From Anaeropeptidivorans aminofermentans (lineage in GTDB: Bacteria; Bacillota; Clostridia; Lachnospirales; UBA5962), in NCBI RefSeq assembly GCF_940670685.1, contig NZ_OW711693.1, positions 2,232,001-2,296,000 of the forward strand: a stretch of 64,000 bases of DNA. Direction: 5' to 3'. Below, in pieces: positions 1-64,000 of this stretch; the first letter of the stretch is position 1; each line of letters opens with the position of its first letter. The translations under genes and the position numbers were made by a program. Below the pieces are notes generated by a model, which saw only the letters and a program-made list of their open reading frames with translations, was not told the DNA's origin and searched no databases.

Positions 1-1241
1 TTTAAATATCTGGCCTCGAAAATTTTACCAAATTCCATATATGCCTTATCAAGGCTTGAAAGCTCATCTTCACCAATAACAGAAGCAAGGGCTCTTACAT
101 CATTTACATGAGCATAAGATGAGAATATCTGGTTTGCAAGGTCCGGGTGGTCTTCTCTTGTATACCCTTCACCGATACCATCTTTCATAAGTCTCGAAAG
201 AGAAGGAAGTACATTCACAGGAGGGTTTATGCCCTTCTGGTAAAGGCTTCTTTCAAGAACAATCTGGCCTTCCGTAATATAGCCTGTAAGGTCTGGGACA
301 GGATGGGTAATGTCATCATTAGGCATAGTAAGAATGGGAACCTGCGTGACGGAGCCCTTGGAGCCTGCCACGATACCTGCCCTTTCATATAATGAAGCAA
401 GCTCTGAATAAAGATAGCCGGGATAGCCTTTACGGCTTGGTATCTCGCCCTTTGAAGAAGAAATTTCTCTAAGAGCCTCAGCATATGAGGTCATATCCGT
501 CAAAACTACGAGAACGTTCATATCCTTTTCATAAGCGAGATATTCTGCAACTGTAAGGGCAGCTCTTGGGGTTATAATTCTTTCAACAACGGGGTCATTG
601 GCAAGATTCAGAAACATTACCGCTCTGCCTATGGCTCCGGAATTTTCAAATTCTCTTCTGAAAAAGTCTGCAACGTCATGCTTTACGCCCATGGCGGCAA
701 AAACGATGGCAAACTTTTCATCGTTTCCCTCCCCCAAAGATGCTTGCCGTACAATCTGAGCCGCAAGCTGGTCGTGAGGAAGACCGTTTCCTGAAAATAT
801 GGGAAGCTTCTGGCCTCTGATTAATGTAGCAAGTCCATCTATGGAAGAAACCCCTGTTTGAATGAAGTTTCTCGGGTATACTCTGGATACGGGATTAATA
901 GGCTTACCGTTTACATCGGCATATTTTTCGGGATATATTTCCCCAAGGCCGTCTATAGGCCTTCCAGCGCCGTCAAATATTCTTCCAAGGATTTCTTCAG
1001 AAAGTCTTATTTCCATAGGCTTACCTGTAAATACGGCAGATGTATTTGAAAGAGAAAAATCGTCCGTTCCTTCAAAAACCTGAACCACGGCCTTATTACC
1101 GTCGATTTCAAGAACACGGCCTGTTTTCTGCTTTCCGCCTATTTTAAATTTAACTAATTCTTCATATCCTATGCCCTCTATATTTTCCAGAACAACAAAG
1201 GAGCCGTTAATTTCCGATAAACCCAAATATTCTATTTGCAT
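1..1241 (-). CDS. atpB: V-type ATP synthase subunit B (partial, 3' end outside window)
   Basis: Non-catalytic nucleotide-binding subunit of the V/A-type rotary ATPase V1 head, where it alternates with subunit A. About 413 residues are visible from the ATG at 1241; the C-terminus lies beyond position 1. The start is supported by a GGGGGAG Shine-Dalgarno five bases upstream, and the gene begins 12 bases after the stop of subunit A. In place of a canonical P-loop it has [14 protein letters not shown], which is what distinguishes B from the catalytic A subunit. The order A then B is normal for this operon, and subunit D would be expected next, outside the window. Family assignment is firm. Confidence 0.96.
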
Positions 1242-1253
1242 TTAAGCTCCCCC

Positions 1254-3017
1254 TTAGTAATTTTTATAAACATGGTCATAAAATTCGTCTATTTCTTTAA
1301 AATACCCGTCAAGCTTCTCCGGTTCGTCGTTTCCTACATTATATTTTATGGAAATAACTTTTTCAAATATAGGCTCCTTAATTAAAACGCTCATAGGGAT
1401 GTTCATATCAATCAAAAGCTTTGACTTCTTATAAAGATAAAGGATAATTTCCATCATTTTCATCTGCTTTTGGAATGGAACATAAGTATCAAAAACATGA
1501 TAGGCATTCTGCTGAACAAATCCGAGCCTTACAACCTTGGCAATTTCCAAAACAAGCTTCTGACTGTCTGGAAGAACGTCGGAGCCGATTAATTTAACGA
1601 TTTCCATAAGCTCTGATTCTTCGTTCAGAAGCTTTATGATTTCTTTTCTATGGTCTATAAAATATTCGCTTACGTTTTCTTCATACCATGGGGTTAAGTC
1701 TGTTAAATATTCACTGTAAGATGTAAGCCACTGGATTGCCGGAAAATGTCTTGCATAAGCGAGGCTTTTATCCAAAGTCCAAAAAGTTCTTACAAAACGC
1801 TTTGTGTTTTGAGTAACGGGCTCGGAAAAATCGCCGCCCTGAGGTGATACGGCGCCGATAATGCTTACGGAACCTGAGGTTTCATTTAAATTTTCAAAGC
1901 TTCCGGCCCTTTCATAAAAACCTGCAAGTCTTGAAGCAAGATACGCAGGGAAACCTTCTTCCGCCGGCATTTCTTCAAGACGGCCCGAAAGCTCTCTTAA
2001 AGCTTCTGCCCAACGGCTTGTAGAGTCCGCCATAATAGCAACGTCATATCCCATATCCCTATAGTATTCCGCAATGGTGATACCTGTATAAATACTTGCT
2101 TCACGGGCGGCAACAGGCATATTTGACGTATTTGCAATTAAAACGGTTCTGTCCATAAGAGGGTTGCCGCTTTTCGGGTCTTTAAGGCCTGAAAAGTCCT
2201 CAAGAACCTGTGTCATTTCATTTCCGCGCTCGCCGCAGCCGATATAAACGATAATGTCGGCATCGCTCCATTTTGCAAGCTGATGCTGAGTCATGGTTTT
2301 TCCCGTTCCGAATCCTCCGGGAATAGCGGCAGTTCCGCCTTTAGCAATAGGGAAAAGAGTATCGATTACCCTTTGACCTGTAATCAAGGGCCTTGAAACC
2401 TGAAGCCTTCTGTTTACGGGCCTTGGTATTCTTATGGGCCATCTTTGGGTCATAGTAATTTCTCTTTTATTGCCGTTTACATCTTCCAATACTATAAGAG
2501 GCGTATTGATTGTATATTCTCCGTCAGGCACAACGGCTATAGCCTTGCCTGAAACATCGGGAGGAATCATAATTTTATTGGTAATAAGGCTTGTTTCTTT
2601 GACCTCTGCAATAATATCTCCGGGCTTTAAAATATCTCCTGATTTTACGAGTATCTTTGTATCCCAAAGCTTCTCCGTGTCAAGGCTTTCAACATCTACG
2701 CCCCTTGATATGAAAGAACCTGATTTTTCTTCCAGAACTTTTAAAGGGCGCTCTATTCCGTCAAAAATATTACTTATAATTCCCGGGGCAAGGGTTACGG
2801 AAAGAGGCTCTCCTGAGCTTAATACTTCCTCTCCGCCTTTTAACCCCGTAGTTTGTTCAAACACCTGTATTATGGTCCTATCTTTATCTATACGGATAAC
2901 TTCTCCAATAAGCCTTTCTTCGCCCACCATAACAGTTTCTCCCATTACAAAGCCTGTATAATCCTTAACCGTTATTATGGATGAATTAACGCCGTATATA
3001 GTTCCTGATTTTACCAT
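1254..3017 (-). CDS. atpA: V-type ATP synthase subunit A (catalytic)
   Basis: Catalytic subunit of the V1 head, hydrolysing or synthesising ATP coupled to ion flow through the I/K membrane sector. The 587-residue length is typical. It has the N-terminal barrel, the V/A-specific bulge domain (about residues 110-190), the P-loop GGFGTGKT at 234-241, the CGERGNEM stretch and the ADSTSRWAEALRE motif. It sits between subunits E and B in one minus-strand operon. Whether the enzyme runs mainly as an ATPase or a synthase, and whether it uses Na+ or H+, cannot be decided from this subunit. No oddities seen. Confidence 0.98.
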   Translation of the reverse strand: MVKSGTIYGVNSSIITVKDYTGFVMGETVMVGEERLIGEVIRIDKDRTIIQVFEQTTGLKGGEEVLSSGEPLSVTLAPGIISNIFDGIERPLKVLEEKSGSFISRGVDVESLDTEKLWDTKILVKSGDILKPGDIIAEVKETSLITNKIMIPPDVSGKAIAVVPDGEYTINTPLIVLEDVNGNKREITMTQRWPIRIPRPVNRRLQVSRPLITGQRVIDTLFPIAKGGTAAIPGGFGTGKTMTQHQLAKWSDADIIVYIGCGERGNEMTQVLEDFSGLKDPKSGNPLMDRTVLIANTSNMPVAAREASIYTGITIAEYYRDMGYDVAIMADSTSRWAEALRELSGRLEEMPAEEGFPAYLASRLAGFYERAGSFENLNETSGSVSIIGAVSPQGGDFSEPVTQNTKRFVRTFWTLDKSLAYARHFPAIQWLTSYSEYLTDLTPWYEENVSEYFIDHRKEIIKLLNEESELMEIVKLIGSDVLPDSQKLVLEIAKVVRLGFVQQNAYHVFDTYVPFQKQMKMMEIILYLYKKSKLLIDMNIPMSVLIKEPIFEKVISIKYNVGNDEPEKLDGYFKEIDEFYDHVYKNY

Positions 3018-3094
3018 CGTTAAACCCTCCTTATACTTCTGATGTATAGTGAATTAACTTAAAATCAAATAAAAGTTATTCCACAAATAATTCT

Positions 3095-3679
3095 TTAAGG
3101 TTCGATGCTTGTAAATGGGTTAAACTTTTCTTTTTCTGCATTAAGCTTAGTTAAAAAACTGTTATCTATGACAATGTTTTTCCTGTTTGAATAAGCTTTA
3201 AATCCGCCTATGAAGTTTTCTTCCGATTCTTTGTAGGATAAATTAGCGTTAAGCTTTGCATTGATCTCGGGAGCAAGCTTCATATCTTCTTTAATTAAAT
3301 AAATGATACTATCAGGGTCCGTATCCATTACGCTTTTTATATTTTCAGCCAAATAAGAGATGTATTCAGGAGTGCTGCGATATTGATAAAGCTCGGTTTG
3401 TACTCTTGAAAATACGCTTTCAATAATATCCCGTCTTTTTGCCATAAGCTTTTTCTTAGATTCGCTTTCATAAACTATTAATTCTTTGTTTTCCTGCATC
3501 TCAACCTTATAGGCTTCGGCTTTTGTTTTCTTATCCCATACGGCTTTTGCTTCGTTAACCTTTTCTCTATAGCCTATTTTAATCTTTTCTTCTATCTCTT
3601 TTAATATCTTTATGCGCTGTTCTTCCGCTTCCTTCTCAACAATTTTTCCGAAAGCTTCTATCTTTTCCTTTACATTCAT
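3095..3679 (-). CDS. atpE: V-type ATP synthase subunit E (peripheral stalk)
   Basis: Peripheral-stalk (stator) subunit joining the V1 head to membrane subunit I. The N-terminal half is a long charged helix (about residues 1-110, rich in Lys and Glu) and the C-terminal half is a compact domain ending in a VIDNSFLTKL-type segment, as in other bacterial E subunits. I start it at the ATG at 3679, giving 194 residues, because an AGGTG Shine-Dalgarno lies six bases upstream; a GTG at 3688 would add three residues but overlaps that site. Assignment rests on position between F and A plus overall architecture. Confidence 0.9.
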   Translation of the reverse strand: MNVKEKIEAFGKIVEKEAEEQRIKILKEIEEKIKIGYREKVNEAKAVWDKKTKAEAYKVEMQENKELIVYESESKKKLMAKRRDIIESVFSRVQTELYQYRSTPEYISYLAENIKSVMDTDPDSIIYLIKEDMKLAPEINAKLNANLSYKESEENFIGGFKAYSNRKNIVIDNSFLTKLNAEKEKFNPFTSIEP

Positions 3680-3693
3680 ACCTATCACCTATT

Positions 3694-4002
3694 TTATAGT
3701 TTAACACCTATGGCTTTTCTTATATATTCAGAAATAAAATCAGCATTTCTTCCCGTTCCGTGCCTATCGGGAATAATAACTACTAAGGGGAGCTTCCGCG
3801 TAAGCTTAATTTCGTCAATCATATCAGGAAACTGGCCTGCAAGCTTCTCATTAATAAGCAAGATACCGATATCCTTCTGATTCATGACTTTATTTATCTC
3901 TTCTTTAAGCCCCTCTTTTTCATGTACGACAACGCCGTCTACGCCTACAAGCCGCATGCCTGTTCTCGTATCAACATTATCGCTGATTAAAAACATTCTC
4001 AT
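3694..4002 (-). CDS. atpF: V-type ATP synthase subunit F (central stalk)
   Basis: Small Rossmann-like subunit of the central rotor stalk, 102 residues, the usual length. It begins with a short beta strand followed by a DNVDTRTGMRLVGV stretch typical of archaeal/bacterial V-type F subunits, and contains the DIGILLINEKLA strand and a LPLVVIIPDRHG strand near the C-terminus. It lies six bases after subunit K and just before E. It corresponds to NtpG in Enterococcus hirae naming. Short sequence, but position and pattern agree. Confidence 0.92.
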   Translation of the reverse strand: MRMFLISDNVDTRTGMRLVGVDGVVVHEKEGLKEEINKVMNQKDIGILLINEKLAGQFPDMIDEIKLTRKLPLVVIIPDRHGTGRNADFISEYIRKAIGVKL

Positions 4003-4008
4003 TTATTA

Positions 4009-4431
4009 TCACACCCTGCCAAGGATAGTAAAGGAAATCAAAAGACCATAAATAGCGATACCTTCTGCCAAAGCAACGAATATAAGAGCCTTACCCATGA
4101 TTTTCTCATTTTCGGATAACGCACCTAAAGCGGCGGCGGCGGCCTGACCTGTTGCAATACCTGTGCCTATGGTACAAAGGCCTGTAACCAAAGCCGCAGC
4201 TAAATATGCCATTCCCTGAACGCTTGATGCTGCTGTAGCTGTAGTTTCAGCTGCAAGTGCGCTTGTTGAAAACATATATACAGTAGAAAAAACAAGTATA
4301 CCGAAGAAAGAAATTACATTTGTTAAAAGAGACATTTTAAAATTAGATTGTTCTCTTTTTCCTATAAAATAAGCTCCGAAAGGAATTGTTATGCTTAAAA
4401 TCAAAAGTACAAATAAAATTTTAACAACCAT
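4009..4431 (-). CDS. atpK: V-type ATP synthase subunit K (membrane rotor ring)
   Basis: Proteolipid of the rotor ring that carries ions through the membrane sector. The 140 residues form four hydrophobic segments (about 4-23, 33-55, 70-95 and 113-138). Only the second hairpin looks ion-binding: Gln96 in the glycine/alanine-rich GTGIATGQAA segment and Glu123 in LAEGIAIYGLL, the probable carboxylate. The start is fixed by AAGGAG seven bases before the ATG. It is separated from the upstream subunit I gene by an unusually long 343-base gap. Ion specificity is not decided by what I can see. Confidence 0.95.
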   Translation of the reverse strand: MVVKILFVLLILSITIPFGAYFIGKREQSNFKMSLLTNVISFFGILVFSTVYMFSTSALAAETTATAASSVQGMAYLAAALVTGLCTIGTGIATGQAAAAALGALSENEKIMGKALIFVALAEGIAIYGLLISFTILGRV

Positions 4432-4774
4432 ACTATTCTCTCCTTATTAATCAATGTGTATTATCAGTAGTTTCCGAAGATGGGAAAACCAATGGATATT
4501 TTGTCAGCAAACGTCAATTTGAAAAAAACTGAAATAGTATGCCTCTTTCCTGCAGCACTCAGGTTCAAAGGCAGAACTAAGGTTTTGGCGCAGAACATCA
4601 AAACAGCACGGTATACTTTAAGGATTGGAACCAGAAAAAAACCGGTCTGGATTAAAATATTGTAAACAGTAACTTTAATCTTATGGTATTTTACAAAGCA
4701 AAAACTCTTTTTTCGACGATAAAGTCACGTTCTTACGACAAAACAGACTGGAGTTTGGCATTTTCAGAAACACC
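4432..4774. other. 343-base gap inside the V-ATPase operon, no gene recognised
   Basis: All other visible spacings between adjacent genes of this operon are 78 bases or less. The gap holds no ORF with a credible ribosome site; a plus-strand frame at 4480-4665 has no Shine-Dalgarno and no recognisable product. On the minus strand there is a short GC stem around 4638-4652 and an AAACAGTAAC fragment at about 4664-4673 that resembles the terminal repeat of the MITE-like family found elsewhere in the window. It may be a decayed insertion or a site that separates expression of the ring subunit from subunit I. Confidence 0.5.
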
Positions 4775-6685
4775 CTAAATATTATTTTTTGAAGTTGCTT
4801 TAAATTCTCTTCCGCCGCCTTCATAATATCTGCTGAAAAGTTCATAGAATTCAATTCTTAATACCTGAATTCCAACAACAAGGCCTTCCATACCCATAAC
4901 CAGGATATTGCCTAAAATCATTACAAAAAGGTTATAATTCCCAGCGCCATTTTCAGCCATTAAAAGCACTACGCTCATCATTCCCGCATGGCTTAAAGCG
5001 AAGGCCCCTACCCTTACAAAAGAAACTGTATTTGTAAAATAAGTAAGGAGAACCTCAAAAAGCTCAATTACCGTTTCAAGAAGGAACATAGGCCCACTGC
5101 CGTGGGCAGACTCCCTTTTTTTCTTTTTAAGAAAATCTCCGATAGGCTCTCTAAAGGCGATAAGTATCAGGGGTATTACTATAAATAATACAATAAGCCA
5201 TGTAGCTATTGTTGTTGCCCCTCTTACAAAGGAAATTACAATTCCGATAACTGCGCCGTAAAAAATCAGCCCTGTAAGGCCATTTGGCCCTAAAAGAAGC
5301 CTCGGCAGGTCTTTTTCTTTTATAGCATTAATCATATTAAATATCATAGCTATAAAAATAAGTCCAACGCCCAAGCCAACAGCTATTACGAGTATGTCCA
5401 TCATATTTTCAAAAGGCCGCATCCATAGCGCAGGAATCAGATGTTCTATTCCGAATACGCTTCCGTACATAAGGCCGAAAAACATAGAGCTTAGACCGAT
5501 AAGCCCCATAATTGCCCCAAGTTCAAGTTTTTTGCTCTTATAAAGGTAAAGGCCTAAAAGGCTTAATACTGCACCCTGCCCTAAATCGCCAAACATCATT
5601 CCAAAAAGGAAAAAATATGTTATTGCTACAAAAGGCGTAGGGTCCATTTCCGTATATTTAGGCACGCCATATGTTCTTACAAAAAATTCAAAGGGTTTAA
5701 ACAAGCTGAAATTTGCAAGTTTTGTAGGGGGGATAGAGCGAACCGAGCCGGCCTCGTCTTCTATTATAAATATTACTTTCCTGTCATCATTTAAAACTTC
5801 TGATAATTTATTTGCCTGCTTTTCAGGCATCCATCCTACAAAAATATAAAAACCGTTGTGCATTTTAGCAGCGTATTTTCTTATTTCATAGTTTTGGAAA
5901 AGGTCTTTAATCGTACAATAAGCATCTATAATGTCCTGCTTATTAATACCCAGAGCAAAAATGGTCTCGCCCTGCTGCTTTGATATTTCCTCTTTTAGTT
6001 GCTTTATCTTTGCAGAAAGCATTTCATAAGCTCCATAGGGGGTAGCATTGATTTCCATATTCTCAATTTCAAAAGGAATATGAGTCCTCTCAAAATTAAG
6101 AGAAGATAAAAGCGTGTCTATTCTATCCTTAGAGGTAATAGGAACAAAATAAGCTCCGTAAATATGATTTTCTGTTCTTTTGCCCTCGACAAATAAAATA
6201 TCCTTTTGGGAATATACATAGGATTCAAACTGTTTAAAATTTCCGATGGGCATTCTGCCAAATCTATATTTAATGAATCGAAAATCCCTTAGATTATTTA
6301 TGTTGAAATCCATTTCCTTAAAAGGCTCAAGGTCCTCCTGAAGTATGGAAAGCTTTTCGGTTCTTTGTTCAAGCTCTTTAAGGCTTTCATCTCTTTTATC
6401 AAAAAACTCTGAGACCTTATTGAGAATTTCAAGCGCTGCTTCCTTTTCCATGCTTTTAGCAGCGTGATCTTTCTCCATGCCTATGATGTTTGCAAATTTC
6501 TCTGCCTTTTCCAAATACTTTGAATAGGGGTTTTGTTCATAACAAGGCTCAAGCCTTGAAGTATTTACAACTTCTTTTAAGGTATATTCCAATTGTATTT
6601 CATAATTGGAAATATAGTTTTCAATTACTCTGTCAATATCGTTCATGCCGCCCATAATGTTAACGTATTTCATTTTTTCTATCAA
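4775..6685 (-). CDS. atpI: V-type ATP synthase subunit I (a-type stator membrane subunit)
   Basis: Membrane stator subunit containing the ion half-channels that work against the K ring. It has a soluble N-terminal part of about 330 residues with long helices, followed by a membrane domain of about seven or eight helices. Recognisable landmarks are FGMMFGDLGQG near residue 380, the polar helix around SFVRVGAFALSHAGMM, and the C-terminal R-EFYELFSRYYEGGG-F signature. 636 residues is normal. The start is a TTG at 6685, chosen because GGAGGTG lies seven bases upstream. Between subunits C and K. Confidence 0.95.
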   Translation of the reverse strand: MIEKMKYVNIMGGMNDIDRVIENYISNYEIQLEYTLKEVVNTSRLEPCYEQNPYSKYLEKAEKFANIIGMEKDHAAKSMEKEAALEILNKVSEFFDKRDESLKELEQRTEKLSILQEDLEPFKEMDFNINNLRDFRFIKYRFGRMPIGNFKQFESYVYSQKDILFVEGKRTENHIYGAYFVPITSKDRIDTLLSSLNFERTHIPFEIENMEINATPYGAYEMLSAKIKQLKEEISKQQGETIFALGINKQDIIDAYCTIKDLFQNYEIRKYAAKMHNGFYIFVGWMPEKQANKLSEVLNDDRKVIFIIEDEAGSVRSIPPTKLANFSLFKPFEFFVRTYGVPKYTEMDPTPFVAITYFFLFGMMFGDLGQGAVLSLLGLYLYKSKKLELGAIMGLIGLSSMFFGLMYGSVFGIEHLIPALWMRPFENMMDILVIAVGLGVGLIFIAMIFNMINAIKEKDLPRLLLGPNGLTGLIFYGAVIGIVISFVRGATTIATWLIVLFIVIPLILIAFREPIGDFLKKKKRESAHGSGPMFLLETVIELFEVLLTYFTNTVSFVRVGAFALSHAGMMSVVLLMAENGAGNYNLFVMILGNILVMGMEGLVVGIQVLRIEFYELFSRYYEGGGREFKATSKNNI

Positions 6686-6718
6686 CTTGCCCCACCTCCT
6701 CTGTTATATTATCCTATA

Positions 6719-7747
6719 TCAAACTGAAGCAAGATGTAAATATTTCATTATTTCATCAGGACTTAAAGAATATCTAACTCCCTCTATTAAGGAGATAATA
6801 TTCTCTGTTTCAATTTGCTTCCTGTGAAGAAAATCGGTTATTTGTGCAATAGAATTCTGCTGGGTCATATACCTTTCATAGGCCTTATACATAACGTTAT
6901 TGTAGCATCTTGTTAAATCACTTTCATCTTTAAAGGCATATCCATAAGGCGTGTTCAAAATATAGTCATAAAGTATATTCATATTTGGCGCTTCTACAAG
7001 TTTTGATATGCTGTCGCCGGAAAGCCTGTAATGGATTGGTATGAGGTATTTGAAAATATCATTGGACTTAATTTGATAATATTTTTTAAGCCTGTATATC
7101 CATATGATATTTTGCATATCAATTTCTGTACCTGTGATATCGGTCATGATGCTTTTGTTTCTGCCTTTAAGATATTTGTTCTTATCCCTCCAAAGCCTGT
7201 TATAATAGTAAAAATCAAGGCTCATTTCCAAATCAAATATACTGATGCCCTCGGTGTAAATACCGTCCAGTATATCGTAAAATTCAGTGCCTTTAAGATT
7301 ATCTATAAGCTCTCTTGCATTTTTACTTACAATAAGCTTTGTAACATCAAAATTCAAATCGAATTTCGATATATATTCCAATTCATCTTTTGAGTAAGTA
7401 ATATTCCTTTCATCATAGAGACTGCAAAATATTAATTTAATAAGAAGCATTTCTTTTTTAAGAGCCAAAGTTTTCAAATAACGCTTAATATTAAAGTCAG
7501 GGATAAACCTGTAAATCTTATAATAATCATTAACAGGTATGATCAAAAGCTTCTGCTCGAATATATGGCGGCTATGATCAGCTTGGGCTAAAACCGAATC
7601 CATAAACTCCGTATATGCCATATTTTCTCTAAGCTTCATGCCTACGCTTTCGACACTTTTAAGGCTTGCCAGCTCATAATAATCAGAATAATCCAAAAGC
7701 CTGCCCTTCATAGCTTTTACTTTTGCATTTATACCGCTGTAATCCAT
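6719..7747 (-). CDS. atpC: V-type ATP synthase subunit C (central stalk/ring connector)
   Basis: Homologue of archaeal subunit C / eukaryotic Vma6-d, the funnel-shaped helical protein that links the rotor stalk to the membrane ring. 342 residues, almost entirely helical and rich in Tyr, Leu and Lys, with the N-terminal pattern INAKVKAMKGRLL and repeated D-YY-L-like segments expected of this family. The ATG at 7747 follows a GGCGGTG ribosome site. Sequence conservation in this family is low, so the assignment relies partly on its place between the 104-residue stalk gene and subunit I. Confidence 0.9.
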   Translation of the reverse strand: MDYSGINAKVKAMKGRLLDYSDYYELASLKSVESVGMKLRENMAYTEFMDSVLAQADHSRHIFEQKLLIIPVNDYYKIYRFIPDFNIKRYLKTLALKKEMLLIKLIFCSLYDERNITYSKDELEYISKFDLNFDVTKLIVSKNARELIDNLKGTEFYDILDGIYTEGISIFDLEMSLDFYYYNRLWRDKNKYLKGRNKSIMTDITGTEIDMQNIIWIYRLKKYYQIKSNDIFKYLIPIHYRLSGDSISKLVEAPNMNILYDYILNTPYGYAFKDESDLTRCYNNVMYKAYERYMTQQNSIAQITDFLHRKQIETENIISLIEGVRYSLSPDEIMKYLHLASV

Positions 7748-7767
7748 AATGACACCGCCTAAAATCC

Positions 7768-8082
7768 CTAATCACAATTTAATATGCTTTTCGTAATATT
7801 CTTTACCCATGACTCTGCCCTGCTGCTATACAAAAGGTCATAATCATCAAGTTTTTTCTTAATATTTGTATCAATAATGTGTTTTCTTTCTTCAATTCTT
7901 TTTTGACTGCTTTTTGAAAGTTCGATGATCCGATCTTTTGCCAAGCTTTCTATCTCAAAAATTTTCGTCTGAGATTTTTCCTCAATAATATTGGGCAAAA
8001 TCGATAAATCCTCCTCGGATTTTTTAATTATCTCCTTTGCCCTATCGTCTAAACTTATAAGCTGCATTATTATTTTCTCCAT
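7768..8082 (-). CDS. V-type ATPase peripheral-stalk subunit (G/H-like)
   Basis: First gene of the operon. The 104-residue, highly charged protein is predicted to be one continuous helix and matches the small coiled-coil partner of subunit E in the peripheral stalk (named G, H or NtpF depending on the organism). The ATG at 8082 is preceded by AGAGGCGG. Coiled-coil proteins of this size have little diagnostic sequence, so the name follows from location 20 bases upstream of subunit C and from composition. Confidence 0.8.
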   Translation of the reverse strand: MEKIIMQLISLDDRAKEIIKKSEEDLSILPNIIEEKSQTKIFEIESLAKDRIIELSKSSQKRIEERKHIIDTNIKKKLDDYDLLYSSRAESWVKNITKSILNCD

Positions 8083-8126
8083 AAAACCGCCTCTCTTAGT
8101 AAATAGCTTTAGAAAGATTACTTTCC

Positions 8127-8155
8127 ATACTAGAACTATTTACGATGTTTGTCAA
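8127..8155 (-). promoter_or_regulatory. Probable promoter of the V-ATPase operon
   Basis: On the minus strand TTGACA (8150-8155) and TAGTAT (8127-8132) are separated by exactly 17 bases, placing transcription start about 40 bases upstream of the first gene. No other good sigma-A pair lies nearby. Confidence 0.7.
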
Positions 8156-8365
8156 CAGCTCTAAAATATCGACAAATAATTCATCCGCATTCTATTTTTT
8201 GTTTCAAGTGCTCAATAATTTAAATTTAAATTTTAATTTTATGGTCTAAAATAATCTTACGAAAACTAATAATTCAGAATTTTATGCCAAAAGTATTATT
8301 TTCTTATTTTTAAAATACAAATCAAACAAATCCCGCTGTAAGAAACAATATAATTTTCGTCATTT

Positions 8366-9211
8366 TTACGGTAGTTCTAATGTTATTCTTCCAAGTTTTC
8401 CACCGCGATATTCATCCATAAGCACAATTGCCGTTCTGTTTAGGTCAATTTCGTTCCCTTTTAATTTAAAGCCCCTTGCTTGTCCTATTTTTTCAAGAAT
8501 GAAATCAGGTCTTTCATTTTCATCAATGAAAATATTGTATCTTTTTTCTATTGTTTCCGGATTAAGCTTTATAATACATTCTATGAATTTAAGGCTTAAT
8601 TGGTATATATCCATTATTTCATCCTTTACGGCTCCTGTAAAAGCAAGCTTAAGGCCTGTTTCCAAGTCCTCAAATTTAGGCCATAATATGCCCGGCGTAT
8701 CAAGAAGCTCAAAGTCCTTCTTTATCCTTATCCATTGCTTATTTCTCGTAACCCCCGGCCTGTCTCCCGTTTTAGCCATGGTTTTGCCTACAAACCGATT
8801 TATGAAGGTAGATTTTCCAACGTTCGGCACTCCCGCAACCATTGCTCTGATAGGGGTAAAGATACGGCCTCTTGCTCGCATTCTTTCAAGCTTTTCCTTC
8901 ATAAGCTCTTTCGAAGCAGACATTATTTCATTAAAGCCTGTCCCTGATGTGGAATCACAGAGAATTACCTTAAAGCCTTTTTCTTCAAAGTATTTTTTCC
9001 ACGCTCTGTTTCCTTCTTCGCTGGCAAGGTCTGATTTATTTAAAACAATAATCCTATGCTTGTTTTTAGCAAGGTCATCAATATCAGGATTCTTACTGCT
9101 TATGGGAATCCTGGCATCAAGAAGCTCTATAACGATATCAACTAAGGATATATCTTCTAATATAAGCCTCTTTGTCTTTGCCATATGTCCCGGGTACCAT
9201 TGTATATTCAT
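8366..9211 (-). CDS. rbgA: Ribosome biogenesis GTPase YlqF/RbgA
   Basis: Circularly permuted GTPase required for late maturation of the 50S subunit. The G motifs occur in the permuted order typical of YlqF/YawG proteins: G4 NKSD at residues 58-61, then G1 GVPNVGKST at 127-135 and G3 DTPG at 171-174. A C-terminal domain of about 100 residues follows. The N-terminus IQWYPGHMAK is a family hallmark. 281 residues is normal. It lies downstream of rplS on the same strand, a common pairing in Bacillota, though separated here by terminator-like hairpins and a MITE-like remnant. Confidence 0.97.
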   Translation of the reverse strand: MNIQWYPGHMAKTKRLILEDISLVDIVIELLDARIPISSKNPDIDDLAKNKHRIIVLNKSDLASEEGNRAWKKYFEEKGFKVILCDSTSGTGFNEIMSASKELMKEKLERMRARGRIFTPIRAMVAGVPNVGKSTFINRFVGKTMAKTGDRPGVTRNKQWIRIKKDFELLDTPGILWPKFEDLETGLKLAFTGAVKDEIMDIYQLSLKFIECIIKLNPETIEKRYNIFIDENERPDFILEKIGQARGFKLKGNEIDLNRTAIVLMDEYRGGKLGRITLELP

Positions 9212-9253
9212 ATCATCACCTATATTATTCTTTTAAAATTAAAATATGCCAAA

Positions 9254-9363
9254 GTAAAACAAAAAAACTTTTTTCATAAACGGCTTAAATATTTAAAACG
9301 CTATATCTAAGCTGTTCAAAATATACGCTTTATTTGTTTCACCAATACTATTGTTCTCACTTT
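9254..9363. repeat. Degenerate long-form copy of MITE-like repeat 1
   Basis: Aligns along most of its length with the copies at 11968-12097 and 34655-34769, sharing the central block CATAAACgGCTTAAA..., a C-rich turn, and a related downstream half. The terminal inverted repeats are worn. It sits between rbgA and the rplS terminator. No coding capacity. Confidence 0.5.
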
Positions 9364-9387
9364 ATAAAAACCATATCATAAAAATAT

Positions 9388-9412
9388 AAAAAAAGACGAA
9401 GCTTGAGCTTCG
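9388..9412 (-). terminator. Intrinsic terminator after rplS
   Basis: Seven-base-pair stem CGAAGCT/AGCTTCG (9397-9412) followed on the minus strand by a run of seven T. It is the second of two hairpins downstream of rplS. Confidence 0.75.
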
Positions 9413-9417
9413 CCAAG

Positions 9418-9450
9418 CCTTTGAAAAATCCCCTTGGGATTTTTCAAAGG
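9418..9450 (-). terminator. Perfect 15-bp hairpin between rplS and its terminator
   Basis: CCTTTGAAAAATCCC pairs perfectly with its complement across a three-base loop. It has no T run of its own, so it is more likely a 3' stabilising stem, or a joint element with the U-tailed hairpin six bases further on, than an independent terminator. Confidence 0.5.
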
Positions 9451-9496
9451 TTCAAATGCAAGTAATAATTTTGCCCTTATAAAAAGGCAGACGGTG

Positions 9497-9856
9497 TTAT
9501 TTTTTCTTAACAATAACCTCTTTAATCTTAGCCGCTTTTCCAACCCTCTCACGAAGATAGAATAATTTAGCTCTTCTTACGATACCGCGGCGTACAACCT
9601 CAATGCGTTCAAGTCTTGGAGAGTGAAGAGGCCATGTTTTTTCTACACCTATTCCATAAGAAAGCCTTCTAACAGTAAATGTCTCTCTTACGCCTCCGTT
9701 TTGTCTTTTAATAACAACGCCCTCAAACATCTGGGTTCTTTCTCTTGTACCCTCAACAACCTTAGCGTAAACTCTTACTGTATCTCCAACGTTAAATGGA
9801 GTTACTTCCTTCTTAAGCTGTTCGGATTCAATTTCTCTGATAATATTAGCATTCAT
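9497..9856 (-). CDS. rplS: 50S ribosomal protein L19
   Basis: Large-subunit protein at the 30S-50S interface. 119 residues, in the normal range, with the family landmarks [17 protein letters not shown], the [12 protein letters not shown] loop and the C-terminal [16 protein letters not shown] segment. Strong AGGAGGAAGC ribosome site upstream of the ATG. It has its own promoter and a structured leader, so it appears to be transcribed separately from the trmD/rimM genes that often precede it. Confidence 0.99.
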
Positions 9857-9942
9857 TTATGCTTCCTCCTAATCATAGACGTTCTTAGCCTAAAGCCAGC
9901 GGACCGTCCGTACTTATATAGCAGCCTCATAGAACTGCACAC
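9857..9942 (-). ncRNA. Candidate L19 leader (5' UTR autoregulatory RNA)
   Basis: The 5' UTR between the promoter and the rplS ribosome site is compact and structured: GCAG/CTGC can pair around a short loop, and CGGAC/GTCCG forms a self-complementary stem, followed by a GGCTTTAGGCTAAG stretch. Position directly before rplS and the GGTCCGCTGGC segment fit my recollection of the Rfam L19 leader, but I cannot score it against the covariance model. Confidence 0.5.
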
Positions 9943-9948
9943 CTTCGT

Positions 9949-9977
9949 ATTATATTACATAAACTTACTTTTTGCAA
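9949..9977 (-). promoter_or_regulatory. Promoter of rplS
   Basis: TTGCAA (9972-9977), a 17-base spacer and a perfect TATAAT (9949-9954) on the minus strand; the only good pair upstream of rplS. Confidence 0.8.
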
Positions 9978-9997
9978 GAAATTTATAATCAAAGTTT

Positions 9998-10023
9998 GGA
10001 CAAACGCTTTTATGCGTTTGTCC
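9998..10023 (-). terminator. Hairpin downstream of the first ABC exporter operon
   Basis: GGACAAACGC pairs perfectly with GCGTTTGTCC over a six-base loop, 30 bases after the stop of the exporter gene. The following minus-strand sequence is only weakly T-rich, so termination efficiency is uncertain. Confidence 0.45.
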
Positions 10024-10052
10024 TTCGGCAAAAATAAGTTTTCGGCGGAATT

Positions 10053-11882
10053 TTACTGATTGCCAAGAATCATTCTTTCCTGCTCTTCAACCATCTGGTT
10101 GGTATAGAGTTTATAATACCTTCCTTTAAGCTTTAAAAGCTCCTTATGGCTGCCCTGTTCTACGACTTTTCCATTATCGATCAGAAGAATTCGGTCACTT
10201 GTTCTTATGGTTGAAAGTCTGTGAGCGATAATAAAGCTGGTTCTGTCTCTAAGAACGTTTTCTATAGCCTTTTGTATCAGTACTTCCGTTTCCGTATCGA
10301 TAGAAGACGTAGCTTCATCGAGAACAAATATTGCGGGCTTTTTAATGATGGCCCTTGCAAAGCTGATTAATTGCTTCTCACCTGATGAAAGCTTATTTCC
10401 GCCTTCGCCTACTTCGGTATCGAAGCCTTTCTTAAGGCTCATGATAAAGTCATACGCATTTACGGCCTTTGCCGCATTGATGATTTCTTCATCTGTCGCG
10501 TTAAGCTTTCCATAACGAATATTATCCTTAACCGTTCCGCTGAATAAATGAGGCGTCTGTAAAACATATCCAAGGTTCGAATGGAGCCAAAGCTGTGAGC
10601 GTTCTTTATAATTTCTGCCGTCAATTAAAATTTCTCCTGACGTAGGCTCGTAAAAGCGGCAAATGAGATTTACTATAGTGCTTTTTCCTGAGCCGGTGGT
10701 TCCTACAAGAGCTATTTTTTCACCTTTATTGATTTTAAGGCTGAAGTCTTCTAAAACTTGCTCTCCAGTCTTATAGGAGAAGCTGACGTTTTTAAACTCT
10801 ATTTCTCCTTTTACCGGCTCCCAGTTTTCCTTTTTGGCAATAATATAATCTCCGTATTTCTCGATTACCTCATTACTATCCACAACGTCCGGCTCTGTGC
10901 TTAAAAGAGAAAGGGTTCTTTCCGCAGAAGCTTCGGCAGACTGCATTTCCGCAAATATTCTTGCTATCTGCTGAACAGGTTCAAACATCTGCATTGTATA
11001 GTTAATAAATGCCGATAATGTTCCAAAGGTAATGATGCCTTTAAGCAAGTCATTGCCTCCGAAATAAACTACGGATGAGGTAGAAACCATTCCTATAATC
11101 ATAACAATGGGAAGAAAGATTCCAGATAATACGGCCGTATGAATACTGGCCTTTTTCATGCTGCCGGAAAGGCCCTTAAAGTCATGAAAGTTTTTCTCTT
11201 CTCTTACTAAAGTCTTTGTTGTTCTTGCCCCTGTAATCCCTTCATTAAAGGAGCCTGTTATTTGAGAATTGATTTTTCTTACAATTCTCTGGCTGGATAA
11301 AATCTTCCTTTGAAAAAATATACTTATTACAAGAAGCACAGGCATTATGGCAAGGCATATGAACGCAAGCTTTGGACTAAGATAAATCATATTTATTATT
11401 GTAAATAATATTACGGAAAAAGCCCATGCCAAGTCCAGAACGCCCCATGCGATACAGTCGCCTATTCTTTGAGCGTCGCTTGTCATTCTCGCAAGAATCC
11501 AGCCTACAGGCGTCGTATCGTAATAGGAGAATGAAAGCCTTTGCAAATTCTTAAAGCCGTCTTCACGGATATCATGCACGATATTCACTTCTATTTTTGC
11601 GGAAAATTCTATAGTAAGATAAGTAAGCAGGCCGCTTATAATTGTAAGAAGAAAATATAAGCCCACAAAAGGAAAAAATGTCGTCAAATCCCTTTGCTCA
11701 ACAAATACGTCTACCGCATACTTTGTCATTCTCGGCATGGTGGTTATAAGTAAAGAATAAATGATATTGGATACCGTAAGGCAAATTACCTCTTTACGAT
11801 ATTTTATAACATACCTTGCAAGGCGACCCCATACCTTTAAATCTATATTTTCACTATATTCTTCTTCCTGAAAATGATCCAA
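10053..11882 (-). CDS. ABC exporter half-transporter, heterodimer subunit with canonical Walker B Glu
   Basis: Membrane-spanning domain of six helices (about residues 25-330) fused to an ATPase domain. The nucleotide-binding domain has VGTTGSGKST (Walker A), VFVLDEATSSID (Walker B with catalytic Glu) and a degenerate signature LSSGEKQ. The gene upstream supplies a canonical LSGGQ but an Asp in place of the catalytic Glu, so the two should form one active and one degenerate ATP site, as in BmrCD or TM287/288. I start it at the TTG at 11882 (609 residues) because GGAGG lies seven bases upstream; an ATG at 11939 has no ribosome site. Substrate unknown, probably drug or lipid export. Confidence 0.9.
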   Translation of the reverse strand: MDHFQEEEYSENIDLKVWGRLARYVIKYRKEVICLTVSNIIYSLLITTMPRMTKYAVDVFVEQRDLTTFFPFVGLYFLLTIISGLLTYLTIEFSAKIEVNIVHDIREDGFKNLQRLSFSYYDTTPVGWILARMTSDAQRIGDCIAWGVLDLAWAFSVILFTIINMIYLSPKLAFICLAIMPVLLVISIFFQRKILSSQRIVRKINSQITGSFNEGITGARTTKTLVREEKNFHDFKGLSGSMKKASIHTAVLSGIFLPIVMIIGMVSTSSVVYFGGNDLLKGIITFGTLSAFINYTMQMFEPVQQIARIFAEMQSAEASAERTLSLLSTEPDVVDSNEVIEKYGDYIIAKKENWEPVKGEIEFKNVSFSYKTGEQVLEDFSLKINKGEKIALVGTTGSGKSTIVNLICRFYEPTSGEILIDGRNYKERSQLWLHSNLGYVLQTPHLFSGTVKDNIRYGKLNATDEEIINAAKAVNAYDFIMSLKKGFDTEVGEGGNKLSSGEKQLISFARAIIKKPAIFVLDEATSSIDTETEVLIQKAIENVLRDRTSFIIAHRLSTIRTSDRILLIDNGKVVEQGSHKELLKLKGRYYKLYTNQMVEEQERMILGNQ

Positions 11883-11967
11883 AATAATACCTCCGGTATT
11901 GTGTCGTGTTTTATTTATACTTAGTGAACCTGAAAACACTTAGTGAAGCTTTTAAAGTATTTTCAGG

Positions 11968-12097
11968 TATAGTAAATTTCACTGAAGGATGTAATAAAAA
12001 TCTATTTTTCATAAACAGCTTAAACATATAAAATCCCTATGTTTAAGCCATTCCAAATGTACGATTTTTATTACTGTTTAATTTGAAATTTACTGTA
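11968..12097. repeat. MITE-like repeat 1, long form
   Basis: 130 bases with imperfect terminal inverted repeats: TATAGTAAATTTC at the left and GAAATTTACTGTA at the right. Inside these, GTAATAAAAATC pairs with GATTTTTATTAC and an inner CTTAAACATA/TATGTTTAAG stem forms, so the whole unit folds into one long hairpin. It lies inside the exporter operon between the two genes. No open frame; related copies are listed separately. Confidence 0.75.
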
Positions 12098-12144
12098 AAC
12101 GTCAACAAACTTCTTTTCAGGTTTGCCGGCGATAAAATGTGTTA

Positions 12145-13935
12145 TTATGCTTCTTTCAAAAAATCTTCCTCCATCATATTTTGTATGTCCCAAATCCTCT
12201 TATAAAGGCCTTCTTTTTTAATAAGATCATCATGAGTTCCGATGTTTGTAAGCCTTCCGCCTTCTATGACAAATATTCTGTCGGCGTCCATAAGGGTAGT
12301 GATTCTTTGGGAAATTATAAAGGTGGTGATTCCCTTGCTTTTTTCTTTCAGGCTCTTTCTTATATAAGCGTCTGTCTGAGTGTCTACGGCGCTTAAAGAG
12401 TCGTCAAAAATAAGAATATCATTATCTCTTACAAGGGTTCTCGCTATGGCAAGCCTTTGCTTTTGTCCCCCGGAAAGAGTAACGCCTCTCTCCCCAACCA
12501 TAGTGGCATAACCGTCTTTAAATTCCTTTATTACATGATGAATATTTGCGGATTCCGCCGCTAAATAAGCTTCTTCTTCCGCTACTTCGTCCTTTGCCAT
12601 TTTTATGTTTTCCATGATGGTTTTGGAATATAAAAAGGGCTCCTGAAGAACGATTCCGATTTTTGAACGAAGATATTTTTTTTCTATTTCTTTAAGCTCT
12701 ATTCCGTTGATTTTTATAGAGCCTTCATTATAATCGTATAACCTTAAAAATAAATGCATAAGACTTGACTTCCCTGAGCTTGTAGGCCCAAGTATTGCTA
12801 TGGTTTCCCCTTTTTTCACAGTAAATGAAACATTTTTAAGAACAGGCTTATTTCTCTCATATCCAAAGGTAACATTGTCAAAGACAATATCTCCTTTTAA
12901 AGAAGGCGCAAGAGGATTCTCCGTATCCTCTTCCTCTCTTGCGATGAGTATTTCATTGATTCTGCCAAGGGATACTTCCATTTTCCCAAATTGACTTAAT
13001 ATTCTTCCAAGCTGTCTTAAGGGCCAAACAAGATTATTTACATATATGGCAAATACAAGAATGGTTCCTACGCTGATATCGCCTTTAAAAGCCATATAAG
13101 TGCCTGCAATCAGTACAAGGGCAATCTGAGTAAAACACATGAAGTCTGAAGTTCCCCAATATACGGCAAGTTGATGCAAAGGTTTATAAGTAAGGTCTCT
13201 AAGCTCCGTATTTTTCTCCTGAAACTTATCAAGCTCATAAGCCTCCATACCAAATGCCTTTACAACTCTTGTACCTGTTAAATTTTCCTGTAAAACCGTT
13301 GAAAGTTCTCCTTCTTTAATATCCGCTAAATTAAAAGATGACCTTATTTGAAGAAGGAAGGAATAGGAAAAATAAAAGATAAAGGGTATGAATATAACTG
13401 TAACTAAAGTAAGCTTTACACTTAAATTTATTAAAATAGTAATAACGATGACTGCCACAAAAATAATTCTGAATATTTCTATAAACTGAGACGAGAGAAA
13501 TCTTCTTACTGTATCCACATCGGAGGTGCAGCGCTGTATTAAATCTCCCGTCTGGGCTTTAACATGATAATCGTAAGGCAGCTTCTGGATATGGTCATAT
13601 AACATATCCTTCTGATCCTTTGCTATTTCTTCTGCCGCTTTTGCAGAAAGCGTAATTCTAAAATAGGAGAAAATTCCGCTTAAGACTGAAACACTCAGTA
13701 CCAATAAAGCAAAAAATCCTATATTATCCCTATTAAAAGATATATGAAAAAAATTCAATGCCCCAGCAATAATATTATTGCTGCCGGGGTCCTCTCCTCC
13801 TAAAACATTATCAATAACAAATCTAATAATTAAGGGATTAGATAGAGAAATAACCGCAGAAAGAAATGTTGCGGCAATTCCCCAGAAATAATACTTTCTG
13901 TAAGGCCTTAACAGTTTTTTTAAATTTCTTACCAA
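12145..13935 (-). CDS. ABC exporter half-transporter, heterodimer subunit with degenerate Walker B
   Basis: First gene of the exporter pair, 596 residues. Six predicted membrane helices in the N-terminal 320 residues, then the ATPase domain with LGPTSSGKSS (Walker A), LSGGQKQRLAIARTL (canonical signature) and ILIFDDSLSAVD, where Asp replaces the catalytic Glu. This is the partner expected for the downstream half-transporter, whose signature is degenerate. Substrate unknown. A MITE-like repeat separates the two genes. The ATG is followed by a short basic N-terminal segment usual for this family. Confidence 0.9.
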   Translation of the reverse strand: MVRNLKKLLRPYRKYYFWGIAATFLSAVISLSNPLIIRFVIDNVLGGEDPGSNNIIAGALNFFHISFNRDNIGFFALLVLSVSVLSGIFSYFRITLSAKAAEEIAKDQKDMLYDHIQKLPYDYHVKAQTGDLIQRCTSDVDTVRRFLSSQFIEIFRIIFVAVIVITILINLSVKLTLVTVIFIPFIFYFSYSFLLQIRSSFNLADIKEGELSTVLQENLTGTRVVKAFGMEAYELDKFQEKNTELRDLTYKPLHQLAVYWGTSDFMCFTQIALVLIAGTYMAFKGDISVGTILVFAIYVNNLVWPLRQLGRILSQFGKMEVSLGRINEILIAREEEDTENPLAPSLKGDIVFDNVTFGYERNKPVLKNVSFTVKKGETIAILGPTSSGKSSLMHLFLRLYDYNEGSIKINGIELKEIEKKYLRSKIGIVLQEPFLYSKTIMENIKMAKDEVAEEEAYLAAESANIHHVIKEFKDGYATMVGERGVTLSGGQKQRLAIARTLVRDNDILIFDDSLSAVDTQTDAYIRKSLKEKSKGITTFIISQRITTLMDADRIFVIEGGRLTNIGTHDDLIKKEGLYKRIWDIQNMMEEDFLKEA

Positions 13936-13983
13936 AAAACTCTCCCCCTTAAACTATACTTATGAAACTTGAAAACTGTCTTT

Positions 13984-14061
13984 TATCGCAAATTTAAAGT
14001 TAAATAAGAATAAAATTCTATATTCAAGGCTTTCATCACTTCTTTACAAGAAATCCACTTA
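13984..14061. repeat. MITE-like repeat 1, short form, degraded
   Basis: Aligns base for base, at roughly two-thirds to three-quarters identity by eye, with the better-preserved short copy at 16163-16241: it shares the AAATTTAAAGTTAAA left end and the TTTACAAGAAAT right end. The terminal repeats no longer match each other well. Confidence 0.6.
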
Positions 14062-14130
14062 CTTTTTAAGCTTCATAAGTTTTCATTAAGTTCATAATAA
14101 ATAAACTTAATTTTCTTTCAAGTTTATCTA

Positions 14131-14251
14131 CTATATCGTAAATTTGCTTTTCTACCGCAGTAAGTAATAGACGCCAAGAAGGCATAAAATATTTGAAAAG
14201 CAAATTTACAACGCTACTATTTTACTTTAATTCGAGTATAATACAAATATA
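14131..14251. repeat. Repeat family 2 copy (long inverted repeat)
   Basis: Begins CTATATCGTAAATTTGC and contains CGTAAATTTGCTTTTC, which pairs with GAAAAGCAAATTTAC about 50 bases later, followed by CAACGCTACTATTT. The same arrangement recurs at 44134-44244. No coding potential. Together with the adjacent short MITE copy it fills most of the 538-base gap between the exporter and the peptide gene. Confidence 0.65.
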
Positions 14252-14322
14252 CTCCCTTGCTTTTTTCATTTTTCAGAGCAGAAAAAGATTAATTATATTC
14301 TTCCCAGAAAAACATGAAAGCA

Positions 14323-14355
14323 TAAAAAAAGACGCCGCAAACCCACGGCGTCTTT
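14323..14355 (-). terminator. Intrinsic terminator after the 27-residue peptide gene
   Basis: AAAGACGCCG pairs perfectly with CGGCGTCTTT around an eight-base loop, with a run of T on the minus strand. It begins nine bases after the stop codon of the small peptide gene, which closes the DUF1576-regulator-peptide group. Confidence 0.85.
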
Positions 14356-14364
14356 AAAATGTTT

Positions 14365-14448
14365 CTAGATGAAAAAAACGCAAGGGGGCTGTTGATTATA
14401 TGTATTAACTTCAATTGCTGCAAAAAATCTTACGCTGCTGATTGTCAT
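14365..14448 (-). CDS. Small peptide of 27 residues, function unknown
   Basis: ATG at 14448, TAG at 14365-14367. It has one of the best ribosome sites in the region, AAAAGGAGG with an eight-base spacer, and an intrinsic terminator directly downstream, so it is very likely translated. The start lies 26 bases past the regulator stop, suggesting co-transcription. The peptide runs MTISSVRFFAAIEVNTY and then ends in NQQPPCVFFI, with a single Cys five residues from the C-terminus. The hydrophobic C-V-F-F-I end recalls the five-membered thiolactone of Agr-type autoinducers, but the required C-terminal acidic tail is absent and no AgrB/AgrC genes lie nearby. I do not recognise a family. Confidence 0.65.
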   Translation of the reverse strand: MTISSVRFFAAIEVNTYNQQPPCVFFI

Positions 14449-14473
14449 AATCAAAACCTCCTTTTCTAATATT

Positions 14474-16138
14474 TTATAACTCAAATTCTTTAATCTTTCT
14501 GTATAGGGTGGCGATGCCTATACCAAGTTCCTTAGCTGCTTTTTTCTTTCCTTCGGTGGTTAAGCCGTGCTTATCAAGGGCTTTTTTAATAAGCACAGAT
14601 TCAAGCTCATCAATAGCCGGTATGTCTTCCCCTTGAAAAATATTATAAGCTGCTTTGGAACGTTCAGGCCCTGAAATCAAGGCCCTTATATAAGAATAAT
14701 CTATATTGGAATTTTTTTCAATACCTAAAAGTATCATTTGTGTTACAAATTCTAGTTCTTTTATGTTACCGGGCCAGCTATAGGTCATAAATATGTCAAC
14801 TATACTGCCCATATCTTGGTCATTGATTGAAATATGGCCTTGTTTTTCTAAAAAGTATGTAAAAAGCTCTTTTATGTCCTCTATCCGCTCATTAAGAGAA
14901 GGAACATATACAGGCATATAATTTTTAAGGCCTAAATCTTCAATGGCCTCTTTAAGCTCTTTGGATTTTAACTCGGAAGAAATCATTAATCTGAAATCCT
15001 GCTTGCTTTCTATAGATAATTTTTTGGAATTCATATAGGAAATCAGCTTTTTAAGAATATAAAAGGGCATATACTCTAAATTTTCAATATATAATATGCC
15101 TTTATGGGCCTTTTCTATAGCCCCGGGAAAGTAATTTCCATTGTGTTCTCTTCCGAAAATATCTCCTTCTATGGATTCGCTTCCGCATTTTTTACAATCT
15201 ATTTTTATGAAATTACCCTTCTGCCTTTCGCTTTTCCATTGAATAAGCCTTGCGGCATGCTCTTTTCCCGAGCCTTTTTCCCCTTCTATAAAAACAATGG
15301 AATTAGTTTTGGAAAGAGCGGTAATTTTAGAGATTAATTTTTTTGCCGCTTCCGAGCTTCCGATAAAACAAGGCTCTACTGTTTCTGGGATAAATTCCAT
15401 ATTTTTTATGTAGTCTTCTGTTTCAGAAAATAATACCAGTTCCCAGTTCTCTTCATCATAAGAAGCATGAGCTATAGTTCCTATTACATCAAGCTCATGT
15501 GCGTTAAGCTTTATTTTTCTAACTGTATTATTTTCATAGGAAAGGATTTCAATATTTGAAATATCTCCACCTATATAGCCGGAGGCCTTTTGATTAAAAT
15601 CTATAATATTCCCATCTTTAGAATATGTAACATAAGCTTTGTTTGATAAGGATAAAGCAGAATTTAAAAGTTCAGCCTTAATCCTATAAGTTTTAAAATT
15701 ATTATAATGATTTAAATCCTTTAATATAAGTAAATCTATTTTTTTAATAAAGGCCGTAAATAGCTCTAAATCTCTGATTATGGCTTCCTTTTGCGTCAAA
15801 TTATAGCATACAATCCCTATTGCCCCTATGATTTTACCATCATAAGAAACAGGATAAGAAAGCTCCATTTTTTTTAAGCATCTGTTTCTCTCGGCGCAAC
15901 TTTGGCACAATGGATTTTTTCTTGGATTATCTATGATAGCCAGCGTATCTTCCTTCATAGCATAAGTATGAATAATACTAGAGCATGATCTTTTATCCTG
16001 CACATCAATTATACTATGCTTTGCTATAATATTAAGGCCTTCGTCTACGATTTCAATATCAGCCTTAATTATAAAAGAAAGCAGCTCAGCATATTCTTCA
16101 ATATTATTTTTAATAAGACCCAATGGAGAATTTGCCAT
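14474..16138 (-). CDS. Fis-type transcriptional regulator with degenerate AAA+ domain
   Basis: 554 residues in the layout of enhancer-binding proteins: N-terminal sensory region (1-140), PAS-like segment (about 160-245), AAA+ domain (258-480) and a C-terminal Fis helix-turn-helix (about 517-554, AAKELGIGIATLYRKIKEF). The sensory region has Cys52, Cys78, Cys81 and Cys87 (PLCQSCAERNRC), possibly a metal or redox site. Walker A is intact (GEKGSGKE, 286-293), but the GAFTGA loop that contacts sigma-54 is replaced by HNGNYFPGA and the Walker B acidic pair reads IEN instead of LDE. It therefore probably does not activate sigma-54 holoenzyme. It follows the DUF1576 gene and precedes the 27-residue peptide gene on the same strand. 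Confidence 0.85.
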   Translation of the reverse strand: MANSPLGLIKNNIEEYAELLSFIIKADIEIVDEGLNIIAKHSIIDVQDKRSCSSIIHTYAMKEDTLAIIDNPRKNPLCQSCAERNRCLKKMELSYPVSYDGKIIGAIGIVCYNLTQKEAIIRDLELFTAFIKKIDLLILKDLNHYNNFKTYRIKAELLNSALSLSNKAYVTYSKDGNIIDFNQKASGYIGGDISNIEILSYENNTVRKIKLNAHELDVIGTIAHASYDEENWELVLFSETEDYIKNMEFIPETVEPCFIGSSEAAKKLISKITALSKTNSIVFIEGEKGSGKEHAARLIQWKSERQKGNFIKIDCKKCGSESIEGDIFGREHNGNYFPGAIEKAHKGILYIENLEYMPFYILKKLISYMNSKKLSIESKQDFRLMISSELKSKELKEAIEDLGLKNYMPVYVPSLNERIEDIKELFTYFLEKQGHISINDQDMGSIVDIFMTYSWPGNIKELEFVTQMILLGIEKNSNIDYSYIRALISGPERSKAAYNIFQGEDIPAIDELESVLIKKALDKHGLTTEGKKKAAKELGIGIATLYRKIKEFEL

Positions 16139-16162
16139 ACGATCATATCCTTATCATTTACT

Positions 16163-16241
16163 TATGGTAAATTTAAAGTTAAACAGTAACAAAACCACAT
16201 ATCCAATGCTTTTGTTACTGTTTTACAAGAAATTTACTATA
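16163..16241. repeat. MITE-like repeat 1, short form, best-preserved copy
   Basis: 79 bases. Left end TATGGTAAATTTAAAG plus TTAAACAGTAACAAAA; right end TTTTGTTACTGTTTTA plus CAAGAAATTTACTATA. These are near-perfect inverted repeats around a 15-base centre. It fills the gap between the DUF1576 gene and the regulator, so it may contribute to the regulator's promoter or leader. Confidence 0.8.
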
Positions 16242-16246
16242 GATTG

Positions 16247-17527
16247 CTATACGTGGGAATCGTAATTAAGGTGACTGTTATGGTGGTTCGGCTTTCTTTG
16301 AAGAGAAAATATTATAGGCACTATGATTATAGCTACGAATCCGCCTGCAAGCCCGTTATTATATAAGCTAAGACCTCCGTTCATTGCGCTTAGCTTAACT
16401 GAAATATTCAGATGAATAAAGCCTGCCAAAACGCCCCATAATGAATGGAAATTACTGCTTATAGGCGCCAAGGTAGCGCTAAAAAGCATGGTAAGCATAA
16501 TAGATGGATTATTAAACTCCCAGCCGGCAAAAAAAGTAGCAATTAAACAGCCGAGCATAGCAGGGAATATATTATATAAGGTTTTTCCTACACAGCCAAA
16601 GCCGATAATAGTAAAAATACCGCCTATAATCGGCCCGCTTAGTTCACCGTCTACAAATAAAATCAAGGCTGTTGAAAATATGCCTAGAATGCCCATATTA
16701 AGATATGCCTTTTCTCCATGCGTCGTATAAGTGTCGTCTATAACTGGAAAATGCGCTTTATAGGATTTTATCTTAAAAAGCTCTTCATTGGCAGTAAGTA
16801 TAATACCTCCTGCAATGAGAATGAGGCTTGTTGACATAAGAAATACGGTTAAAACAGTATTTTTTCCTTCGCTCCAAAGGGAGACGGGCTCAACTGTGAA
16901 TCCTGCATTTCTTAAAAGCGCCGCAAGAACTAATGAAACGATTCCTGCTGCAAAGCCTACGTTATAGAGATTATATCCGCCGTGCGCTCTGTAGGTATAA
17001 CTGGATATAGGTATTATAGCATAGCCTAGGGCTACTCCTACAATAATAGAAAGCAAAAGCCCTATAGCCGGGTGAAGACCCAGAAACATCATCTGGCTTA
17101 CCACCGGAGCAAGAGAGGTTGAAAGCATGGTAGTCGCCATATAATTGGAAAAAGGCTTTTTATGATATAAGGAATACACATATCCTCCTAAAATAATAGG
17201 AAATGTATTCAGCAGGTTTTTGCCGAAAAAAGCAAAACCCATCATAAGCCATATAGCCATTATGTTTGTCCCTCTGTTTTCGCATTTAAAAACTTTCATT
17301 AATAGGATGCTAATAAAGCCTACAATAGCTGAATTGGTAATGGCAGCCCCCAGGCCTCCTATGTAAATATAATCTGTTACAAGAACATCGGGTGAATTTA
17401 TTACTTTGAGAACTCCCTCAAAAATGTTCTTCGGTGAATCAATAAACAAAGCAAAAATAACAAAATAGATACATAGACATAAGAGAAAATTAAAAGGACT
17501 TTTTATGAAGTTTATGAATTTTTTTAT
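16247..17527 (-). CDS. DUF1576 multi-pass membrane protein, apparent ATA start
   Basis: Polytopic membrane protein of unknown function, about 10-12 hydrophobic segments, recognised as the DUF1576 family by its GGLGAAITN, APVVSQMM and SLYNNGLAGGF patterns and the internal duplication in which AP(V/I)SS/SQ and NLY/SLYNVG motifs recur. The first conventional start, a TTG at 17449, has no ribosome site and removes the first helix. In frame, AAGGGGGAG sits five bases before ATA at 17525-17527, giving 426 residues that open with a basic KKFINFIKSP segment and a hydrophobic helix, as expected for an N-terminus. Either initiation is at AUA or this is a G-to-A change or base error. Linked to the Fis-type regulator downstream. 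Confidence 0.75.
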   Translation of the reverse strand: MKKFINFIKSPFNFLLCLCIYFVIFALFIDSPKNIFEGVLKVINSPDVLVTDYIYIGGLGAAITNSAIVGFISILLMKVFKCENRGTNIMAIWLMMGFAFFGKNLLNTFPIILGGYVYSLYHKKPFSNYMATTMLSTSLAPVVSQMMFLGLHPAIGLLLSIIVGVALGYAIIPISSYTYRAHGGYNLYNVGFAAGIVSLVLAALLRNAGFTVEPVSLWSEGKNTVLTVFLMSTSLILIAGGIILTANEELFKIKSYKAHFPVIDDTYTTHGEKAYLNMGILGIFSTALILFVDGELSGPIIGGIFTIIGFGCVGKTLYNIFPAMLGCLIATFFAGWEFNNPSIMLTMLFSATLAPISSNFHSLWGVLAGFIHLNISVKLSAMNGGLSLYNNGLAGGFVAIIIVPIIFSLQRKPNHHNSHLNYDSHV

Positions 17528-17720
17528 ATACGCTCCCCCTTATTTAAAAATTCGATAATCCTATGGGTAAAAATCCCATCTGCAAGCTTATAAATTATAA
17601 GTTTGCTGTAAAATTATCACAGGAATAATTATAAAGTATTTTTTTATTTTTGTATACAATGAATTTAATTTGCCAAGTTTTTAAAAAACACTCCTAAGTT
17701 TATGTTCTTTCAGCATTAAT

Positions 17721-17749
17721 GAAAGGCGTATGATAGCCATACGCCTTTC
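17721..17749 (-). terminator. Hairpin terminator after aspS
   Basis: GAAAGGCGTATG pairs with CATACGCCTTTC over a five-base loop, 17 bases past the aspS stop. The T run on the minus strand is weak. It closes the relA-to-aspS group. Confidence 0.6.
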
Positions 17750-17765
17750 TAAATAAGAAGCTGTT

Positions 17766-19577
17766 TTATGATTCTTTTTCTTCGTGCCTTTTTACAAATT
17801 TATCTATGGAAATTCCGAGCTCTTTAAGCTGTACATCATCTACGATATTAGGAGCGTCAGTAAGGGGGCATGATGCGTCCTTAACCTTAGGAAATGCCAT
17901 AACTTCTCTTATGGAAGGGGTTTTTGCCATAATCATAGCAACCCTGTCAAGGCCGTAGGCAATGCCGCCGTGAGGAGGTGCCCCGTATTTGAAAGCTTCA
18001 AGAAGGAAGCCAAAGCGTTCTTCCGCATCCTCATCTGTAAAGCCCAATATTTCAAACATTTTCTTCTGAATATTATTCTGATATATTCTAAGGCTGCCGC
18101 CGCCTAATTCATAACCGTTTGCAACAATATCATAGGCTTTTGCCCTTACCTTTGCAGGGTCTTTATCCAAAAGCTCATAGTCTTCTTCCATAGGAGAAGT
18201 AAAGGGATGGTGCTTTGCAAAAAATCTGTTTGCCTCCTCGTCCCATTCAAGAAGAGGGAATTCTGTAACCCATAAAAGCTTATATTCATTGGGGTCAATA
18301 AGGTCTTCACGTCTTGCGATTTCGCATCTTAAATTACCTAAGGCATCAAATACAATTTCATTTTTATCGGCGCAGATTAATATTAAATCATTGGCCTTTG
18401 CATCAAAGGCATCGGCAATTTCTTTAAGCCTGTCGTCACTGAAGAATTTAGAAAGAGTGGTTTTATAGGTCCCGTCTTCCAAAATACTAATCCAAGCAAG
18501 GCCTTTTGCCTTATAGGTTTTAACATATTCAATAAGCGCGTCTATTTTCTTTCTGGGATAATTGGCAAGGCCCTCTGCCTTTATTCCTCTTACGCTTCCG
18601 CCTGCTTCAAGGGCAGAATTAAATACGCCGAATTCAGTACCCTGAATAAGCTCGGAAATATCCTTAAGCTCCATTCCAAAGCGAAGGTCCGGCTTGTCGG
18701 AGCCGTAACGCTCCATTGCTTCATTATAAGTCATTCTCTGAAGGGGTACTGGAAGGTCTATATCTAAAACATCTTTAAAAATCTTTTTAAGAAGCCTTTC
18801 ATTTCTTTCAAGCACGTCATCAATATCAACGAAGGACATTTCAATATCCACCTGAGTAAATTCCGGCTGACGGTCTGCCCTTAAATCTTCATCTCTAAAG
18901 CATTTTACGATTTGATAATATTTATCGAAACCTGAAACCATTAAAAGCTGCTTGAAAAGCTGAGGAGACTGGGGAAGCGCATAGAAATTCCCCGGATAAA
19001 TTCTGCTGGGAACAAGATAGTCTCTTGCACCTTCCGGAGTGCTTTTCGTAAGCATGGGTGTTTCTATTTCAAGAAAGCCCTCTTCATTTAAAAAACCTCT
19101 GAAGCTTTGGGCAATTTTATGACGCATCATAATATTTTTCTGAAGCTCCGACTTTCTTAAATCGATATATCTGTATTTCAGGCGCAAATCGTCCTTAACC
19201 CCTGTATCGGCAACCTGAAAAGGCGGAACCTCCGATTCTGAAAGGATTCTGAATTCATCTATTTCAATTTCTATTTTTCCTGTTTCCATATCGGGGTTTA
19301 CATTTTCTGCTGTTCTTGCACATACGGTACCGCTAAAGGCCACTACATACTCTCCCCTTACGGATTCAGCCTTTTCAAAAACCTCTTTTGAAGTTTTTTC
19401 CTCGTTTACAACCCCTTGAACAATGCCTGATCTATCCCTTAAAGCTATAAATATAAGCTGACCGAGATTTCTTCTTTTATTGACCCAGCCCATTACTGTT
19501 ACACGGCTGCCGATAAGATGCTCTCTTACCTCGCTGCACATATGGGTTCTTTTAAGGCCCTGCATAGATTCACTCAT
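17766..19577 (-). CDS. aspS: Aspartyl-tRNA synthetase
   Basis: Class IIb synthetase charging tRNA-Asp. 603 residues, the bacterial-type length. It has an N-terminal OB-fold anticodon-binding domain (about 1-110), class II motif 1 around the FLNEEGFLEIETPMLTKSTPEGARDYLVPSR region, motif 2 FRDEDLRADRQPEFTQ, the bacterial GAD insertion (about 290-420) and motif 3 GIAYGLDRVAM near the C-terminus. ATG follows AAAGGAG. Last gene of the relA-dtd-MBL-hemZ-hisS-aspS group; hisS-aspS adjacency is common in Bacillota. I cannot tell whether it is a discriminating or non-discriminating enzyme. Confidence 0.98.
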   Translation of the reverse strand: MSESMQGLKRTHMCSEVREHLIGSRVTVMGWVNKRRNLGQLIFIALRDRSGIVQGVVNEEKTSKEVFEKAESVRGEYVVAFSGTVCARTAENVNPDMETGKIEIEIDEFRILSESEVPPFQVADTGVKDDLRLKYRYIDLRKSELQKNIMMRHKIAQSFRGFLNEEGFLEIETPMLTKSTPEGARDYLVPSRIYPGNFYALPQSPQLFKQLLMVSGFDKYYQIVKCFRDEDLRADRQPEFTQVDIEMSFVDIDDVLERNERLLKKIFKDVLDIDLPVPLQRMTYNEAMERYGSDKPDLRFGMELKDISELIQGTEFGVFNSALEAGGSVRGIKAEGLANYPRKKIDALIEYVKTYKAKGLAWISILEDGTYKTTLSKFFSDDRLKEIADAFDAKANDLILICADKNEIVFDALGNLRCEIARREDLIDPNEYKLLWVTEFPLLEWDEEANRFFAKHHPFTSPMEEDYELLDKDPAKVRAKAYDIVANGYELGGGSLRIYQNNIQKKMFEILGFTDEDAEERFGFLLEAFKYGAPPHGGIAYGLDRVAMIMAKTPSIREVMAFPKVKDASCPLTDAPNIVDDVQLKELGISIDKFVKRHEEKES

Positions 19578-19605
19578 GTTTTACCGCTCCTTTAAAATGG
19601 TTTCT

Positions 19606-20859
19606 TTATTTTAAAAAGAATTCAGCTATTTTATCAAGCTCGATTTCTATTACTTCTCCTGTTTCCATGTTCTTAAGACCTGCTTTATTATTTTTAAGCT
19701 CGTCATCTCCAAGAACCATGGAATACTTTGAGCCTATTTTGTCGGAATATTTAAGCTGTGCCTTTACACTTCTGCCGACGATATCACAATCGGCGGCAAT
19801 GCCTTTATTCCTAAGGGCATAGGCAAGGGCCTGGCTTTTTAAAAACCCTGCTTCTCCTATGGAGCCGATGTAAAGGGTCCTTTTATTCTTAGGCTCGGGA
19901 AGCTTATTGTTTTTTTCAAGGATCATCATGATTCTTTCAAGACCTATGGCAAAGCCGCAGGCTCCAAGCTCGGGGCCGCCGGTTTCCCCGATCATTTTAT
20001 CATAGCGTCCGCCGCCGCATACGGTGGACTGGGCACCTAAATCTCCTGAAATAAATTCAAAAACCGTCCTTGTGTAATAATCAAGGCCGCGGACAATTCT
20101 TGGGTCAACAATATATGCTATACCCATGGAATCCAAGATTTCTTTAAGCTTATTAAAATGCTCCCTATCCTCTTCTGTAAGATAGTCTATTACCGACGGG
20201 GCGGCGTCAACAATATCTTTACAGGAAGGAACTTTGCAGTCCAAAACTCTTAAAGGATTCTTCTCATATCTTTCTTTGCAGGCAGGGCAGAGATTATCGT
20301 AATTCTCTGCTAAATAGTCCTTTAAAGCCTTGTGATAAAGGGTCCTTGATTCTTCGTTTCCGATGGAGTTTATATGAAGTGTTACGTTTTCGATGCCAAG
20401 CTTTTCCAATATTTCTTTTCCTAAAGAAATCACTTCCGCATCGGCGGCAGGAGAATAGGTTCCGATGACTTCTATGCCGTATTGGTTAAATTCTCTCTGT
20501 CTTCCTGCCTGAGGCTTTTCGTAGCGAAAGCATTTCGTAATATAATACTGCTTTATAGGCTGAGGATTTGCATACATTTTATTTTCGATAAAACTTCTTG
20601 CAACCCCCGCTGTGCCTTCCGGCTTAAGGGTTATGCTTCTGCCGCCCTTATCCTCAAAGGTATACATTTCTTTATTGACAATGTCGGAGGTATCTCCTAC
20701 GTTTTTCACAAAAAGCTCTGTATGTTCAAAAATTGGAGTCCTTATTTCAGATGCCCCGTAAATATGGCTTACGTTTCGCAAAATTTCTTCAAGCCATTGC
20801 CAGCCGTAAATTTCCGGAGCATAGATATCCTTTGTCCCTCTGGGAAGCTGTGTCAACAT
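19606..20859 (-). CDS. hisS: Histidyl-tRNA synthetase
   Basis: Class IIa synthetase, 417 residues. Motif 1 lies around IRTPIFEHTELF, motif 2 is CFRYEKPQAGRQREFNQ, the histidine signatures RGLDYYT and GGGRYD are present, and motif 3 is GFAIGLERIMM. A C-terminal anticodon-binding domain of about 95 residues follows. Its start overlaps the end of hemZ by seven bases, indicating translational coupling. No T-box leader is visible immediately upstream, so expression presumably depends on the relA-proximal promoter. Confidence 0.98.
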   Translation of the reverse strand: MLTQLPRGTKDIYAPEIYGWQWLEEILRNVSHIYGASEIRTPIFEHTELFVKNVGDTSDIVNKEMYTFEDKGGRSITLKPEGTAGVARSFIENKMYANPQPIKQYYITKCFRYEKPQAGRQREFNQYGIEVIGTYSPAADAEVISLGKEILEKLGIENVTLHINSIGNEESRTLYHKALKDYLAENYDNLCPACKERYEKNPLRVLDCKVPSCKDIVDAAPSVIDYLTEEDREHFNKLKEILDSMGIAYIVDPRIVRGLDYYTRTVFEFISGDLGAQSTVCGGGRYDKMIGETGGPELGACGFAIGLERIMMILEKNNKLPEPKNKRTLYIGSIGEAGFLKSQALAYALRNKGIAADCDIVGRSVKAQLKYSDKIGSKYSMVLGDDELKNNKAGLKNMETGEVIEIELDKIAEFFLK

Positions 20860-22292
20860 AATATTTCCTCCAATCTTTTCTTTCTTTCTATCATTTCGTC
20901 GATACGGTTGATATATTCTAAAGGCTCCTTCACATTAAAAGCCCGTTCTATTCTATTGGTATCAAGGTTTACGTATTTTGTGGTGGCCCCTGCCCCTAAG
21001 GCAAGAATGTCCTGCTTTTCTTCCATAATCTGAACATTGTATACGCCTTCATAGCCTTTTTCGGCGTAGCCGACGTTTTCGAAATTCCCTACCATATTCT
21101 TCTGGCGGTACATATAATAAGGCTCTAAATGAAGCCTCTCCATAGAACTTGAAGCGATATGAAGAAAGTCTTCCATTTCCTTCATTCGAACGAAATTATA
21201 GGAACTAAGCTCTTCTTTAAGCCTTGAAGCTCTTTTAATTGCAAGGGTATGCACCGTCACACTTTTGGGAGAAAGCTTTTCAATTTCATTAAAGGTATAG
21301 GAAACATCTTCCATATCCTCTCCGGGAAGGCCTAAAATCAAATCAATATTAATATTGTCAAAGCCCTCGCCGCGGGCAAGATGATAGGCATTTAAAAAAT
21401 CCGAAACACTATGGCGGCGGCCGATAAGCTTAAGGGTTTTATCGTTCATGGTCTGGGGGTTTACGGAGATACGGGATACGTTATATTTTTTGAATAGTTT
21501 AAGCTTTTCTTTGTTTATGGTATCGGGTCTTCCCGCTTCTACGCAGAATTCCTTAATATAAGAAAAATCAAATTTAGTGCGTATCGTATACAGAAGCTTT
21601 TCAAGGCTTTTTTCATCAAGGCTTGTAGGGGTTCCGCCGCCTATGTATATGTTTTCAAGCCTGCTCTTTGCAAAATATTCCTTTGCATATTCCATTTCCT
21701 TAAAAAGAGCCTCCAAATACGGCTCTGTGGTGCTTTCATACTTTTTTATGGGGTATGCAGTAAAGGAACAGTAAAGACATCTTGTAGGACAGAAGGGAAT
21801 GCCAATATAAAGGCTTTTGTCCTTTCCGTCGTTTCCCGAGAGAATGGCTTTTTCCTTTTCGGCTACTTTAATGGATAAATCTATTTTTTCGTCACTGCAT
21901 AAATAAACAGATTTCATATAATCATATATTTCTTTCTGTGTAAGCCCTTTTTCCATAAGGTTTCTTAGGATTTTTGCAGGCCTTATGCCGATTAGAATGC
22001 CCCATTTGCTTTTGATACCGGTAAAATCTGAAAGTACAGTATAAACTGCAATTTGGAGCCTGTTTTTTATATGCTTTAAATTATTTTTTGAAGCTTTAAG
22101 CTTATGTTCTGATTTTTTATTCCCATCTTCCATTACACAGGCGGATATTTCATCTTTATGAATAGAGGTCTTTATAGAAAGCCCTTCATCAGAGACCTCA
22201 TGAGTAAAAATAGGCCTGACATTAGGGAAAAATATCTGTACGATTGTAAATACTTCGTTTCTAAAGTCATGCCCATCTAAAACGCAGTTCAT
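20853..22292 (-). CDS. hemZ: HemZ-type radical SAM coproporphyrinogen III oxidase-like protein
   Basis: Radical SAM protein of the oxygen-independent coproporphyrinogen III oxidase superfamily. 479 residues with an N-terminal extension of about 160 residues typical of HemZ rather than HemN. The 4Fe-4S motif is CPTRCLYCSF (C-x3-C-x2-C), followed by YIGGGTPTSL and later NIDLILGLPGED. The B. subtilis counterpart acts in anaerobic heme synthesis, but several members of this superfamily are not heme enzymes (for example HemW, heme chaperones), so substrate is inferred. Lies between an MBL hydrolase and hisS in one tight cluster. Confidence 0.9.
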   Translation of the reverse strand: MNCVLDGHDFRNEVFTIVQIFFPNVRPIFTHEVSDEGLSIKTSIHKDEISACVMEDGNKKSEHKLKASKNNLKHIKNRLQIAVYTVLSDFTGIKSKWGILIGIRPAKILRNLMEKGLTQKEIYDYMKSVYLCSDEKIDLSIKVAEKEKAILSGNDGKDKSLYIGIPFCPTRCLYCSFTAYPIKKYESTTEPYLEALFKEMEYAKEYFAKSRLENIYIGGGTPTSLDEKSLEKLLYTIRTKFDFSYIKEFCVEAGRPDTINKEKLKLFKKYNVSRISVNPQTMNDKTLKLIGRRHSVSDFLNAYHLARGEGFDNINIDLILGLPGEDMEDVSYTFNEIEKLSPKSVTVHTLAIKRASRLKEELSSYNFVRMKEMEDFLHIASSSMERLHLEPYYMYRQKNMVGNFENVGYAEKGYEGVYNVQIMEEKQDILALGAGATTKYVNLDTNRIERAFNVKEPLEYINRIDEMIERKKRLEEILC

Positions 22293-22293
22293 A

Positions 22294-22926
22294 CTATTGC
22301 TCCCTTAAAAAGAAATTCATTTTCTTTTCATGGCCTATCGTGGTTGCCCTTCCGTGACCGGGCAGAACTTTAACGTCCTCAGGAAGCACGGCGATTTTCT
22401 TCTTAAGATTTTCCACAAGAGCTTTGCCGTCCCCATAAGGAAAGTCTGAACGGCCTACACTTTCAAAAAATAAAGAATCTCCTGAAAAAAGAATGCCGTT
22501 TTTTTCATCGTAATAGCATACGCCTCCCTTTGTATGGCCAGGGGTATGGATTACCTTAAGTTCACCTTCGCCTACTTTTACAATGTCTCCTTCTTTAAGG
22601 ACTACATCGGTTTTTACAGATACGGCATGCCAGCCAAGCCTTTTGGATTCATTTTCCATAGGGTCAAGAAGAAAATCAATTTCGTCCTCATGGGCATATA
22701 CGGGAACGTTAATTTTTGCTATAACTTCATTGACTGCCGAAATATGGTCAAAATGACCGTGGGTAAGCAAAATAGCCTTTAATACAAGGCCATTTTCATT
22801 CAATGCATGGATAAGCTTGTCCTCGTCCTTTCCGGGATCTATGAGAACGGCTTCCTTTGTATTTTCGTCGTAATATATATAGGCGTTTACGAACATTGTG
22901 GATACAGGTACATTAATAACTTTCAT
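22294..22926 (-). CDS. Metallo-beta-lactamase-fold hydrolase (glyoxalase II-like)
   Basis: 210-residue single-domain MBL protein. The zinc motif is THGHFDH (H-x-H-x-D-H), with downstream ligands in the IHTPGHTKGG and VLPGHG segments. This compact YqgX-like type is often annotated as hydroxyacylglutathione hydrolase, but it lacks the C-terminal substrate-binding domain of true glyoxalase II, so the physiological substrate is unknown. Starts nine bases after dtd, and ends one base before hemZ, consistent with the same transcript. Confidence 0.92.
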   Translation of the reverse strand: MKVINVPVSTMFVNAYIYYDENTKEAVLIDPGKDEDKLIHALNENGLVLKAILLTHGHFDHISAVNEVIAKINVPVYAHEDEIDFLLDPMENESKRLGWHAVSVKTDVVLKEGDIVKVGEGELKVIHTPGHTKGGVCYYDEKNGILFSGDSLFFESVGRSDFPYGDGKALVENLKKKIAVLPEDVKVLPGHGRATTIGHEKKMNFFLREQ

Positions 22927-22934
22927 GGCTCCTC

Positions 22935-23384
22935 CTAAAATGCTTTATCGCTGTCTAAAAGTATGGTAACAGGCCCGTCGTTAAGAAGCTCAACCTCCAT
23001 ATGGGTCTGAAATATCCCGCTTTCTACATTTTTAAATGAGGCCTTCATTAATTCAACAAATTCATTATACATCTTCTCAGCTAAGGAAGGCTCAGCCCCG
23101 TTTATATAGCTGGGCCGCCTTCCTTTTCTGGCATCTCCGTATAAAGTAAAGTTAGGGATTAATAAAATACCGCCCTCTATATCTGAAACCGATAAATTCA
23201 TCTTGTCGTTTTCATCTTCAAAAACCCTTAAATTTATAAGCTTATCGGCTATATATTCCATGGTTTTTCTGTCGTCTTTAGGCCCAAAGCCCACAAGGGC
23301 CATGATGCCTTCTTTTATTTCTCCTACGACTTTGTTGTCTACAGTAACTTTAGCATATTTAACTCTTTGAACAATGCTTCTCAT
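22935..23384 (-). CDS. dtd: D-aminoacyl-tRNA deacylase
   Basis: Removes D-amino acids (and misacylated glycine) from tRNA. 149 residues, normal for Dtd. Family landmarks: MRSIVQRVKYAKVTVD at the N-terminus, the NFTLYGDARKGRRPSY loop corresponding to the SQxT active-site motif (here NFTL in place of SQFTL), and the C-terminal MEVELLNDGPVT corresponding to the Gly-cisPro region (NxGPVT). Located directly after relA, the usual neighbourhood in Bacillota. Confidence 0.96.
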   Translation of the reverse strand: MRSIVQRVKYAKVTVDNKVVGEIKEGIMALVGFGPKDDRKTMEYIADKLINLRVFEDENDKMNLSVSDIEGGILLIPNFTLYGDARKGRRPSYINGAEPSLAEKMYNEFVELMKASFKNVESGIFQTHMEVELLNDGPVTILLDSDKAF

Positions 23385-23405
23385 AATAAATCTCCATATA
23401 GTGTT

Positions 23406-25793
23406 TTATGTGGTAAGTCTTTTTATTTCTCCAACGCCTGGAATATTGAGTATCTTCTGGCAAACCCTGTCCAGCTGGTCTCTTGAGGATATTTCTATTA
23501 TAATATTAAAAATAGCCTCATTATTTGCAGAGCGGGCATTAATGCTTTTAACGGATATTTTATAATCACTGAAAATCCTTGAAATATCTATCACAAGACC
23601 CATTCTGTCTTCACAGATAATGTTTAAATCGGCTCTGAAAGTCATTCCGTCGCTGGAATCAGGAATGGACCATTCGGCTTCAATGAGCCTATGTCTTTCA
23701 GATTGAGGAAGATGAATAATATTTGTACAGTCTGTACGGTGAATGGAGACCCCCCTTCCTCTGGTGGTAAAGCCTACGATTTCATCCCCCGGCACAGGGG
23801 AACAGCATTTTGAAAACCGAACAGATAAATCACCAACGCCCTGAACCATAATACCGCTTTTTTTCTTCGTCTTCTTTGCTTCGCTGTAATCGACATTCAT
23901 TACGTCTTCAAGGTCTGTTTCTTCGGCCTTTTTCTTTTCAAGCTCAAGTTTTTTCAAATATGTCTGCTCTTTGTTATACTCTTCAATAAGGCGGTTTATA
24001 ACCTGGCCTTCCTTCATGCCGCCGTGACCTACGGAAGCATAAAGTGCATCCATATTTTTAAAGCTGTATTTATTTAGTATGATTTTCTTTCTTGCTTCCG
24101 TAAGTAAATTAATGATATCGAAGCCTTTTCTCTTGGCTTCAATTTCCATTAACTCCTTGCCTCTGATAATATTTTCTTCTTTATTTTCTTTTTTAAACCA
24201 TTGGTTAATCTTATTTCTTGCCTGACTTGTTTTAACAAGACTAAGCCACTCATGCTTCGGGCCTGTCGAGTTTCTCGAAGTTATAACCTCTACCCTATCT
24301 CCCGTTTGAAGCACATAATCAAAGGAAACGATGCTTCCGTTAACCCTTGCGCTTATCATATTATTTCCTACGGCAGAGTGTATAGAATAAGCAAAGTCAA
24401 TAGGGGTAGAGCCGTTTGGAAGGCTTACCACCTCACCCTTTGGTGTAAAGCAATAAACATGGTCTTGAAAAATACTAAGTTCTGTTTTAAGCTCTGTTAA
24501 ATACTCTCTGTTGTCCGACAAATCTCTTTGCCAGTCCAATATTTGTCTAAGCCAATTAAGCTTTTCTTCTTCACTTTCTGATTTTGCCGTATTTCCGTCG
24601 GGGGATTCTTTATATTTCCAATGGGCCGCAATACCGTATTCGGCAGTTCTGTGCATATCCCATGTTCTTATTTGCAGCTCAAAAGGCTCTCCTTCAGGCC
24701 CTATAAGGGTAGTATGGAGAGATTGATACATATTAGGCTTAGGCATAGAAACATAATCTTTAAATCTGCCCTGAATCGGCTTGTACATTTCATGGACTAT
24801 TCCTAAAACTTCATAGCATTCTATAACTGTATTTACAATTACCCTGACAGCAAATAAATCATACATCTGGTCAAGGGTAATATTTTTTCTGACCATTTTT
24901 TTATATATACTGAAAAAATGCTTCGGCCTTCCTTCAACTGTGCCTTTAAGGTTATTTTCCGAAAGCTTTTCATTGAGGTCTTTGATAATCTTATCTACGT
25001 ACTCAAGGCGTTCCCTTTGTTTTCTCTTAATTTTTTCAGCTAAATCGTAATAAGAATCTGGATTAAGGTATCGAAAGGACAAATCTTCAAGCTCATAGCG
25101 TATTTTTGAAATACCTAATCTATGGGCCAAAGGTGCATAGATATCAAGAGTTTCCTGGGCTGTTTTTACCTGCTTGTCGTGGGCTTTATATTTAAGGGTT
25201 CTCATATTATGGAGCCTGTCGGCGATTTTAATGACGATTACCCTGATATCCTTAGCCATTGCAAGAAACATTTTGCGGTAGTTTTCTGCCTGAAGCTCCT
25301 CGCTTCTTGCAAGCCTTTCTTTAAGCTCGGCTTCTTCCCGTTCACGCTCTCTTATTTTTTCTTCCTGATATTTTATTTTGCTTTCTCTGATTCTTTTTTC
25401 CGTATGTTCTGTAAGCTGCTTTTCAAGTTCCTCATGCTTCTGGGCGTCAAGCTCTTTTTTATATTCGATTTTCTCAAGCTTTGTAACACCGTCAACCAGA
25501 TTTGCCACTTCCTCGGAAAACATGGAAACCAAATCTTCATAGGTGTATTTTGTATCTTCTATAACATCATGCAAAATTCCTGCAACGATGGATTCTAAAT
25601 CAAGACCTAATTCCGCCAGAATAACCGCTACGGAAAGGGGATGGATAACGTAAGGCTCTCCTGATTTTCTAAGCTGACCGTCATGAGCCTCCAAAGCAAC
25701 CCTATATGCTTTTTCAACAACGGATAAATCTTTGGCAGGGTGATAAGTCTTAATTTTCCCGATTAAATCATCATAAATTTCTTGAGCAGTCAT
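23406..25793 (-). CDS. relA: Bifunctional (p)ppGpp synthetase/hydrolase with an HD-domain insertion
   Basis: RelA/SpoT-family long RSH protein making and degrading the stringent-response alarmone. Domains: HD hydrolase (about 25-205, LHDVIED at 74-80), synthetase (about 290-400, with GRPKHFFSIYKKM and GRFKDYVSMPKPNMYQSLHTT), TGS (about 440-500), helical/zinc-finger region and C-terminal ACT. 795 residues, about 55-60 longer than usual. The excess is a Glu/Lys/Arg-rich, probably coiled-coil insertion at about residues 112-166, between DGVTKLEKI and the conserved QAENYRKMFLAMA helix. Start set at the ATG at 25793, nine bases after AAGGAGG; a GTG at 25802 abuts the ribosome site. Confidence 0.96.
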   Translation of the reverse strand: MTAQEIYDDLIGKIKTYHPAKDLSVVEKAYRVALEAHDGQLRKSGEPYVIHPLSVAVILAELGLDLESIVAGILHDVIEDTKYTYEDLVSMFSEEVANLVDGVTKLEKIEYKKELDAQKHEELEKQLTEHTEKRIRESKIKYQEEKIREREREEAELKERLARSEELQAENYRKMFLAMAKDIRVIVIKIADRLHNMRTLKYKAHDKQVKTAQETLDIYAPLAHRLGISKIRYELEDLSFRYLNPDSYYDLAEKIKRKQRERLEYVDKIIKDLNEKLSENNLKGTVEGRPKHFFSIYKKMVRKNITLDQMYDLFAVRVIVNTVIECYEVLGIVHEMYKPIQGRFKDYVSMPKPNMYQSLHTTLIGPEGEPFELQIRTWDMHRTAEYGIAAHWKYKESPDGNTAKSESEEEKLNWLRQILDWQRDLSDNREYLTELKTELSIFQDHVYCFTPKGEVVSLPNGSTPIDFAYSIHSAVGNNMISARVNGSIVSFDYVLQTGDRVEVITSRNSTGPKHEWLSLVKTSQARNKINQWFKKENKEENIIRGKELMEIEAKRKGFDIINLLTEARKKIILNKYSFKNMDALYASVGHGGMKEGQVINRLIEEYNKEQTYLKKLELEKKKAEETDLEDVMNVDYSEAKKTKKKSGIMVQGVGDLSVRFSKCCSPVPGDEIVGFTTRGRGVSIHRTDCTNIIHLPQSERHRLIEAEWSIPDSSDGMTFRADLNIICEDRMGLVIDISRIFSDYKISVKSINARSANNEAIFNIIIEISSRDQLDRVCQKILNIPGVGEIKRLTT

Positions 25794-25825
25794 CAGTCTC
25801 ACCCTCCTTTTTAAGATATTAAATA

Positions 25826-25854
25826 ATTATAAATTCTATCTTTCATAATTGCAA
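25826..25854 (-). promoter_or_regulatory. Promoter of the relA operon
   Basis: TTGCAA (25849-25854), 17-base spacer, perfect TATAAT (25826-25831) on the minus strand, between the permease stop and relA. It makes relA the first gene of a group running through aspS. Confidence 0.8.
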
Positions 25855-25877
25855 CAGCATTCTTGCAATTTATACAA

Positions 25878-27140
25878 TTATTCGCTAAGCGCTTTTGTTT
25901 TTTCTATTTCTTTGTTGAGTTTGTATCTTTCTATATACCTTACTATAAATATCTTAATTACTGCACAAAGAGGCACCGCAAAAAGCATACCTAATATGCC
26001 GAATAAATTCCCTGCTACGGCAAGGGCGATAATAACCACCGGCGGGCTAAGCTTAACTCTTTCGCCCACGACTTTAGGAACAATAAATATACCGTCAATC
26101 TGCTGGAGAACAAGTATGGCTACTACGGCATAAAGGGCTTTTATAGGCGGGCCTGTAATAAGGGCAACTGTAACCGCCAGTATAAAGGCAACCAGTGCGC
26201 CAAAATAAGGTATTAGATTTGAAAAGCCTGTAACTATGCCGATAATAACGGCAAAATCTATATTAAGCATTGAAAGGGTTATACTCATAAGCACGGCCAT
26301 TATAGCGGCGTCTGTAAGCTGCCCTCTGATATAGCCTGAAAAAACCATATGAAAATCTTTGGCAGTGTTTCTTGCCTTCATGTTAAACTTCTTTGAGAAA
26401 AACGTATCCATTAAATCTGATACAATATATGAAAGGTAATCCTTATGCTGCATAATATAGAAGCCGAGCACCAAAGAAATTATAAAATTTACAATGCCGC
26501 TTCCGGCAGAGGTGATGCTTTTTACTATATTGCTGGAAAAGCCGTTTAAAGCATTTTTTAAATACATAACAATCTGGCTTAAATAGCCCTCAAAATAATC
26601 CGACATGTCAAGCTTTGCAAATTCCTTGCTTATAAGGCTTAAAAGCTCACTCGTCTGGCTTATTGTAGAATTAACAAGATTAACGATTGTATTTGTAAGA
26701 TTATCGTCCTTGTCACCTGTCTTAACAATAATAACATATATGAAAACGGAAATTATAAGTGTTAGGGTAATATATGAAAGAGCGGCTCCGGCTGTACGTT
26801 TTTTAAACTTTTCTTCCGGTTTTTCAAGCTTGTCTGATTTAATAATATTCTTTTCCTTTAAATAAGGTATAACAATGTCCTTTTTAAGTTTGTCATAATA
26901 TTTTTGATAAAAATCCGCCATAGGGTCAAGCAAATATGCAATTACGGCGGCAATGATAAGGGGTGAAAAAAGGCTTGCAACCTTTTTAAAAATAGAAATT
27001 ATATTATTCAGAACATGTTTAATATCCACTATCACATATGCGGCACCGTCAATTACAAGAAACAGGATATATATAATAGCCGCAGTAATAATAACGTGAA
27101 TAGATATTTTGAAATAATCTTTATCCAGTGGAAGCTTCAA
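25878..27140 (-). CDS. AI-2E/YtvI-family permease
   Basis: 420-residue membrane protein of the AI-2E transporter (PerM/TqsA) superfamily: about eight hydrophobic segments, a charged soluble stretch at about residues 80-120, and the family motif around LIPYFGALVAFILAVTVALITGP plus GERVKLSPPVVIIALAVAG near the C-terminus. Members export autoinducer-2 or act as Na+ (or Li+)/H+ antiporters, so the function here is open. TTG start at 27140 with AAAGGGGTG six bases upstream. Followed at short distance by relA, which has its own promoter. Confidence 0.88.
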   Translation of the reverse strand: MKLPLDKDYFKISIHVIITAAIIYILFLVIDGAAYVIVDIKHVLNNIISIFKKVASLFSPLIIAAVIAYLLDPMADFYQKYYDKLKKDIVIPYLKEKNIIKSDKLEKPEEKFKKRTAGAALSYITLTLIISVFIYVIIVKTGDKDDNLTNTIVNLVNSTISQTSELLSLISKEFAKLDMSDYFEGYLSQIVMYLKNALNGFSSNIVKSITSAGSGIVNFIISLVLGFYIMQHKDYLSYIVSDLMDTFFSKKFNMKARNTAKDFHMVFSGYIRGQLTDAAIMAVLMSITLSMLNIDFAVIIGIVTGFSNLIPYFGALVAFILAVTVALITGPPIKALYAVVAILVLQQIDGIFIVPKVVGERVKLSPPVVIIALAVAGNLFGILGMLFAVPLCAVIKIFIVRYIERYKLNKEIEKTKALSE

Positions 27141-27312
27141 AAATTACACCCCTTTTATATTAAAATGTCTTTATCTGATTGAGTAAATTTATATATAAAG
27201 TTACTTTATATATTTTATCCATTATACAATCTATTACGCAAAAATTCCAGTATTTTAGTTATTTTAAACATAGCATACGCTTTCATGCATTTGCCATGTC
27301 ACCAAAATACGA

Positions 27313-27401
27313 TTTTAGCAAGGCACTGCAGAAGGATTTACAAAGTTTCCTTGAAACTTTGCAAATATTACATTTTGACGAAAATGAATTCTGTCAAAAT
27401 G
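27313..27401. repeat. Repeat family 3, copy 1
   Basis: Contains TTTTAGCAAGGCA, then TTGAAACTT, and ends in a stem CATTTTGAC/GTCAAAATG around a core GAAAATGAATTCT. The same order of elements occurs at 30233-30314. Immediately downstream a plus-strand hairpin ACCCTGCGGTG/CATTGTAGGGT (27407-27437) is followed by ATCTTTTTAT. Nothing else is seen in the 449-base gap 27141-27589 apart from the DUF4097 terminator. Confidence 0.45.
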
Positions 27402-27540
27402 ATTAAACCCTGCGGTGTCAAAAAATCATTGTAGGGTATCTTTTTATAAATCTATCTTCTTATATTAAAGACCTTTAAGGGCCCTGGTATAATTTTCTAT
27501 GAGAATGCTTCTTCATTAACTATAAACCCTATTTTTGTAC

Positions 27541-27566
27541 AAAAAAACACCGATATATCATCGGCG
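27541..27566 (-). terminator. Terminator of the DUF4097 gene
   Basis: Seven-base-pair stem CGCCGAT/ATCGGTG (one G-U pair) followed on the minus strand by seven T, 24 bases after the stop codon. Confidence 0.75.
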
Positions 27567-27589
27567 TTCTTTTAGAAATCGTGCAAAAA

Positions 27590-28900
27590 TTAATTTATAA
27601 CAAGAGGTGCATTTGATGTTTCAGCTTTTATTTTAACTTTTCTCTGGGCATTGTCAAAGTCTGTACTCTGTGCCTCAACGATGTTTGAATTGTTAATTAT
27701 ATGGTTCATTCCGCTTAAGCCCAGTTTAACATTATTAAGAGAAGTTTGTGCCTTAATGTGATAGCCTAAGTCATGAGCGGAAGGAAGATTCATTACGAAT
27801 TTTCCGTTAGAGGCGTCAAGAACCCATGTGTAATTATTATAAAGCTTAAAATAATCTATATTGATATTCACCGGGCCGTTGCTTGAAGAAAGCTTAAGGT
27901 TTGAAATGTCAAGGCTTGTTGCGTTGATGTTTCCGTTAAAAAGCTCTATGGAAGCGTTTTCTCCTGTAATGTTCAATAATGTTACAGGGCCGTTTCCGCA
28001 GTCTGCCTTTATATTTCTGGCGTGTATATTTTTAAGCTCTGTTCTGCTGTTTATGGCGTTTATAGTAAAATATTCCGCTGCAATTGTAGATACATAGGCG
28101 CTTCCGTTTACGGTTTCAAGCTTTATGTCTTTAAAGAGAGATTCAGGAACATAAGCGTCTATGGCAACAAATTCAAAGGCATCTTCGTCGTAATTAAGAT
28201 AGTATTTATCTCCCAGCTTCATAAGTTCTATGGAAGCACCGTGAACTTTAGGCCTGTAATAAACCTTTGCAGTAATTTTATCTCCGTTATAGCCGTTAAC
28301 CATGATGTCTCCGTTTAAACCTGAAAGATTAAGCTCACAGTATCCTGCTTCCACTTTAAGCTCAAAATTCTTTTCAAAGGAGTTTTTTACATTTCCTGAG
28401 AATGAAGGCGCAGGCCCTCTATATCCGCCGGAAGGAGAGTTTAAGGATTTTGAAATAGCCTCTGCCATATTTGCTGTTTTTTCTGCAACAGTTTCCGCTA
28501 ATTTTTGAAGCCTTGGCTCCATATCCTTTGCGAAGGTATCAAATTTCCTGCCTAAATCATTGGCGAAATCGTCAAGGCCAAGTCCCTGGGAGCCGCTGTT
28601 ACCGCCGGTCGAGGGACCTCTTTGCTGGTTTTGGCTGTATTGGTTCCCATTATATTGGTTTTGATTATAAGAGCCCTCTTGGCCTCCTCTTCCGAAATCA
28701 TTTCTTCTGTTATTTACAGGTGTTGGGCCACCGTCTTCAAAGCTTCCAGCATTGCTCATTCTTGCGCGTTTTTCCTCAACGCTCATTTTTGCCGCTCTTT
28801 CCTGATCGTCAGATGCGGCTTCCATCAGCCTTGCGGCTTCCTCGGCATTTATTTTTCCTTCTTCAAGCATTTTTAATATCATCATTTTTTCGTTAGCCAT
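27590..28900 (-). CDS. DUF4097 beta-strand repeat protein with YvlB-like N-terminus
   Basis: 436 residues. Residues 1-50 (MMILKMLEEGKINAEEAARLMEA) match the short helical SHOCT/YvlB-type N-terminal domain; residues about 55-105 are an Asn/Gln/Gly-rich low-complexity linker; the rest is a DUF4097 right-handed beta repeat with recurrent NG-hydrophobic turns (for example LNGDIMVNGYNGD, NGNINATSLDISN). No signal peptide or membrane helix, so it is probably cytoplasmic or released. Related proteins (YvlB in Bacillus, LiaX in Enterococcus) belong to cell-envelope stress systems, but no LiaR-like regulator or PspC gene is adjacent here. Confidence 0.85.
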   Translation of the reverse strand: MANEKMMILKMLEEGKINAEEAARLMEAASDDQERAAKMSVEEKRARMSNAGSFEDGGPTPVNNRRNDFGRGGQEGSYNQNQYNGNQYSQNQQRGPSTGGNSGSQGLGLDDFANDLGRKFDTFAKDMEPRLQKLAETVAEKTANMAEAISKSLNSPSGGYRGPAPSFSGNVKNSFEKNFELKVEAGYCELNLSGLNGDIMVNGYNGDKITAKVYYRPKVHGASIELMKLGDKYYLNYDEDAFEFVAIDAYVPESLFKDIKLETVNGSAYVSTIAAEYFTINAINSRTELKNIHARNIKADCGNGPVTLLNITGENASIELFNGNINATSLDISNLKLSSSNGPVNINIDYFKLYNNYTWVLDASNGKFVMNLPSAHDLGYHIKAQTSLNNVKLGLSGMNHIINNSNIVEAQSTDFDNAQRKVKIKAETSNAPLVIN

Positions 28901-28989
28901 TGATTGTCCTCCCTGTTATCCTAAAGGAATTCTTATTCGATTATTGCCTTGCTTATAGTAATATACGCATATGGAATTAAAAAGTTAGA

Positions 28990-30099
28990 TTAATTATTTA
29001 ATATTTCCTGAATTCGTTCTCCTGATTTTAAACCGTTGCCGGAAATTACAATTATTATTTCATCGCTTTCTTTTAATATGCCCTTTTCCATAAGCTGAAG
29101 GGCTCCTGCTACGGTGGCGGCAGAAGTAGGCTCTATATAATATCCCTTTTTCAATATAAATTTAAGAGCTTCTTTGATTTCCTCTTCTTTTACGCTTAGA
29201 ACGGCTCCTTCGGATAATTTAATTCCTTCTGATATTTCTGCGGCCTTTACAGGCTCTGATATGGAAGTGCCTTCTGCTATGGTAGGCTCTGGAATAAAGT
29301 CTTCATTAATTTCTTTAAACATTCTGTAAATAGGATTGCAGTTTGCAGGCTGTACTGCAAATATCTTAGGAAGCTTTTTTATTTCTCCGCTTTCCAGAAG
29401 CTCTGTAAATCCTTTTATAAGCCCTAAAACAAGGCTTCCTGCACCGCAGGGAACGATGATGTTTTCAGGCTCTTTAAAATTATTTTGCTCCCAAAGCTCA
29501 TAGGCTATGGATTTAGTCCCTTCCGTAAATAAAGGATGCCAGTTATGCCCCGCATAAGCTTTGTCAAATTTCTGGGCAGCATATGCAACGTCGCTCCTGC
29601 TGCCTTTTATTTCATTAATATCTGCGCCGTAAGCCTTGGCCTGCAGAATTTTTCCCGATGAATTACCGTGAGGAACGTACAAGGCACATTTGAGCCCTCC
29701 GAGGGCGCAATAGCCTGCTACCGAAGCCGCGGCGTTTCCTGAGCTGTCTTCTGTAAAAAATCCGGCATTGTAATTATTTAAATAATTGATTACCATTACG
29801 GTTCCCCTATCTTTAAAGGAACCGGTAGGCATAAGATATTCAAGCTTAAGGCGTATATTGTAATTTTCATAATTAAGCCTTGCAAGCGGCGTAAGGCCCT
29901 CATTATAAGAAATAAGCGCCTCATCTTTTTTCAGAGGATAGGCCGCATCATAGCGCCACATGTTGAGCCTTTCAGATTTAATATCCTTCTTTGTGAACTT
30001 AAACTTATCCTTAAGCACAATATATCCGCCGCAGTCACATTTCCATCTTAACTCGCCAAAATCATATTCTTTTCCGCATGTTCTGCATAAAAACTTCAT
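28990..30099 (-). CDS. Threonine-synthase-like PLP enzyme
   Basis: Fold-type II pyridoxal phosphate enzyme, 369 residues from the ATG at 30099, which has GGAGG seven bases upstream; an ATG at 30117 lacks such a site. It begins with a zinc-ribbon-like C-x2-C...C-x-C segment (FLCRTCGKEYDF, KCDCGG), found in threonine synthases of the archaeal/actinobacterial class. The PLP Lys is in PTGSFKDRG, and the phosphate loop is PCGAGS. Threonine synthase is the likeliest role, converting O-phosphohomoserine to threonine, but other TS-like beta-family enzymes cannot be excluded. No other threonine genes are nearby. Confidence 0.82.
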   Translation of the reverse strand: MKFLCRTCGKEYDFGELRWKCDCGGYIVLKDKFKFTKKDIKSERLNMWRYDAAYPLKKDEALISYNEGLTPLARLNYENYNIRLKLEYLMPTGSFKDRGTVMVINYLNNYNAGFFTEDSSGNAAASVAGYCALGGLKCALYVPHGNSSGKILQAKAYGADINEIKGSRSDVAYAAQKFDKAYAGHNWHPLFTEGTKSIAYELWEQNNFKEPENIIVPCGAGSLVLGLIKGFTELLESGEIKKLPKIFAVQPANCNPIYRMFKEINEDFIPEPTIAEGTSISEPVKAAEISEGIKLSEGAVLSVKEEEIKEALKFILKKGYYIEPTSAATVAGALQLMEKGILKESDEIIIVISGNGLKSGERIQEILNN

Positions 30100-30232
30100 A
30101 GCCCTGCCTCCGTTCATTTCTTATAATAAAATAAGAATATGTCAATTACATAAAGATGTCAATGATACTTATTTAATGCAAAAGATAAATCCATAAAGCG
30201 TTTGCCTTTCGCCTAAAACAGTCTTTTGGCAA

Positions 30233-30314
30233 GGCATCTGTCGGAAAATACCAAAATCCCATTGAAACTTCGAGTACCTTTGCATTTTATCCAAAATGAA
30301 TTCAGATAAAATGC
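30233..30314. repeat. Repeat family 3, copy 2
   Basis: TTTTGGCAAGGCA, TTGAAACTT, then GCATTTTATC/GATAAAATGC around CAAAATGAATTCA, matching the order of the copy at 27313-27401. It occupies the 330-base gap upstream of the threonine-synthase-like gene. Confidence 0.45.
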
Positions 30315-30385
30315 ATAAATCTGCGACGCTAAAGCCTAAAATTTGATGTACATTTTTCATGGACTTGTCGTAATGAGTGCTTAAA

Positions 30386-30420
30386 TAAAAAACAAAAAGC
30401 TTCGGGAATTCCCGAAGCTT
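30386..30420 (-). terminator. Terminator of the marR-exporter operon
   Basis: Perfect 12-bp palindrome AAGCTTCGGGAA/TTCCCGAAGCTT followed by TTGTTTTTTATTT on the minus strand, ten bases after the stop of the last gene. Confidence 0.85.
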
Positions 30421-30429
30421 CTTACTTTT

Positions 30430-32307
30430 CTACGAAAGCTCAAACATACCTGTATAAAGCTTATAATATCTGCCTTTTTCCTTCAGGAGCTCGCTGTGGT
30501 CTCCTCTTTCTATAATTTCTCCGTTTTCCATAACCATAATGGCGTTGGCGTTTCTAACGGTGGAGAGCCTGTGAGCGATTACAAATACGGTTCTTCCTTT
30601 CATCAGCTGATTCATGCCTTCTTCTATAAGGAATTCAGTCCTTGTGTCTATGGAGCTTGTGGCCTCATCAAGAACAAGCACTGGGGGATTTGCAACCGCC
30701 GCCCTTGCTATGGATAAAAGCTGCCTTTGGCCTTGGCTTAAGCTTCCGCCGTCATCTGTAATATAGGTATTATAGCCTTCCGGCATATATTTGATAAAGG
30801 AATGGGCGTTGGCAAGCTTTGCAGCAGCAACCACTTCTTCATCTGTTGCGTCAAGCCTTCCATAACGTATATTATCGAATATGGTTCCCGAAAATAAATG
30901 AGTGTCCTGTAAAACCATGCCGAGGGAGCGTCTTAAGTCGGCCTTTTTAATTTTATTTATATTGATTCCGTCATAACGTATTCTGCCGTCTGGCACATCA
31001 TAGAACCTATTGAGAAGATTTGTTATGGTGGTTTTACCGGCTCCTGTAGAGCCTACAAAGGCAATTTTCTGCCCCGGTTTTGCATAAAGGCTTATTTCCT
31101 TTAAGACTGTTTTATTTTCTTCATAACCGAAAACAACATCTGTAAAGGTAACATCTCCCTTTAGAAGGGTATAAAGCTCTTTTCCTTCCTGGGGATTTTT
31201 CCATGCCCATGTTCCTGTCTGCTCGTCTACTTCTTCGATTTTTCCGTCTTCAGATACTTTAACATTTACTAAAGTAACAAAGCCTTCATCCGTTTCAGGC
31301 TCCTGATCAAGAACCTCAAATATTCTTTCCGCTCCGGCTATTGCCTGAAGAATAGAGTTAAACTGCTGGGATATTTGATTTATAGGCTGGCTGAAGCTTC
31401 TTGTATACTGTAAAAATGATGCAAGAGAACCTAAGTCGAAGCCGAATCTTATGGAATATATGGCCCCAAGCATAGCTGTTACGGCATAAAGCACATAAGA
31501 TAAATTCACCAGAACAGGCATCATGAGATTTGCAAAGGTATTGGCCCCGCAGGCGGAAGCAAAAAGCTCATCATTCAGTTTTTCAAAATTGTCCTTTGAT
31601 ACTTCCTCATAATTAAATACCTTTACAACCTTCTGGCCTTCTATCATTTCTTCAACGTATCCGTTAAGGTTTCCTACGGATTTCTGCTGCCTGCCGAAAT
31701 AAAACCGGCTTCTTTTTCCAAGACCCTTTACGGCATTAAGCATTACAAAAAGCATTGCAACTACAATAAGCGTAAGCACAGGGCTCAGCAGAAGCATTGA
31801 GATGAATACCCCTACGGCCATTACAACGGAATTTATAAACTGTATACTGCTTTGGCCAAGCAATTCCCTTAGGGCATCCGTATCGCTTGTAAACCGGCTC
31901 ATGATTTCCCCGTGGGTTCTCGAATCAAAATATTTAAGGGGCAATGTCTGCAAATGGCTGAATAAGTCGGTACGTATTTTATAAAGTGCAGTCGTTGCTA
32001 CCTTTACCATGATTCTGTTATAAACAAAAGTTGCAATTGCTCCTGCAGCATAGATACAGCCCATAATCATAAGAGCGTTTATAAATCCGCTTAAATCGGG
32101 ATTTTCATGCTTTACATAAGGAAGTATATAGTTATTGATAAGAGGCTTTAAAAAATACGTTCCTGCAATCTGTGCCCCGGAGCTTATCAGAACAAACAGG
32201 AGAACAAGGCTTAGATACAGTTCAAATCCGCTTAAATAGCTGAAAATTCTTTTTATTGTCTTAATAGGATTTTTAGGCTTTTCAAATTTCTTTCCTTCTC
32301 GCGCCAT
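30430..32307 (-). CDS. ABC exporter half-transporter, heterodimer subunit with canonical Walker B Glu
   Basis: 625 residues: a basic N-terminal tail, six predicted membrane helices (about 30-330), and an ATPase domain with VGSTGAGKTT (Walker A), signature LSQGQRQLLSIARAA (degenerate at the third position) and VLVLDEATSSID. The upstream gene supplies LSGGQ and an Asp in place of the catalytic Glu. Start ATG overlaps the final A of the preceding stop, a sign of translational coupling. The MarR regulator at the head of the operon suggests substrate-induced multidrug or toxic-compound efflux. Substrate unknown. Confidence 0.92.
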   Translation of the reverse strand: MAREGKKFEKPKNPIKTIKRIFSYLSGFELYLSLVLLFVLISSGAQIAGTYFLKPLINNYILPYVKHENPDLSGFINALMIMGCIYAAGAIATFVYNRIMVKVATTALYKIRTDLFSHLQTLPLKYFDSRTHGEIMSRFTSDTDALRELLGQSSIQFINSVVMAVGVFISMLLLSPVLTLIVVAMLFVMLNAVKGLGKRSRFYFGRQQKSVGNLNGYVEEMIEGQKVVKVFNYEEVSKDNFEKLNDELFASACGANTFANLMMPVLVNLSYVLYAVTAMLGAIYSIRFGFDLGSLASFLQYTRSFSQPINQISQQFNSILQAIAGAERIFEVLDQEPETDEGFVTLVNVKVSEDGKIEEVDEQTGTWAWKNPQEGKELYTLLKGDVTFTDVVFGYEENKTVLKEISLYAKPGQKIAFVGSTGAGKTTITNLLNRFYDVPDGRIRYDGININKIKKADLRRSLGMVLQDTHLFSGTIFDNIRYGRLDATDEEVVAAAKLANAHSFIKYMPEGYNTYITDDGGSLSQGQRQLLSIARAAVANPPVLVLDEATSSIDTRTEFLIEEGMNQLMKGRTVFVIAHRLSTVRNANAIMVMENGEIIERGDHSELLKEKGRYYKLYTGMFELS

Positions 32308-34031
32308 TAAGCCTCCTCCTTCATTTGAGAATGATATATTTCTCTGTAAACTTCGCTTTTTTCCATAAGAGTCTCATGATTTCCTTCCGTTTCAATCTTT
32401 CCGTCATTCATAACGAATATTTTATCGCAGTCCATAATGGAAGAAATCCTCTGGGCTATGATAATAGAAGTCATATCCCTAAGATTTTTTCTAAGGGCAG
32501 CTCTTATGGCGCTGTCTGTAGCCGTATCAACAGCACTTGTACTGTCGTCTAAAATAATTATTTTCGGTTTTTTAATCAGGGCCCTTGCGATACAAAGCCT
32601 TTGCTTCTGGCCGCCGGAAAGGTTAACCCCGCCCTGCTCTATCCACGTATCGTAGCCGTTTGGAAAGCTCATGATAAAATCATGAGCCTGAGCTGCTTTA
32701 CAGGCTTCTATAATTTCCTCATCGGTGGCGTTTTTGTCGCCCCATCTTAAGTTTTCCTTTATGGTGCCGGAGAAAAGAACGTTTTTCTGCAATACCATTG
32801 AAACCGATTCTCTTAAGGCTTCAAGGTCATAGTCTTTTACGTCTATGCCCCCTACTTTTACTTTTCCCTTATGAACATCGTAAAGCCTTGGTATAAGCTG
32901 TACAAGGGTGGTTTTTCCCGAACCTGTTCCGCCGATAATTCCGATGCTTTCTCCGGAGTTTATATGAATATTGATGTCTTCAAGGATATACTCTTCTGCA
33001 TTTTCATTATAGGAAAAATAAGCATTTTCAAACTCTACCGAGCCGTTGGGTATGTTTTTTAAAGGACTATTGTTATTTCTAATTTCCGGCTCTTCATTAA
33101 TTACTTCTGCGATACGTTCTACGGAAGCTCTTGAAATAGAAAGCTGTACAAAAGCCATGGAAAGCATCATAAGAGACATTAATATCTGCGTAACATAGCT
33201 TATAAAGCTCATTAATTCTCCCGTTAGCATATTGCCTAGAATAATCATATTGCCGCCGAACCAGAATATGGCAATCATACAGCCGTACATAACAAACTGC
33301 ATGGTAGGCATCATAAAATTAAGAACTCTTTCGGCAGAGGCTTGGGCATCTCTAACGTTTCCCGCAATTTTTCTGAACTTTTCATTTTCAAAAGTTTCTC
33401 GTACAAACGCTTTTACGGTACGGATACCTATGATATTTTCCTGCACAGTAGAGTTCAAATTGTCATACTGCTTAAGCATTTTTTGAAATCTCACAAAAGC
33501 ATTTTTTATTATAAGCACTAAAGAAATTATGAGAATAGGAACAGCAATGGCAAAAATAAACGTAAGGCTTGAATTTATGGAAAAGGCCATAAAAATAGCG
33601 CATATAAACATTATCGGGGCCCTTACCAAAAGCCTTAGGCTTATCATAACCGCATTCTGGGTATTGTTTGTGTCGGTGGTTATTCTTGTTATAAGGGAAG
33701 CTGTACTGAATTTATCTATGTTGGAAAAAGAAAAATCTTGTATTTTTCCGAAAATGGCCTTTCTTACTTCTTTGGAAAATCCTGTTCCGGCAACGGCTGC
33801 AAATCTCGCAGAAAGCCCGCCGAAAACAAGAGACAAAATAGCCATAAGTATCATGAGCATTCCCATTTTAACAATATAATTCATATCCTGCTGGGCTATA
33901 CCTATATCAATAATGCCGGCCATTATTCTGGGTATGGAAACTTCAAGAAGAACTTCCAGTATTACTGTTAAAGGCGCCAATATAGCGAAAAGTTTATATT
34001 TTTTTAAATAGGGAAGAAGGGTTTTGATCAT
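32307..34031 (-). CDS. ABC exporter half-transporter, heterodimer subunit with degenerate Walker B
   Basis: 574 residues, six predicted membrane helices then an ATPase domain with IGGTGSGKTT, signature LSGGQKQRLCIARAL and IIILDDSTSAVD, in which Asp takes the place of the catalytic Glu. Together with the downstream gene it repeats the asymmetric-site arrangement of the exporter at 10053-13935, although the two pairs are clearly different in sequence. It overlaps the end of the marR gene by four bases. Confidence 0.92.
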   Translation of the reverse strand: MIKTLLPYLKKYKLFAILAPLTVILEVLLEVSIPRIMAGIIDIGIAQQDMNYIVKMGMLMILMAILSLVFGGLSARFAAVAGTGFSKEVRKAIFGKIQDFSFSNIDKFSTASLITRITTDTNNTQNAVMISLRLLVRAPIMFICAIFMAFSINSSLTFIFAIAVPILIISLVLIIKNAFVRFQKMLKQYDNLNSTVQENIIGIRTVKAFVRETFENEKFRKIAGNVRDAQASAERVLNFMMPTMQFVMYGCMIAIFWFGGNMIILGNMLTGELMSFISYVTQILMSLMMLSMAFVQLSISRASVERIAEVINEEPEIRNNNSPLKNIPNGSVEFENAYFSYNENAEEYILEDINIHINSGESIGIIGGTGSGKTTLVQLIPRLYDVHKGKVKVGGIDVKDYDLEALRESVSMVLQKNVLFSGTIKENLRWGDKNATDEEIIEACKAAQAHDFIMSFPNGYDTWIEQGGVNLSGGQKQRLCIARALIKKPKIIILDDSTSAVDTATDSAIRAALRKNLRDMTSIIIAQRISSIMDCDKIFVMNDGKIETEGNHETLMEKSEVYREIYHSQMKEEA

Positions 34032-34555
34032 TCTTCGTTTCTCCTTTCTTTTTCTGCCATCATACCCTCTAAAGCCTTGAAAGAAATCATATCATTGCCC
34101 TCCGGGTCGTAAAACTCTGTATTTCGGATATTTTTAATCATTTTGCTTAGCAGAGCCTTTATTGCATCAAGCTCTTTGTCTGAAAAATCCTTAAGCATAG
34201 CCTCCTCTACCTCTTGAATCATGGTGTTTCCCACCTTGGATATTTCAACTCCTCTTTCGGTTAAGCGTATTCGGTTTTTACGCAAGTTCTCTTGGTCTGT
34301 CTCTTTTATAATGAGTCCGGCCTTTTCCATACGTTTTGTTGAAATGGCTACCGTAGTGGGCGTAATCATAAGCTCTTTCGCAATTTCAGCCTGAGTGCAT
34401 TCCGGGTGAAGGTCTATATAATCCAAAATAGGAAGCTGCCCCATATGTATGGAAAGGGTGCCTGATATTCTGTGAAAAATAGTACGCCTTACTGCGCCAA
34501 GATACATCATGAGCATATTTATTTCTTTTTTCTTGTTTTTATTGTAACAATTCAT
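34028..34555 (-). CDS. MarR-family transcriptional regulator
   Basis: 175-residue winged-helix repressor. The recognition region is CTQAEIAKELMITPTTVAISTKRMEKAGLI followed by the wing DQENLRKNRIRLTERG, typical of MarR. An extra acidic, Met-rich tail of about 40 residues follows the dimerisation helix. First gene of the operon, with AAAGGGG eight bases upstream of the ATG. A perfect inverted repeat that overlaps the operon's -10 box is the obvious autoregulatory operator. Ligand unknown. Confidence 0.93.
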   Translation of the reverse strand: MNCYNKNKKKEINMLMMYLGAVRRTIFHRISGTLSIHMGQLPILDYIDLHPECTQAEIAKELMITPTTVAISTKRMEKAGLIIKETDQENLRKNRIRLTERGVEISKVGNTMIQEVEEAMLKDFSDKELDAIKALLSKMIKNIRNTEFYDPEGNDMISFKALEGMMAEKERRNEE

Positions 34556-34580
34556 ATTAAAAACCCCTTTGATAGCCGGC

Positions 34581-34604
34581 TAATTGTTAGCCGTTTAACA
34601 ATTA
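34581..34604 (-). promoter_or_regulatory. Candidate MarR operator
   Basis: Perfect inverted repeat TAATTGTTA/TAACAATTA with a six-base centre. It covers four bases of the -10 element and lies just upstream of marR, so a bound dimer would occlude RNA polymerase. Confidence 0.75.
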
Positions 34605-34629
34605 TATACAGAATATACTTAACTGTCAA
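34601..34629 (-). promoter_or_regulatory. Consensus promoter of the marR-exporter operon
   Basis: Perfect TTGACA (34624-34629), 17-base spacer and perfect TATAAT (34601-34606) on the minus strand. Confidence 0.9.
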
Positions 34630-34654
34630 TATGTTTTTTACAGGCAGCATAGCT

Positions 34655-34769
34655 TTAAGGTAGTAACAAAAATCTTTTTTTATAAATAGCTCGAATATAA
34701 TAGAAACACTTGCATTAAGCCATTCAAATTACACGGTTTTTATTACTGTAATTAAATTATTTTACTATA
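34655..34769. repeat. MITE-like repeat 1, long form, left end degraded
   Basis: Shares GTAACAAAAATCTTTTTTTATAAA, the central AAGCCATTCAAAT block and GGTTTTTATTACTGTAATTAAAT...TTTACTATA right end with the copy at 11968-12097. Lies between marR and the dehydratase-activator terminator. Confidence 0.65.
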
Positions 34770-34829
34770 TTAGGCATACGTATTTTTAGGATTCACTTAT
34801 TAATACCTAAAATATACGGTTAAATCACT

Positions 34830-34867
34830 AAAAAAGCCTGAAATGAAATTTCATTTCAGGCTTTTTA
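34830..34867 (-). terminator. Terminator of the dehydratase operon
   Basis: AAAAAGCCTGAAATGAAA pairs perfectly with its complement; A and T runs on both sides would let it act in both directions. It begins 18 bases after the activator stop codon. Confidence 0.85.
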
Positions 34868-34885
34868 TTTTGAAATATTATTATA

Positions 34886-35659
34886 CTATTTAAATCCAAA
34901 CATTGCCGCTCCTATGGCACCTGCATAGCTTGAATCAGCATGGGTAACGATATTGTATCCTGTTATTTCGGAAACCGTATCAACTACCCTTTGGGACCTG
35001 GCAAGGCCTCCCGTCATTAAAAACAGCTCGTTTTTATCCGGCTGAAGTTTACTTAGCATTTGTGCTATTCTCGCCCCTATAGAACGTAATACGCCGTTTA
35101 ATATTAAGCTTCTGTCAACGCTTGAAGAAACAAGCCCTATAATTTCTGACTCTGCAAATACGGTGCACATGCTGTTTATATTCACATACTCATTCGTTTG
35201 CAGGAAATTATCTATTTCTCCGATGGGGATGTCCAGGGTTTGACATGCCATATCGAGAAATCTTCCTGTTCCTGCCGCGCATTTATCATTCATAAAAAAT
35301 GACATGGCTTTCTTATTCCTGATTTTTATTACCTTGCAGTCTTGGCCGCCAATATCTATAATTCCGCCGATTTCAGGATTCAGGTAAATGCCCCCCACAG
35401 AATGGGCGCTGATTTCCGTAAGAGTTTTTTCCGCAAAATCAATGCTTTCCCTGCCATATCCTGTGGAAACCATAAGGCAGTCCTCCATGGAAAGGCCATT
35501 TTTTTCAAGAACAGCTTCTACAATATTTTCGGCAATCTTTGAAGGCTGCCAGCCGGATTTTACAATTGCCCTGTCCAAAACATTTTCTTTGTCTAATAAG
35601 GCAACCTTGCAAAAGGTTGAGCCTGAATCTATTCCAATGCTGTATTTATACATTTTCAC
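34886..35659 (-). CDS. 2-hydroxyacyl-CoA dehydratase activator (BadF/HgdC-type ATPase)
   Basis: ASKHA-fold ATPase that injects an electron into 2-hydroxyacyl-CoA dehydratases in an ATP-driven step. 257 residues. The N-terminal phosphate loop is GIDSGSTFCKVAL, the adenosine region is MTGGLARS, and the two cysteines that ligate the inter-subunit 4Fe-4S cluster in HgdC-type activators are seen in NDKCAAGTGRF and NSMCTVFAESE. It follows the dehydratase gene by seven bases. The pair resembles YjiL/YjiM as well as true amino-acid-fermentation enzymes, so the substrate is open. Confidence 0.92.
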   Translation of the reverse strand: MKMYKYSIGIDSGSTFCKVALLDKENVLDRAIVKSGWQPSKIAENIVEAVLEKNGLSMEDCLMVSTGYGRESIDFAEKTLTEISAHSVGGIYLNPEIGGIIDIGGQDCKVIKIRNKKAMSFFMNDKCAAGTGRFLDMACQTLDIPIGEIDNFLQTNEYVNINSMCTVFAESEIIGLVSSSVDRSLILNGVLRSIGARIAQMLSKLQPDKNELFLMTGGLARSQRVVDTVSEITGYNIVTHADSSYAGAIGAAMFGFK

Positions 35660-35666
35660 ACCACCG

Positions 35667-36833
35667 CTACAGCATCTCTATAAATGCAGATATTCTTGTT
35701 TTAAGCTGGGCAACGTCCGAATTTGAATAATCTGTTTCAAGACTAATAAAAGGCATTCCCATGCTGTCCATAAGCCTTCTTATGGATTCGGTTTCAATAT
35801 TATATGTATGGCAGGCCTGTAAATTCACTTCGATTACACCGTCTGCCTTAAATCTATCGCAAAGCTTCCTTAAAAGGTCATATCTTCTTGTATCAGGGGT
35901 CATTACAGAACAGCCGATATTTAAGTATTTTTCCGCTATGACCTCATATGGGTCTCTTGCTTCATCTTCGTCTACAAGGTCCTCCACAGATTTCGCTCCG
36001 GTGCAGTTTTCATAGGCTACAACTACGCCGCCGCCTTCTTCTATAAGAGGAACCACCTTATTCATCATTCCGCCGATAGGACAGCCTGTAATCAGGATTC
36101 TCTTGCTTTTTTCCGATACTTTTCTTACGCCGCTTTCATATTCTTCTTTTATTTTATCGATGGTTGTTCTTAAGGATTCCAGCTTTTTCTCATGGTCAAA
36201 TTTAAACTGAACGCCAAATAAAACCTGGATTTGCTCCATTCCCGTCATAGGCGGCGGACACAGGGCGCTTAAACCGTAAAGCTCTTTTAGAAGCCTTCTT
36301 TCTTCATTTTTATCTTTTATGGCTTTTCTTATGTCCTCTTCGGTAATTGTTACGTTAAATTCTCTTTCAACAACTTCTTTAAGAATGCGAACTTCTTCAA
36401 GCCACATCTTTTTAGCCATTTCGGTGTCCTGTCTGTGAGGGAGATTCATAACATGAACATTTTTTATTTCGCCTAAAAGCTCGTACATTTTCTTTTTTCC
36501 ATCGCAAGTAGTCTCCCCCACTACTAAATCGGAAAAATACATATACGGGCATTTTTGAGTGGCGGCAAATCCATAGCTTGCTTTTATAAGGGGGCATAAA
36601 TTCCTTGGAAGAACTGCCTCAGCCTCAGGAATTGTCTCCTCGTTTGTAGAGCAAAGACCTACGGGTATTGCTCCTGCTGCCATGAATATTTCTGTCGGAG
36701 TATAGGTGCAGAAAGTGCCTACGACCTTTTTCCCCTGATCTTTAAGCTCCTTCATTTCCAGAAAGCCTTTTTTCCTCTGGTCTCCAAAGGTTTCAAATAT
36801 CTCCGGTAAAGTATTATTTGTCAAAAATCTCAC
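35667..36833 (-). CDS. 2-hydroxyacyl-CoA dehydratase family protein (HgdB/YjiM-like)
   Basis: 388-residue iron-sulfur protein of the D-component family. The cluster-ligand cysteines are visible in PRNLCPLIKASYGF, GETTCDGKKKMYE and NLQACHTYNIE, with the family motif GCPIGG and YENCTGAKS. Classical dehydratases are heterodimers of two related subunits; only one is present here, followed by its activator, as in YjiM/YjiL-type pairs whose physiological reaction is poorly defined. I therefore do not assign a substrate. ATG at 36833 with an AGAGGTGAG ribosome site. Confidence 0.9.
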   Translation of the reverse strand: MRFLTNNTLPEIFETFGDQRKKGFLEMKELKDQGKKVVGTFCTYTPTEIFMAAGAIPVGLCSTNEETIPEAEAVLPRNLCPLIKASYGFAATQKCPYMYFSDLVVGETTCDGKKKMYELLGEIKNVHVMNLPHRQDTEMAKKMWLEEVRILKEVVEREFNVTITEEDIRKAIKDKNEERRLLKELYGLSALCPPPMTGMEQIQVLFGVQFKFDHEKKLESLRTTIDKIKEEYESGVRKVSEKSKRILITGCPIGGMMNKVVPLIEEGGGVVVAYENCTGAKSVEDLVDEDEARDPYEVIAEKYLNIGCSVMTPDTRRYDLLRKLCDRFKADGVIEVNLQACHTYNIETESIRRLMDSMGMPFISLETDYSNSDVAQLKTRISAFIEML

Positions 36834-37438
36834 CTCTTATATATTTATATGCCGAGCATAAAGCCCTTGGAGGCATATTTAAGCTTGGTTTGTGGTATAG
36901 CCTTTAGAATTGTCCTTATGTCAAATATAAAGACTAAAGTTGTTAGCGTATTAATGGTAGCATATAAAATAATCCATAACAATTGGCTTAAGCCATCTTA
37001 TCCATCACTCTTTTTTATATATTCTTATGTAAAATATATGGTTTTCTTGTTTTATATTGTATCCGTATGCAGATGACTTAATTTTTGGACAAAAGTTACC
37101 GGATTGCGGTCATAAGACATTATAGGTTTTTTTGTCATAAAAGCCTTTAATCCTATTTACAAATTTATAAAAAAGAATTAAAATTAGGTGGTAATTTTTA
37201 CTAATAAATTATCGTAAATCAAAGCTTTCCAATGGATTTTGAATGCGTAAAAGAATACCGAAGCACATTGAACAGGAAAACATTATAAAGTCAAATGCTT
37301 TCCTTAAATTCCAACTTCAAAACCCATATTATTTCTTTTAATAATCTGCCGGTAATATGTTATTACATAAAGCAATTAAGGCTGAGGATTTTAAGATATC
37401 AAATTTTTAATTACGCAATTTAAGTTGGAGGGATTTTT
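36834..37438. other. 605-base divergent intergenic region
   Basis: Separates the dehydratase pair (minus) from motA (plus). On the minus strand TGTCAA/GGTATA (36919-36924 and 36894-36899, spacer 19) is a weak candidate promoter for the dehydratase. On the plus strand GCCGGTAA at 37351-37358 resembles a sigma-D -10 box but lacks a matching TAAA at the right distance. A 75-codon plus frame at 36849 has no ribosome site and no recognisable product. Nothing else seen. Confidence 0.4.
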
Positions 37439-38209
37439 GTGGAAATAACAACAGCCGTCGGTATAATTGTAGGTGTTATTGCAGTAATCGGTGCGATGAT
37501 TTTTAAACACATCAGCTTTACTGCACTTATTAATCCTGCAGCTATGTTCGTTATATTTGTAGGAACTATAGGCTGTATTCTAAATGCCTTTCCTGGAGAC
37601 CAAATAAAGGTCATTCCAGACCTGTTTCGCATACTTTTTAAAAAAAATGAAAATAATGTAGAAACAATCATAGCCACCTTTGAAGAACTAGCTGCGAAAG
37701 TAAGGCGGGACGGCCTTCTTGCCATTGAGGCAGAAATCGGCAACTATGATAATGAGTTTCTTAAAAAGGGCCTTAGAATGCTTGTTGACGGAACAAATGA
37801 AGATTATATCGCAGAGGCAATGAACATATCTATGGAAGAAAGCGAAGAAAGACATAATATTAATGCATCAATTTTCTCTCAAGCGGGCGCTTATGCTCCT
37901 ACCCTTGGTGTTCTCGGAGCGGTATTCGGTCTTATAGCCGCCATGAGAACAATTAATGACACAGACGCCATGGCGGCAGCTATCTCCGCGGCGTTTATAG
38001 CGACTATTTTCGGTATCTTTACAGGATATGTGCTCTGGAATCCCTTCGCAAACAAGCTTAAGATAAAGAGCAAGCAGGAAAGCCATGAAAAACGTATGAT
38101 AATAGAAGGCGTGCTTTCTCTTGCAAGAAACGAATCTCCCGCTATGGTAAAAGAAAAGCTTATGGCCTTTTTATCCGATGCGGAAGTTAGAAGACTCAGC
38201 GGAGTGTAA
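37439..38209 (+). CDS. motA: Flagellar stator protein MotA
   Basis: Ion-channel stator subunit of the flagellar motor. 256 residues with four membrane segments (about 5-25, 30-50, 150-170 and 185-205) and a cytoplasmic loop carrying the charged RRDGLLAIEAEI segment that contacts FliG. The signatures APTLGVLGAVFGLIAAM and AISAAFIATIFGIFTGYVLWNPFANKLK are typical. GTG start with GGAGGG six bases upstream. Followed by motB. No other flagellar or chemotaxis genes are in the window. Confidence 0.95.
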   Translation: MEITTAVGIIVGVIAVIGAMIFKHISFTALINPAAMFVIFVGTIGCILNAFPGDQIKVIPDLFRILFKKNENNVETIIATFEELAAKVRRDGLLAIEAEIGNYDNEFLKKGLRMLVDGTNEDYIAEAMNISMEESEERHNINASIFSQAGAYAPTLGVLGAVFGLIAAMRTINDTDAMAAAISAAFIATIFGIFTGYVLWNPFANKLKIKSKQESHEKRMIIEGVLSLARNESPAMVKEKLMAFLSDAEVRRLSGV

Positions 38210-38254
38210 TCTTTTTAAATATGATAAAAAAATACATTAATTTTAGAGGCTAAC

Positions 38255-39049
38255 ATGAGCAAAGGTAAAAATCATCATCACGAAGAAGAAATGGGAGAAG
38301 CTTGGCTTCTGCCTTATTCAGATTTAATGACACTGCTTCTTGCAGTATTTATCGTTTTATTTGCAGTTACTCAGCAGGGACCTAAAAAAGTGGATAGTCT
38401 TTCAAATTCTTTTGAAAATATTTTAGGCCAAAGTTTCTTTTACATACCCGGAGTAGGCCTGACAGGCCCAGGTACTTCAACTTCCGATGGTTCCAGTGGT
38501 TCCGGCGGAAATTTCAAGACATATTATGCTTCAGAAGAAGAGCAAAAATCTGAGCAGATGCTGAACCTTGAAAACTCCTTAAAAGATTATTTTACAAATA
38601 CCCAGCTGGGAGAAACCTACGAAATTACAAATACAGGATATGAAGTTGTTTTGGCGCTTCCAAGCGATATTTTATTTCCATTGGGAAGTGCCGTCCTCAC
38701 TCCTTCTCAAAAGGAAATTGCAAAAGAAGTCTCCAAAATCATATATGAAACTCAAAAAGAAGGGCTTCCTGTTGAAATAAGGGTATCCGGCTATACAGAT
38801 AATCTTCCTATCCATACCCGCCAATACGAATCTAACTGGCATTTGAGCCTTTCAAGAGCCGTAAGCTTCATGAGCGCCATGCGCGAAGGCTCCGACCTTG
38901 ACCAGCGCTCCTTCTCGGCCATAGGCCATGGTGAGCTGGACCCTATAGCCGATAATTTAACAGAAGAAGGCCGCCAAAAAAACAGAAGAGTTGAAGTTTC
39001 CGTTATCTATGGCTCTAAAGCAGATACAAAACCTGAAAAAAATGAATAA
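38255..39049 (+). CDS. motB: Flagellar stator protein MotB
   Basis: Partner of MotA that anchors the stator to peptidoglycan. 264 residues: a basic/His-rich N-terminus, one membrane helix containing the essential ion-binding Asp23 (LLPYSDLMTLLLAVFIVLFAV), a Gly/Ser-rich plug-linker region at about 68-85, and a C-terminal OmpA-like domain with RVSGYTDNLPIH and LSLSRAVSF...GHGE motifs. Located 45 bases after motA. Whether the motor uses H+ or Na+ is not clear from sequence alone. Confidence 0.95.
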   Translation: MSKGKNHHHEEEMGEAWLLPYSDLMTLLLAVFIVLFAVTQQGPKKVDSLSNSFENILGQSFFYIPGVGLTGPGTSTSDGSSGSGGNFKTYYASEEEQKSEQMLNLENSLKDYFTNTQLGETYEITNTGYEVVLALPSDILFPLGSAVLTPSQKEIAKEVSKIIYETQKEGLPVEIRVSGYTDNLPIHTRQYESNWHLSLSRAVSFMSAMREGSDLDQRSFSAIGHGELDPIADNLTEEGRQKNRRVEVSVIYGSKADTKPEKNE

Positions 39050-39078
39050 TATTGCTGTATAATCTTACAGTAAGTTAG

Positions 39079-39108
39079 AACCGGAAAGCATTGCGTTTTC
39101 CGGTTTTT
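39079..39108 (+). terminator. Terminator of motAB
   Basis: AACCGGAAA pairs with TTTCCGGTT, followed by a T run, 30 bases after the motB stop. Confidence 0.8.
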
Positions 39109-39291
39109 AAATATTTAGGTTTTAGAATATACTTTGGTAAAAAGCATACGGAATTAAAATTCTTGTTATTTTTTTAGTATTAGCTTACAATATTATAAAT
39201 AAGTTAAATTTCTATATTATATAATCTTAAACAATAAATTCTTAAGGTTATCTCTATATAAAATCTTATTTCAGGAAAGGTGATTGTAAAA

Positions 39292-40305
39292 ATGAAGGTA
39301 TTAGTAACAGGCGGCGCCGGATACGTTGGAAGCTGTATCTGCTCGGCATTAATAGATTCCGGCCATACACCGGTAATACTGGACTCCTTATTGTCCGGAA
39401 GGGATTATTTTATAAAGGATAAGATTTTTTATAAAGGTGATATTACTGATTCAAATATAATAAATCAGATTTTTTTAGAACACAGTGATATTAAATACAC
39501 TATAAACTGCGCTGAAAGAGCAACCGTTGACGCTTCCGTCTTTAACCCTTACGACTATTACATTACAAATGTGGTAAAAGGCATCAGCCTTTTCAAAGCG
39601 CTTAACGACAATAATTGCAAAAACATTGTTTTCGCTTCTTCTTCCAGTATTTATGAAGATGTTGCCGGATATATGGTTACAGAAAGGTCCCCTATTAATC
39701 CAAGAAGCCCCTTTGCCCGTTCCAAATATATTATGGAAATGATTATACAGGATTTTTGCAGAGCCTATGATATGAGATGCATAACATTAAGATATTTTAA
39801 TCCCATAGGCGCTGATGCCCTTTTGCGTTCAGGCCTTGAAGAAAGCAATTCAAGCAATATTATTTCAAGGCTCATAGCCGCTTCCGACGAAGACGAGCCT
39901 TTTATTATTTACGGAGATGACTGGGGAACAAGAGACGGTACGTGCATAAGAGATTATGTCCATATTATGGACGTTGCCCTTGCCCATGTAAAGGCCATTG
40001 AAAACTTTGACAGTGCCTTTGAAATCGCTTCCCCTGAACATAAGGGCTATCTGCCCATAAACATAGGCTCAGGAAACGGAGTCACAGTAAAAGAAGTCGT
40101 CCTCGCCTTTGAAAACATAATGGGAGAAAGAGTAAATATAAAAATTGGCGAAAGACGTCCGGGAGATATTGCCGGTTCTTATGCCAATATCAATCTTGCA
40201 AAAAAGGCCATAGACTGGAACTGCGTATATTCCATGGAAGAAGCAATACTTGACGCTTCCCGCTGGGAAAACAAAAGGAAGTCCGATTCTATGAAATTTA
40301 TATAG
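39292..40305 (+). CDS. UDP-glucose 4-epimerase-like SDR protein lacking the catalytic Tyr
   Basis: Extended short-chain dehydrogenase/reductase of the GalE family, 337 residues from the ATG at 39292, which is preceded by AGGAAAGGTG; a GTG at 39280 overlaps that site. The NAD-binding GGAGYVGS (7-14), the S-S-S-S-I-Y strand (116-121) and Lys145 are conserved. The Y-x3-K catalytic pair, however, reads SPFARSK, with Phe141 where GalE has the essential Tyr. LRYFNPIGA, VHIMDVA and the C-terminal substrate-binding region are otherwise GalE-like. Epimerase activity is therefore doubtful; a binding or regulatory role, or use of another residue, is possible. Monocistronic. Confidence 0.85.
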   Translation: MKVLVTGGAGYVGSCICSALIDSGHTPVILDSLLSGRDYFIKDKIFYKGDITDSNIINQIFLEHSDIKYTINCAERATVDASVFNPYDYYITNVVKGISLFKALNDNNCKNIVFASSSSIYEDVAGYMVTERSPINPRSPFARSKYIMEMIIQDFCRAYDMRCITLRYFNPIGADALLRSGLEESNSSNIISRLIAASDEDEPFIIYGDDWGTRDGTCIRDYVHIMDVALAHVKAIENFDSAFEIASPEHKGYLPINIGSGNGVTVKEVVLAFENIMGERVNIKIGERRPGDIAGSYANINLAKKAIDWNCVYSMEEAILDASRWENKRKSDSMKFI

Positions 40306-40378
40306 AACGGTCTCTTTGCCATCATTTTACCTTCTATTTTGAAAAATATTAAAATAATTTCTTAATTGCTTCGCCACC

Positions 40379-40420
40379 AGAACTCCTCAGAAATAATATT
40401 GCTCCGGGGGGTTCTATTTT
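40379..40420 (+). terminator. Probable terminator after the GalE-like gene
   Basis: AGAACTCCTC pairs, with G-U pairs, with the region ending GGGGGGTTCT (40415), followed by ATTTTAGTTT. Confidence 0.5.
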
Positions 40421-40662
40421 AGTTTATCCTAGTTTTCTGCTTATTTTTAACAAATTAAAAAACAAGTTTGCTAACCGTAAGTGAACTAAGTATAAATCAG
40501 TATCTTTCTATAAAATATCGACGCCTAAGCTATATCCCATATGGATAAATACTTGCAGACGCAACAAAAAGGCAGATGGAATAGTTTTTTCTTCCAAAAC
40601 CGGCAAGGCGGCAGAACCTGTAATTTAAATAAAATTATAGAACCATTAATAAGACACTATAT

Positions 40663-40697
40663 AAAGAAAAAGGGACGTCTGTAAACAGACGTCCCTT
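40663..40697 (-). terminator. Terminator after the collagen-like gene
   Basis: AAGGGACGTCTG pairs perfectly with CAGACGTCCCTT over a four-base loop, followed by TTTCTTT-type sequence on the minus strand. Confidence 0.75.
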
Positions 40698-40762
40698 CCC
40701 TATGCTGCGATTCGCTTAAAAAAGTATTGCCGTATTATTATAAGGATTCTTTTATTCGTTTC

Positions 40763-42244
40763 TTAGGAAATGCCAAGACCAGCGCTGGCATAGCCTGCGA
40801 TAGCGGCTGCTATATCAAGACCAGCCGTAACTTCTGCAGAAAATACTAAAAGTAATCTGGTTCCTGCGGTAACAGGAATATTCAGTCCTGTAGTAACACC
40901 GCTGCTGACATCTCCAATAGAAATTAATCCCGTGAGGGGTGGCGCCAGCGTAACCACTGCGCCCGGCACTGCAACAAAGGTATCATTAGGTGTTGTAGAC
41001 TGGAATAACTGAGCGGATACCGTTACAGTCGATCCAATTAAACTTAGTCCAGCACTAATGCTCAAATAACCAGCCAAGGAAGTGATAACTCCATCCCTAG
41101 GTACGGAGAATGCAAGGTTTGTAAGTCCAAGCAGACTGATTGTACCGCTGGCAGCAGCGATTCCTGGAAGGTTAAGTCCGAATCCAATAGCGCTGGAGGT
41201 GTTAAGCAGTCCTCCTAATACAGTGCTCAAAGCAACCGGTGTACCAGATGCAAACGGAATAATTGCTCCTTCACCTGCCGGACCGGTTGGGCCAGTCGGG
41301 CCGGTTGGGCCTGTCGGGCCAGTTGGGCCAGTTGGGCCTTCAAGACCTGCTGCTCCCGCTGGGCCTGTAGGACCGGTTGGGCCTTCAAGACCTGTTGCTC
41401 CCGCTGGACCGGTTGGGCCTGTAGGACCAGTTGGGCCGGTAAGACCTGCTGCTCCCGCTGGACCAGTTGGGCCGGTGGGGCCTTCAATACCTTGAAGTCC
41501 CTGAGGACCTTGTGGGCCTGTCGGGCCTTCTGGACCTACTGGGCCTTGGAGTCCTTGAGGACCTTGCGGACCGGTTGGGCCTTCTGGGCCTGCAGCGCCT
41601 GCGATACCTTGAGGGCCTTGGGGACCTGTCGGGCCTTCTGGGCCTACGGGGCCTTGGAGTCCTTGAGGACCTTGCGGACCGGTTGGGCCTTCTGGGCCTG
41701 CGGCTCCTGCCGGACCTACCGGGCCTTGGGGACCTGTCGGGCCTTGAGCTCCCTGCGGGCCTGCCGGGCCTTGGAGCCCCTGCGGGCCTTGGGGGCCTAC
41801 CGGGCCTTGGGGACCTTGGGGGCCTACCGGGCCTGCTATACCTTGAGGACCCTGTGGACCTTGGGGACCTGTGGGGCCTGCCACACCTTGAGGGCCTGTT
41901 GGGCCTTGAGGACCTTGAGGGCCTTGCGGGCCTACCGGACCTTGAGGGCCTGCCGGGCCTTGTGCACCCTGTAGGCCTATTGGGCCGGTTGCTCCTTGCG
42001 CACCTTGCGGGCCTTGGGGACCTTGGGCTCCTTGGGGACCTTGCGGCCCCTGGGGACCTTGCGGGCCTTGCGGACCTGTGGGGCCTGTGGGGCCGCCAGC
42101 CGGGCCAGTGGGGCCTGTTGGGCCGGTTATTCCATAGCAGCAACATGTTTGTCTCCTGCAAGCACAGGAGTAATTAAGGGAAAACAATCCATTATTTGAT
42201 CCGTTGCATGTATTATTTTGATTTGAATTGCAATTGCAGCTCAT
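40763..42244 (-). CDS. Collagen-like exosporium glycoprotein, BclB-type
   Basis: 493 residues. Residues 1-38 are Asn/Cys-rich, with many cysteines (RRQTCCCYG) that could cross-link the protein to the spore surface. Residues about 39-326 are an uninterrupted Gly-X-Y collagen-like region, mostly GPQ, GPT, GPA and GAA triplets, the Thr residues being likely O-glycosylation sites. The last 165 residues form a Gly/Leu/Thr-rich beta domain starting [17 protein letters not shown] that matches the BclB C-terminal domain of Bacillus and clostridial exosporium proteins. AGGAGG precedes the ATG. Expression late in sporulation is expected, but I could not identify a convincing sigma-K promoter. Confidence 0.92.
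41270..42125. repeat. Collagen-coding tandem repeat region
   Basis: About 95 nine-base Gly-X-Y codon units with higher-order repeats of roughly 36-90 bases (for example recurring [20 protein letters not shown]-type blocks). It is far more GC-rich than its surroundings and is a likely site of repeat-number variation between strains. Confidence 0.85.
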
Positions 42245-42717
42245 TTAATTACCTCCTTCATTTGGCATATAAGCCTAATACATAATATTAATCAATATGG
42301 ACAGGAGTTCTTATTAGAGCCTTTACTTTATTGATAATATTGACATTGATTACCAAATATAGTATATTCAAAATGCTTTAGGTTCTGTGCTTGGTTTGAT
42401 AAAATAAATTAAAACTTTCCTACTTTACTGAAAAGTGTCTTAATATTTCCTTAAATGGCTATTAGTAAAGATATTCTTTGTAAAAACATGCCTATATGGA
42501 GTGCTAATAACCGTTTATAATGAATTTGTCAATAATTTCAATAGAATCAGAGCACATAGGTAAATATTTATCTTTCATTTTCATTCCCATTTTAAATTTT
42601 CATAAGATACAAGCTGGTATAATATTCAACGCTTTCAATAAAAGATGAAAGAATTTATATTTTCAAATCAAGCCGAAATTTCACAATATATTTTGACTTA
42701 AAAGGAGAAGGTTTAAA
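42245..42717. other. 473-base divergent intergenic region
   Basis: Between the collagen-like gene and the ECF S-component. A TATAAT occurs on the plus strand at about 42616-42621 with only a poor -35 partner. I see no riboswitch fold that I can name, although such leaders are common before vitamin S-components. Confidence 0.4.
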
Positions 42718-43242
42718 ATGAAACTATCAACAAGAAACATTGTCTTTACCGCCTTATTTATTACCCTCGGCGTTGTTTTCCCACAGGCATTTCACGCTGT
42801 AGGTCTCGCAGGGCAAATATTTTCACCGATGCATATCCCTGTGCTTATCTGCGGATTCGTATGCGGGCTTCCTTATGCTGTTATATGCGGCATCGTAACC
42901 CCTTTATTATCATCGGCAATTACGGGAATGCCGCCAATTTTTCCTGTAGGGCTCTCTATGATGGCGGAGCTTGCCGCATACGGCCTTTTCAGCGCACTTT
43001 TGTATAAGAAGTTTAATGTTTACGTATCTTTAATAGGCGCAATGCTTTTAGGAAGAGTTGTAATGGGAATTGCAAACACCTTGCTTATTGGCCTTGCAGG
43101 AAACCCTTATTCCTTCCAGACCTTTATAACAGCCGCTTTTGTAACGGCCCTTCCCGGAATAATACTTCATATTATAATAGTGCCTATTATTGTCATTGCT
43201 CTGGAAAAAACAAATCTTTCTACAAATCCTAAAAGAGCGTAA
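42718..43242 (+). CDS. ECF transporter S component, substrate unknown
   Basis: 174-residue membrane protein with about five or six helices. The pattern MKLSTRNIVFTALFITLG, FSPMHIPVLICGFVCGLPY and the conserved TGMPP turn is that of substrate-binding (S) components of energy-coupling-factor vitamin transporters. It has no ATPase or T component beside it, as is usual for group II ECF systems that share one energising module. The vitamin cannot be assigned from sequence. AAAGGAGAAGG ribosome site before the ATG. The GNAT gene follows 26 bases later, perhaps on the same transcript. Confidence 0.85.
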   Translation: MKLSTRNIVFTALFITLGVVFPQAFHAVGLAGQIFSPMHIPVLICGFVCGLPYAVICGIVTPLLSSAITGMPPIFPVGLSMMAELAAYGLFSALLYKKFNVYVSLIGAMLLGRVVMGIANTLLIGLAGNPYSFQTFITAAFVTALPGIILHIIIVPIIVIALEKTNLSTNPKRA

Positions 43243-43268
43243 TCTAATATATTTTTAGGGGGTATTTT

Positions 43269-44057
43269 TTGAATATCAATATAAGGCTTTCCGAACCAAA
43301 AGATTATGATGAAGTGGAAAATCTTACAAGAGAAGCATTCTGGGGCCTTAATCACCCAGACTGCGACGAGCATTTTTTAGTCCATAAAATAAGGAAATGC
43401 TCCGAATATATACCCAAGCTTGATTTTGTAGCAGAAATTGACGGAAAAATAGTGGGAAATATAATATACACACGAAGCAAAGTCATAGATAAAAACGGAA
43501 ATGCGTATGAAACCATAAATTTCGGTCCTTTAAGCGTTTTGCCGGAATATAAGAATATGGGCATAGGCAAAGCCCTTTTAAATCATACAATTAAAGAGGC
43601 AAGAAGCCTTGGCTATAGAGGGATTCTTTTTTATGGGCACCCTGATTATTACCCTAAAGTTGGTTTCCAAAGGGCAGAAGAATTTAATATTACAACTTCA
43701 AAGGGAATGAATTTTGACGCCTTTATGGCAATGCCCTTATATGAAGGAGCCTTTGATGGAATTTCCGGAAAATATTATGAAGCGTCTGCATTCTACGATA
43801 TAACAAAAGAAGAAAAAGAAAAATTCGATGAAAAATTCCCTTCTAAAGAAAAGGCAGTGATGATTTCTGCCGAAGAGCTTATATCAAAGCTTTCTCCGGA
43901 TGCAGAAGAAGCCCTTATAAAAAATAATATTAAAAATCTCTGTGATATTCGCAGATTCAGCCAAAGGGAAGTTTCCCTCTGGGAAGGAATAGATGATGAT
44001 GCTATAGAAACCATAAAAAAACATATGGCTGAAAAAGGCTATATCTGGGGAATTTAA
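43269..44057 (+). CDS. GNAT-family N-acetyltransferase
   Basis: 262 residues. The N-terminal 140 residues are a GNAT domain with the acetyl-CoA loop VLPEYKNMGIGKALL (Q/R-x2-G-x-G/A as KNMGIG) and YPKVGFQRA at the end of the fold. The C-terminal third is a helical, Lys/Glu-rich extension ending in a helix-hairpin-helix-like LIKNNIKNLCDIRRFS segment, which resembles a DUF4332/helical add-on and has no clear function. TTG start at 43269 preceded by TAGGGGG. Substrate unknown. Confidence 0.85.
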   Translation: MNINIRLSEPKDYDEVENLTREAFWGLNHPDCDEHFLVHKIRKCSEYIPKLDFVAEIDGKIVGNIIYTRSKVIDKNGNAYETINFGPLSVLPEYKNMGIGKALLNHTIKEARSLGYRGILFYGHPDYYPKVGFQRAEEFNITTSKGMNFDAFMAMPLYEGAFDGISGKYYEASAFYDITKEEKEKFDEKFPSKEKAVMISAEELISKLSPDAEEALIKNNIKNLCDIRRFSQREVSLWEGIDDDAIETIKKHMAEKGYIWGI

Positions 44058-44083
44058 AAAAGCGGCTTTTAAGTCGCTTTTTT
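44056..44083 (+). terminator. Terminator after the GNAT gene
   Basis: AAAAGCGGCTT pairs with AAGTCGCTTTT (one G-U pair) and is followed by T6. It overlaps the stop codon. Confidence 0.8.
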
Positions 44084-44133
44084 ATTGCAATAAAACAATA
44101 TTCCCTTAGAGCACCAGATACGATTCAGATACT

Positions 44134-44244
44134 CTATATCGTCAATTTGCTTTTATACTGCCGTAAGTATTTGGCTTTAGGAAACATAAAATAAAAGAAA
44201 AGCAAATTGACAACGCTGCTATTTCATTTGAATTCAAGAAATAT
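44134..44244. repeat. Repeat family 2 copy
   Basis: Second copy of the element at 14131-14251: starts CTATATCGTCAATTTGC, has AGCAAATTGACAACGCTGCTATTT near the right end, and keeps the internal inverted repeat GTCAATTTGCTTTT/AAAAGCAAATTGAC with compensating changes in both arms. Confidence 0.65.
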
Positions 44245-44280
44245 ACGGTTTTGTTACTGTTTAACTTGAAATTTACTATA
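44245..44280. repeat. Right end of a MITE-like repeat 1 copy
   Basis: ACGGTTTTGTTACTGTTT plus AACTTGAAATTTACTATA: an almost perfect terminal repeat, directly joined to the family 2 element. The matching left end is missing, so this is either a truncated copy or a composite element. Confidence 0.6.
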
Positions 44281-44332
44281 ATCTCAGGAAATAACGATTT
44301 AGATTGTGAAGCAGCCAAACCATCATTTACTG

Positions 44333-45241
44333 TTATTCTATAATACCTGTTATGTCTTTTATATCTTTAATATGACACTCGTCCATATAATTTATAATTC
44401 CTGAAAGGATTTCTTCCGTAACCATAGGATTCATGAAATTAGCTGTCCCTACGGAAATCATAGAAGCCCCTGCCATGATAAATTCAATAGCGTCCTCCCA
44501 GTTGGAAATCCCTCCCATGCCTATGATAGGAATCTGAACAGCCTTTCTTACCTGATAAACCATGCGAACTGCCACGGGCTTTATGGCGGGGCCCGAAAGG
44601 CCTCCCATTTTATTGGCTAAAACGGGCTTTCTTTTATGAATATCTATCCGCATGCCGAGAAGGGTATTGATTAGTGAAATAGCGTCTGCTCCGGCGGATT
44701 CCGCTGATTTTGCAATTTCAGCAATGTCTGTTACATTAGGGCTTAATTTAACGATTAAGGGCTTTGTAATCACTTTTTTAATTTCTCCTACTACCTTTTC
44801 AACCATTTCCGTATTGGTGCCAAAGGTAATTCCCCCCTGGGATACATTAGGGCAGGAGATATTAAGCTCCATCATATCGATATCTGCTTCGTTTATTATT
44901 TTTGCAACCTCAGCATATTCTTCTACTGTATGGCCGCATATATTGACGATAATTTTCGTATCAAACTGCCTTAAAAAAGGAATATCGTTTTTTATAAACT
45001 CATATGCCCCGGGGTTTTGAAGGCCTACAGAATTCAGCATACCGCCGTAAGTTTCCGCTGCCCTTGGAGAAGGGTTCCCTAGCCAAGGCTCAGCAGAAAC
45101 TCCCTTTACCGTAACAGAGCCAAGATTATTTAAATCAATGAAATCAACAAATTCTCTTCCTGAGCCGAAGGTTCCTGAGGCTGTTCCCACAGGATTTTTA
45201 AATGTAACATCAGCGATAGTAACAGATAAATTCCTATTCAT
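44333..45241 (-). CDS. pyrD: Dihydroorotate dehydrogenase B (NAD+), catalytic subunit
   Basis: FMN-containing catalytic subunit converting dihydroorotate to orotate, working with the PyrK electron-transfer subunit. Start set at the ATG at 45241 (302 residues) because AAGGAGG lies nine bases upstream; upstream in-frame ATGs would run far into pyrK. Motifs: NPVGTASGTFGSG, ELNISCPNVSQGG with the class 1B active-site Cys, LSPNVTDI and IGMGGISNWEDA. Overlaps the pyrK end by eight bases. Last gene of the operon. Confidence 0.97.
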   Translation of the reverse strand: MNRNLSVTIADVTFKNPVGTASGTFGSGREFVDFIDLNNLGSVTVKGVSAEPWLGNPSPRAAETYGGMLNSVGLQNPGAYEFIKNDIPFLRQFDTKIIVNICGHTVEEYAEVAKIINEADIDMMELNISCPNVSQGGITFGTNTEMVEKVVGEIKKVITKPLIVKLSPNVTDIAEIAKSAESAGADAISLINTLLGMRIDIHKRKPVLANKMGGLSGPAIKPVAVRMVYQVRKAVQIPIIGMGGISNWEDAIEFIMAGASMISVGTANFMNPMVTEEILSGIINYMDECHIKDIKDITGIIE

Positions 45242-46022
45242 CCCAGAAAACCTCCTTTGATAAAAATACAGGCCCATCCTTGCAGACCTTTTTATATTCA
45301 TAGCCTACAGAAGAAGCATTCTTTATTTTTATGGCACAGCATACGCAGGTTCCGAAGCCGCAGGCCATTCTTTCCTCAAAGGAAAGATAGGCGCCTATAT
45401 TTTCTTCCTCTGCGTAAGAGGCTATAAATTTAAGCATAATACTTGGGCCGCAGGCATAAATAATGTCGGCTTTAAAGCCTGAATTTTTAAAACATTGGAG
45501 CGCGTTTCCCTGAAAGCCCATAGAGCCGTCGTCTGTTGAAATATGATTTTCTATCCCTAAAGCCTTAAATGCTTCTTCAAGAATCACATGGTCTTTTGAC
45601 CTGAAGCCTGTAAATACTTCTATCGTATTATTTTCCTCTGCAATCAACTTTTTGCTAAGCTCCAAAAGGGGCGGAACCCCTACCCCTCCGCCGATAACGG
45701 CGATGTTTTTTCCTTTTTCGGGCATAAAACCGTTTCCGAAGGGGCCGGATATTCTTATGGTGCTTTCGGAAGGGATGAAAGACATTTCCAAAGTGCCTTT
45801 TCCGGCTATTTGGTATATGATTCTTAAAATGCCTTCTTCTTTATTGATTTCACATATGCTGATGGGCCTCGGAAGAATCAAGTCTTTCCTTTCAAGATAA
45901 ATGTTTATAAATTGTCCTTCATGGGCAGCTTGCGCTATTTCCGGGCAGTAAATATACATATCATATATTTTTAAGGCTATTTCCTTATTTTCAATAACCT
46001 TTGCAAAAGTATACTTTTTCAT
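45234..46022 (-). CDS. pyrK: Dihydroorotate dehydrogenase electron-transfer subunit
   Basis: 262-residue ferredoxin-reductase-like protein that passes electrons from PyrD to NAD+. FAD-binding RPISICEI, NAD-binding GGGVGVPPLLEL and YACGPSIMLK, and the 2Fe-2S ligands in CGFGTCVCC followed by a distal Cys (KVCKDGPVF). Ten bases after carB. Its presence marks the class 1B enzyme. Confidence 0.97.
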   Translation of the reverse strand: MKKYTFAKVIENKEIALKIYDMYIYCPEIAQAAHEGQFINIYLERKDLILPRPISICEINKEEGILRIIYQIAGKGTLEMSFIPSESTIRISGPFGNGFMPEKGKNIAVIGGGVGVPPLLELSKKLIAEENNTIEVFTGFRSKDHVILEEAFKALGIENHISTDDGSMGFQGNALQCFKNSGFKADIIYACGPSIMLKFIASYAEEENIGAYLSFEERMACGFGTCVCCAIKIKNASSVGYEYKKVCKDGPVFLSKEVFWDE

Positions 46023-46031
46023 TCTCCACCT

Positions 46032-49000
46032 CTAGCGGCCAATGGGGTATATATCTACACCGTCTGCCGATATTTTCTTTTCCATCACTCTTAATACAGC
46101 TTCTACCGTATCTAATGAGGTCATAAGCTTTGTTCCGCCTTCGATTGCGGCTCTCCTGATTCTAAAGGCATCGCTGTTGATGTCGTTGCTTTTTGAAGGA
46201 ATATCCACTACGAAGTCTATGATTCCGCTTCTGATAGTATCCAAGATATTGGGAACGCCTTCTCCTATTTTCTTCACTGTTTTTACGTCAATGCCTGCTT
46301 CCTGCATGGTGTTTGCAGTTCCCTCCGTGGCTATGAAATTACAGCCCAAGGCTTCAAACCGCTTTGCAAGAGGAATAAAGTTCTTCTGTTCTCTTCTTCT
46401 TAAGGTAACGAGGATATTGCAGTTTTTTTCGGGTATTTTCATGCCGGAACCGACAAAGCCTTTATAAAACGCCTCTTCAAGGGTCTTGCCGATGCCTAAA
46501 ACCTCTCCTGTTGAACGCATTTCAGGTCCTAAAGTAGCTTCAACCTGCGGAAGCTTCTCCGTTGAGAAAACAGGGACTTTAACCGTTACAAAATCAGGCT
46601 CTTTATAGATTTCAGTATTGTAGCCAAGGTCTTTAAGCCTTTCGCCAAGCATAACCTTTGTCGCAACCTCTATAATGGGAACCCCTGTAACCTTGGAGAT
46701 ATAAGGAACTGTTCTTGACGAACGAGGGTTAACCTCTATAATGTAAAGCTCGTTTTCAAACTCTATAAACTGAATATTAATCATGCCCATAACTTCAAGG
46801 GCTATGGAAATATCCGCAGTAACCTTTAATATTTTATCCTTCATTTCCCGAGAAATGCTTTGGGGTGGATAGATGGAAATACTGTCTCCTGAATGGATTC
46901 CCGCTTTTTCAAGGTGTTCCATGATTCCCGGGATAAACACGGTTTCTCCGTCGCATATGGCGTCTACCTCGATTTCTCTTCCGCCTAAATACCGGTCAAT
47001 GAGAACGGGGTTTTTGCTATCCTTTATAAAAGCGTCTTTTAAATATCTTGTAAGCTCTGATTCCTCATAGGTGATTTCCATACCCTGGCCGCCAAGAACA
47101 TAGGAAGGACGCACCAAAAGCGGGAATGTAAGCTCCTTTGCGATTTTAAGGCCCTGCTCAAGATTCCATACGCCTTTGCCTTTCGGACGGAGGATATTGA
47201 GTTTTTCAAGAAGTTCATCGAATTTTTCCCTGTCTTCTGCCGTATCGATTTGGTCCGGCTTTGTTCCGTAGATGGGAATGTTCATTTCTTTAAAGAAATT
47301 GGCAAGCTTTATTGCAGTCTGGCCGCCGAACTGCAGTATAACACCGTCCGGCTTTTCCTTTTGAACTACATTTAAAACATCTTCTTCCGTAAGAGGCTCA
47401 AAGTAAAGCTTATCGGAAATGTCAAAGTCTGTGCTTACGGTTTCCGGGTTATTATTTACGATGATGGTTTCGATACCCATTTTCTTAAGGGCAAGAACAC
47501 TGTGTACGGAGCAGTAGTCAAATTCTATCCCCTGACCTATTCTGATAGGGCCTGAACCGATTACCATAACCTTCTTTTTATCCGTAATTTTCACTTCGTC
47601 CTCAAAGTCATACGTGGAATAATAGTAAGGAGAAACGGCTTCAAATTCTCCGGCACAAGTGTCTACCATTTTATAAACAGGGTTTACATTGTATTTTTCT
47701 CTAAGGGCATATATTTCCTTAGGGCTGCATTTTAAAAGGTTTGCCATGCCCTTATCTGAAAAGCCGATTTGCTTATATACTCTTAAAACTTCCTCATTGA
47801 TATCAGAAAGCTTCATTTCTTTCAGGGCTTCTTCCATATCGATGATATTTTTTATTTTTCTGATGAAGAAAGGGTCCATACCGGTAATCTGGCATATTTT
47901 CCCTACACGGTAATTTCTTCTGAGCATTTCCGCAAGATGGAAAAGCCTTTCATCGTCCGGCACCTGAACCAGTGCCTTAAGTTCTTCCATAGTTTTATCC
48001 CGCGAGGATTTTAAATCAAAATTATACTGGCCTATTTCAAGAGAGCGTATGCCCTTTAAGAGGGCTTGCTCAAGGCTGTTTCCGATGGCCATAACTTCTC
48101 CTGTTGCCATCATTTTTGTTCCTAAGGTTCTTTTGGCAAGGCTGAATTTATCAAAAGGCCATTTGGGTATTTTTAAAACCACATAGTCTACCACAGGCTC
48201 AAAGCAGGCAAAGGTTTTTCCTGTTACGGCGTTTTTGATTTCATCAAGGTTATATCCCAAGGCAATTTTAGCCGCAACCTTTGCTATGGGGTATCCTGTG
48301 GCCTTTGAAGCAAGAGCCGATGAGCGGCTTACCCTTGGGTTTATTTCTATAACAGCATAATTAAAGCTTTCAGGGTCAAGGGCAAACTGAACATTACAGC
48401 CCCCTTCTATTTTGATGGCGTCAATTATTTTAATGGCGGAGGTTCGAAGCATTTGATATTCTTTATCTGAAAGAGTTTGTGCCGGAGCTACGACGATGCT
48501 GTCTCCCGTATGGACGCCTACAGGGTCGATGTTTTCCATGCTGCACACGGCGATGCAGTTTCCGGCACCGTCCCGCATAACTTCAAATTCAATTTCCTTC
48601 CAGCCTTTGATGCTTTTTTCTATAAGCGCCTGATTTACGCGGCTTAATTGAAGGCCAAGGGTGAGTATCTCTCTAAGGTCGTCGCTGTTTTCCGCAATGC
48701 CGCCGCCGGTGCCCCCTAAGGTATAGGCTGGGCGTATGATGACGGGATAGCCTATTTTTTCCGCAAAGCTAAGACCGCTTTCTACATCTGTCACGATTTC
48801 AGATTCAACGATAGGCTCGTTAATTCTTTCCATAAGCTTTTTAAAGCCGTCTCTGTCTTCTCCTTCTTTAATGCCTTCGATAGAGGTTCCGACAACTCTT
48901 ACATTATATTTATCCAGAATGCCGCTGTCATAAAGCTCGCAGGAAAGGTTCAGGCCTGTCTGGCCTCCCATACCTGCAATAAGAGAATCAGGACGTTCTT

Positions 49001-49238
49001 TTGCAATTACCTTTTCAACGAATTCTATATTTAAAGGCTCTATATAAGTATAATGGGCAAGGCCTGCATCTGTCATGATGGTTGCGGGATTGCTGTTTAT
49101 AAGGACTACCTCTACCCCTTCTTCTTTTATGGCCTCGCAGGCCTGAGTGCCGGAGTAGTCGAATTCGGCGGCCTGGCCTATTACGATGGGGCCTGAGCCT
49201 ATTACAAGAACTTTTTTAATACTTATGTCTTTAGGCAT
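46032..49238 (-). CDS. carB: Carbamoyl-phosphate synthase, large subunit
   Basis: Makes carbamoyl phosphate for pyrimidine (and arginine) synthesis. 1068 residues with two homologous ATP-grasp halves (each beginning KVLVIGSGP or KVMVIGSGP and carrying GGTGGG / GGQGM loops), the oligomerisation domain in between, and a C-terminal MGS-like allosteric domain (about 930-1068). Its start overlaps the end of carA by eight bases. Location within the pyr operon suggests it serves UMP synthesis first. Confidence 0.99.
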
Positions 49239-50319
49239 TTTTATTTCCCCCTTCAGCTATGATTTTAAGAAAATCATCGAATATAAAGCCTGTATCAAGC
49301 GGCCCCGGTGAAGCCTCCGGGTGAAACTGCACGCTTGAAACCGGAAGACTTTTATGACGGATACCTTCTAAAGTATTATCGTTTACATTTACCCATGAAG
49401 CCATAACCTCTTCTGAGAGCTCTGACACTACAAATTCATGGTTCTGGCTTGATATGTAGCATCTTCCTGTTTCAAGGTTTTTAACCGGGTGATTGCCGCC
49501 GTGATGGCCGAATTTCATACGCTCTATTTTGCAGCCGAAGGCTATGGATAAAAGCTGGTGGCCTAAGCAGATACCTACCACCGGCCTAAGGTTCACAAGC
49601 TCCTTGATGTTTTCTATTACCTGCGGAATATAGTAAGGGTCTCCCGGGCCGTTGGAAAGGAAAATGCCGTCGGGATTTACTTTAAGTATTTCCTCAACCG
49701 ATGAAAAGGCGGGAAATACCGTGAGCTTGCATCCTCTTTTCTTTAAAGATTCAAGAATACCTCTTTTTATGCCGAAATCAATCACCGCTAAATGAAGGCC
49801 GTTCCCTTCTATGGTGTAAGCTTCCTTTGAGGTAACCTGAGATATAACGTCTATATTTGAATAAGAGTCAAATTTCTCCTTTAAATATTCTTCCGTAAGT
49901 TCTTCATTGTCTATGGCAATAATGGCTTTTGTGGTTCCGTTGTTTCTTAAAAATCTTGTTAATGCCCTTGTATCTATGCCTTCTATAGCCATGATTTTAT
50001 TTTGTTTTAAAAATCCTTCAAGCTTTATCTCACAGCGCCAGTTATTGGGATAATCGCATTTGCTTCTTACCACAAGGCCTGAAAGATGCGGTTTTTCCGC
50101 TTCCATATCTTCAAGGTTTATCCCGTAATTGCCTATAAGAGGATAAGTCATGCATACAATCTGGCCTGCAAAGGAGGGGTCTGTAAGGGTCTCCTGATAG
50201 CCTGTAAGGCCTGTTGTAAAAACAATTTCCCCTACCGTATCTTTGATATGCCCGAAGGCATATCCGTTAAATGTAGGGCCGTTTTCCAGTATAAGCTTCG
50301 CTTTTATATTTTTATCCAT
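49231..50319 (-). CDS. carA: Carbamoyl-phosphate synthase, small (glutaminase) subunit
   Basis: Class I glutamine amidotransferase subunit supplying ammonia to CarB. 362 residues from the ATG at 50319, chosen because GGGGAGG lies eight bases upstream; an upstream frame extension from 50364 overlaps pyrF. Catalytic Cys in [10 protein letters not shown], His/Glu in [11 protein letters not shown]. The N-terminal CPSase small-subunit domain begins [16 protein letters not shown]. Confidence 0.98.
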
Positions 50320-50339
50320 GTTGTAAACCTCCCCCCTTC

Positions 50340-51275
50340 TTATAAAATGTGAATAAACTGGCAAATATCCTCTTGCATATCTATAACCGCCTGTCGGGAT
50401 GCCTTGGCAAATTCCTTTTCGGTAAAGTCATTTTTATATTTATCGTTTTTATAGGCGGCTATGATTCCTCTTGAGCTGTTAACGATTGCTCCAAGGCCGT
50501 TTTCATTGAAGCATACGGCTAAATCCTCCGCTTTTCCCCCTTGGGCTCCGTATCCCGGAACAAGGAAAAATACAGTCGGCATAATCTCTCTTAATCTTTT
50601 TGCCTGATCTTTGTGGGTTGCGCCAACGACTGCTCCTATGCTTGAAAAGCCGTGTTTTCCGATTAAATCCCCGCCCCATTTTGATACAAGGCCCCCTACG
50701 ATTTCATGAACAGGCTGGTTTTCAACTATTAAATCCTGTATTTCGCCGCTGTTGGGGTTGGATGTTTTCACAAGGACGAAAAGGCCACTTTCGTTTTCCT
50801 TGCAGTCTTCTATATAGGGCTCTATTCCGTCATATCCTAAATAAGGATTTACTGTAATAAAGTCGGAATTAAAAACCTCGTCTTCCATATGCCCTATTTT
50901 TACTTTTCCGATATGGGCTTTGGAATAGCATTTTGCAGTAGAGGCAATATCTCCTCTTTTTACGTCTCCTATTACAATAAGGCCCTTTCCCTTGGCATAC
51001 TGGGTAGTCTTTATATAAGCGGCGACACCTTCTGCCCCGAACTGCTCATACATGGCTATCTGTGGTTTTACGGCAGGTATGAGGTCGCAGACATGATCTA
51101 TTATTTCCATATTGAATCTAAGGATTGCTTCCGCAGCGCCTTTCGTAGTACAGCCGTAAGTTTCAAACATTTCATTTTTAAGGTATTCAGGAACAAAATC
51201 CAGCTGAGGGTCAAGGCCTACTACCGTAGGGTTTTGAGTTTCTCTTATTTTTGAAATCAGCTTATCTATAATCAT
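50340..51275 (-). CDS. pyrF: Orotidine 5'-phosphate decarboxylase (type 2)
   Basis: Final step to UMP. 311 residues, longer than the classical type 1 enzyme and typical of the type 2 PyrF found in Clostridia and Actinobacteria. NPTVGLDPQLD at the N-terminus, the catalytic Lys/Asp cluster in VIGDVKRGDIAST, and LVPGYGAQGG as the phosphate loop. Between pyrC and carA. Confidence 0.97.
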   Translation of the reverse strand: MIIDKLISKIRETQNPTVVGLDPQLDFVPEYLKNEMFETYGCTTKGAAEAILRFNMEIIDHVCDLIPAVKPQIAMYEQFGAEGVAAYIKTTQYAKGKGLIVIGDVKRGDIASTAKCYSKAHIGKVKIGHMEDEVFNSDFITVNPYLGYDGIEPYIEDCKENESGLFVLVKTSNPNSGEIQDLIVENQPVHEIVGGLVSKWGGDLIGKHGFSSIGAVVGATHKDQAKRLREIMPTVFFLVPGYGAQGGKAEDLAVCFNENGLGAIVNSSRGIIAAYKNDKYKNDFTEKEFAKASRQAVIDMQEDICQFIHIL

Positions 51276-51314
51276 AAAGTCCTCCTAATATCACGTTTGT
51301 ATAATTATACATTT

Positions 51315-52610
51315 TTATTTATAAAAATGCAATTCGTAATTATAAACTTTTATATTACCTGAAACAATAAGATGCTTTACTCTGCCCTTTACCTTAAGGC
51401 CGTGAAAGGGGCTGTTCTTTCCCTTGGACTTAAAGCTTTTAACGTCTATTTCATACTCATTTTTATAATCTATAATGGCGATATCCGCCGCCATGCCTTC
51501 GCTTAATTTTCCTTTGTTAAGCCCTATAACTTTCGCGGGGTTAACAGTCATTTTTTCTATCAGCTCATAGGCAGTTAATATACCTTTATTCACAAGATTT
51601 GTTACCCCAAGAGGAAGCGCTGTTTCAAGACCTACAATGCCGTTTGCGGAAGCCTTAAAGCCTTTATTCTTCTCATCTTCATGGTGGGGGGCATGGTCTG
51701 TTGCTATTACCTCTATGATGTTTTCTTTAAGGCCTCTGATAATAGCTTCCATGTCTTCTCTGCTTCTTAAAGGAGGGTTCATTTTATAATTTCCGTCGTC
51801 TGAGGGTATGTCCTCGTCACAGATGCTGAAATGATGGGGAGTTGCTTCGGCTGTTACCTTTGCCCCTCTTTTTTTAGCATCTTCTATGATATCAACGCAG
51901 CCCTTTGTACTCATATGGCATAAATGGAGCCTTGCCCCTACACTTTCTGATATTATGATATCCCTGGAAACGATTACCTCTTCGGAAGCGTTGGATATGC
52001 CTCTTAAATTAAATTCCTTTGATTTAATGCCTTCGTTTATAACGCCGCCGTCAACCAAATCAATATCTTCACAGTGGGAAAACATAGGCAAATCATTTTT
52101 TACGCATTCTTCAAGAGATTTTTTCAGAAGAAGAGAGTTCATTACGCTGTAGCCGTCTTCGCTTATGGCGCATACACCGGCTTCCTTAAGCTCTTTCACA
52201 TCTGTAAGCTCTTTGCCTTGCTGGCCCTTTGTGGCGCTTCCTATGGACAGAATATTTACTTTTGCCTTTTCTGCTGCTTCTTTATAAATCTTTCGAACCA
52301 CTTCTTTGCAGTCCGTTACAGGCTTTGTGTTAGGCATTGCGCATATGGTGGTAAATCCGCCTATGGCAGCGGCATTTGCCCCCGTTTCAATTTCTTCTTT
52401 ATACTCAAGTCCGGGGCTTCTTAAATGAACATGCAGGTCTATAAGCCCGGGAGTAACCCAGTTTTCAGAAGCATCGATTATGGTTTCCGCGTTGAATTCA
52501 AGACTTTTGCCGACTTTTTTTATTATTCCGTCCTCTACAAAAATATCAAGAATTTTATCCAAGCCGTTTCCCGGGTCAATCACATGCCCGTTTTTAATTA
52601 AAATGCTCAT
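51315..52610 (-). CDS. pyrC: Dihydroorotase (class I)
   Basis: Zinc amidohydrolase closing carbamoyl aspartate to dihydroorotate. 431 residues, class I type. Metal ligands in LIDLHVHLRSPG, further His in HCEDID and HLCHMST, and Asp in IATDHAPHH. First structural gene after the attenuator; AAGAAGGGAAGGG serves as ribosome site. pyrB and pyrE are not in the window. Confidence 0.97.
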   Translation of the reverse strand: MSILIKNGHVIDPGNGLDKILDIFVEDGIIKKVGKSLEFNAETIIDASENWVTPGLIDLHVHLRSPGLEYKEEIETGANAAAIGGFTTICAMPNTKPVTDCKEVVRKIYKEAAEKAKVNILSIGSATKGQQGKELTDVKELKEAGVCAISEDGYSVMNSLLLKKSLEECVKNDLPMFSHCEDIDLVDGGVINEGIKSKEFNLRGISNASEEVIVSRDIIISESVGARLHLCHMSTKGCVDIIEDAKKRGAKVTAEATPHHFSICDEDIPSDDGNYKMNPPLRSREDMEAIIRGLKENIIEVIATDHAPHHEDEKNKGFKASANGIVGLETALPLGVTNLVNKGILTAYELIEKMTVNPAKVIGLNKGKLSEGMAADIAIIDYKNEYEIDVKSFKSKGKNSPFHGLKVKGRVKHLIVSGNIKVYNYELHFYK

Positions 52611-52633
52611 ATTTTCCCTTCCCTTCTTTGCAT

Positions 52634-52669
52634 AAAAAAAACAATAAAAATAGTAATTTTTATTGTTTT
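52634..52669 (-). terminator. Attenuator: intrinsic terminator between the pyr leader ORF and pyrC
   Basis: AAAACAATAAAAAT (52638-52651) pairs perfectly over 14 bp with 52656-52669 across a four-base loop and is followed on the minus strand by a T run. No gene ends here in the usual sense: it lies between the operon promoter and pyrC, and the stop codon of the leader ORF is inside its 5' arm. Confidence 0.9.
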
Positions 52670-52761
52670 AGTAAGATTCTTATATAATTATCAATAGAAA
52701 CAAAGGGGACTTTTTCAAATCCAGAAGTATATATATCGCTTATCTTGTCTATATAAAACAT
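52660..52761 (-). CDS. pyr operon leader peptide, 33 residues
   Basis: ATG at 52761, TAA at 52660-52662, with an AAGGGGG ribosome site eight bases upstream and a good promoter about 30 bases before that. The peptide starts MFYIDKISDIYTSGF and ends NYIRILLKQ; it has no known domain and no run of one regulatory amino acid. Its last codons and stop are inside the 5' arm of the attenuator stem, so a ribosome finishing the ORF would prevent terminator folding. By analogy with E. coli pyrBI, slow transcription of U-rich RNA at low UTP would let the ribosome keep up and cause read-through. Inference from architecture. Confidence 0.75.
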   Translation of the reverse strand: MFYIDKISDIYTSGFEKVPFVSIDNYIRILLKQ

Positions 52762-52798
52762 CTTTTGAACCCCCTTCGATTTTCTACACACTTTATAT

Positions 52799-52827
52799 AG
52801 TCTATCATCAAAAATAAGACTTGTCAA
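52799..52827 (-). promoter_or_regulatory. Promoter of the pyr operon
   Basis: TTGACA (52822-52827), 17-base spacer, TAGACT (52799-52804) on the minus strand. Start of transcription expected near 52792. Confidence 0.85.
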
Positions 52828-53003
52828 TATTTGTTTTCATTATTCTTTTATTTTTTAAAAATAAATTTCAGAGGCTTTTGATAAGGATATAGCTTAAATT
52901 AGTTAAAAAAATCAAGTAAATTCACGATATATGTTTTTTCCTTTGCAAAATTTCTGTTTATATTATAAAATATGGATATATTTAATAAAAAAGGAGTTTT
53001 GTT

Positions 53004-54452
53004 ATGGTAAGGACAAGATTTGCTCCAAGTCCCACAGGATACATGCATATAGGTAATTTAAGGACAGCCCTTTATGAATACCTTATAGCGAAAGGAAACA
53101 ATGGCCAGTTCATTTTAAGAATTGAGGATACGGACCAGGCAAGATATGTCGAAGATGCCGTTGAGCTTATATATAAAACCCTCGAAATAACCGGTCTTAA
53201 ACATGATGAAGGGCCGGACATCGGCGGTGAATACGGTCCTTACGTTCAAAGCGAAAGAAAGGGCATTTATCTTGATTACGCTTTAGAACTTGTAAAGGCA
53301 AAAAAGGCCTATTACTGCTTCTGTACTGTTGAAAGGCTTGAAGAGCTTCATAAAAACAGCGACCTTGGCATAGCCAAATACGACAGGCACTGTATGCATT
53401 TAAGCGAAAAAGAAATTGAAGAAAACCTTAAAAACGGCGTTCCCTATGTCATCAGGCAAGCAATTCCTGAAGGAAAATCTACCTTTAACGATGTGGTTTA
53501 CGGTGAAATCACCATAGATAATTCTGAGCTTGATGATCAGGTTTTAATAAAAAGCGATGGCCTTCCCACTTATAATTTTGCAAACGTTATTGACGACCAT
53601 TTAATGAAAATCACTCATGTTGTAAGAGGAAGCGAGTATATCTCCTCGACCCCTAAGTATAATCTCTTATACGAAGCCTTCGGCTGGGAAATCCCTACTT
53701 ATGTGCATCTTCCTCTTATCGTTAAAAAAGACGGGAGCAAAATATCCAAAAGAAAGGGAGACGCTTCCTTTGAGGACCTGCTTAAAATGGGATTTTTGCC
53801 TGAGGCCGTAATGAACTATATCGCCCTTTTAGGCTGGAGCCCCGGAACCAATCAGGAGATTTTCTCTTTGAAAGAGCTTGAAGAGCAATTTGATGTAAAG
53901 GGTCTTTCAAAATCCCCTTCCGCATTTGATGAGGACAAGCTTAAATGGCTTAACAGCGAGTATATTAAAAAGCTTGACTTTGATAAATTTTATGAAATGG
54001 TTGAGCCTTTCTTAAAAGCAGGGGTGAAGTCTTCCGGCATAGATTTCAAAGAGCTTGCTAAAATGGCTCAAAGCCGTATCGATACTATAAACAGCGCTCC
54101 TGAACTTTTTGACTTTATTGATACCCTTCCCGAATATTCCACAGAGCTTTTCATTCATAAGAAAATGAAAACAGACGAGGCCGTTTCTTTAAGCTCTCTT
54201 ATTAAAGTTTTAGAACTTTTTGAGAAAATGGACGGCCAATGGACAAACGACTATATTTATGAAAGCCTTATTGCTCTTGTAAACGAGCTTGGCCTTAAAA
54301 ACGGGCAGATTTTGTGGCCGGTTCGGACAGCCCTTTCCGGAAAGCCCTCTTCACCTTGCGGAGCAAGTGAGCTTGCAGAGCTTTTAGGCAGAGAGAAAAG
54401 TATTGAAAGAATTCAATATGCCATAGAGCTTTTACAAAATAAGTTAAACTAG
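53004..54452 (+). CDS. gltX: Glutamyl-tRNA synthetase
   Basis: Class I synthetase charging tRNA-Glu. 482 residues. HIGH motif in [23 protein letters not shown] equivalent in [10 protein letters not shown], and EDTDQAR for the glutamate pocket; a C-terminal helical anticodon-binding region follows. AAGGAG precedes the ATG. Monocistronic, divergent from the pyr operon, terminated by a strong hairpin. Confidence 0.98.
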
Positions 54453-54557
54453 ATAAAATATAGATTTGTACAGCAAATCTATATCATACTTCTTAAGTTT
54501 ACAGGATATACTGAAGCCAAATGCCTGTTTTCTAAGTTCGTATTTTTTATATTAAAG

Positions 54558-54591
54558 AAAGCGGTGCTGCAATATTGCAGCACCGCTTTTT
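54558..54591. terminator. Bidirectional terminator between gltX and dapL
   Basis: AAAGCGGTGCTGCAAT pairs perfectly with its complement, with A-rich sequence on one side and T-rich on the other, serving both convergent operons. Confidence 0.9.
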
Positions 54592-54598
54592 AAAAAAT

Positions 54599-55777
54599 TT
54601 ATAGTAACTTTTCTATTCTCTTCATAGCTTCTATCGTATTGTCTCTGTCACCAAAGGCCGTAAGCCTGAAAAATCCTTCTCCGTTTTCCCCGAATCCTGA
54701 ACCGGGGGTACCCACTAAATTAGCCTTTTCAAGAAGATAGTCAAAAAACTCCCACGAAGTCATATTATCCGGGCATTTAAGCCAGATATAAGGAGAGTTT
54801 TCCCCTCCTGTAAAGTATATACCCTTTTTCCTAAAGGTCTCTGCCATGATTTCTGCGTTTTTCATATAATATTCAATATTATTTCTGCATTGCGCAAAGC
54901 CCTCGTCACAAAGGGCCGCCTCGGCGCCTCTTTGTATGATATAGGGAACACCGTTAAATTTAGTAGTCTGCCTTCTGAGCCAAAGCTTATTAAGCTTTAC
55001 TCCTTCAAATTCAAGCGCCATAGGAATGACCGTATACCCGCAGCGGGTTCCCGTAAAGCCGGCCATTTTGGAGAAGGAGGAAAATTCTATTGCGCATTTT
55101 TCGGCCCCGGGAATCAAATAGATGCTTGTGGGAAGGCTTTTATCTTTAATAAAGCATTCATAAGCTGCATCAAATAAAATAACCGCATTTTGATTTATTG
55201 CATATTGAACCCATTTTGCAAGCATTTCATATGTATACACGGAGCCTGTAGGATTATTCGGCGAGCATAAATATATAATATCGGCCGCTACAGATTCATC
55301 AGGCATGGGAAGAAAATTATTTTCTTCTCCTGCTTTCATAAAAGCAACTTCTCGGCCTGCCATAATATTCGTATCAAGATATACGGGATAAACAGGGTCT
55401 GGAATTAAAACCTTATTGTCGATGCTGAAAATATCAAGGATATTTCCTAAATCGCTTTTTGCTCCGTCGCTTACAAAAATTTCATCATCTTTTAAACTTA
55501 CGTTCTTTTTGCCGTAATACTCTTTTATGGAAGCCCTAAGAAAATCATATCCCTGCTCTGGGCCGTAACCTCTGAAGCTTTCTTTTTTGCCCATTTCCAT
55601 AGATGCCTTTGTCATTGCATCTACTACGGTTTTAGCAAGAGGCAAAGTAACGTCGCCGATACCCATTTTTATAATGTCTGCATTGGGATTTTTCTCTTTA
55701 AATTCGGCAATTTTCTTTGATATCGTTGAAAATAAATAACTTTCCGTAAGATTATTATAATTGTCGTTAATTTTCAT
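54599..55777 (-). CDS. dapL: LL-diaminopimelate aminotransferase
   Basis: PLP enzyme converting tetrahydrodipicolinate directly to LL-diaminopimelate, the short lysine/peptidoglycan route. 392 residues. N-terminal NYNNLTESYLFSTISKKI and IKMGIGDVTLPL are typical of DapL; the PLP Lys is in SFSKMAGFTGTRCGY and the phosphate Arg near the C-terminus in GFFRLTAFG. Downstream of dapF by 15 bases, so the two DAP enzymes are co-transcribed. Confidence 0.96.
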   Translation of the reverse strand: MKINDNYNNLTESYLFSTISKKIAEFKEKNPNADIIKMGIGDVTLPLAKTVVDAMTKASMEMGKKESFRGYGPEQGYDFLRASIKEYYGKKNVSLKDDEIFVSDGAKSDLGNILDIFSIDNKVLIPDPVYPVYLDTNIMAGREVAFMKAGEENNFLPMPDESVAADIIYLCSPNNPTGSVYTYEMLAKWVQYAINQNAVILFDAAYECFIKDKSLPTSIYLIPGAEKCAIEFSSFSKMAGFTGTRCGYTVIPMALEFEGVKLNKLWLRRQTTKFNGVPYIIQRGAEAALCDEGFAQCRNNIEYYMKNAEIMAETFRKKGIYFTGGENSPYIWLKCPDNMTSWEFFDYLLEKANLVGTPGSGFGENGEGFFRLTAFGDRDNTIEAMKRIEKLL

Positions 55778-55792
55778 AAGTCTGCTCCTTTA

Positions 55793-56632
55793 TTAAATCT
55801 CAACTGTGCCGTCAAATACCTTTTTAGCAGGGCCCGTCATTAAAACCCTTTCATCTGTATAATTTATAATAAGCTCTCCGCCTAAGAGCTTTACTTTTAC
55901 GTCTTCCCCTTTTTTAAAATAACCGCATTCCGCAGCCGCAACAACAGTTGCACAGGCTCCCGTTCCGCAGGCAAGGGTTTCGCCGCTGCCCCTTTCCCAA
56001 ACACGCATCGTAAGGGAGTTCTCGCCTGTTATTTTTATAAATTCTGTATTAACCCCCTCAGGAAAGATACTGTTTTTCTCAAACAGAGGGCCTATTTTTT
56101 CTATCTCCAGATTCTCAAGGTCATCATAAAATACGACACAATGAGGATTTCCCATGGAAACGCATGTTATTTTAACATTATTTCCAGAAATGTCTGTTTC
56201 TTTATTGATTATACTTTCTCCCGGAAGATTTACAGGGATAAGTGCTGGCTTAAGCTCGGCTTTTCCCATATCTACAGTTACGGAACTTACCTTTCCGTCT
56301 TTAATCTTTAGCTTTAATGTCTTTATTCCGCTTAAGGTGTCTACGGTGATTTCTTCTTTATTTACAATACCGTTATCGTACATATACTTTCCTACGCAGC
56401 GTATGCCGTTTCCGCACATTTTTGCTTCGCTTCCGTCCATATTAAAGATGGACATTCTGCCGTCTGCCTTTTCAGAAGGCGAAATTAATATGATACCGTC
56501 ACCTCCTATGCCAAAATGCCTGTCGGAAAGCTTAATACTTAATCTCTCCGGCTCCTTAATCGTTTCCTTGAAACAATTAATATAAATATAATCGTTTCCG
56601 CATCCTTCCATCTTTGTAAAATTAAGATTCAT
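55793..56632 (-). CDS. dapF: Diaminopimelate epimerase
   Basis: PLP-independent two-base epimerase, LL- to meso-diaminopimelate. 279 residues with both catalytic cysteines visible: MCGNGIRC in the first half and ACGTGAC in the second. First gene of dapF-dapL. Confidence 0.98.
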   Translation of the reverse strand: MNLNFTKMEGCGNDYIYINCFKETIKEPERLSIKLSDRHFGIGGDGIILISPSEKADGRMSIFNMDGSEAKMCGNGIRCVGKYMYDNGIVNKEEITVDTLSGIKTLKLKIKDGKVSSVTVDMGKAELKPALIPVNLPGESIINKETDISGNNVKITCVSMGNPHCVVFYDDLENLEIEKIGPLFEKNSIFPEGVNTEFIKITGENSLTMRVWERGSGETLACGTGACATVVAAAECGYFKKGEDVKVKLLGGELIINYTDERVLMTGPAKKVFDGTVEI

Positions 56633-56702
56633 GTCACACCTCTCAAAAATTGTATTTTAATTCCATAAAATTACTTTTATTTCCATATGAAGATTATTTT
56701 TT

Positions 56703-56729
56703 AGGGCAATGGACATAAGTCATTGCCCT
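56703..56729. terminator. Hairpin between the ANTAR gene and dapF
   Basis: AGGGCAATG pairs with CATTGCCCT. T run only on the plus side, whereas both neighbours are on minus, so its role is unclear; it could be a 3' stem for the glnA operon or a 5' element of dapF. Confidence 0.4.
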
Positions 56730-56747
56730 TTTAAATACTAATATTGA

Positions 56748-56846
56748 ATAGTTTTTACTTCAAATAACAGTAATAGAATTTTATTTTATCTGATAATGCT
56801 ATGGCAAAACCGCAGCCTGCTTACTGTTTAAAATGAAATTATCTAT
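56748..56846. repeat. Degraded copy of MITE-like repeat 1
   Basis: Left end ATAGTTTTTACTTCAAATAACAGTAATAG and right end TTACTGTTTAAAATGAAATTATCTAT keep the inverted-repeat relation and resemble the termini of the better copies; the middle differs. Confidence 0.5.
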
Positions 56847-56847
56847 C

Positions 56848-57417
56848 CTATATATCATAGGTTTTCAATATATTTTCAGCTATTTTTATCTTCGTCTGCC
56901 TTAAATCCATTGCCTGCTTTTCTATATACCTGTGAGCCTGCTCTTCCGTAAAAGAAAGATACCGCATAAGGATATACTTTGCCCTGTTTACGATACGAAG
57001 CTCTTCTATCTTTCGGTGAAGGCCTTCGTTTTCTTTTTTTATATCCATAAACCTTTTCCCCGAAGCATCAAGATATGAAATTACCCTTAATAAAAAGCTT
57101 CTGGATATGGGCTTATCTATTGTAAAGACGCCGTACTTATTTACTCTTTCGGCTATTTCTTCGGCTATATCCGCCTTCACAAGAAGAACGATATTGCTTT
57201 TATAATTCAGGGAAAGCTCCACAGCCATATCAACACCGTTTTCATCTGTAAGAGGTGCGCTTATAATAAGAAGATCGTATCCATAATTCAGCATATGCCT
57301 CCTGGTCTCCGAACCGCTTAGGCAAACATTTATTTTAGTGTAGTATCTGTTTTTTATAATGTCCTTTATAAACTCTGCACCTTTTTCAGTACGGGCGGCA
57401 ATCAAAACACTATTCAT
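56848..57417 (-). CDS. ANTAR-domain RNA-binding antiterminator with pseudo-receiver
   Basis: 189 residues: N-terminal CheY-like domain (1-115), linking helix, and C-terminal ANTAR domain (about 130-186) with LRIVNRAKYILMRYLSFTEEQAHRYI, the three-helix RNA-binding signature. The receiver keeps the Lys of TIDKPIS, but the phosphoacceptor position reads DLLIISAPL with Ser53 in place of Asp, and the N-terminal acidic pair is missing, so control is probably not by phosphorylation. It follows glnA by 29 bases. ANTAR proteins stop terminator formation by binding hexaloop hairpins; matching hairpins are seen ahead of both ammonia-assimilation operons here. Similar to clostridial NitR. Confidence 0.9.
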   Translation of the reverse strand: MNSVLIAARTEKGAEFIKDIIKNRYYTKINVCLSGSETRRHMLNYGYDLLIISAPLTDENGVDMAVELSLNYKSNIVLLVKADIAEEIAERVNKYGVFTIDKPISRSFLLRVISYLDASGKRFMDIKKENEGLHRKIEELRIVNRAKYILMRYLSFTEEQAHRYIEKQAMDLRQTKIKIAENILKTYDI

Positions 57418-57446
57418 TTTCCCACGGCCTCTTTCTGTAATGCTCT

Positions 57447-58673
57447 TTAAAGATTATATTCCTTTTTCTTTTCTTCAAGGAATTTCCGTAGTGCAGCAGG
57501 CGGAACAACCTCTTTTATAAAAGTGCTTTTTTCCGCAATTTTAACAGATTCCTTTAGTGTTTCAGGGAGAATTTCCCCCTTATAATCTTCGGGCCGTATG
57601 AGGCAGCTCTTTTCCTTTATACCTTTAAGGCCGGCTTTTATCAAAAGATAAAAAGCAAGGTAAGGATTGCAGGAAGGGTCGGGAGAGCGAAGTTCCATTC
57701 TCTGCTGGTCTCCTTTGGCGGAAGGGATTCTGACAAGCTCATTTCTATTTTCATAAGACCATGTAAGCCTTGAAGGAATATCAGCATTAAATCTAAAATA
57801 GGAGCTTTTAAGAGGATTAAGAAAAAGCGTCATTTGAGGAAGATAATCAAGGATACCCTGCATAAAGCTCTCGGCTATTTTATTATGCTCGTTTCTTGAT
57901 GTTTTAAATATATTAATATCATTTTCCGAAAGAGATAAATTTACATGCATGCTGCTTCCGTTTTTATGCTCTAAAGGCTTCGGTAAAAATGAAACGTGAA
58001 GCCCGTTTTTACTGGCAATAATTTCGCTTACAGAACGAAACGTAATAAAATCGTCGGCGGCTTTTAAAGCATTATTATATTTAAAGACAATTTCGTTTTG
58101 CCCCGGCCCTCTTTCATGATGGGAGCTTTCAATATCAATGCCCATTTCTTTAAGAGAGGTACAGATTTCCCGTCGGATATCCTCGCCTTTATCAAGGGGA
58201 GATATATCGCAAAATCCCGCCCCGTCCTGAGGAATTAAGGTAGGATTCCCATATTCGTCAAGGAGAAATATATAAAATTCATATTCGCAGCCGATGTTAC
58301 AGCTATAGCCTGCTTCTGAAAGCTCTTTTACAGCGCTTTTGAGAAGATATCTTGCATCTTCCTGGCATCGTTCTCCGTCTGCCCTTTTCATATCGCAGAA
58401 AAACCTTACAGTACGGCCTTGGGAAGGCCTCCAGGGAAGTATTGAAAGGGTTTTGGGGTCAGGAAAAAGAAAAATATCTCCGTCCTTTTCCGTATCGAAG
58501 CCCTCGACAGACTCCATGTCTACGCATATTCCCGATTCAAAGGCGTTTTTAAGCTCTTCCGCCATAAGTGTAATATTTTTTTCCACACCAAACAAATTGC
58601 AAAAAGCAAGGCTTATAAACCTTACGTCATTTTCTCTGATAAAATCCAAGGCTTCATATGCTGTAAAACTCAT
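57447..58673 (-). CDS. glnA: Glutamine synthetase, type I-like (short form)
   Basis: ATP-dependent ligation of ammonia to glutamate. 408 residues, about 35 shorter than typical GlnA. Metal/substrate residues are visible: Glu130 and Glu132 (EYEF), Glu187 (SHHE), Glu194 (GPGQNEIVF), His243 (GSSMHVNLS), Arg294 and Arg310. The ammonia-site flap is unusual: against R-L-V-P-G-Y-E-A-P of the standard enzyme it reads RFNADIP, two residues shorter and with Asp298 in place of the flap Glu. No adenylylation Tyr loop is evident. First gene of an operon with the ANTAR regulator. AGGAGG ribosome site. Activity on glutamate is likely but not certain. Confidence 0.88.
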   Translation of the reverse strand: MSFTAYEALDFIRENDVRFISLAFCNLFGVEKNITLMAEELKNAFESGICVDMESVEGFDTEKDGDIFLFPDPKTLSILPWRPSQGRTVRFFCDMKRADGERCQEDARYLLKSAVKELSEAGYSCNIGCEYEFYIFLLDEYGNPTLIPQDGAGFCDISPLDKGEDIRREICTSLKEMGIDIESSHHERGPGQNEIVFKYNNALKAADDFITFRSVSEIIASKNGLHVSFLPKPLEHKNGSSMHVNLSLSENDINIFKTSRNEHNKIAESFMQGILDYLPQMTLFLNPLKSSYFRFNADIPSRLTWSYENRNELVRIPSAKGDQQRMELRSPDPSCNPYLAFYLLIKAGLKGIKEKSCLIRPEDYKGEILPETLKESVKIAEKSTFIKEVVPPAALRKFLEEKKKEYNL

Positions 58674-59002
58674 AATTTACCTCCTATAATAAAGGCTAAA
58701 TACAATAAAAATCTATTTTATCTATCATACCATGAAAATTTTCTATCATAAAGCTTAAATTTCTTCGCGGCTAAAGCATGCTTGCAAACAGCCGCACCTG
58801 GAAAATAGAAAACCCAGAGATGCTCTTTAAGCTTTTTTCTTCCCTCGGAAAAGAAAACCGCATTTACGAAAACCACTGAAAGCCCGCAGGATTTCATATT
58901 GCCGGCCAGGATACATTTCGAGTATTTTGAGCGAAAAAACTACTTTTTCAGGCGAAATAAACTAAGGCTTGGCGTTTGCAGGCTTCCTCTAACTTAAGAT
59001 AT
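58674..59002. other. Long 5' leader of glnA downstream of its attenuator
   Basis: About 330 untranslated bases between the attenuator and glnA on the minus strand. Contains a secondary promoter-like TATGAT near 58722 with a poor -35, several short inverted repeats and stretches (TTTCGCCTGAAAAAGT, TACTCGAAAT) that loosely resemble repeat family 3. No ORF with a ribosome site. Confidence 0.4.
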
Positions 59003-59055
59003 TAAAAAAGCGTCTGATAATAAATGAGTAGACGGGACCCACCTATTATCAAACG
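59003..59055 (-). terminator. Attenuator terminator ahead of glnA
   Basis: Minus-strand stem GCGTTTGATAATA (59043-59055) pairs with 59009-59021 (one G-U or mismatch pair), followed by six T. It begins only about ten bases after the predicted transcription start, so it can only be a leader attenuator. Confidence 0.8.
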
Positions 59056-59063
59056 CCTTTGTT
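59050..59063 (-). promoter_or_regulatory. Candidate ANTAR-binding hairpin, glnA leader
   Basis: On the minus strand GAAC-AAAGGC-GTTT: short stem with hexaloop AAAGGC, having A at loop position 1 and G at position 4 as in ANTAR targets. It shares bases 59050-59055 with the terminator stem, so the two folds exclude each other. Confidence 0.55.
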
Positions 59064-59072
59064 CTTATTAAT

Positions 59073-59101
59073 AAATATACAATAACTTAAAATAACTGTC
59101 A
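59073..59101 (-). promoter_or_regulatory. Promoter of the glnA-ANTAR operon
   Basis: TTGACA (59096-59101), 17-base spacer, TATATT (59073-59078) on the minus strand. Confidence 0.8.
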
Positions 59102-59375
59102 AGAAAATATATTATCAATTCTCTAAAGAGAAAAATGCACCTTCAAACATAATTACGCAGTATTATTTACCGCCGCTCTCCCAAAAATAAGTTTATTTTC
59201 CAAAAATATGACATTTATTTATATTTTGTAAACTAATTTTCATCTTCTGCATATACTTTTTTTGTGAAATAATCTTCACCGTCTCCTATTCAATTATCTT
59301 ATATGGTTATTTTTTATACAGTTAGCGCCTTTAGTCTTAATATTTAGTTGAAATAGCAGAATGTAAAATAGGGCG

Positions 59376-59404
59376 TTGACTTTTTATCAATTTTAAACTA
59401 TACT
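59376..59404 (+). promoter_or_regulatory. Promoter of the asnA-glnN operon
   Basis: TTGACT (59376-59381), 17-base spacer, TATACT (59399-59404). Transcription should start near 59411, immediately before the attenuator. Confidence 0.8.
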
Positions 59405-59412
59405 TTTTTAAA

Positions 59413-59426
59413 CAGCAAAGGCGCTG
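59413..59426 (+). promoter_or_regulatory. Candidate ANTAR-binding hairpin, asnA-glnN leader
   Basis: CAGC-AAAGGC-GCTG: perfect four-base-pair stem with the hexaloop AAAGGC, identical to the loop in the divergent glnA leader. Bases 59418-59426 are also the base of the terminator's 5' arm. Confidence 0.6.
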
Positions 59427-59458
59427 CGGAGTTAAAATCCCCGCGGCGCCTTTTATTT
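59418..59458 (+). terminator. Attenuator terminator ahead of asnA
   Basis: AAGGCGCTGCGG pairs with CCGCGGCGCCTT (one G-U pair) and is followed by TTTTATTT. It lies about 140 bases upstream of asnA and directly after the promoter. Confidence 0.85.
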
Positions 59459-59534
59459 ATATAAAAAGGTGCGAACTTTGGGAACAGGATAGCTGTGTTT
59501 AAAGATACCTTGTGAGCTTAGTAAGTGACCGTTT

Positions 59535-59562
59535 TATAGTAAAACAGCTTTAAAACAGTAAT
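59535..59562. repeat. Left-end fragment of MITE-like repeat 1
   Basis: TATAGTAAAACAGCTTTAAAACAGTAA resembles the left terminal repeat consensus; no matching right end is found before asnA. Confidence 0.35.
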
Positions 59563-59599
59563 TTAAATCTTATTATTAAAAAGAAAGGAATGGATTAGA

Positions 59600-60607
59600 T
59601 TGAGCAAAACCTATATACCAAAAGATTATAAGCCTGCTTTAAGCTTATATGAGACTCAAAAAGCAATAGGACTATTAAAGCGCGTATTTGAGGATAATTT
59701 GTGTAATAATCTTAACTTAACAAGAGTATCCGCACCATTATTCGTAGACCCGAAAACAGGCTTAAACGATAATCTTAGCGGTATAGAGCGCCCTGTAGCC
59801 TTTGATATAAAGGAAACAGGAAAAAACGGTGAAGTAGTGCATTCTCTTGCCAAATGGAAAAGGCTGGCATTACATAGGTATAATTTTAAACCAGGCGAAG
59901 GAATATGCACTGATATGAATGCAATACGCCGTGACGAGGTTATGGATAATCTCCATTCCATATACGTTGACCAATGGGACTGGGAAAAAATCATACCCGA
60001 TGGAAAAAGAACTCTTGATTATCTTAAAGAAACAGTATCTTTAATCGTTCAATCTATATGCATAACCCAAGAGGAGCTTCAAAGGAAATTCCCTGCTCTT
60101 ATACCCACCCTAAGCAGCGAAATAAGCTTTATAACAAGCCAGGAGCTTGAGGACCTGTATCCTAATAAAACACCGAAGGAAAGAGAAGATGCTTATCTTA
60201 AAAAGCATAAAACGGCTTTCATCATGCAAATAGGCGATATTTTAAAATCCGGTCAAAAACATGACGACAGAGCCCCGGACTATGATGACTGGCAGCTAAA
60301 CGGAGATATTATGTTTTACTGTGATACGCTCCAATGCGCCTTTGAAATATCCTCCATGGGAATAAGAGTGGATTCTAAGGCCATGGATGAGCAGCTTAAA
60401 AAAGCCAATGCCGATGACAGAAGATCCCTCCCCTTCCATAAGCTCCTTCTTGAAGATAAACTTCCTCTTACTATAGGCGGCGGTATCGGCCAGTCAAGAT
60501 TAAGTCTTATTCTTCTTAAAAAAGCCCACATAGGAGAGGTTCAAGCTTCTATATGGGATGACGAAACAAAAGAAATTTGCGAAAAGAATAATATAACCTT
60601 ATTATAA
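59600..60607 (+). CDS. asnA: Aspartate-ammonia ligase (AsnA-type asparagine synthetase)
   Basis: Makes asparagine from aspartate, free ammonia and ATP. 335 residues, close to the E. coli length of 330, and strongly similar to it along the chain: QDNLSG-type [51 protein letters not shown] and [10 protein letters not shown]. Start is a TTG at 59600 with AGAAAGGA about ten bases upstream; the nearest ATG runs into a stop at once. First gene of an operon with the type III glutamine synthetase, so both ammonia-fixing ligases are under the same attenuator. Confidence 0.95.
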
Positions 60608-60627
60608 TTTTGAAAGGAGTATTTCAT

Positions 60628-62721
60628 ATGCGTAATCCCCTTGACAATTTTGGCTCTATGGTATTTGGCGAAAAAACTATGAAAGAAAAGCTTCCGCGAG
60701 ATATTTATAGAGCCCTTAAAAATTGTATACGCCAAGGAAAAAGCCTTGACCCCAACCTTGCCGATGTAATTGCCAACGCTATGAAAGAATGGGCCGTTGA
60801 AAAAGGCGTAACCCATTTTACCCATTGGTTCCAGCCCATGACTGGCATAACGGCAGAAAAACACGATAGCTTCCTAACGCCTATTAACGACGGAACTATC
60901 ATTTCACAATTCTCCGGCAGAGGGCTTATTAAAGGCGAACCGGATGCTTCGAGCTTTCCTTCCGGCGGCATCAGAGCTACATTTGAAGCAAGGGGATATA
61001 CTGCATGGGATCCTTCATCTTATGTTTTCATAAAGGAAAATACCCTTTGCATCCCTACGGCATTTTATTCCTACAGCGGCCAGGCCCTTGATAAAAAAAC
61101 ACCATTGCTTCGTTCAATGGAAGCCCTGAACCGTCAGGCGGTAAAAGTACTTAATTTAATGGGCTATACCGATATAACTCATATATCTGCAACCGTAGGG
61201 CCGGAGCAGGAATACTTCTTAATTGACAAAGAAGTATATAAAAAAAGAAAAGACCTTTTCAACTGCGGAAGAACCCTTTTCGGTGCCAAACCGCCAAAGG
61301 GTCAGGAGCTTGACGACCATTATTACGGCGCATTAAGGCCAAGAGTAATTAAATTCATGCGGGAGCTTGACGAAGAACTTTGGAAGCTTGGCATATTCGC
61401 AAAAACAGAGCATAATGAAGTTGCACCTTCTCAGCATGAGCTTGCCCCTCTTTATATGACGGTAAATATTGCTACGGACCATAATCAGCTTACAATGGAA
61501 ATGATGAAAAAGGTTGCCGATAGGAATGGGCTTGCCTGCCTTCTTCATGAAAAGCCTTTTGCCGGCGTAAACGGCAGCGGAAAGCATAACAACTGGTCCC
61601 TTCTTGCAAATACCGACGAAAATATATTTGACCCCGGTGATGACCCTGCCCATAACACACGTTTTTTATTGTTTTTATCCGCTGTAATAAAAGGCGTACA
61701 TAAATATCAGGATCTTATAAGAATTTCTGTCGCAAGTGCTTCCAACGACCACAGACTTGGGGCAAACGAAGCTCCTCCTGCGATAGTTTCCATATTTTTA
61801 GGAGATGAAATTACATCTGTTCTCGAAGCCATCGAAATGGGAAATAACGACTGGCGGTATTTAAAGGAAAATATGTTTATAGGAACCCATGTGCTTCCTA
61901 CCTTTGCTAAGGATAATACAGACAGAAACAGAACTTCACCCATCGCCTTTACAGGAAACAAGTTTGAATTCAGAATGCCCGGCTCTTCCTTTTCAATATC
62001 CGATATAAATACGGCCATTAATACGGCTGTTGCCGACGAGCTTGAAGGATTTTTTGAAAGGCTTAATAATTCCTCTAGTGTTGAAGATGAAATTTATGCT
62101 ATAATAAGAGATACCTATGCAGAGCATAAGAAAATCATTTTCAATGGAAACAGCTATTCGGAAGAATGGGTTAAAGAATCAGAAGAAAGAGGATTATTAA
62201 ACCTTAAAACCACTGTAGACGCCGCTCCCCATTTAATAAACAGCAAAAATATAGCGCTTTATGCCCGCCAGAAGGTTTTCAGTGAAACGGAAATCAGAAG
62301 CCGTTATGAAATAATTCTAGAAAACTACTGTAAAACCATAAATATTGAAGCCTTAACAATGCTTGATATGGCATATAAAAGTATAATACCTTCCGTAAGC
62401 ATGTATATAGGAGAGCTTTCTGATATCGTCCTTAAAAAAAGAGCATTTATGGAAAATTTAAGCTGCGAAGCGGAATCCGAGCTTATAATAAAGCTTTCTT
62501 CCCTTCAGGACTCCCTCTATAAAAAGGTTAAAAATCTTGAAGGCGATTTAATAAAAGTTAGAGAACTGGATGGAAAATTAAAGGAAAAAGCCGATTTCTA
62601 CAGAAATTATATTTTTATCGGCATGCAGGAATTAAGAGCCGTTGCAGATGAAATGGAGCCTCTCGTATCTGAGAAGCATTGGCCGTTTCCTACTTATAGC
62701 GATATCCTTTTCAGTGTTTAA
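60628..62721 (+). CDS. glnN: Glutamine synthetase type III
   Basis: Large GSIII enzyme, 697 residues from the ATG at 60628 (GAAAGGAG eight bases upstream; a TTG at 60610 overlaps that site). The N-terminus [21 protein letters not shown], the THWFQPMTG and [21 protein letters not shown] segments, [33 protein letters not shown] and [18 protein letters not shown] are all diagnostic for GSIII. Forms double hexameric rings in characterised members. Adjacent to asnA and opposite a type I-like glnA, so the region carries two unrelated glutamine synthetases. Confidence 0.98.
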
Positions 62722-62730
62722 TATATCTAA

Positions 62731-62759
62731 AAAATCTCCCGTAATTACGGGAGATTTTT
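62731..62759 (+). terminator. Terminator of asnA-glnN
   Basis: AAATCTCCCGTAA pairs perfectly with TTACGGGAGATTT and is followed by T; 10 bases after the glnN stop. Confidence 0.85.
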
Positions 62760-62837
62760 AAATATACACTTGAATTTATCAGCTATTTGGAGTTTAATAA
62801 TACTATCTTATTATAATTAAACGGGCAGGTGGCTACT

Positions 62838-63095
62838 ATAAAACAATTGTTAAAATTACTGATTATTTTGCCCTTCATAATATTACAGATGACTGCATAT
62901 GCATTTGCCGAAAAAATCCCAGTTGTTTATTATGAAGAACCAAACATTAAAACTTCTGCTAAAGAAATTGAAAAAAATATACCGGAAGAAAAATCAGATT
63001 TTCCTGAAAGTCTTTATTTCATAGGTTTTATTCCCGTTATTTTTGTATCTATTCTGCTGATTCTATTAATAAAAACAAAGAATAAGATTAATTAA
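62838..63095 (+). CDS. Small secreted or bitopic membrane protein, apparent ATA start
   Basis: Unrecognised protein of about 86 residues. Read from ATA at 62838 it opens KQLLKLLIILPFIILQ and MTAYAFA, a typical signal peptide, continues with an acidic extracellular stretch rich in Glu, Lys and Pro, and ends with one membrane helix (about residues 62-80) and a short basic tail. A Shine-Dalgarno GCAGGTG ends six bases before the ATA; the alternative GTG at 62829 lies inside that site. Same pattern as at 17527. It is convergent with, and overlaps by eight bases, the gene at 63088. Translation is plausible, function unknown. Confidence 0.55.
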   Translation: MKQLLKLLIILPFIILQMTAYAFAEKIPVVYYEEPNIKTSAKEIEKNIPEEKSDFPESLYFIGFIPVIFVSILLILLIKTKNKIN

Positions 63096-64000
63096 ACTGT
63101 ATGCTTTCCCTGTCCAGCGTTTTTCCTTCTCTTAAGTTCTGACGCATATGCTGAATAGTCGAATCAATATCTTCAAGCCTTGACAGGAGAGATTTTTCTT
63201 CAGGGCTTGTTTCTATTATTTTACTGATTCCGCCGTTTTTTATTATAATACGCTTGTCCGCCATTAAAGCAAGCAGCGGGTCATGGGTAGCCATAAGTAC
63301 AATCTTATCTTCCGATACTAAAAGCTTTAATGCTTTTTTTCTGTCAATGCCCGCATTTTCTATTTCGTCAATAAGAACAATGGGAGACGAACTTAATATA
63401 GCCGTATCGGCAATCATTAAAGCCCTGGACTGCCCTCCGCTTAAACTTGTAACCGGGGTATCAAAATTAAACTTTTCCCCTGCAAGATTATTTGCCTCAA
63501 ATATTATTCTGTCTATAACATCTTCAATATCTTCAACAAGCCTGCTTTTCGCATGAAGCTCCAAAAACTCCCGAACGGTTAAGTCCATGATAAAGTTCAT
63601 ATTTTGTGAAAGCTGGGCCACGAGACGGTTATTTGAAGAAAATCGCCATTTTTTATCAGGCTCGGAGCCGTTTATGAGTATTGTTCTGTTGGTTGGCGTA
63701 TCCTTCTGGGCCGTCCATTCAATATCGCCTAAGAGCCTGCTTTTTCCCGAGCCGGTTGGTCCTACGATAGATACAATCTGAGAACTTTCCACCGTAAAGC
63801 TTTCAAAGCCTTCAGGGGTTCCTGATTTATCCGTTCCCGGAAGAATCGTAAGGGAGCTTACCCTTTCTTCATTCCCTACCCCCAAAAATTCAGACATCTG
63901 CTCTATATAAATAATCATATCGGAAATCAGCTTTTCCTTATTTATGGCATTATCCTCAATCTCGGCATCTGTAAAGCCTTCCAGAAATTCAGGGAATGTT
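63088..64000 (-). CDS. ABC-type ATPase domain protein (partial, N-terminus outside window)
   Basis: The reading frame stays open through the right edge, so the N-terminus is missing; at least 303 residues are visible. It has a Walker A VGPTGSGKSR, signature LSGGQSRALM, Walker B PIVLIDEIENAG and a H-loop in ATHDP. After the ATPase core comes a 45-residue helical tail. No membrane domain is seen and the segment before Walker A is acidic and helical, so it may be a soluble ABC ATPase or part of a larger fusion rather than an ordinary importer component. An internal ATG at 63918 has no ribosome site. Function unknown. Confidence 0.75.
   Translation of the reverse strand, partial: TFPEFLEGFTDAEIEDNAINKEKLISDMIIYIEQMSEFLGVGNEERVSSLTILPGTDKSGTPEGFESFTVESSQIVSIVGPTGSGKSRLLGDIEWTAQKDTPTNRTILINGSEPDKKWRFSSNNRLVAQLSQNMNFIMDLTVREFLELHAKSRLVEDIEDVIDRIIFEANNLAGEKFNFDTPVTSLSGGQSRALMIADTAILSSSPIVLIDEIENAGIDRKKALKLLVSEDKIVLMATHDPLLALMADKRIIIKNGGISKIIETSPEEKSLLSRLEDIDSTIQHMRQNLREGKTLDRESIQFN

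Follow-up and report, generated by a model that had tools for sequence, protein, structure and literature searches.

A putative leader-peptide attenuator with a concealable ribosome-binding site precedes a clostridial pyr operon that lacks PyrR

The window analysed here, a stretch of 64,000 nucleotides from Anaeropeptidivorans aminofermentans, encodes an operon for pyrimidine synthesis on the minus strand. Its first gene is pyrC, encoding dihydroorotase (51315-52610; TIGR00857 above cut-off). The rest of the operon (44333-51275) comprises pyrF (50340-51275), carA (49231-50364), carB (46032-49238), pyrK (45234-46022) and pyrD (44333-45301). pyrF, carA and pyrD score above their NCBIfam cut-offs, carB was named from its sequence without a family search, and pyrK finds its best matches, below the cut-offs, among dihydroorotate dehydrogenase electron-transfer models. 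The genome is a single contig of 3.76 Mb. Its unlinked pyrB (L139, G000:C1:1738134) is preceded by one hairpin, and the leader scan found no leader ORF there. A second pyrB-pyrC pair of the same genome (L168:13777-16004) lies 3' of lspA and a gene for an RluA-family pseudouridine synthase, and the relative G005 carries a block of similar gene sizes (L169).

The original prediction had placed a promoter, a ribosome site, a 33-codon ORF and a perfect 14-bp terminator before pyrC, and all four are present on the minus strand. The promoter (52799-52827) reads TTGACA-17-TAGACT with an extended -10 TG; the -35 element lies at 52827-52822, the spacer is 17 nt long and the -10 element ends at 52799, with promoter-like sites in the surrounding 14-kb stretch being overall not above shuffled sequence (38 vs 35.3). 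The Shine-Dalgarno sequence (SD) GAAGGGGG (52770-52777, minus strand), assigned from sequence and fold, is followed by the leader ORF MFYIDKISDIYTSGFEKVPFVSIDNYIRILLKQ (52660-52761, minus strand), which starts with ATG at 52761 and ends with TAA at 52662-52660. The candidate attenuator terminator (52634-52669, minus strand) consists of a 14-bp hairpin with arms at 52669-52656 and 52651-52638, a 4-nt loop and a TTTT tail reaching 52634. As had been claimed, the TAA sits in the 5' arm of this hairpin; from there it is 49 nt to pyrC. The stem is perfectly paired (-10.3 kcal/mol, z -6.3) and none of 200 shuffled sequences equalled it in folding. Only one of the 14 pairs is G-C, hence its termination efficiency is unsure and it is absent from our consensus terminator scan, which needs three G-C pairs. 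The leader peptide, as read from its sequence, has six scattered Ile codons and LL as its longest run. Amino-acid attenuation was rejected, because the peptide has no codon run for one amino acid.

A second predicted hairpin hides the leader SD. Its 5' arm (52770-52787, minus strand; paired at 52787-52781 and 52778-52770) holds the SD, and its 3' arm is an anti-SD, GUCCCCUUUGUUUCUA (52694-52709, minus strand), part of a pyrimidine tract within the leader ORF and supported by the fold and by co-variation among 27 leaders. The SD region (52791-52670) is predicted to fold at -24.5 kcal/mol with the SD in the 5' arm. As the transcript emerges, the SD would stay mostly open (unpaired 0.60-0.84) up to an emerged end at 52706, dropping to 0.18 at 52703 and 0.01 at 52700. 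This amounts to a change from 0.76 early to 0.01 late (shuffled 0.32) in predicted folds, which assume a 5' end 30 or 45 nt before the ATG. A motif search also located a TTNTTT sequence (TTGTTT; 52698-52703, minus strand), a NusG-type pause motif, inside the anti-SD tract.

PyrR is not detectable in this organism. The leader had been said to hold no PyrR-type sequence, and indeed neither RF00515 nor any other Rfam family matches in the window at gathering scores. Elsewhere in the genome neither pyrR nor its binding motif was found: the best match to PyrR (NF003549) reaches 41.8 bits against a cut-off of 138, and RF00515 gave no match, with 52 of 1016 first-look candidates scored. Control of the operon by PyrR and RF00515 was rejected on these grounds, the leader also having no PyrR loop. 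Within a sample of 236 genomes of the order, 58 encode PyrR at E <= 1e-50 and 178 do not. Order and family names were inferred from named loci, mostly Lachnospiraceae. None of the genomes in family f12 and one of seven in f1 (G001) has PyrR.

We show here by sequence comparison that the overlap of leader ORF and terminator recurs in relatives. The anatomy is repeated before pyrC in the Defluviitaleaceae MAG Lab288P1bin59 (L002 = L089), where TTGACA and TATAAT precede the leader, the hairpin is nearly identical and PyrC is 60% identical. G005, the nearest relative with such a leader and apparently the genome of this MAG, has a promoter, an SD, a 35-codon ORF and the same A/U stem, its stop falling where the loop begins. 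For a wider survey, 101 leader segments before pyrB or pyrC were collected, of which 79 were picked by gene position before their leaders had been seen, though with a weighting to families where such leaders were already known, and 22 afterwards. The latter are the window, 12 earlier pyrC or pyrB loci and nine of 14 further stretches; the five left out (G038, G050, G009, G004 and G001) showed no leader ORF. An ORF was counted if it was preceded by an SD, spanned 10-90 codons and ended in the hairpin. A terminator was detected in 76 of the 101 segments and 57 of these 76 had a qualifying ORF, compared to about 7.9 expected from shuffles, some of the 57 probably being chance matches or gene tails (G072, G131, G089, G132). 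The position-chosen segments alone gave an ORF at 40 of 54 terminators, including 21 of 23 in f12.

In PyrR-less f1 and f12 taken together, 27 of the 29 terminators of pyr leaders have an ORF, where shuffles predict about 2.4; setting aside six previously inspected leaders leaves 21 of 23. In f12 it was found at 24 of 26 terminators (2.0 expected), that is before pyrB-pyrC in 24 of 29 segments; three of the missing segments have no terminator (G143, G151, G181) and two no ORF (G127, G234). In f1 it was found at all three terminators (0.4 expected), all three belonging to the 22 inspected segments. f17 (6/9 terminators) and f2 (9/16) show the ORF as well, and no terminator was found in the four f6 segments and the one PyrR-less f9 segment. 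As a control, 76 other terminators located 5' of genes in the window, 80 named loci and L168/L169 were scored, and 16 had such an ORF, among them at least two pyrC leaders (L047, L057). The difference between 27/29 and 16/76 is large (Fisher 8e-12), with the reservation that the leaders compared share descent and are not independent. A CAAU..AUUG core occurs in 50 of the 76 leader terminators, across all families, and the hairpins of relatives, in the same place and with a T tail, mostly have more G-C pairs than that of the window. The leader is not universal in the order: it was not seen in the f1 genomes G004 and G001, the latter PyrR-positive, and by eye from the pyrC upstream regions of L053, L055, L101 and L103, in whose genomes no PyrR was found. 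Comparison of relatives thus bore out a conserved stop in the hairpin combined with a fast-changing peptide: from genus to genus almost the whole peptide is different, but the ORF keeps its position before pyr genes and its stop. In close pairs substitutions fall at all codon positions, and the pooled pN/pS of 0.47 (ungapped pairs) hints at some constraint on the peptide.

Relatives with PyrR have a related leader. The canonical PyrR loop was seen in 27 of 35 PyrR-positive segments; five of the other eight, all from f24, had been cut at pyrC rather than pyrB and proved on re-examination to carry the loop, the remaining three being G062, G134 and G084. It was also seen in two of 66 PyrR-negative segments (G170 and G207, from genomes 92% and 73% complete). 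An SD-preceded ORF ending in the hairpin was present at 17 of 27 PyrR-positive terminators. In these leaders the PyrR loop (for example GGTCCAGAGAGGCC) lies directly 5' of the leader SD, and the peptides often start with MRDIGAFFY or similar. Fifteen PyrR-positive segments were re-examined, and in ten an ORF begins 26-34 nt downstream of the first base of the loop and runs through the hairpin, its stop lying 3-51 nt beyond (seven at 3-11 nt). In one of the other five the ORF ends before the hairpin (G115), and four have none (G147, G155, G184, G043). The loop likewise adjoins the SD of a leader ORF that reaches or passes the terminator at the PyrR-positive loci L213-L217, L148, L146, L150, L226-L228, L159 and L161. 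PyrR in these relatives may act by blocking leader translation: bound to the loop it would cover the leader ribosome site, leader translation would stop and transcription would terminate. Several families of the order share this kind of leader, of which the window seems to have a PyrR-free version.

The SD-hiding hairpin, which the original prediction had missed, separates PyrR-less from PyrR-positive leaders. Co-variation was assessed by pairing each SD with every ORF and taking the residual of the cognate pair after removal of row and column means. In 27 PyrR-less leaders of f1 and f12, six of them from the 22 segments inspected beforehand, this residual is -2.41 kcal/mol (p < 5e-5), and 20 dissimilar leaders among them give -2.71 (p < 5e-5). 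Seventeen PyrR-positive leaders, one of them a misplaced segment (G089), show no co-variation (+0.24, p = 0.71), and in the six leaders of f17 it is weak (-1.69, p = 0.047). The signal comes from the final 40 nt of the ORF before the hairpin (-2.45); neither the first 15 codons (+0.21, p = 0.72) nor the 19 nt preceding the SD (-0.01, p = 0.48) show any. Two controls were weakly positive, the leader SD with the first 60 nt of the gene (-0.55, p = 0.03) and the gene SD with the ORF (-1.03, p = 0.01), and thus relatedness contributes to the signal. In the window the SD-tract duplex is predicted at -15.1 kcal/mol (z -1.73), its own SD ranking 5 of 27. Predicted folds agree with a late closure: over the 27 leaders the SD is unpaired at 0.74 early and 0.19 late (shuffled 0.33), 21 of the 27 falling below their own shuffled mean. 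In the other six, G005 included, the late SD is no more closed than in shuffles (0.29 vs 0.25 in G005). PyrR-positive leaders give 0.42 early and 0.36 late. Two leaders outside the co-variation set, from genomes in which no PyrR was found, gave opposite outcomes, L047 fitting the SD pairing (z -2.70) and L057 failing (z -0.09).

The region in front of the terminator is rich in U in PyrR-less leaders: over the 90 nt before the hairpin the U content is 0.43 in 40 PyrR-negative leaders vs 0.33 in 17 PyrR-positive ones. The tract of the window, CCCCTTTGTTTC, has a longest T run of 4 and a U content of 0.40 over 90 nt, and relatives have stronger ones. Of 33 PyrR-negative leaders from f1, f12 and f17, 24 have a TTNTTT whose first base lies 15-25 nt ahead of the hairpin, compared to an expectation of 7.6; at distances above 48 nt the motif occurs less often than expected. 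With 90 motifs in total vs 85.6 expected, only their position is unusual and not their number. The single TTNTTT of the window, at a distance of 34 nt from the hairpin, falls outside this enriched band, and at this predicted pause the SD would already be over half closed (unpaired 0.40). Aligned to chain 8ehq_G, which we take to be B. subtilis NusG, the NusG of this genome carries N opposite residue 81 and T opposite residue 82 (numbering counted by eye). A study on the B. subtilis protein states that TTNTTT is read by its residues N81 and T82 and that the motif alone is not sufficient (PMC12288461).

Taken together, we consider the leader to be, with somewhat better than even likelihood, a leader-peptide attenuator that is gated by closing of the leader SD, and in which the progress of polymerase through the pyrimidine tract reads UTP and CTP. 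A ribosome reaching the leader stop would cover the 5' arm of the terminator and polymerase would read into pyrC; with the ORF untranslated, the hairpin would form and transcription would end. Both the proposed block of the terminator by leader translation and its need for a free SD are suggested by the conserved anatomy. The gate would be the SD itself, open early and later closed by the tract near the end of the ORF, so that a ribosome would have to load before RNA polymerase clears the tract. The tract has a high content of U and C and a TTNTTT pause motif, and low UTP or CTP should therefore prolong the time in which the SD is open: polymerase would linger at the tract, the leader would be translated and the operon would be on. 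At high UTP the SD hairpin would close first and the operon would terminate. We infer termination, translation, pausing and the nucleotide signal from this arrangement. RNA polymerase outruns ribosomes in B. subtilis, and coupling of this kind would therefore be weakened unless polymerase pauses. More tentatively, and giving it slightly less than even weight, we suggest that RNA alone took over the job of PyrR, the SD acting as a timer that is closed by polymerase progress through a pause-prone tract, so that UTP and CTP would be read directly, and termination decided, by ribosome loading relative to the speed of transcription. Lineages of one order would then swap PyrR and timer on the same leader, some relying on PyrR to close the SD and others on the emerging tract RNA.

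The closest known arrangement is that of E. coli pyrBI, where UTP-sensitive coupling of transcription and translation uses a translated leader ORF with U-rich stretches and a leader ribosome site that, on our reading of the model, is constantly open. Plain coupling of this type, with a ribosome always loading and UTP-dependent pausing at U-rich sites deciding the outcome, would turn the SD pairing into a by-product of a pyrimidine tract that faces a purine-rich SD. The U-rich ORF ends of PyrR-less leaders, the clustering of TTNTTT shortly before the hairpin and the stop within it would all suit this explanation. We nevertheless regard it as unlikely, because the co-variation of SD and tract goes beyond composition in PyrR-less f1 and f12 and is not seen in PyrR-positive leaders, and because the SD of the window is predicted to close. 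Another factor, protein or ligand, might replace PyrR and stabilise the SD-closing hairpin, in which case the sensor would be that factor or an aptamer and not the speed of polymerase. That the hairpin covers the very SD which in relatives is flanked by the PyrR loop fits such a substitute; the great differences in SD regions and ORF ends between genera speak against it, as do the lack of a common aptamer-like core (by eye, in the leader pieces compared) and of Rfam matches in the window, and we judge it quite improbable.

The two further alternatives dispense with attenuation of pyr genes. If the hairpin were too A-U rich to terminate, ORF and hairpin might tune the translation of pyrC or the decay of its RNA, in line with the single G-C pair and the failure of the terminator scan to pick up the stem. 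This is very unlikely, given that relatives keep T-tailed hairpins in this place, mostly with more G-C pairs, and that the 49 nt from leader stop to pyrC well exceed the peak of 15-16 bp given for leader-to-gene distances in Firmicutes (PMC4833913). A role of the leader as reinitiation enhancer was rejected because the distance to pyrC is too long. The pN/pS of 0.47 in close pairs could be expected of a small protein gene with its own terminator, unrelated to pyr control. We give this hardly any credence, as the ORF holds its place and its stop before pyr genes even though the peptides of different genera have almost nothing in common.

Attenuation gated by the SD, the reading preferred here, resembles several known systems in parts. 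With E. coli pyrBI it shares a pyr operon, a leader ORF that ends in the terminator region and, more clearly in relatives than in the window, U-rich stretches before it. The pyrBI geometry claimed in the original prediction stands in that the stop lies in the hairpin and recurs in relatives. It does not extend to the ribosome site, which in the window is hidden by the ORF tract in predicted folds, and the window also differs in phylum and in a terminator that is nearly all A-U. The proposed isolated convergence within Bacillota did not hold up, since many PyrR-positive relatives carry a leader ORF and terminator with the PyrR loop before the SD. These relatives share with the window a leader ORF running into or through the terminator before pyrB or pyrC and differ in the PyrR loop before the SD, the window having neither loop nor pyrR; the leader SD looks like the control point in both. 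PyrR attenuation of B. subtilis (RF00515) is similar in acting on a pyr operon through an intrinsic leader terminator, but neither PyrR nor RF00515 was found in the window genome. A proposal for the Thermus pyr leader combines PyrR with a leader peptide that would block the terminator on being translated; it is alike in the peptide and unlike in its dependence on PyrR. The B. subtilis tlrB leader is likewise a Gram-positive case of attenuation with a leader peptide, in which a pause that depends on NusG leaves time for the leader to be translated; it responds to tylosin and not to nucleotides (PMC12288461).

As of 2010, Naville and Gautheret knew of no leader-peptide system demonstrated beyond Proteobacteria and Actinobacteria other than ermC; their article went on to describe histidine leader peptides in bacilli (PMC2965389). 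A 2026 review still attributes the control of pyrimidine production in Gram-positive bacteria to PyrR (PMC13328217). The literature covered yielded no recognisable description of a clostridial pyr operon with a leader peptide, which supports novelty weakly because most subscription journals lie outside that coverage. With 178 of the 236 genomes lacking PyrR, the leader offers a testable answer to how pyr genes are controlled in some PyrR-less families. It also provides a case in which related genomes appear to work one step of a shared switch by a protein in some and by an RNA hairpin in others.

Two minor observations concern the sequence beyond the operon. Close to its 3' end, at about 44265-44230, lies a stretch beginning AGTAACAAAACCGTATAT that is similar to stretches at L139 and, in part, L153; occurring at several intergenic places in this genome, it is perhaps a small repeat. 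Further on, at 40763-42244, the window encodes a collagen-like protein with long GPTGPQ-type repeats.
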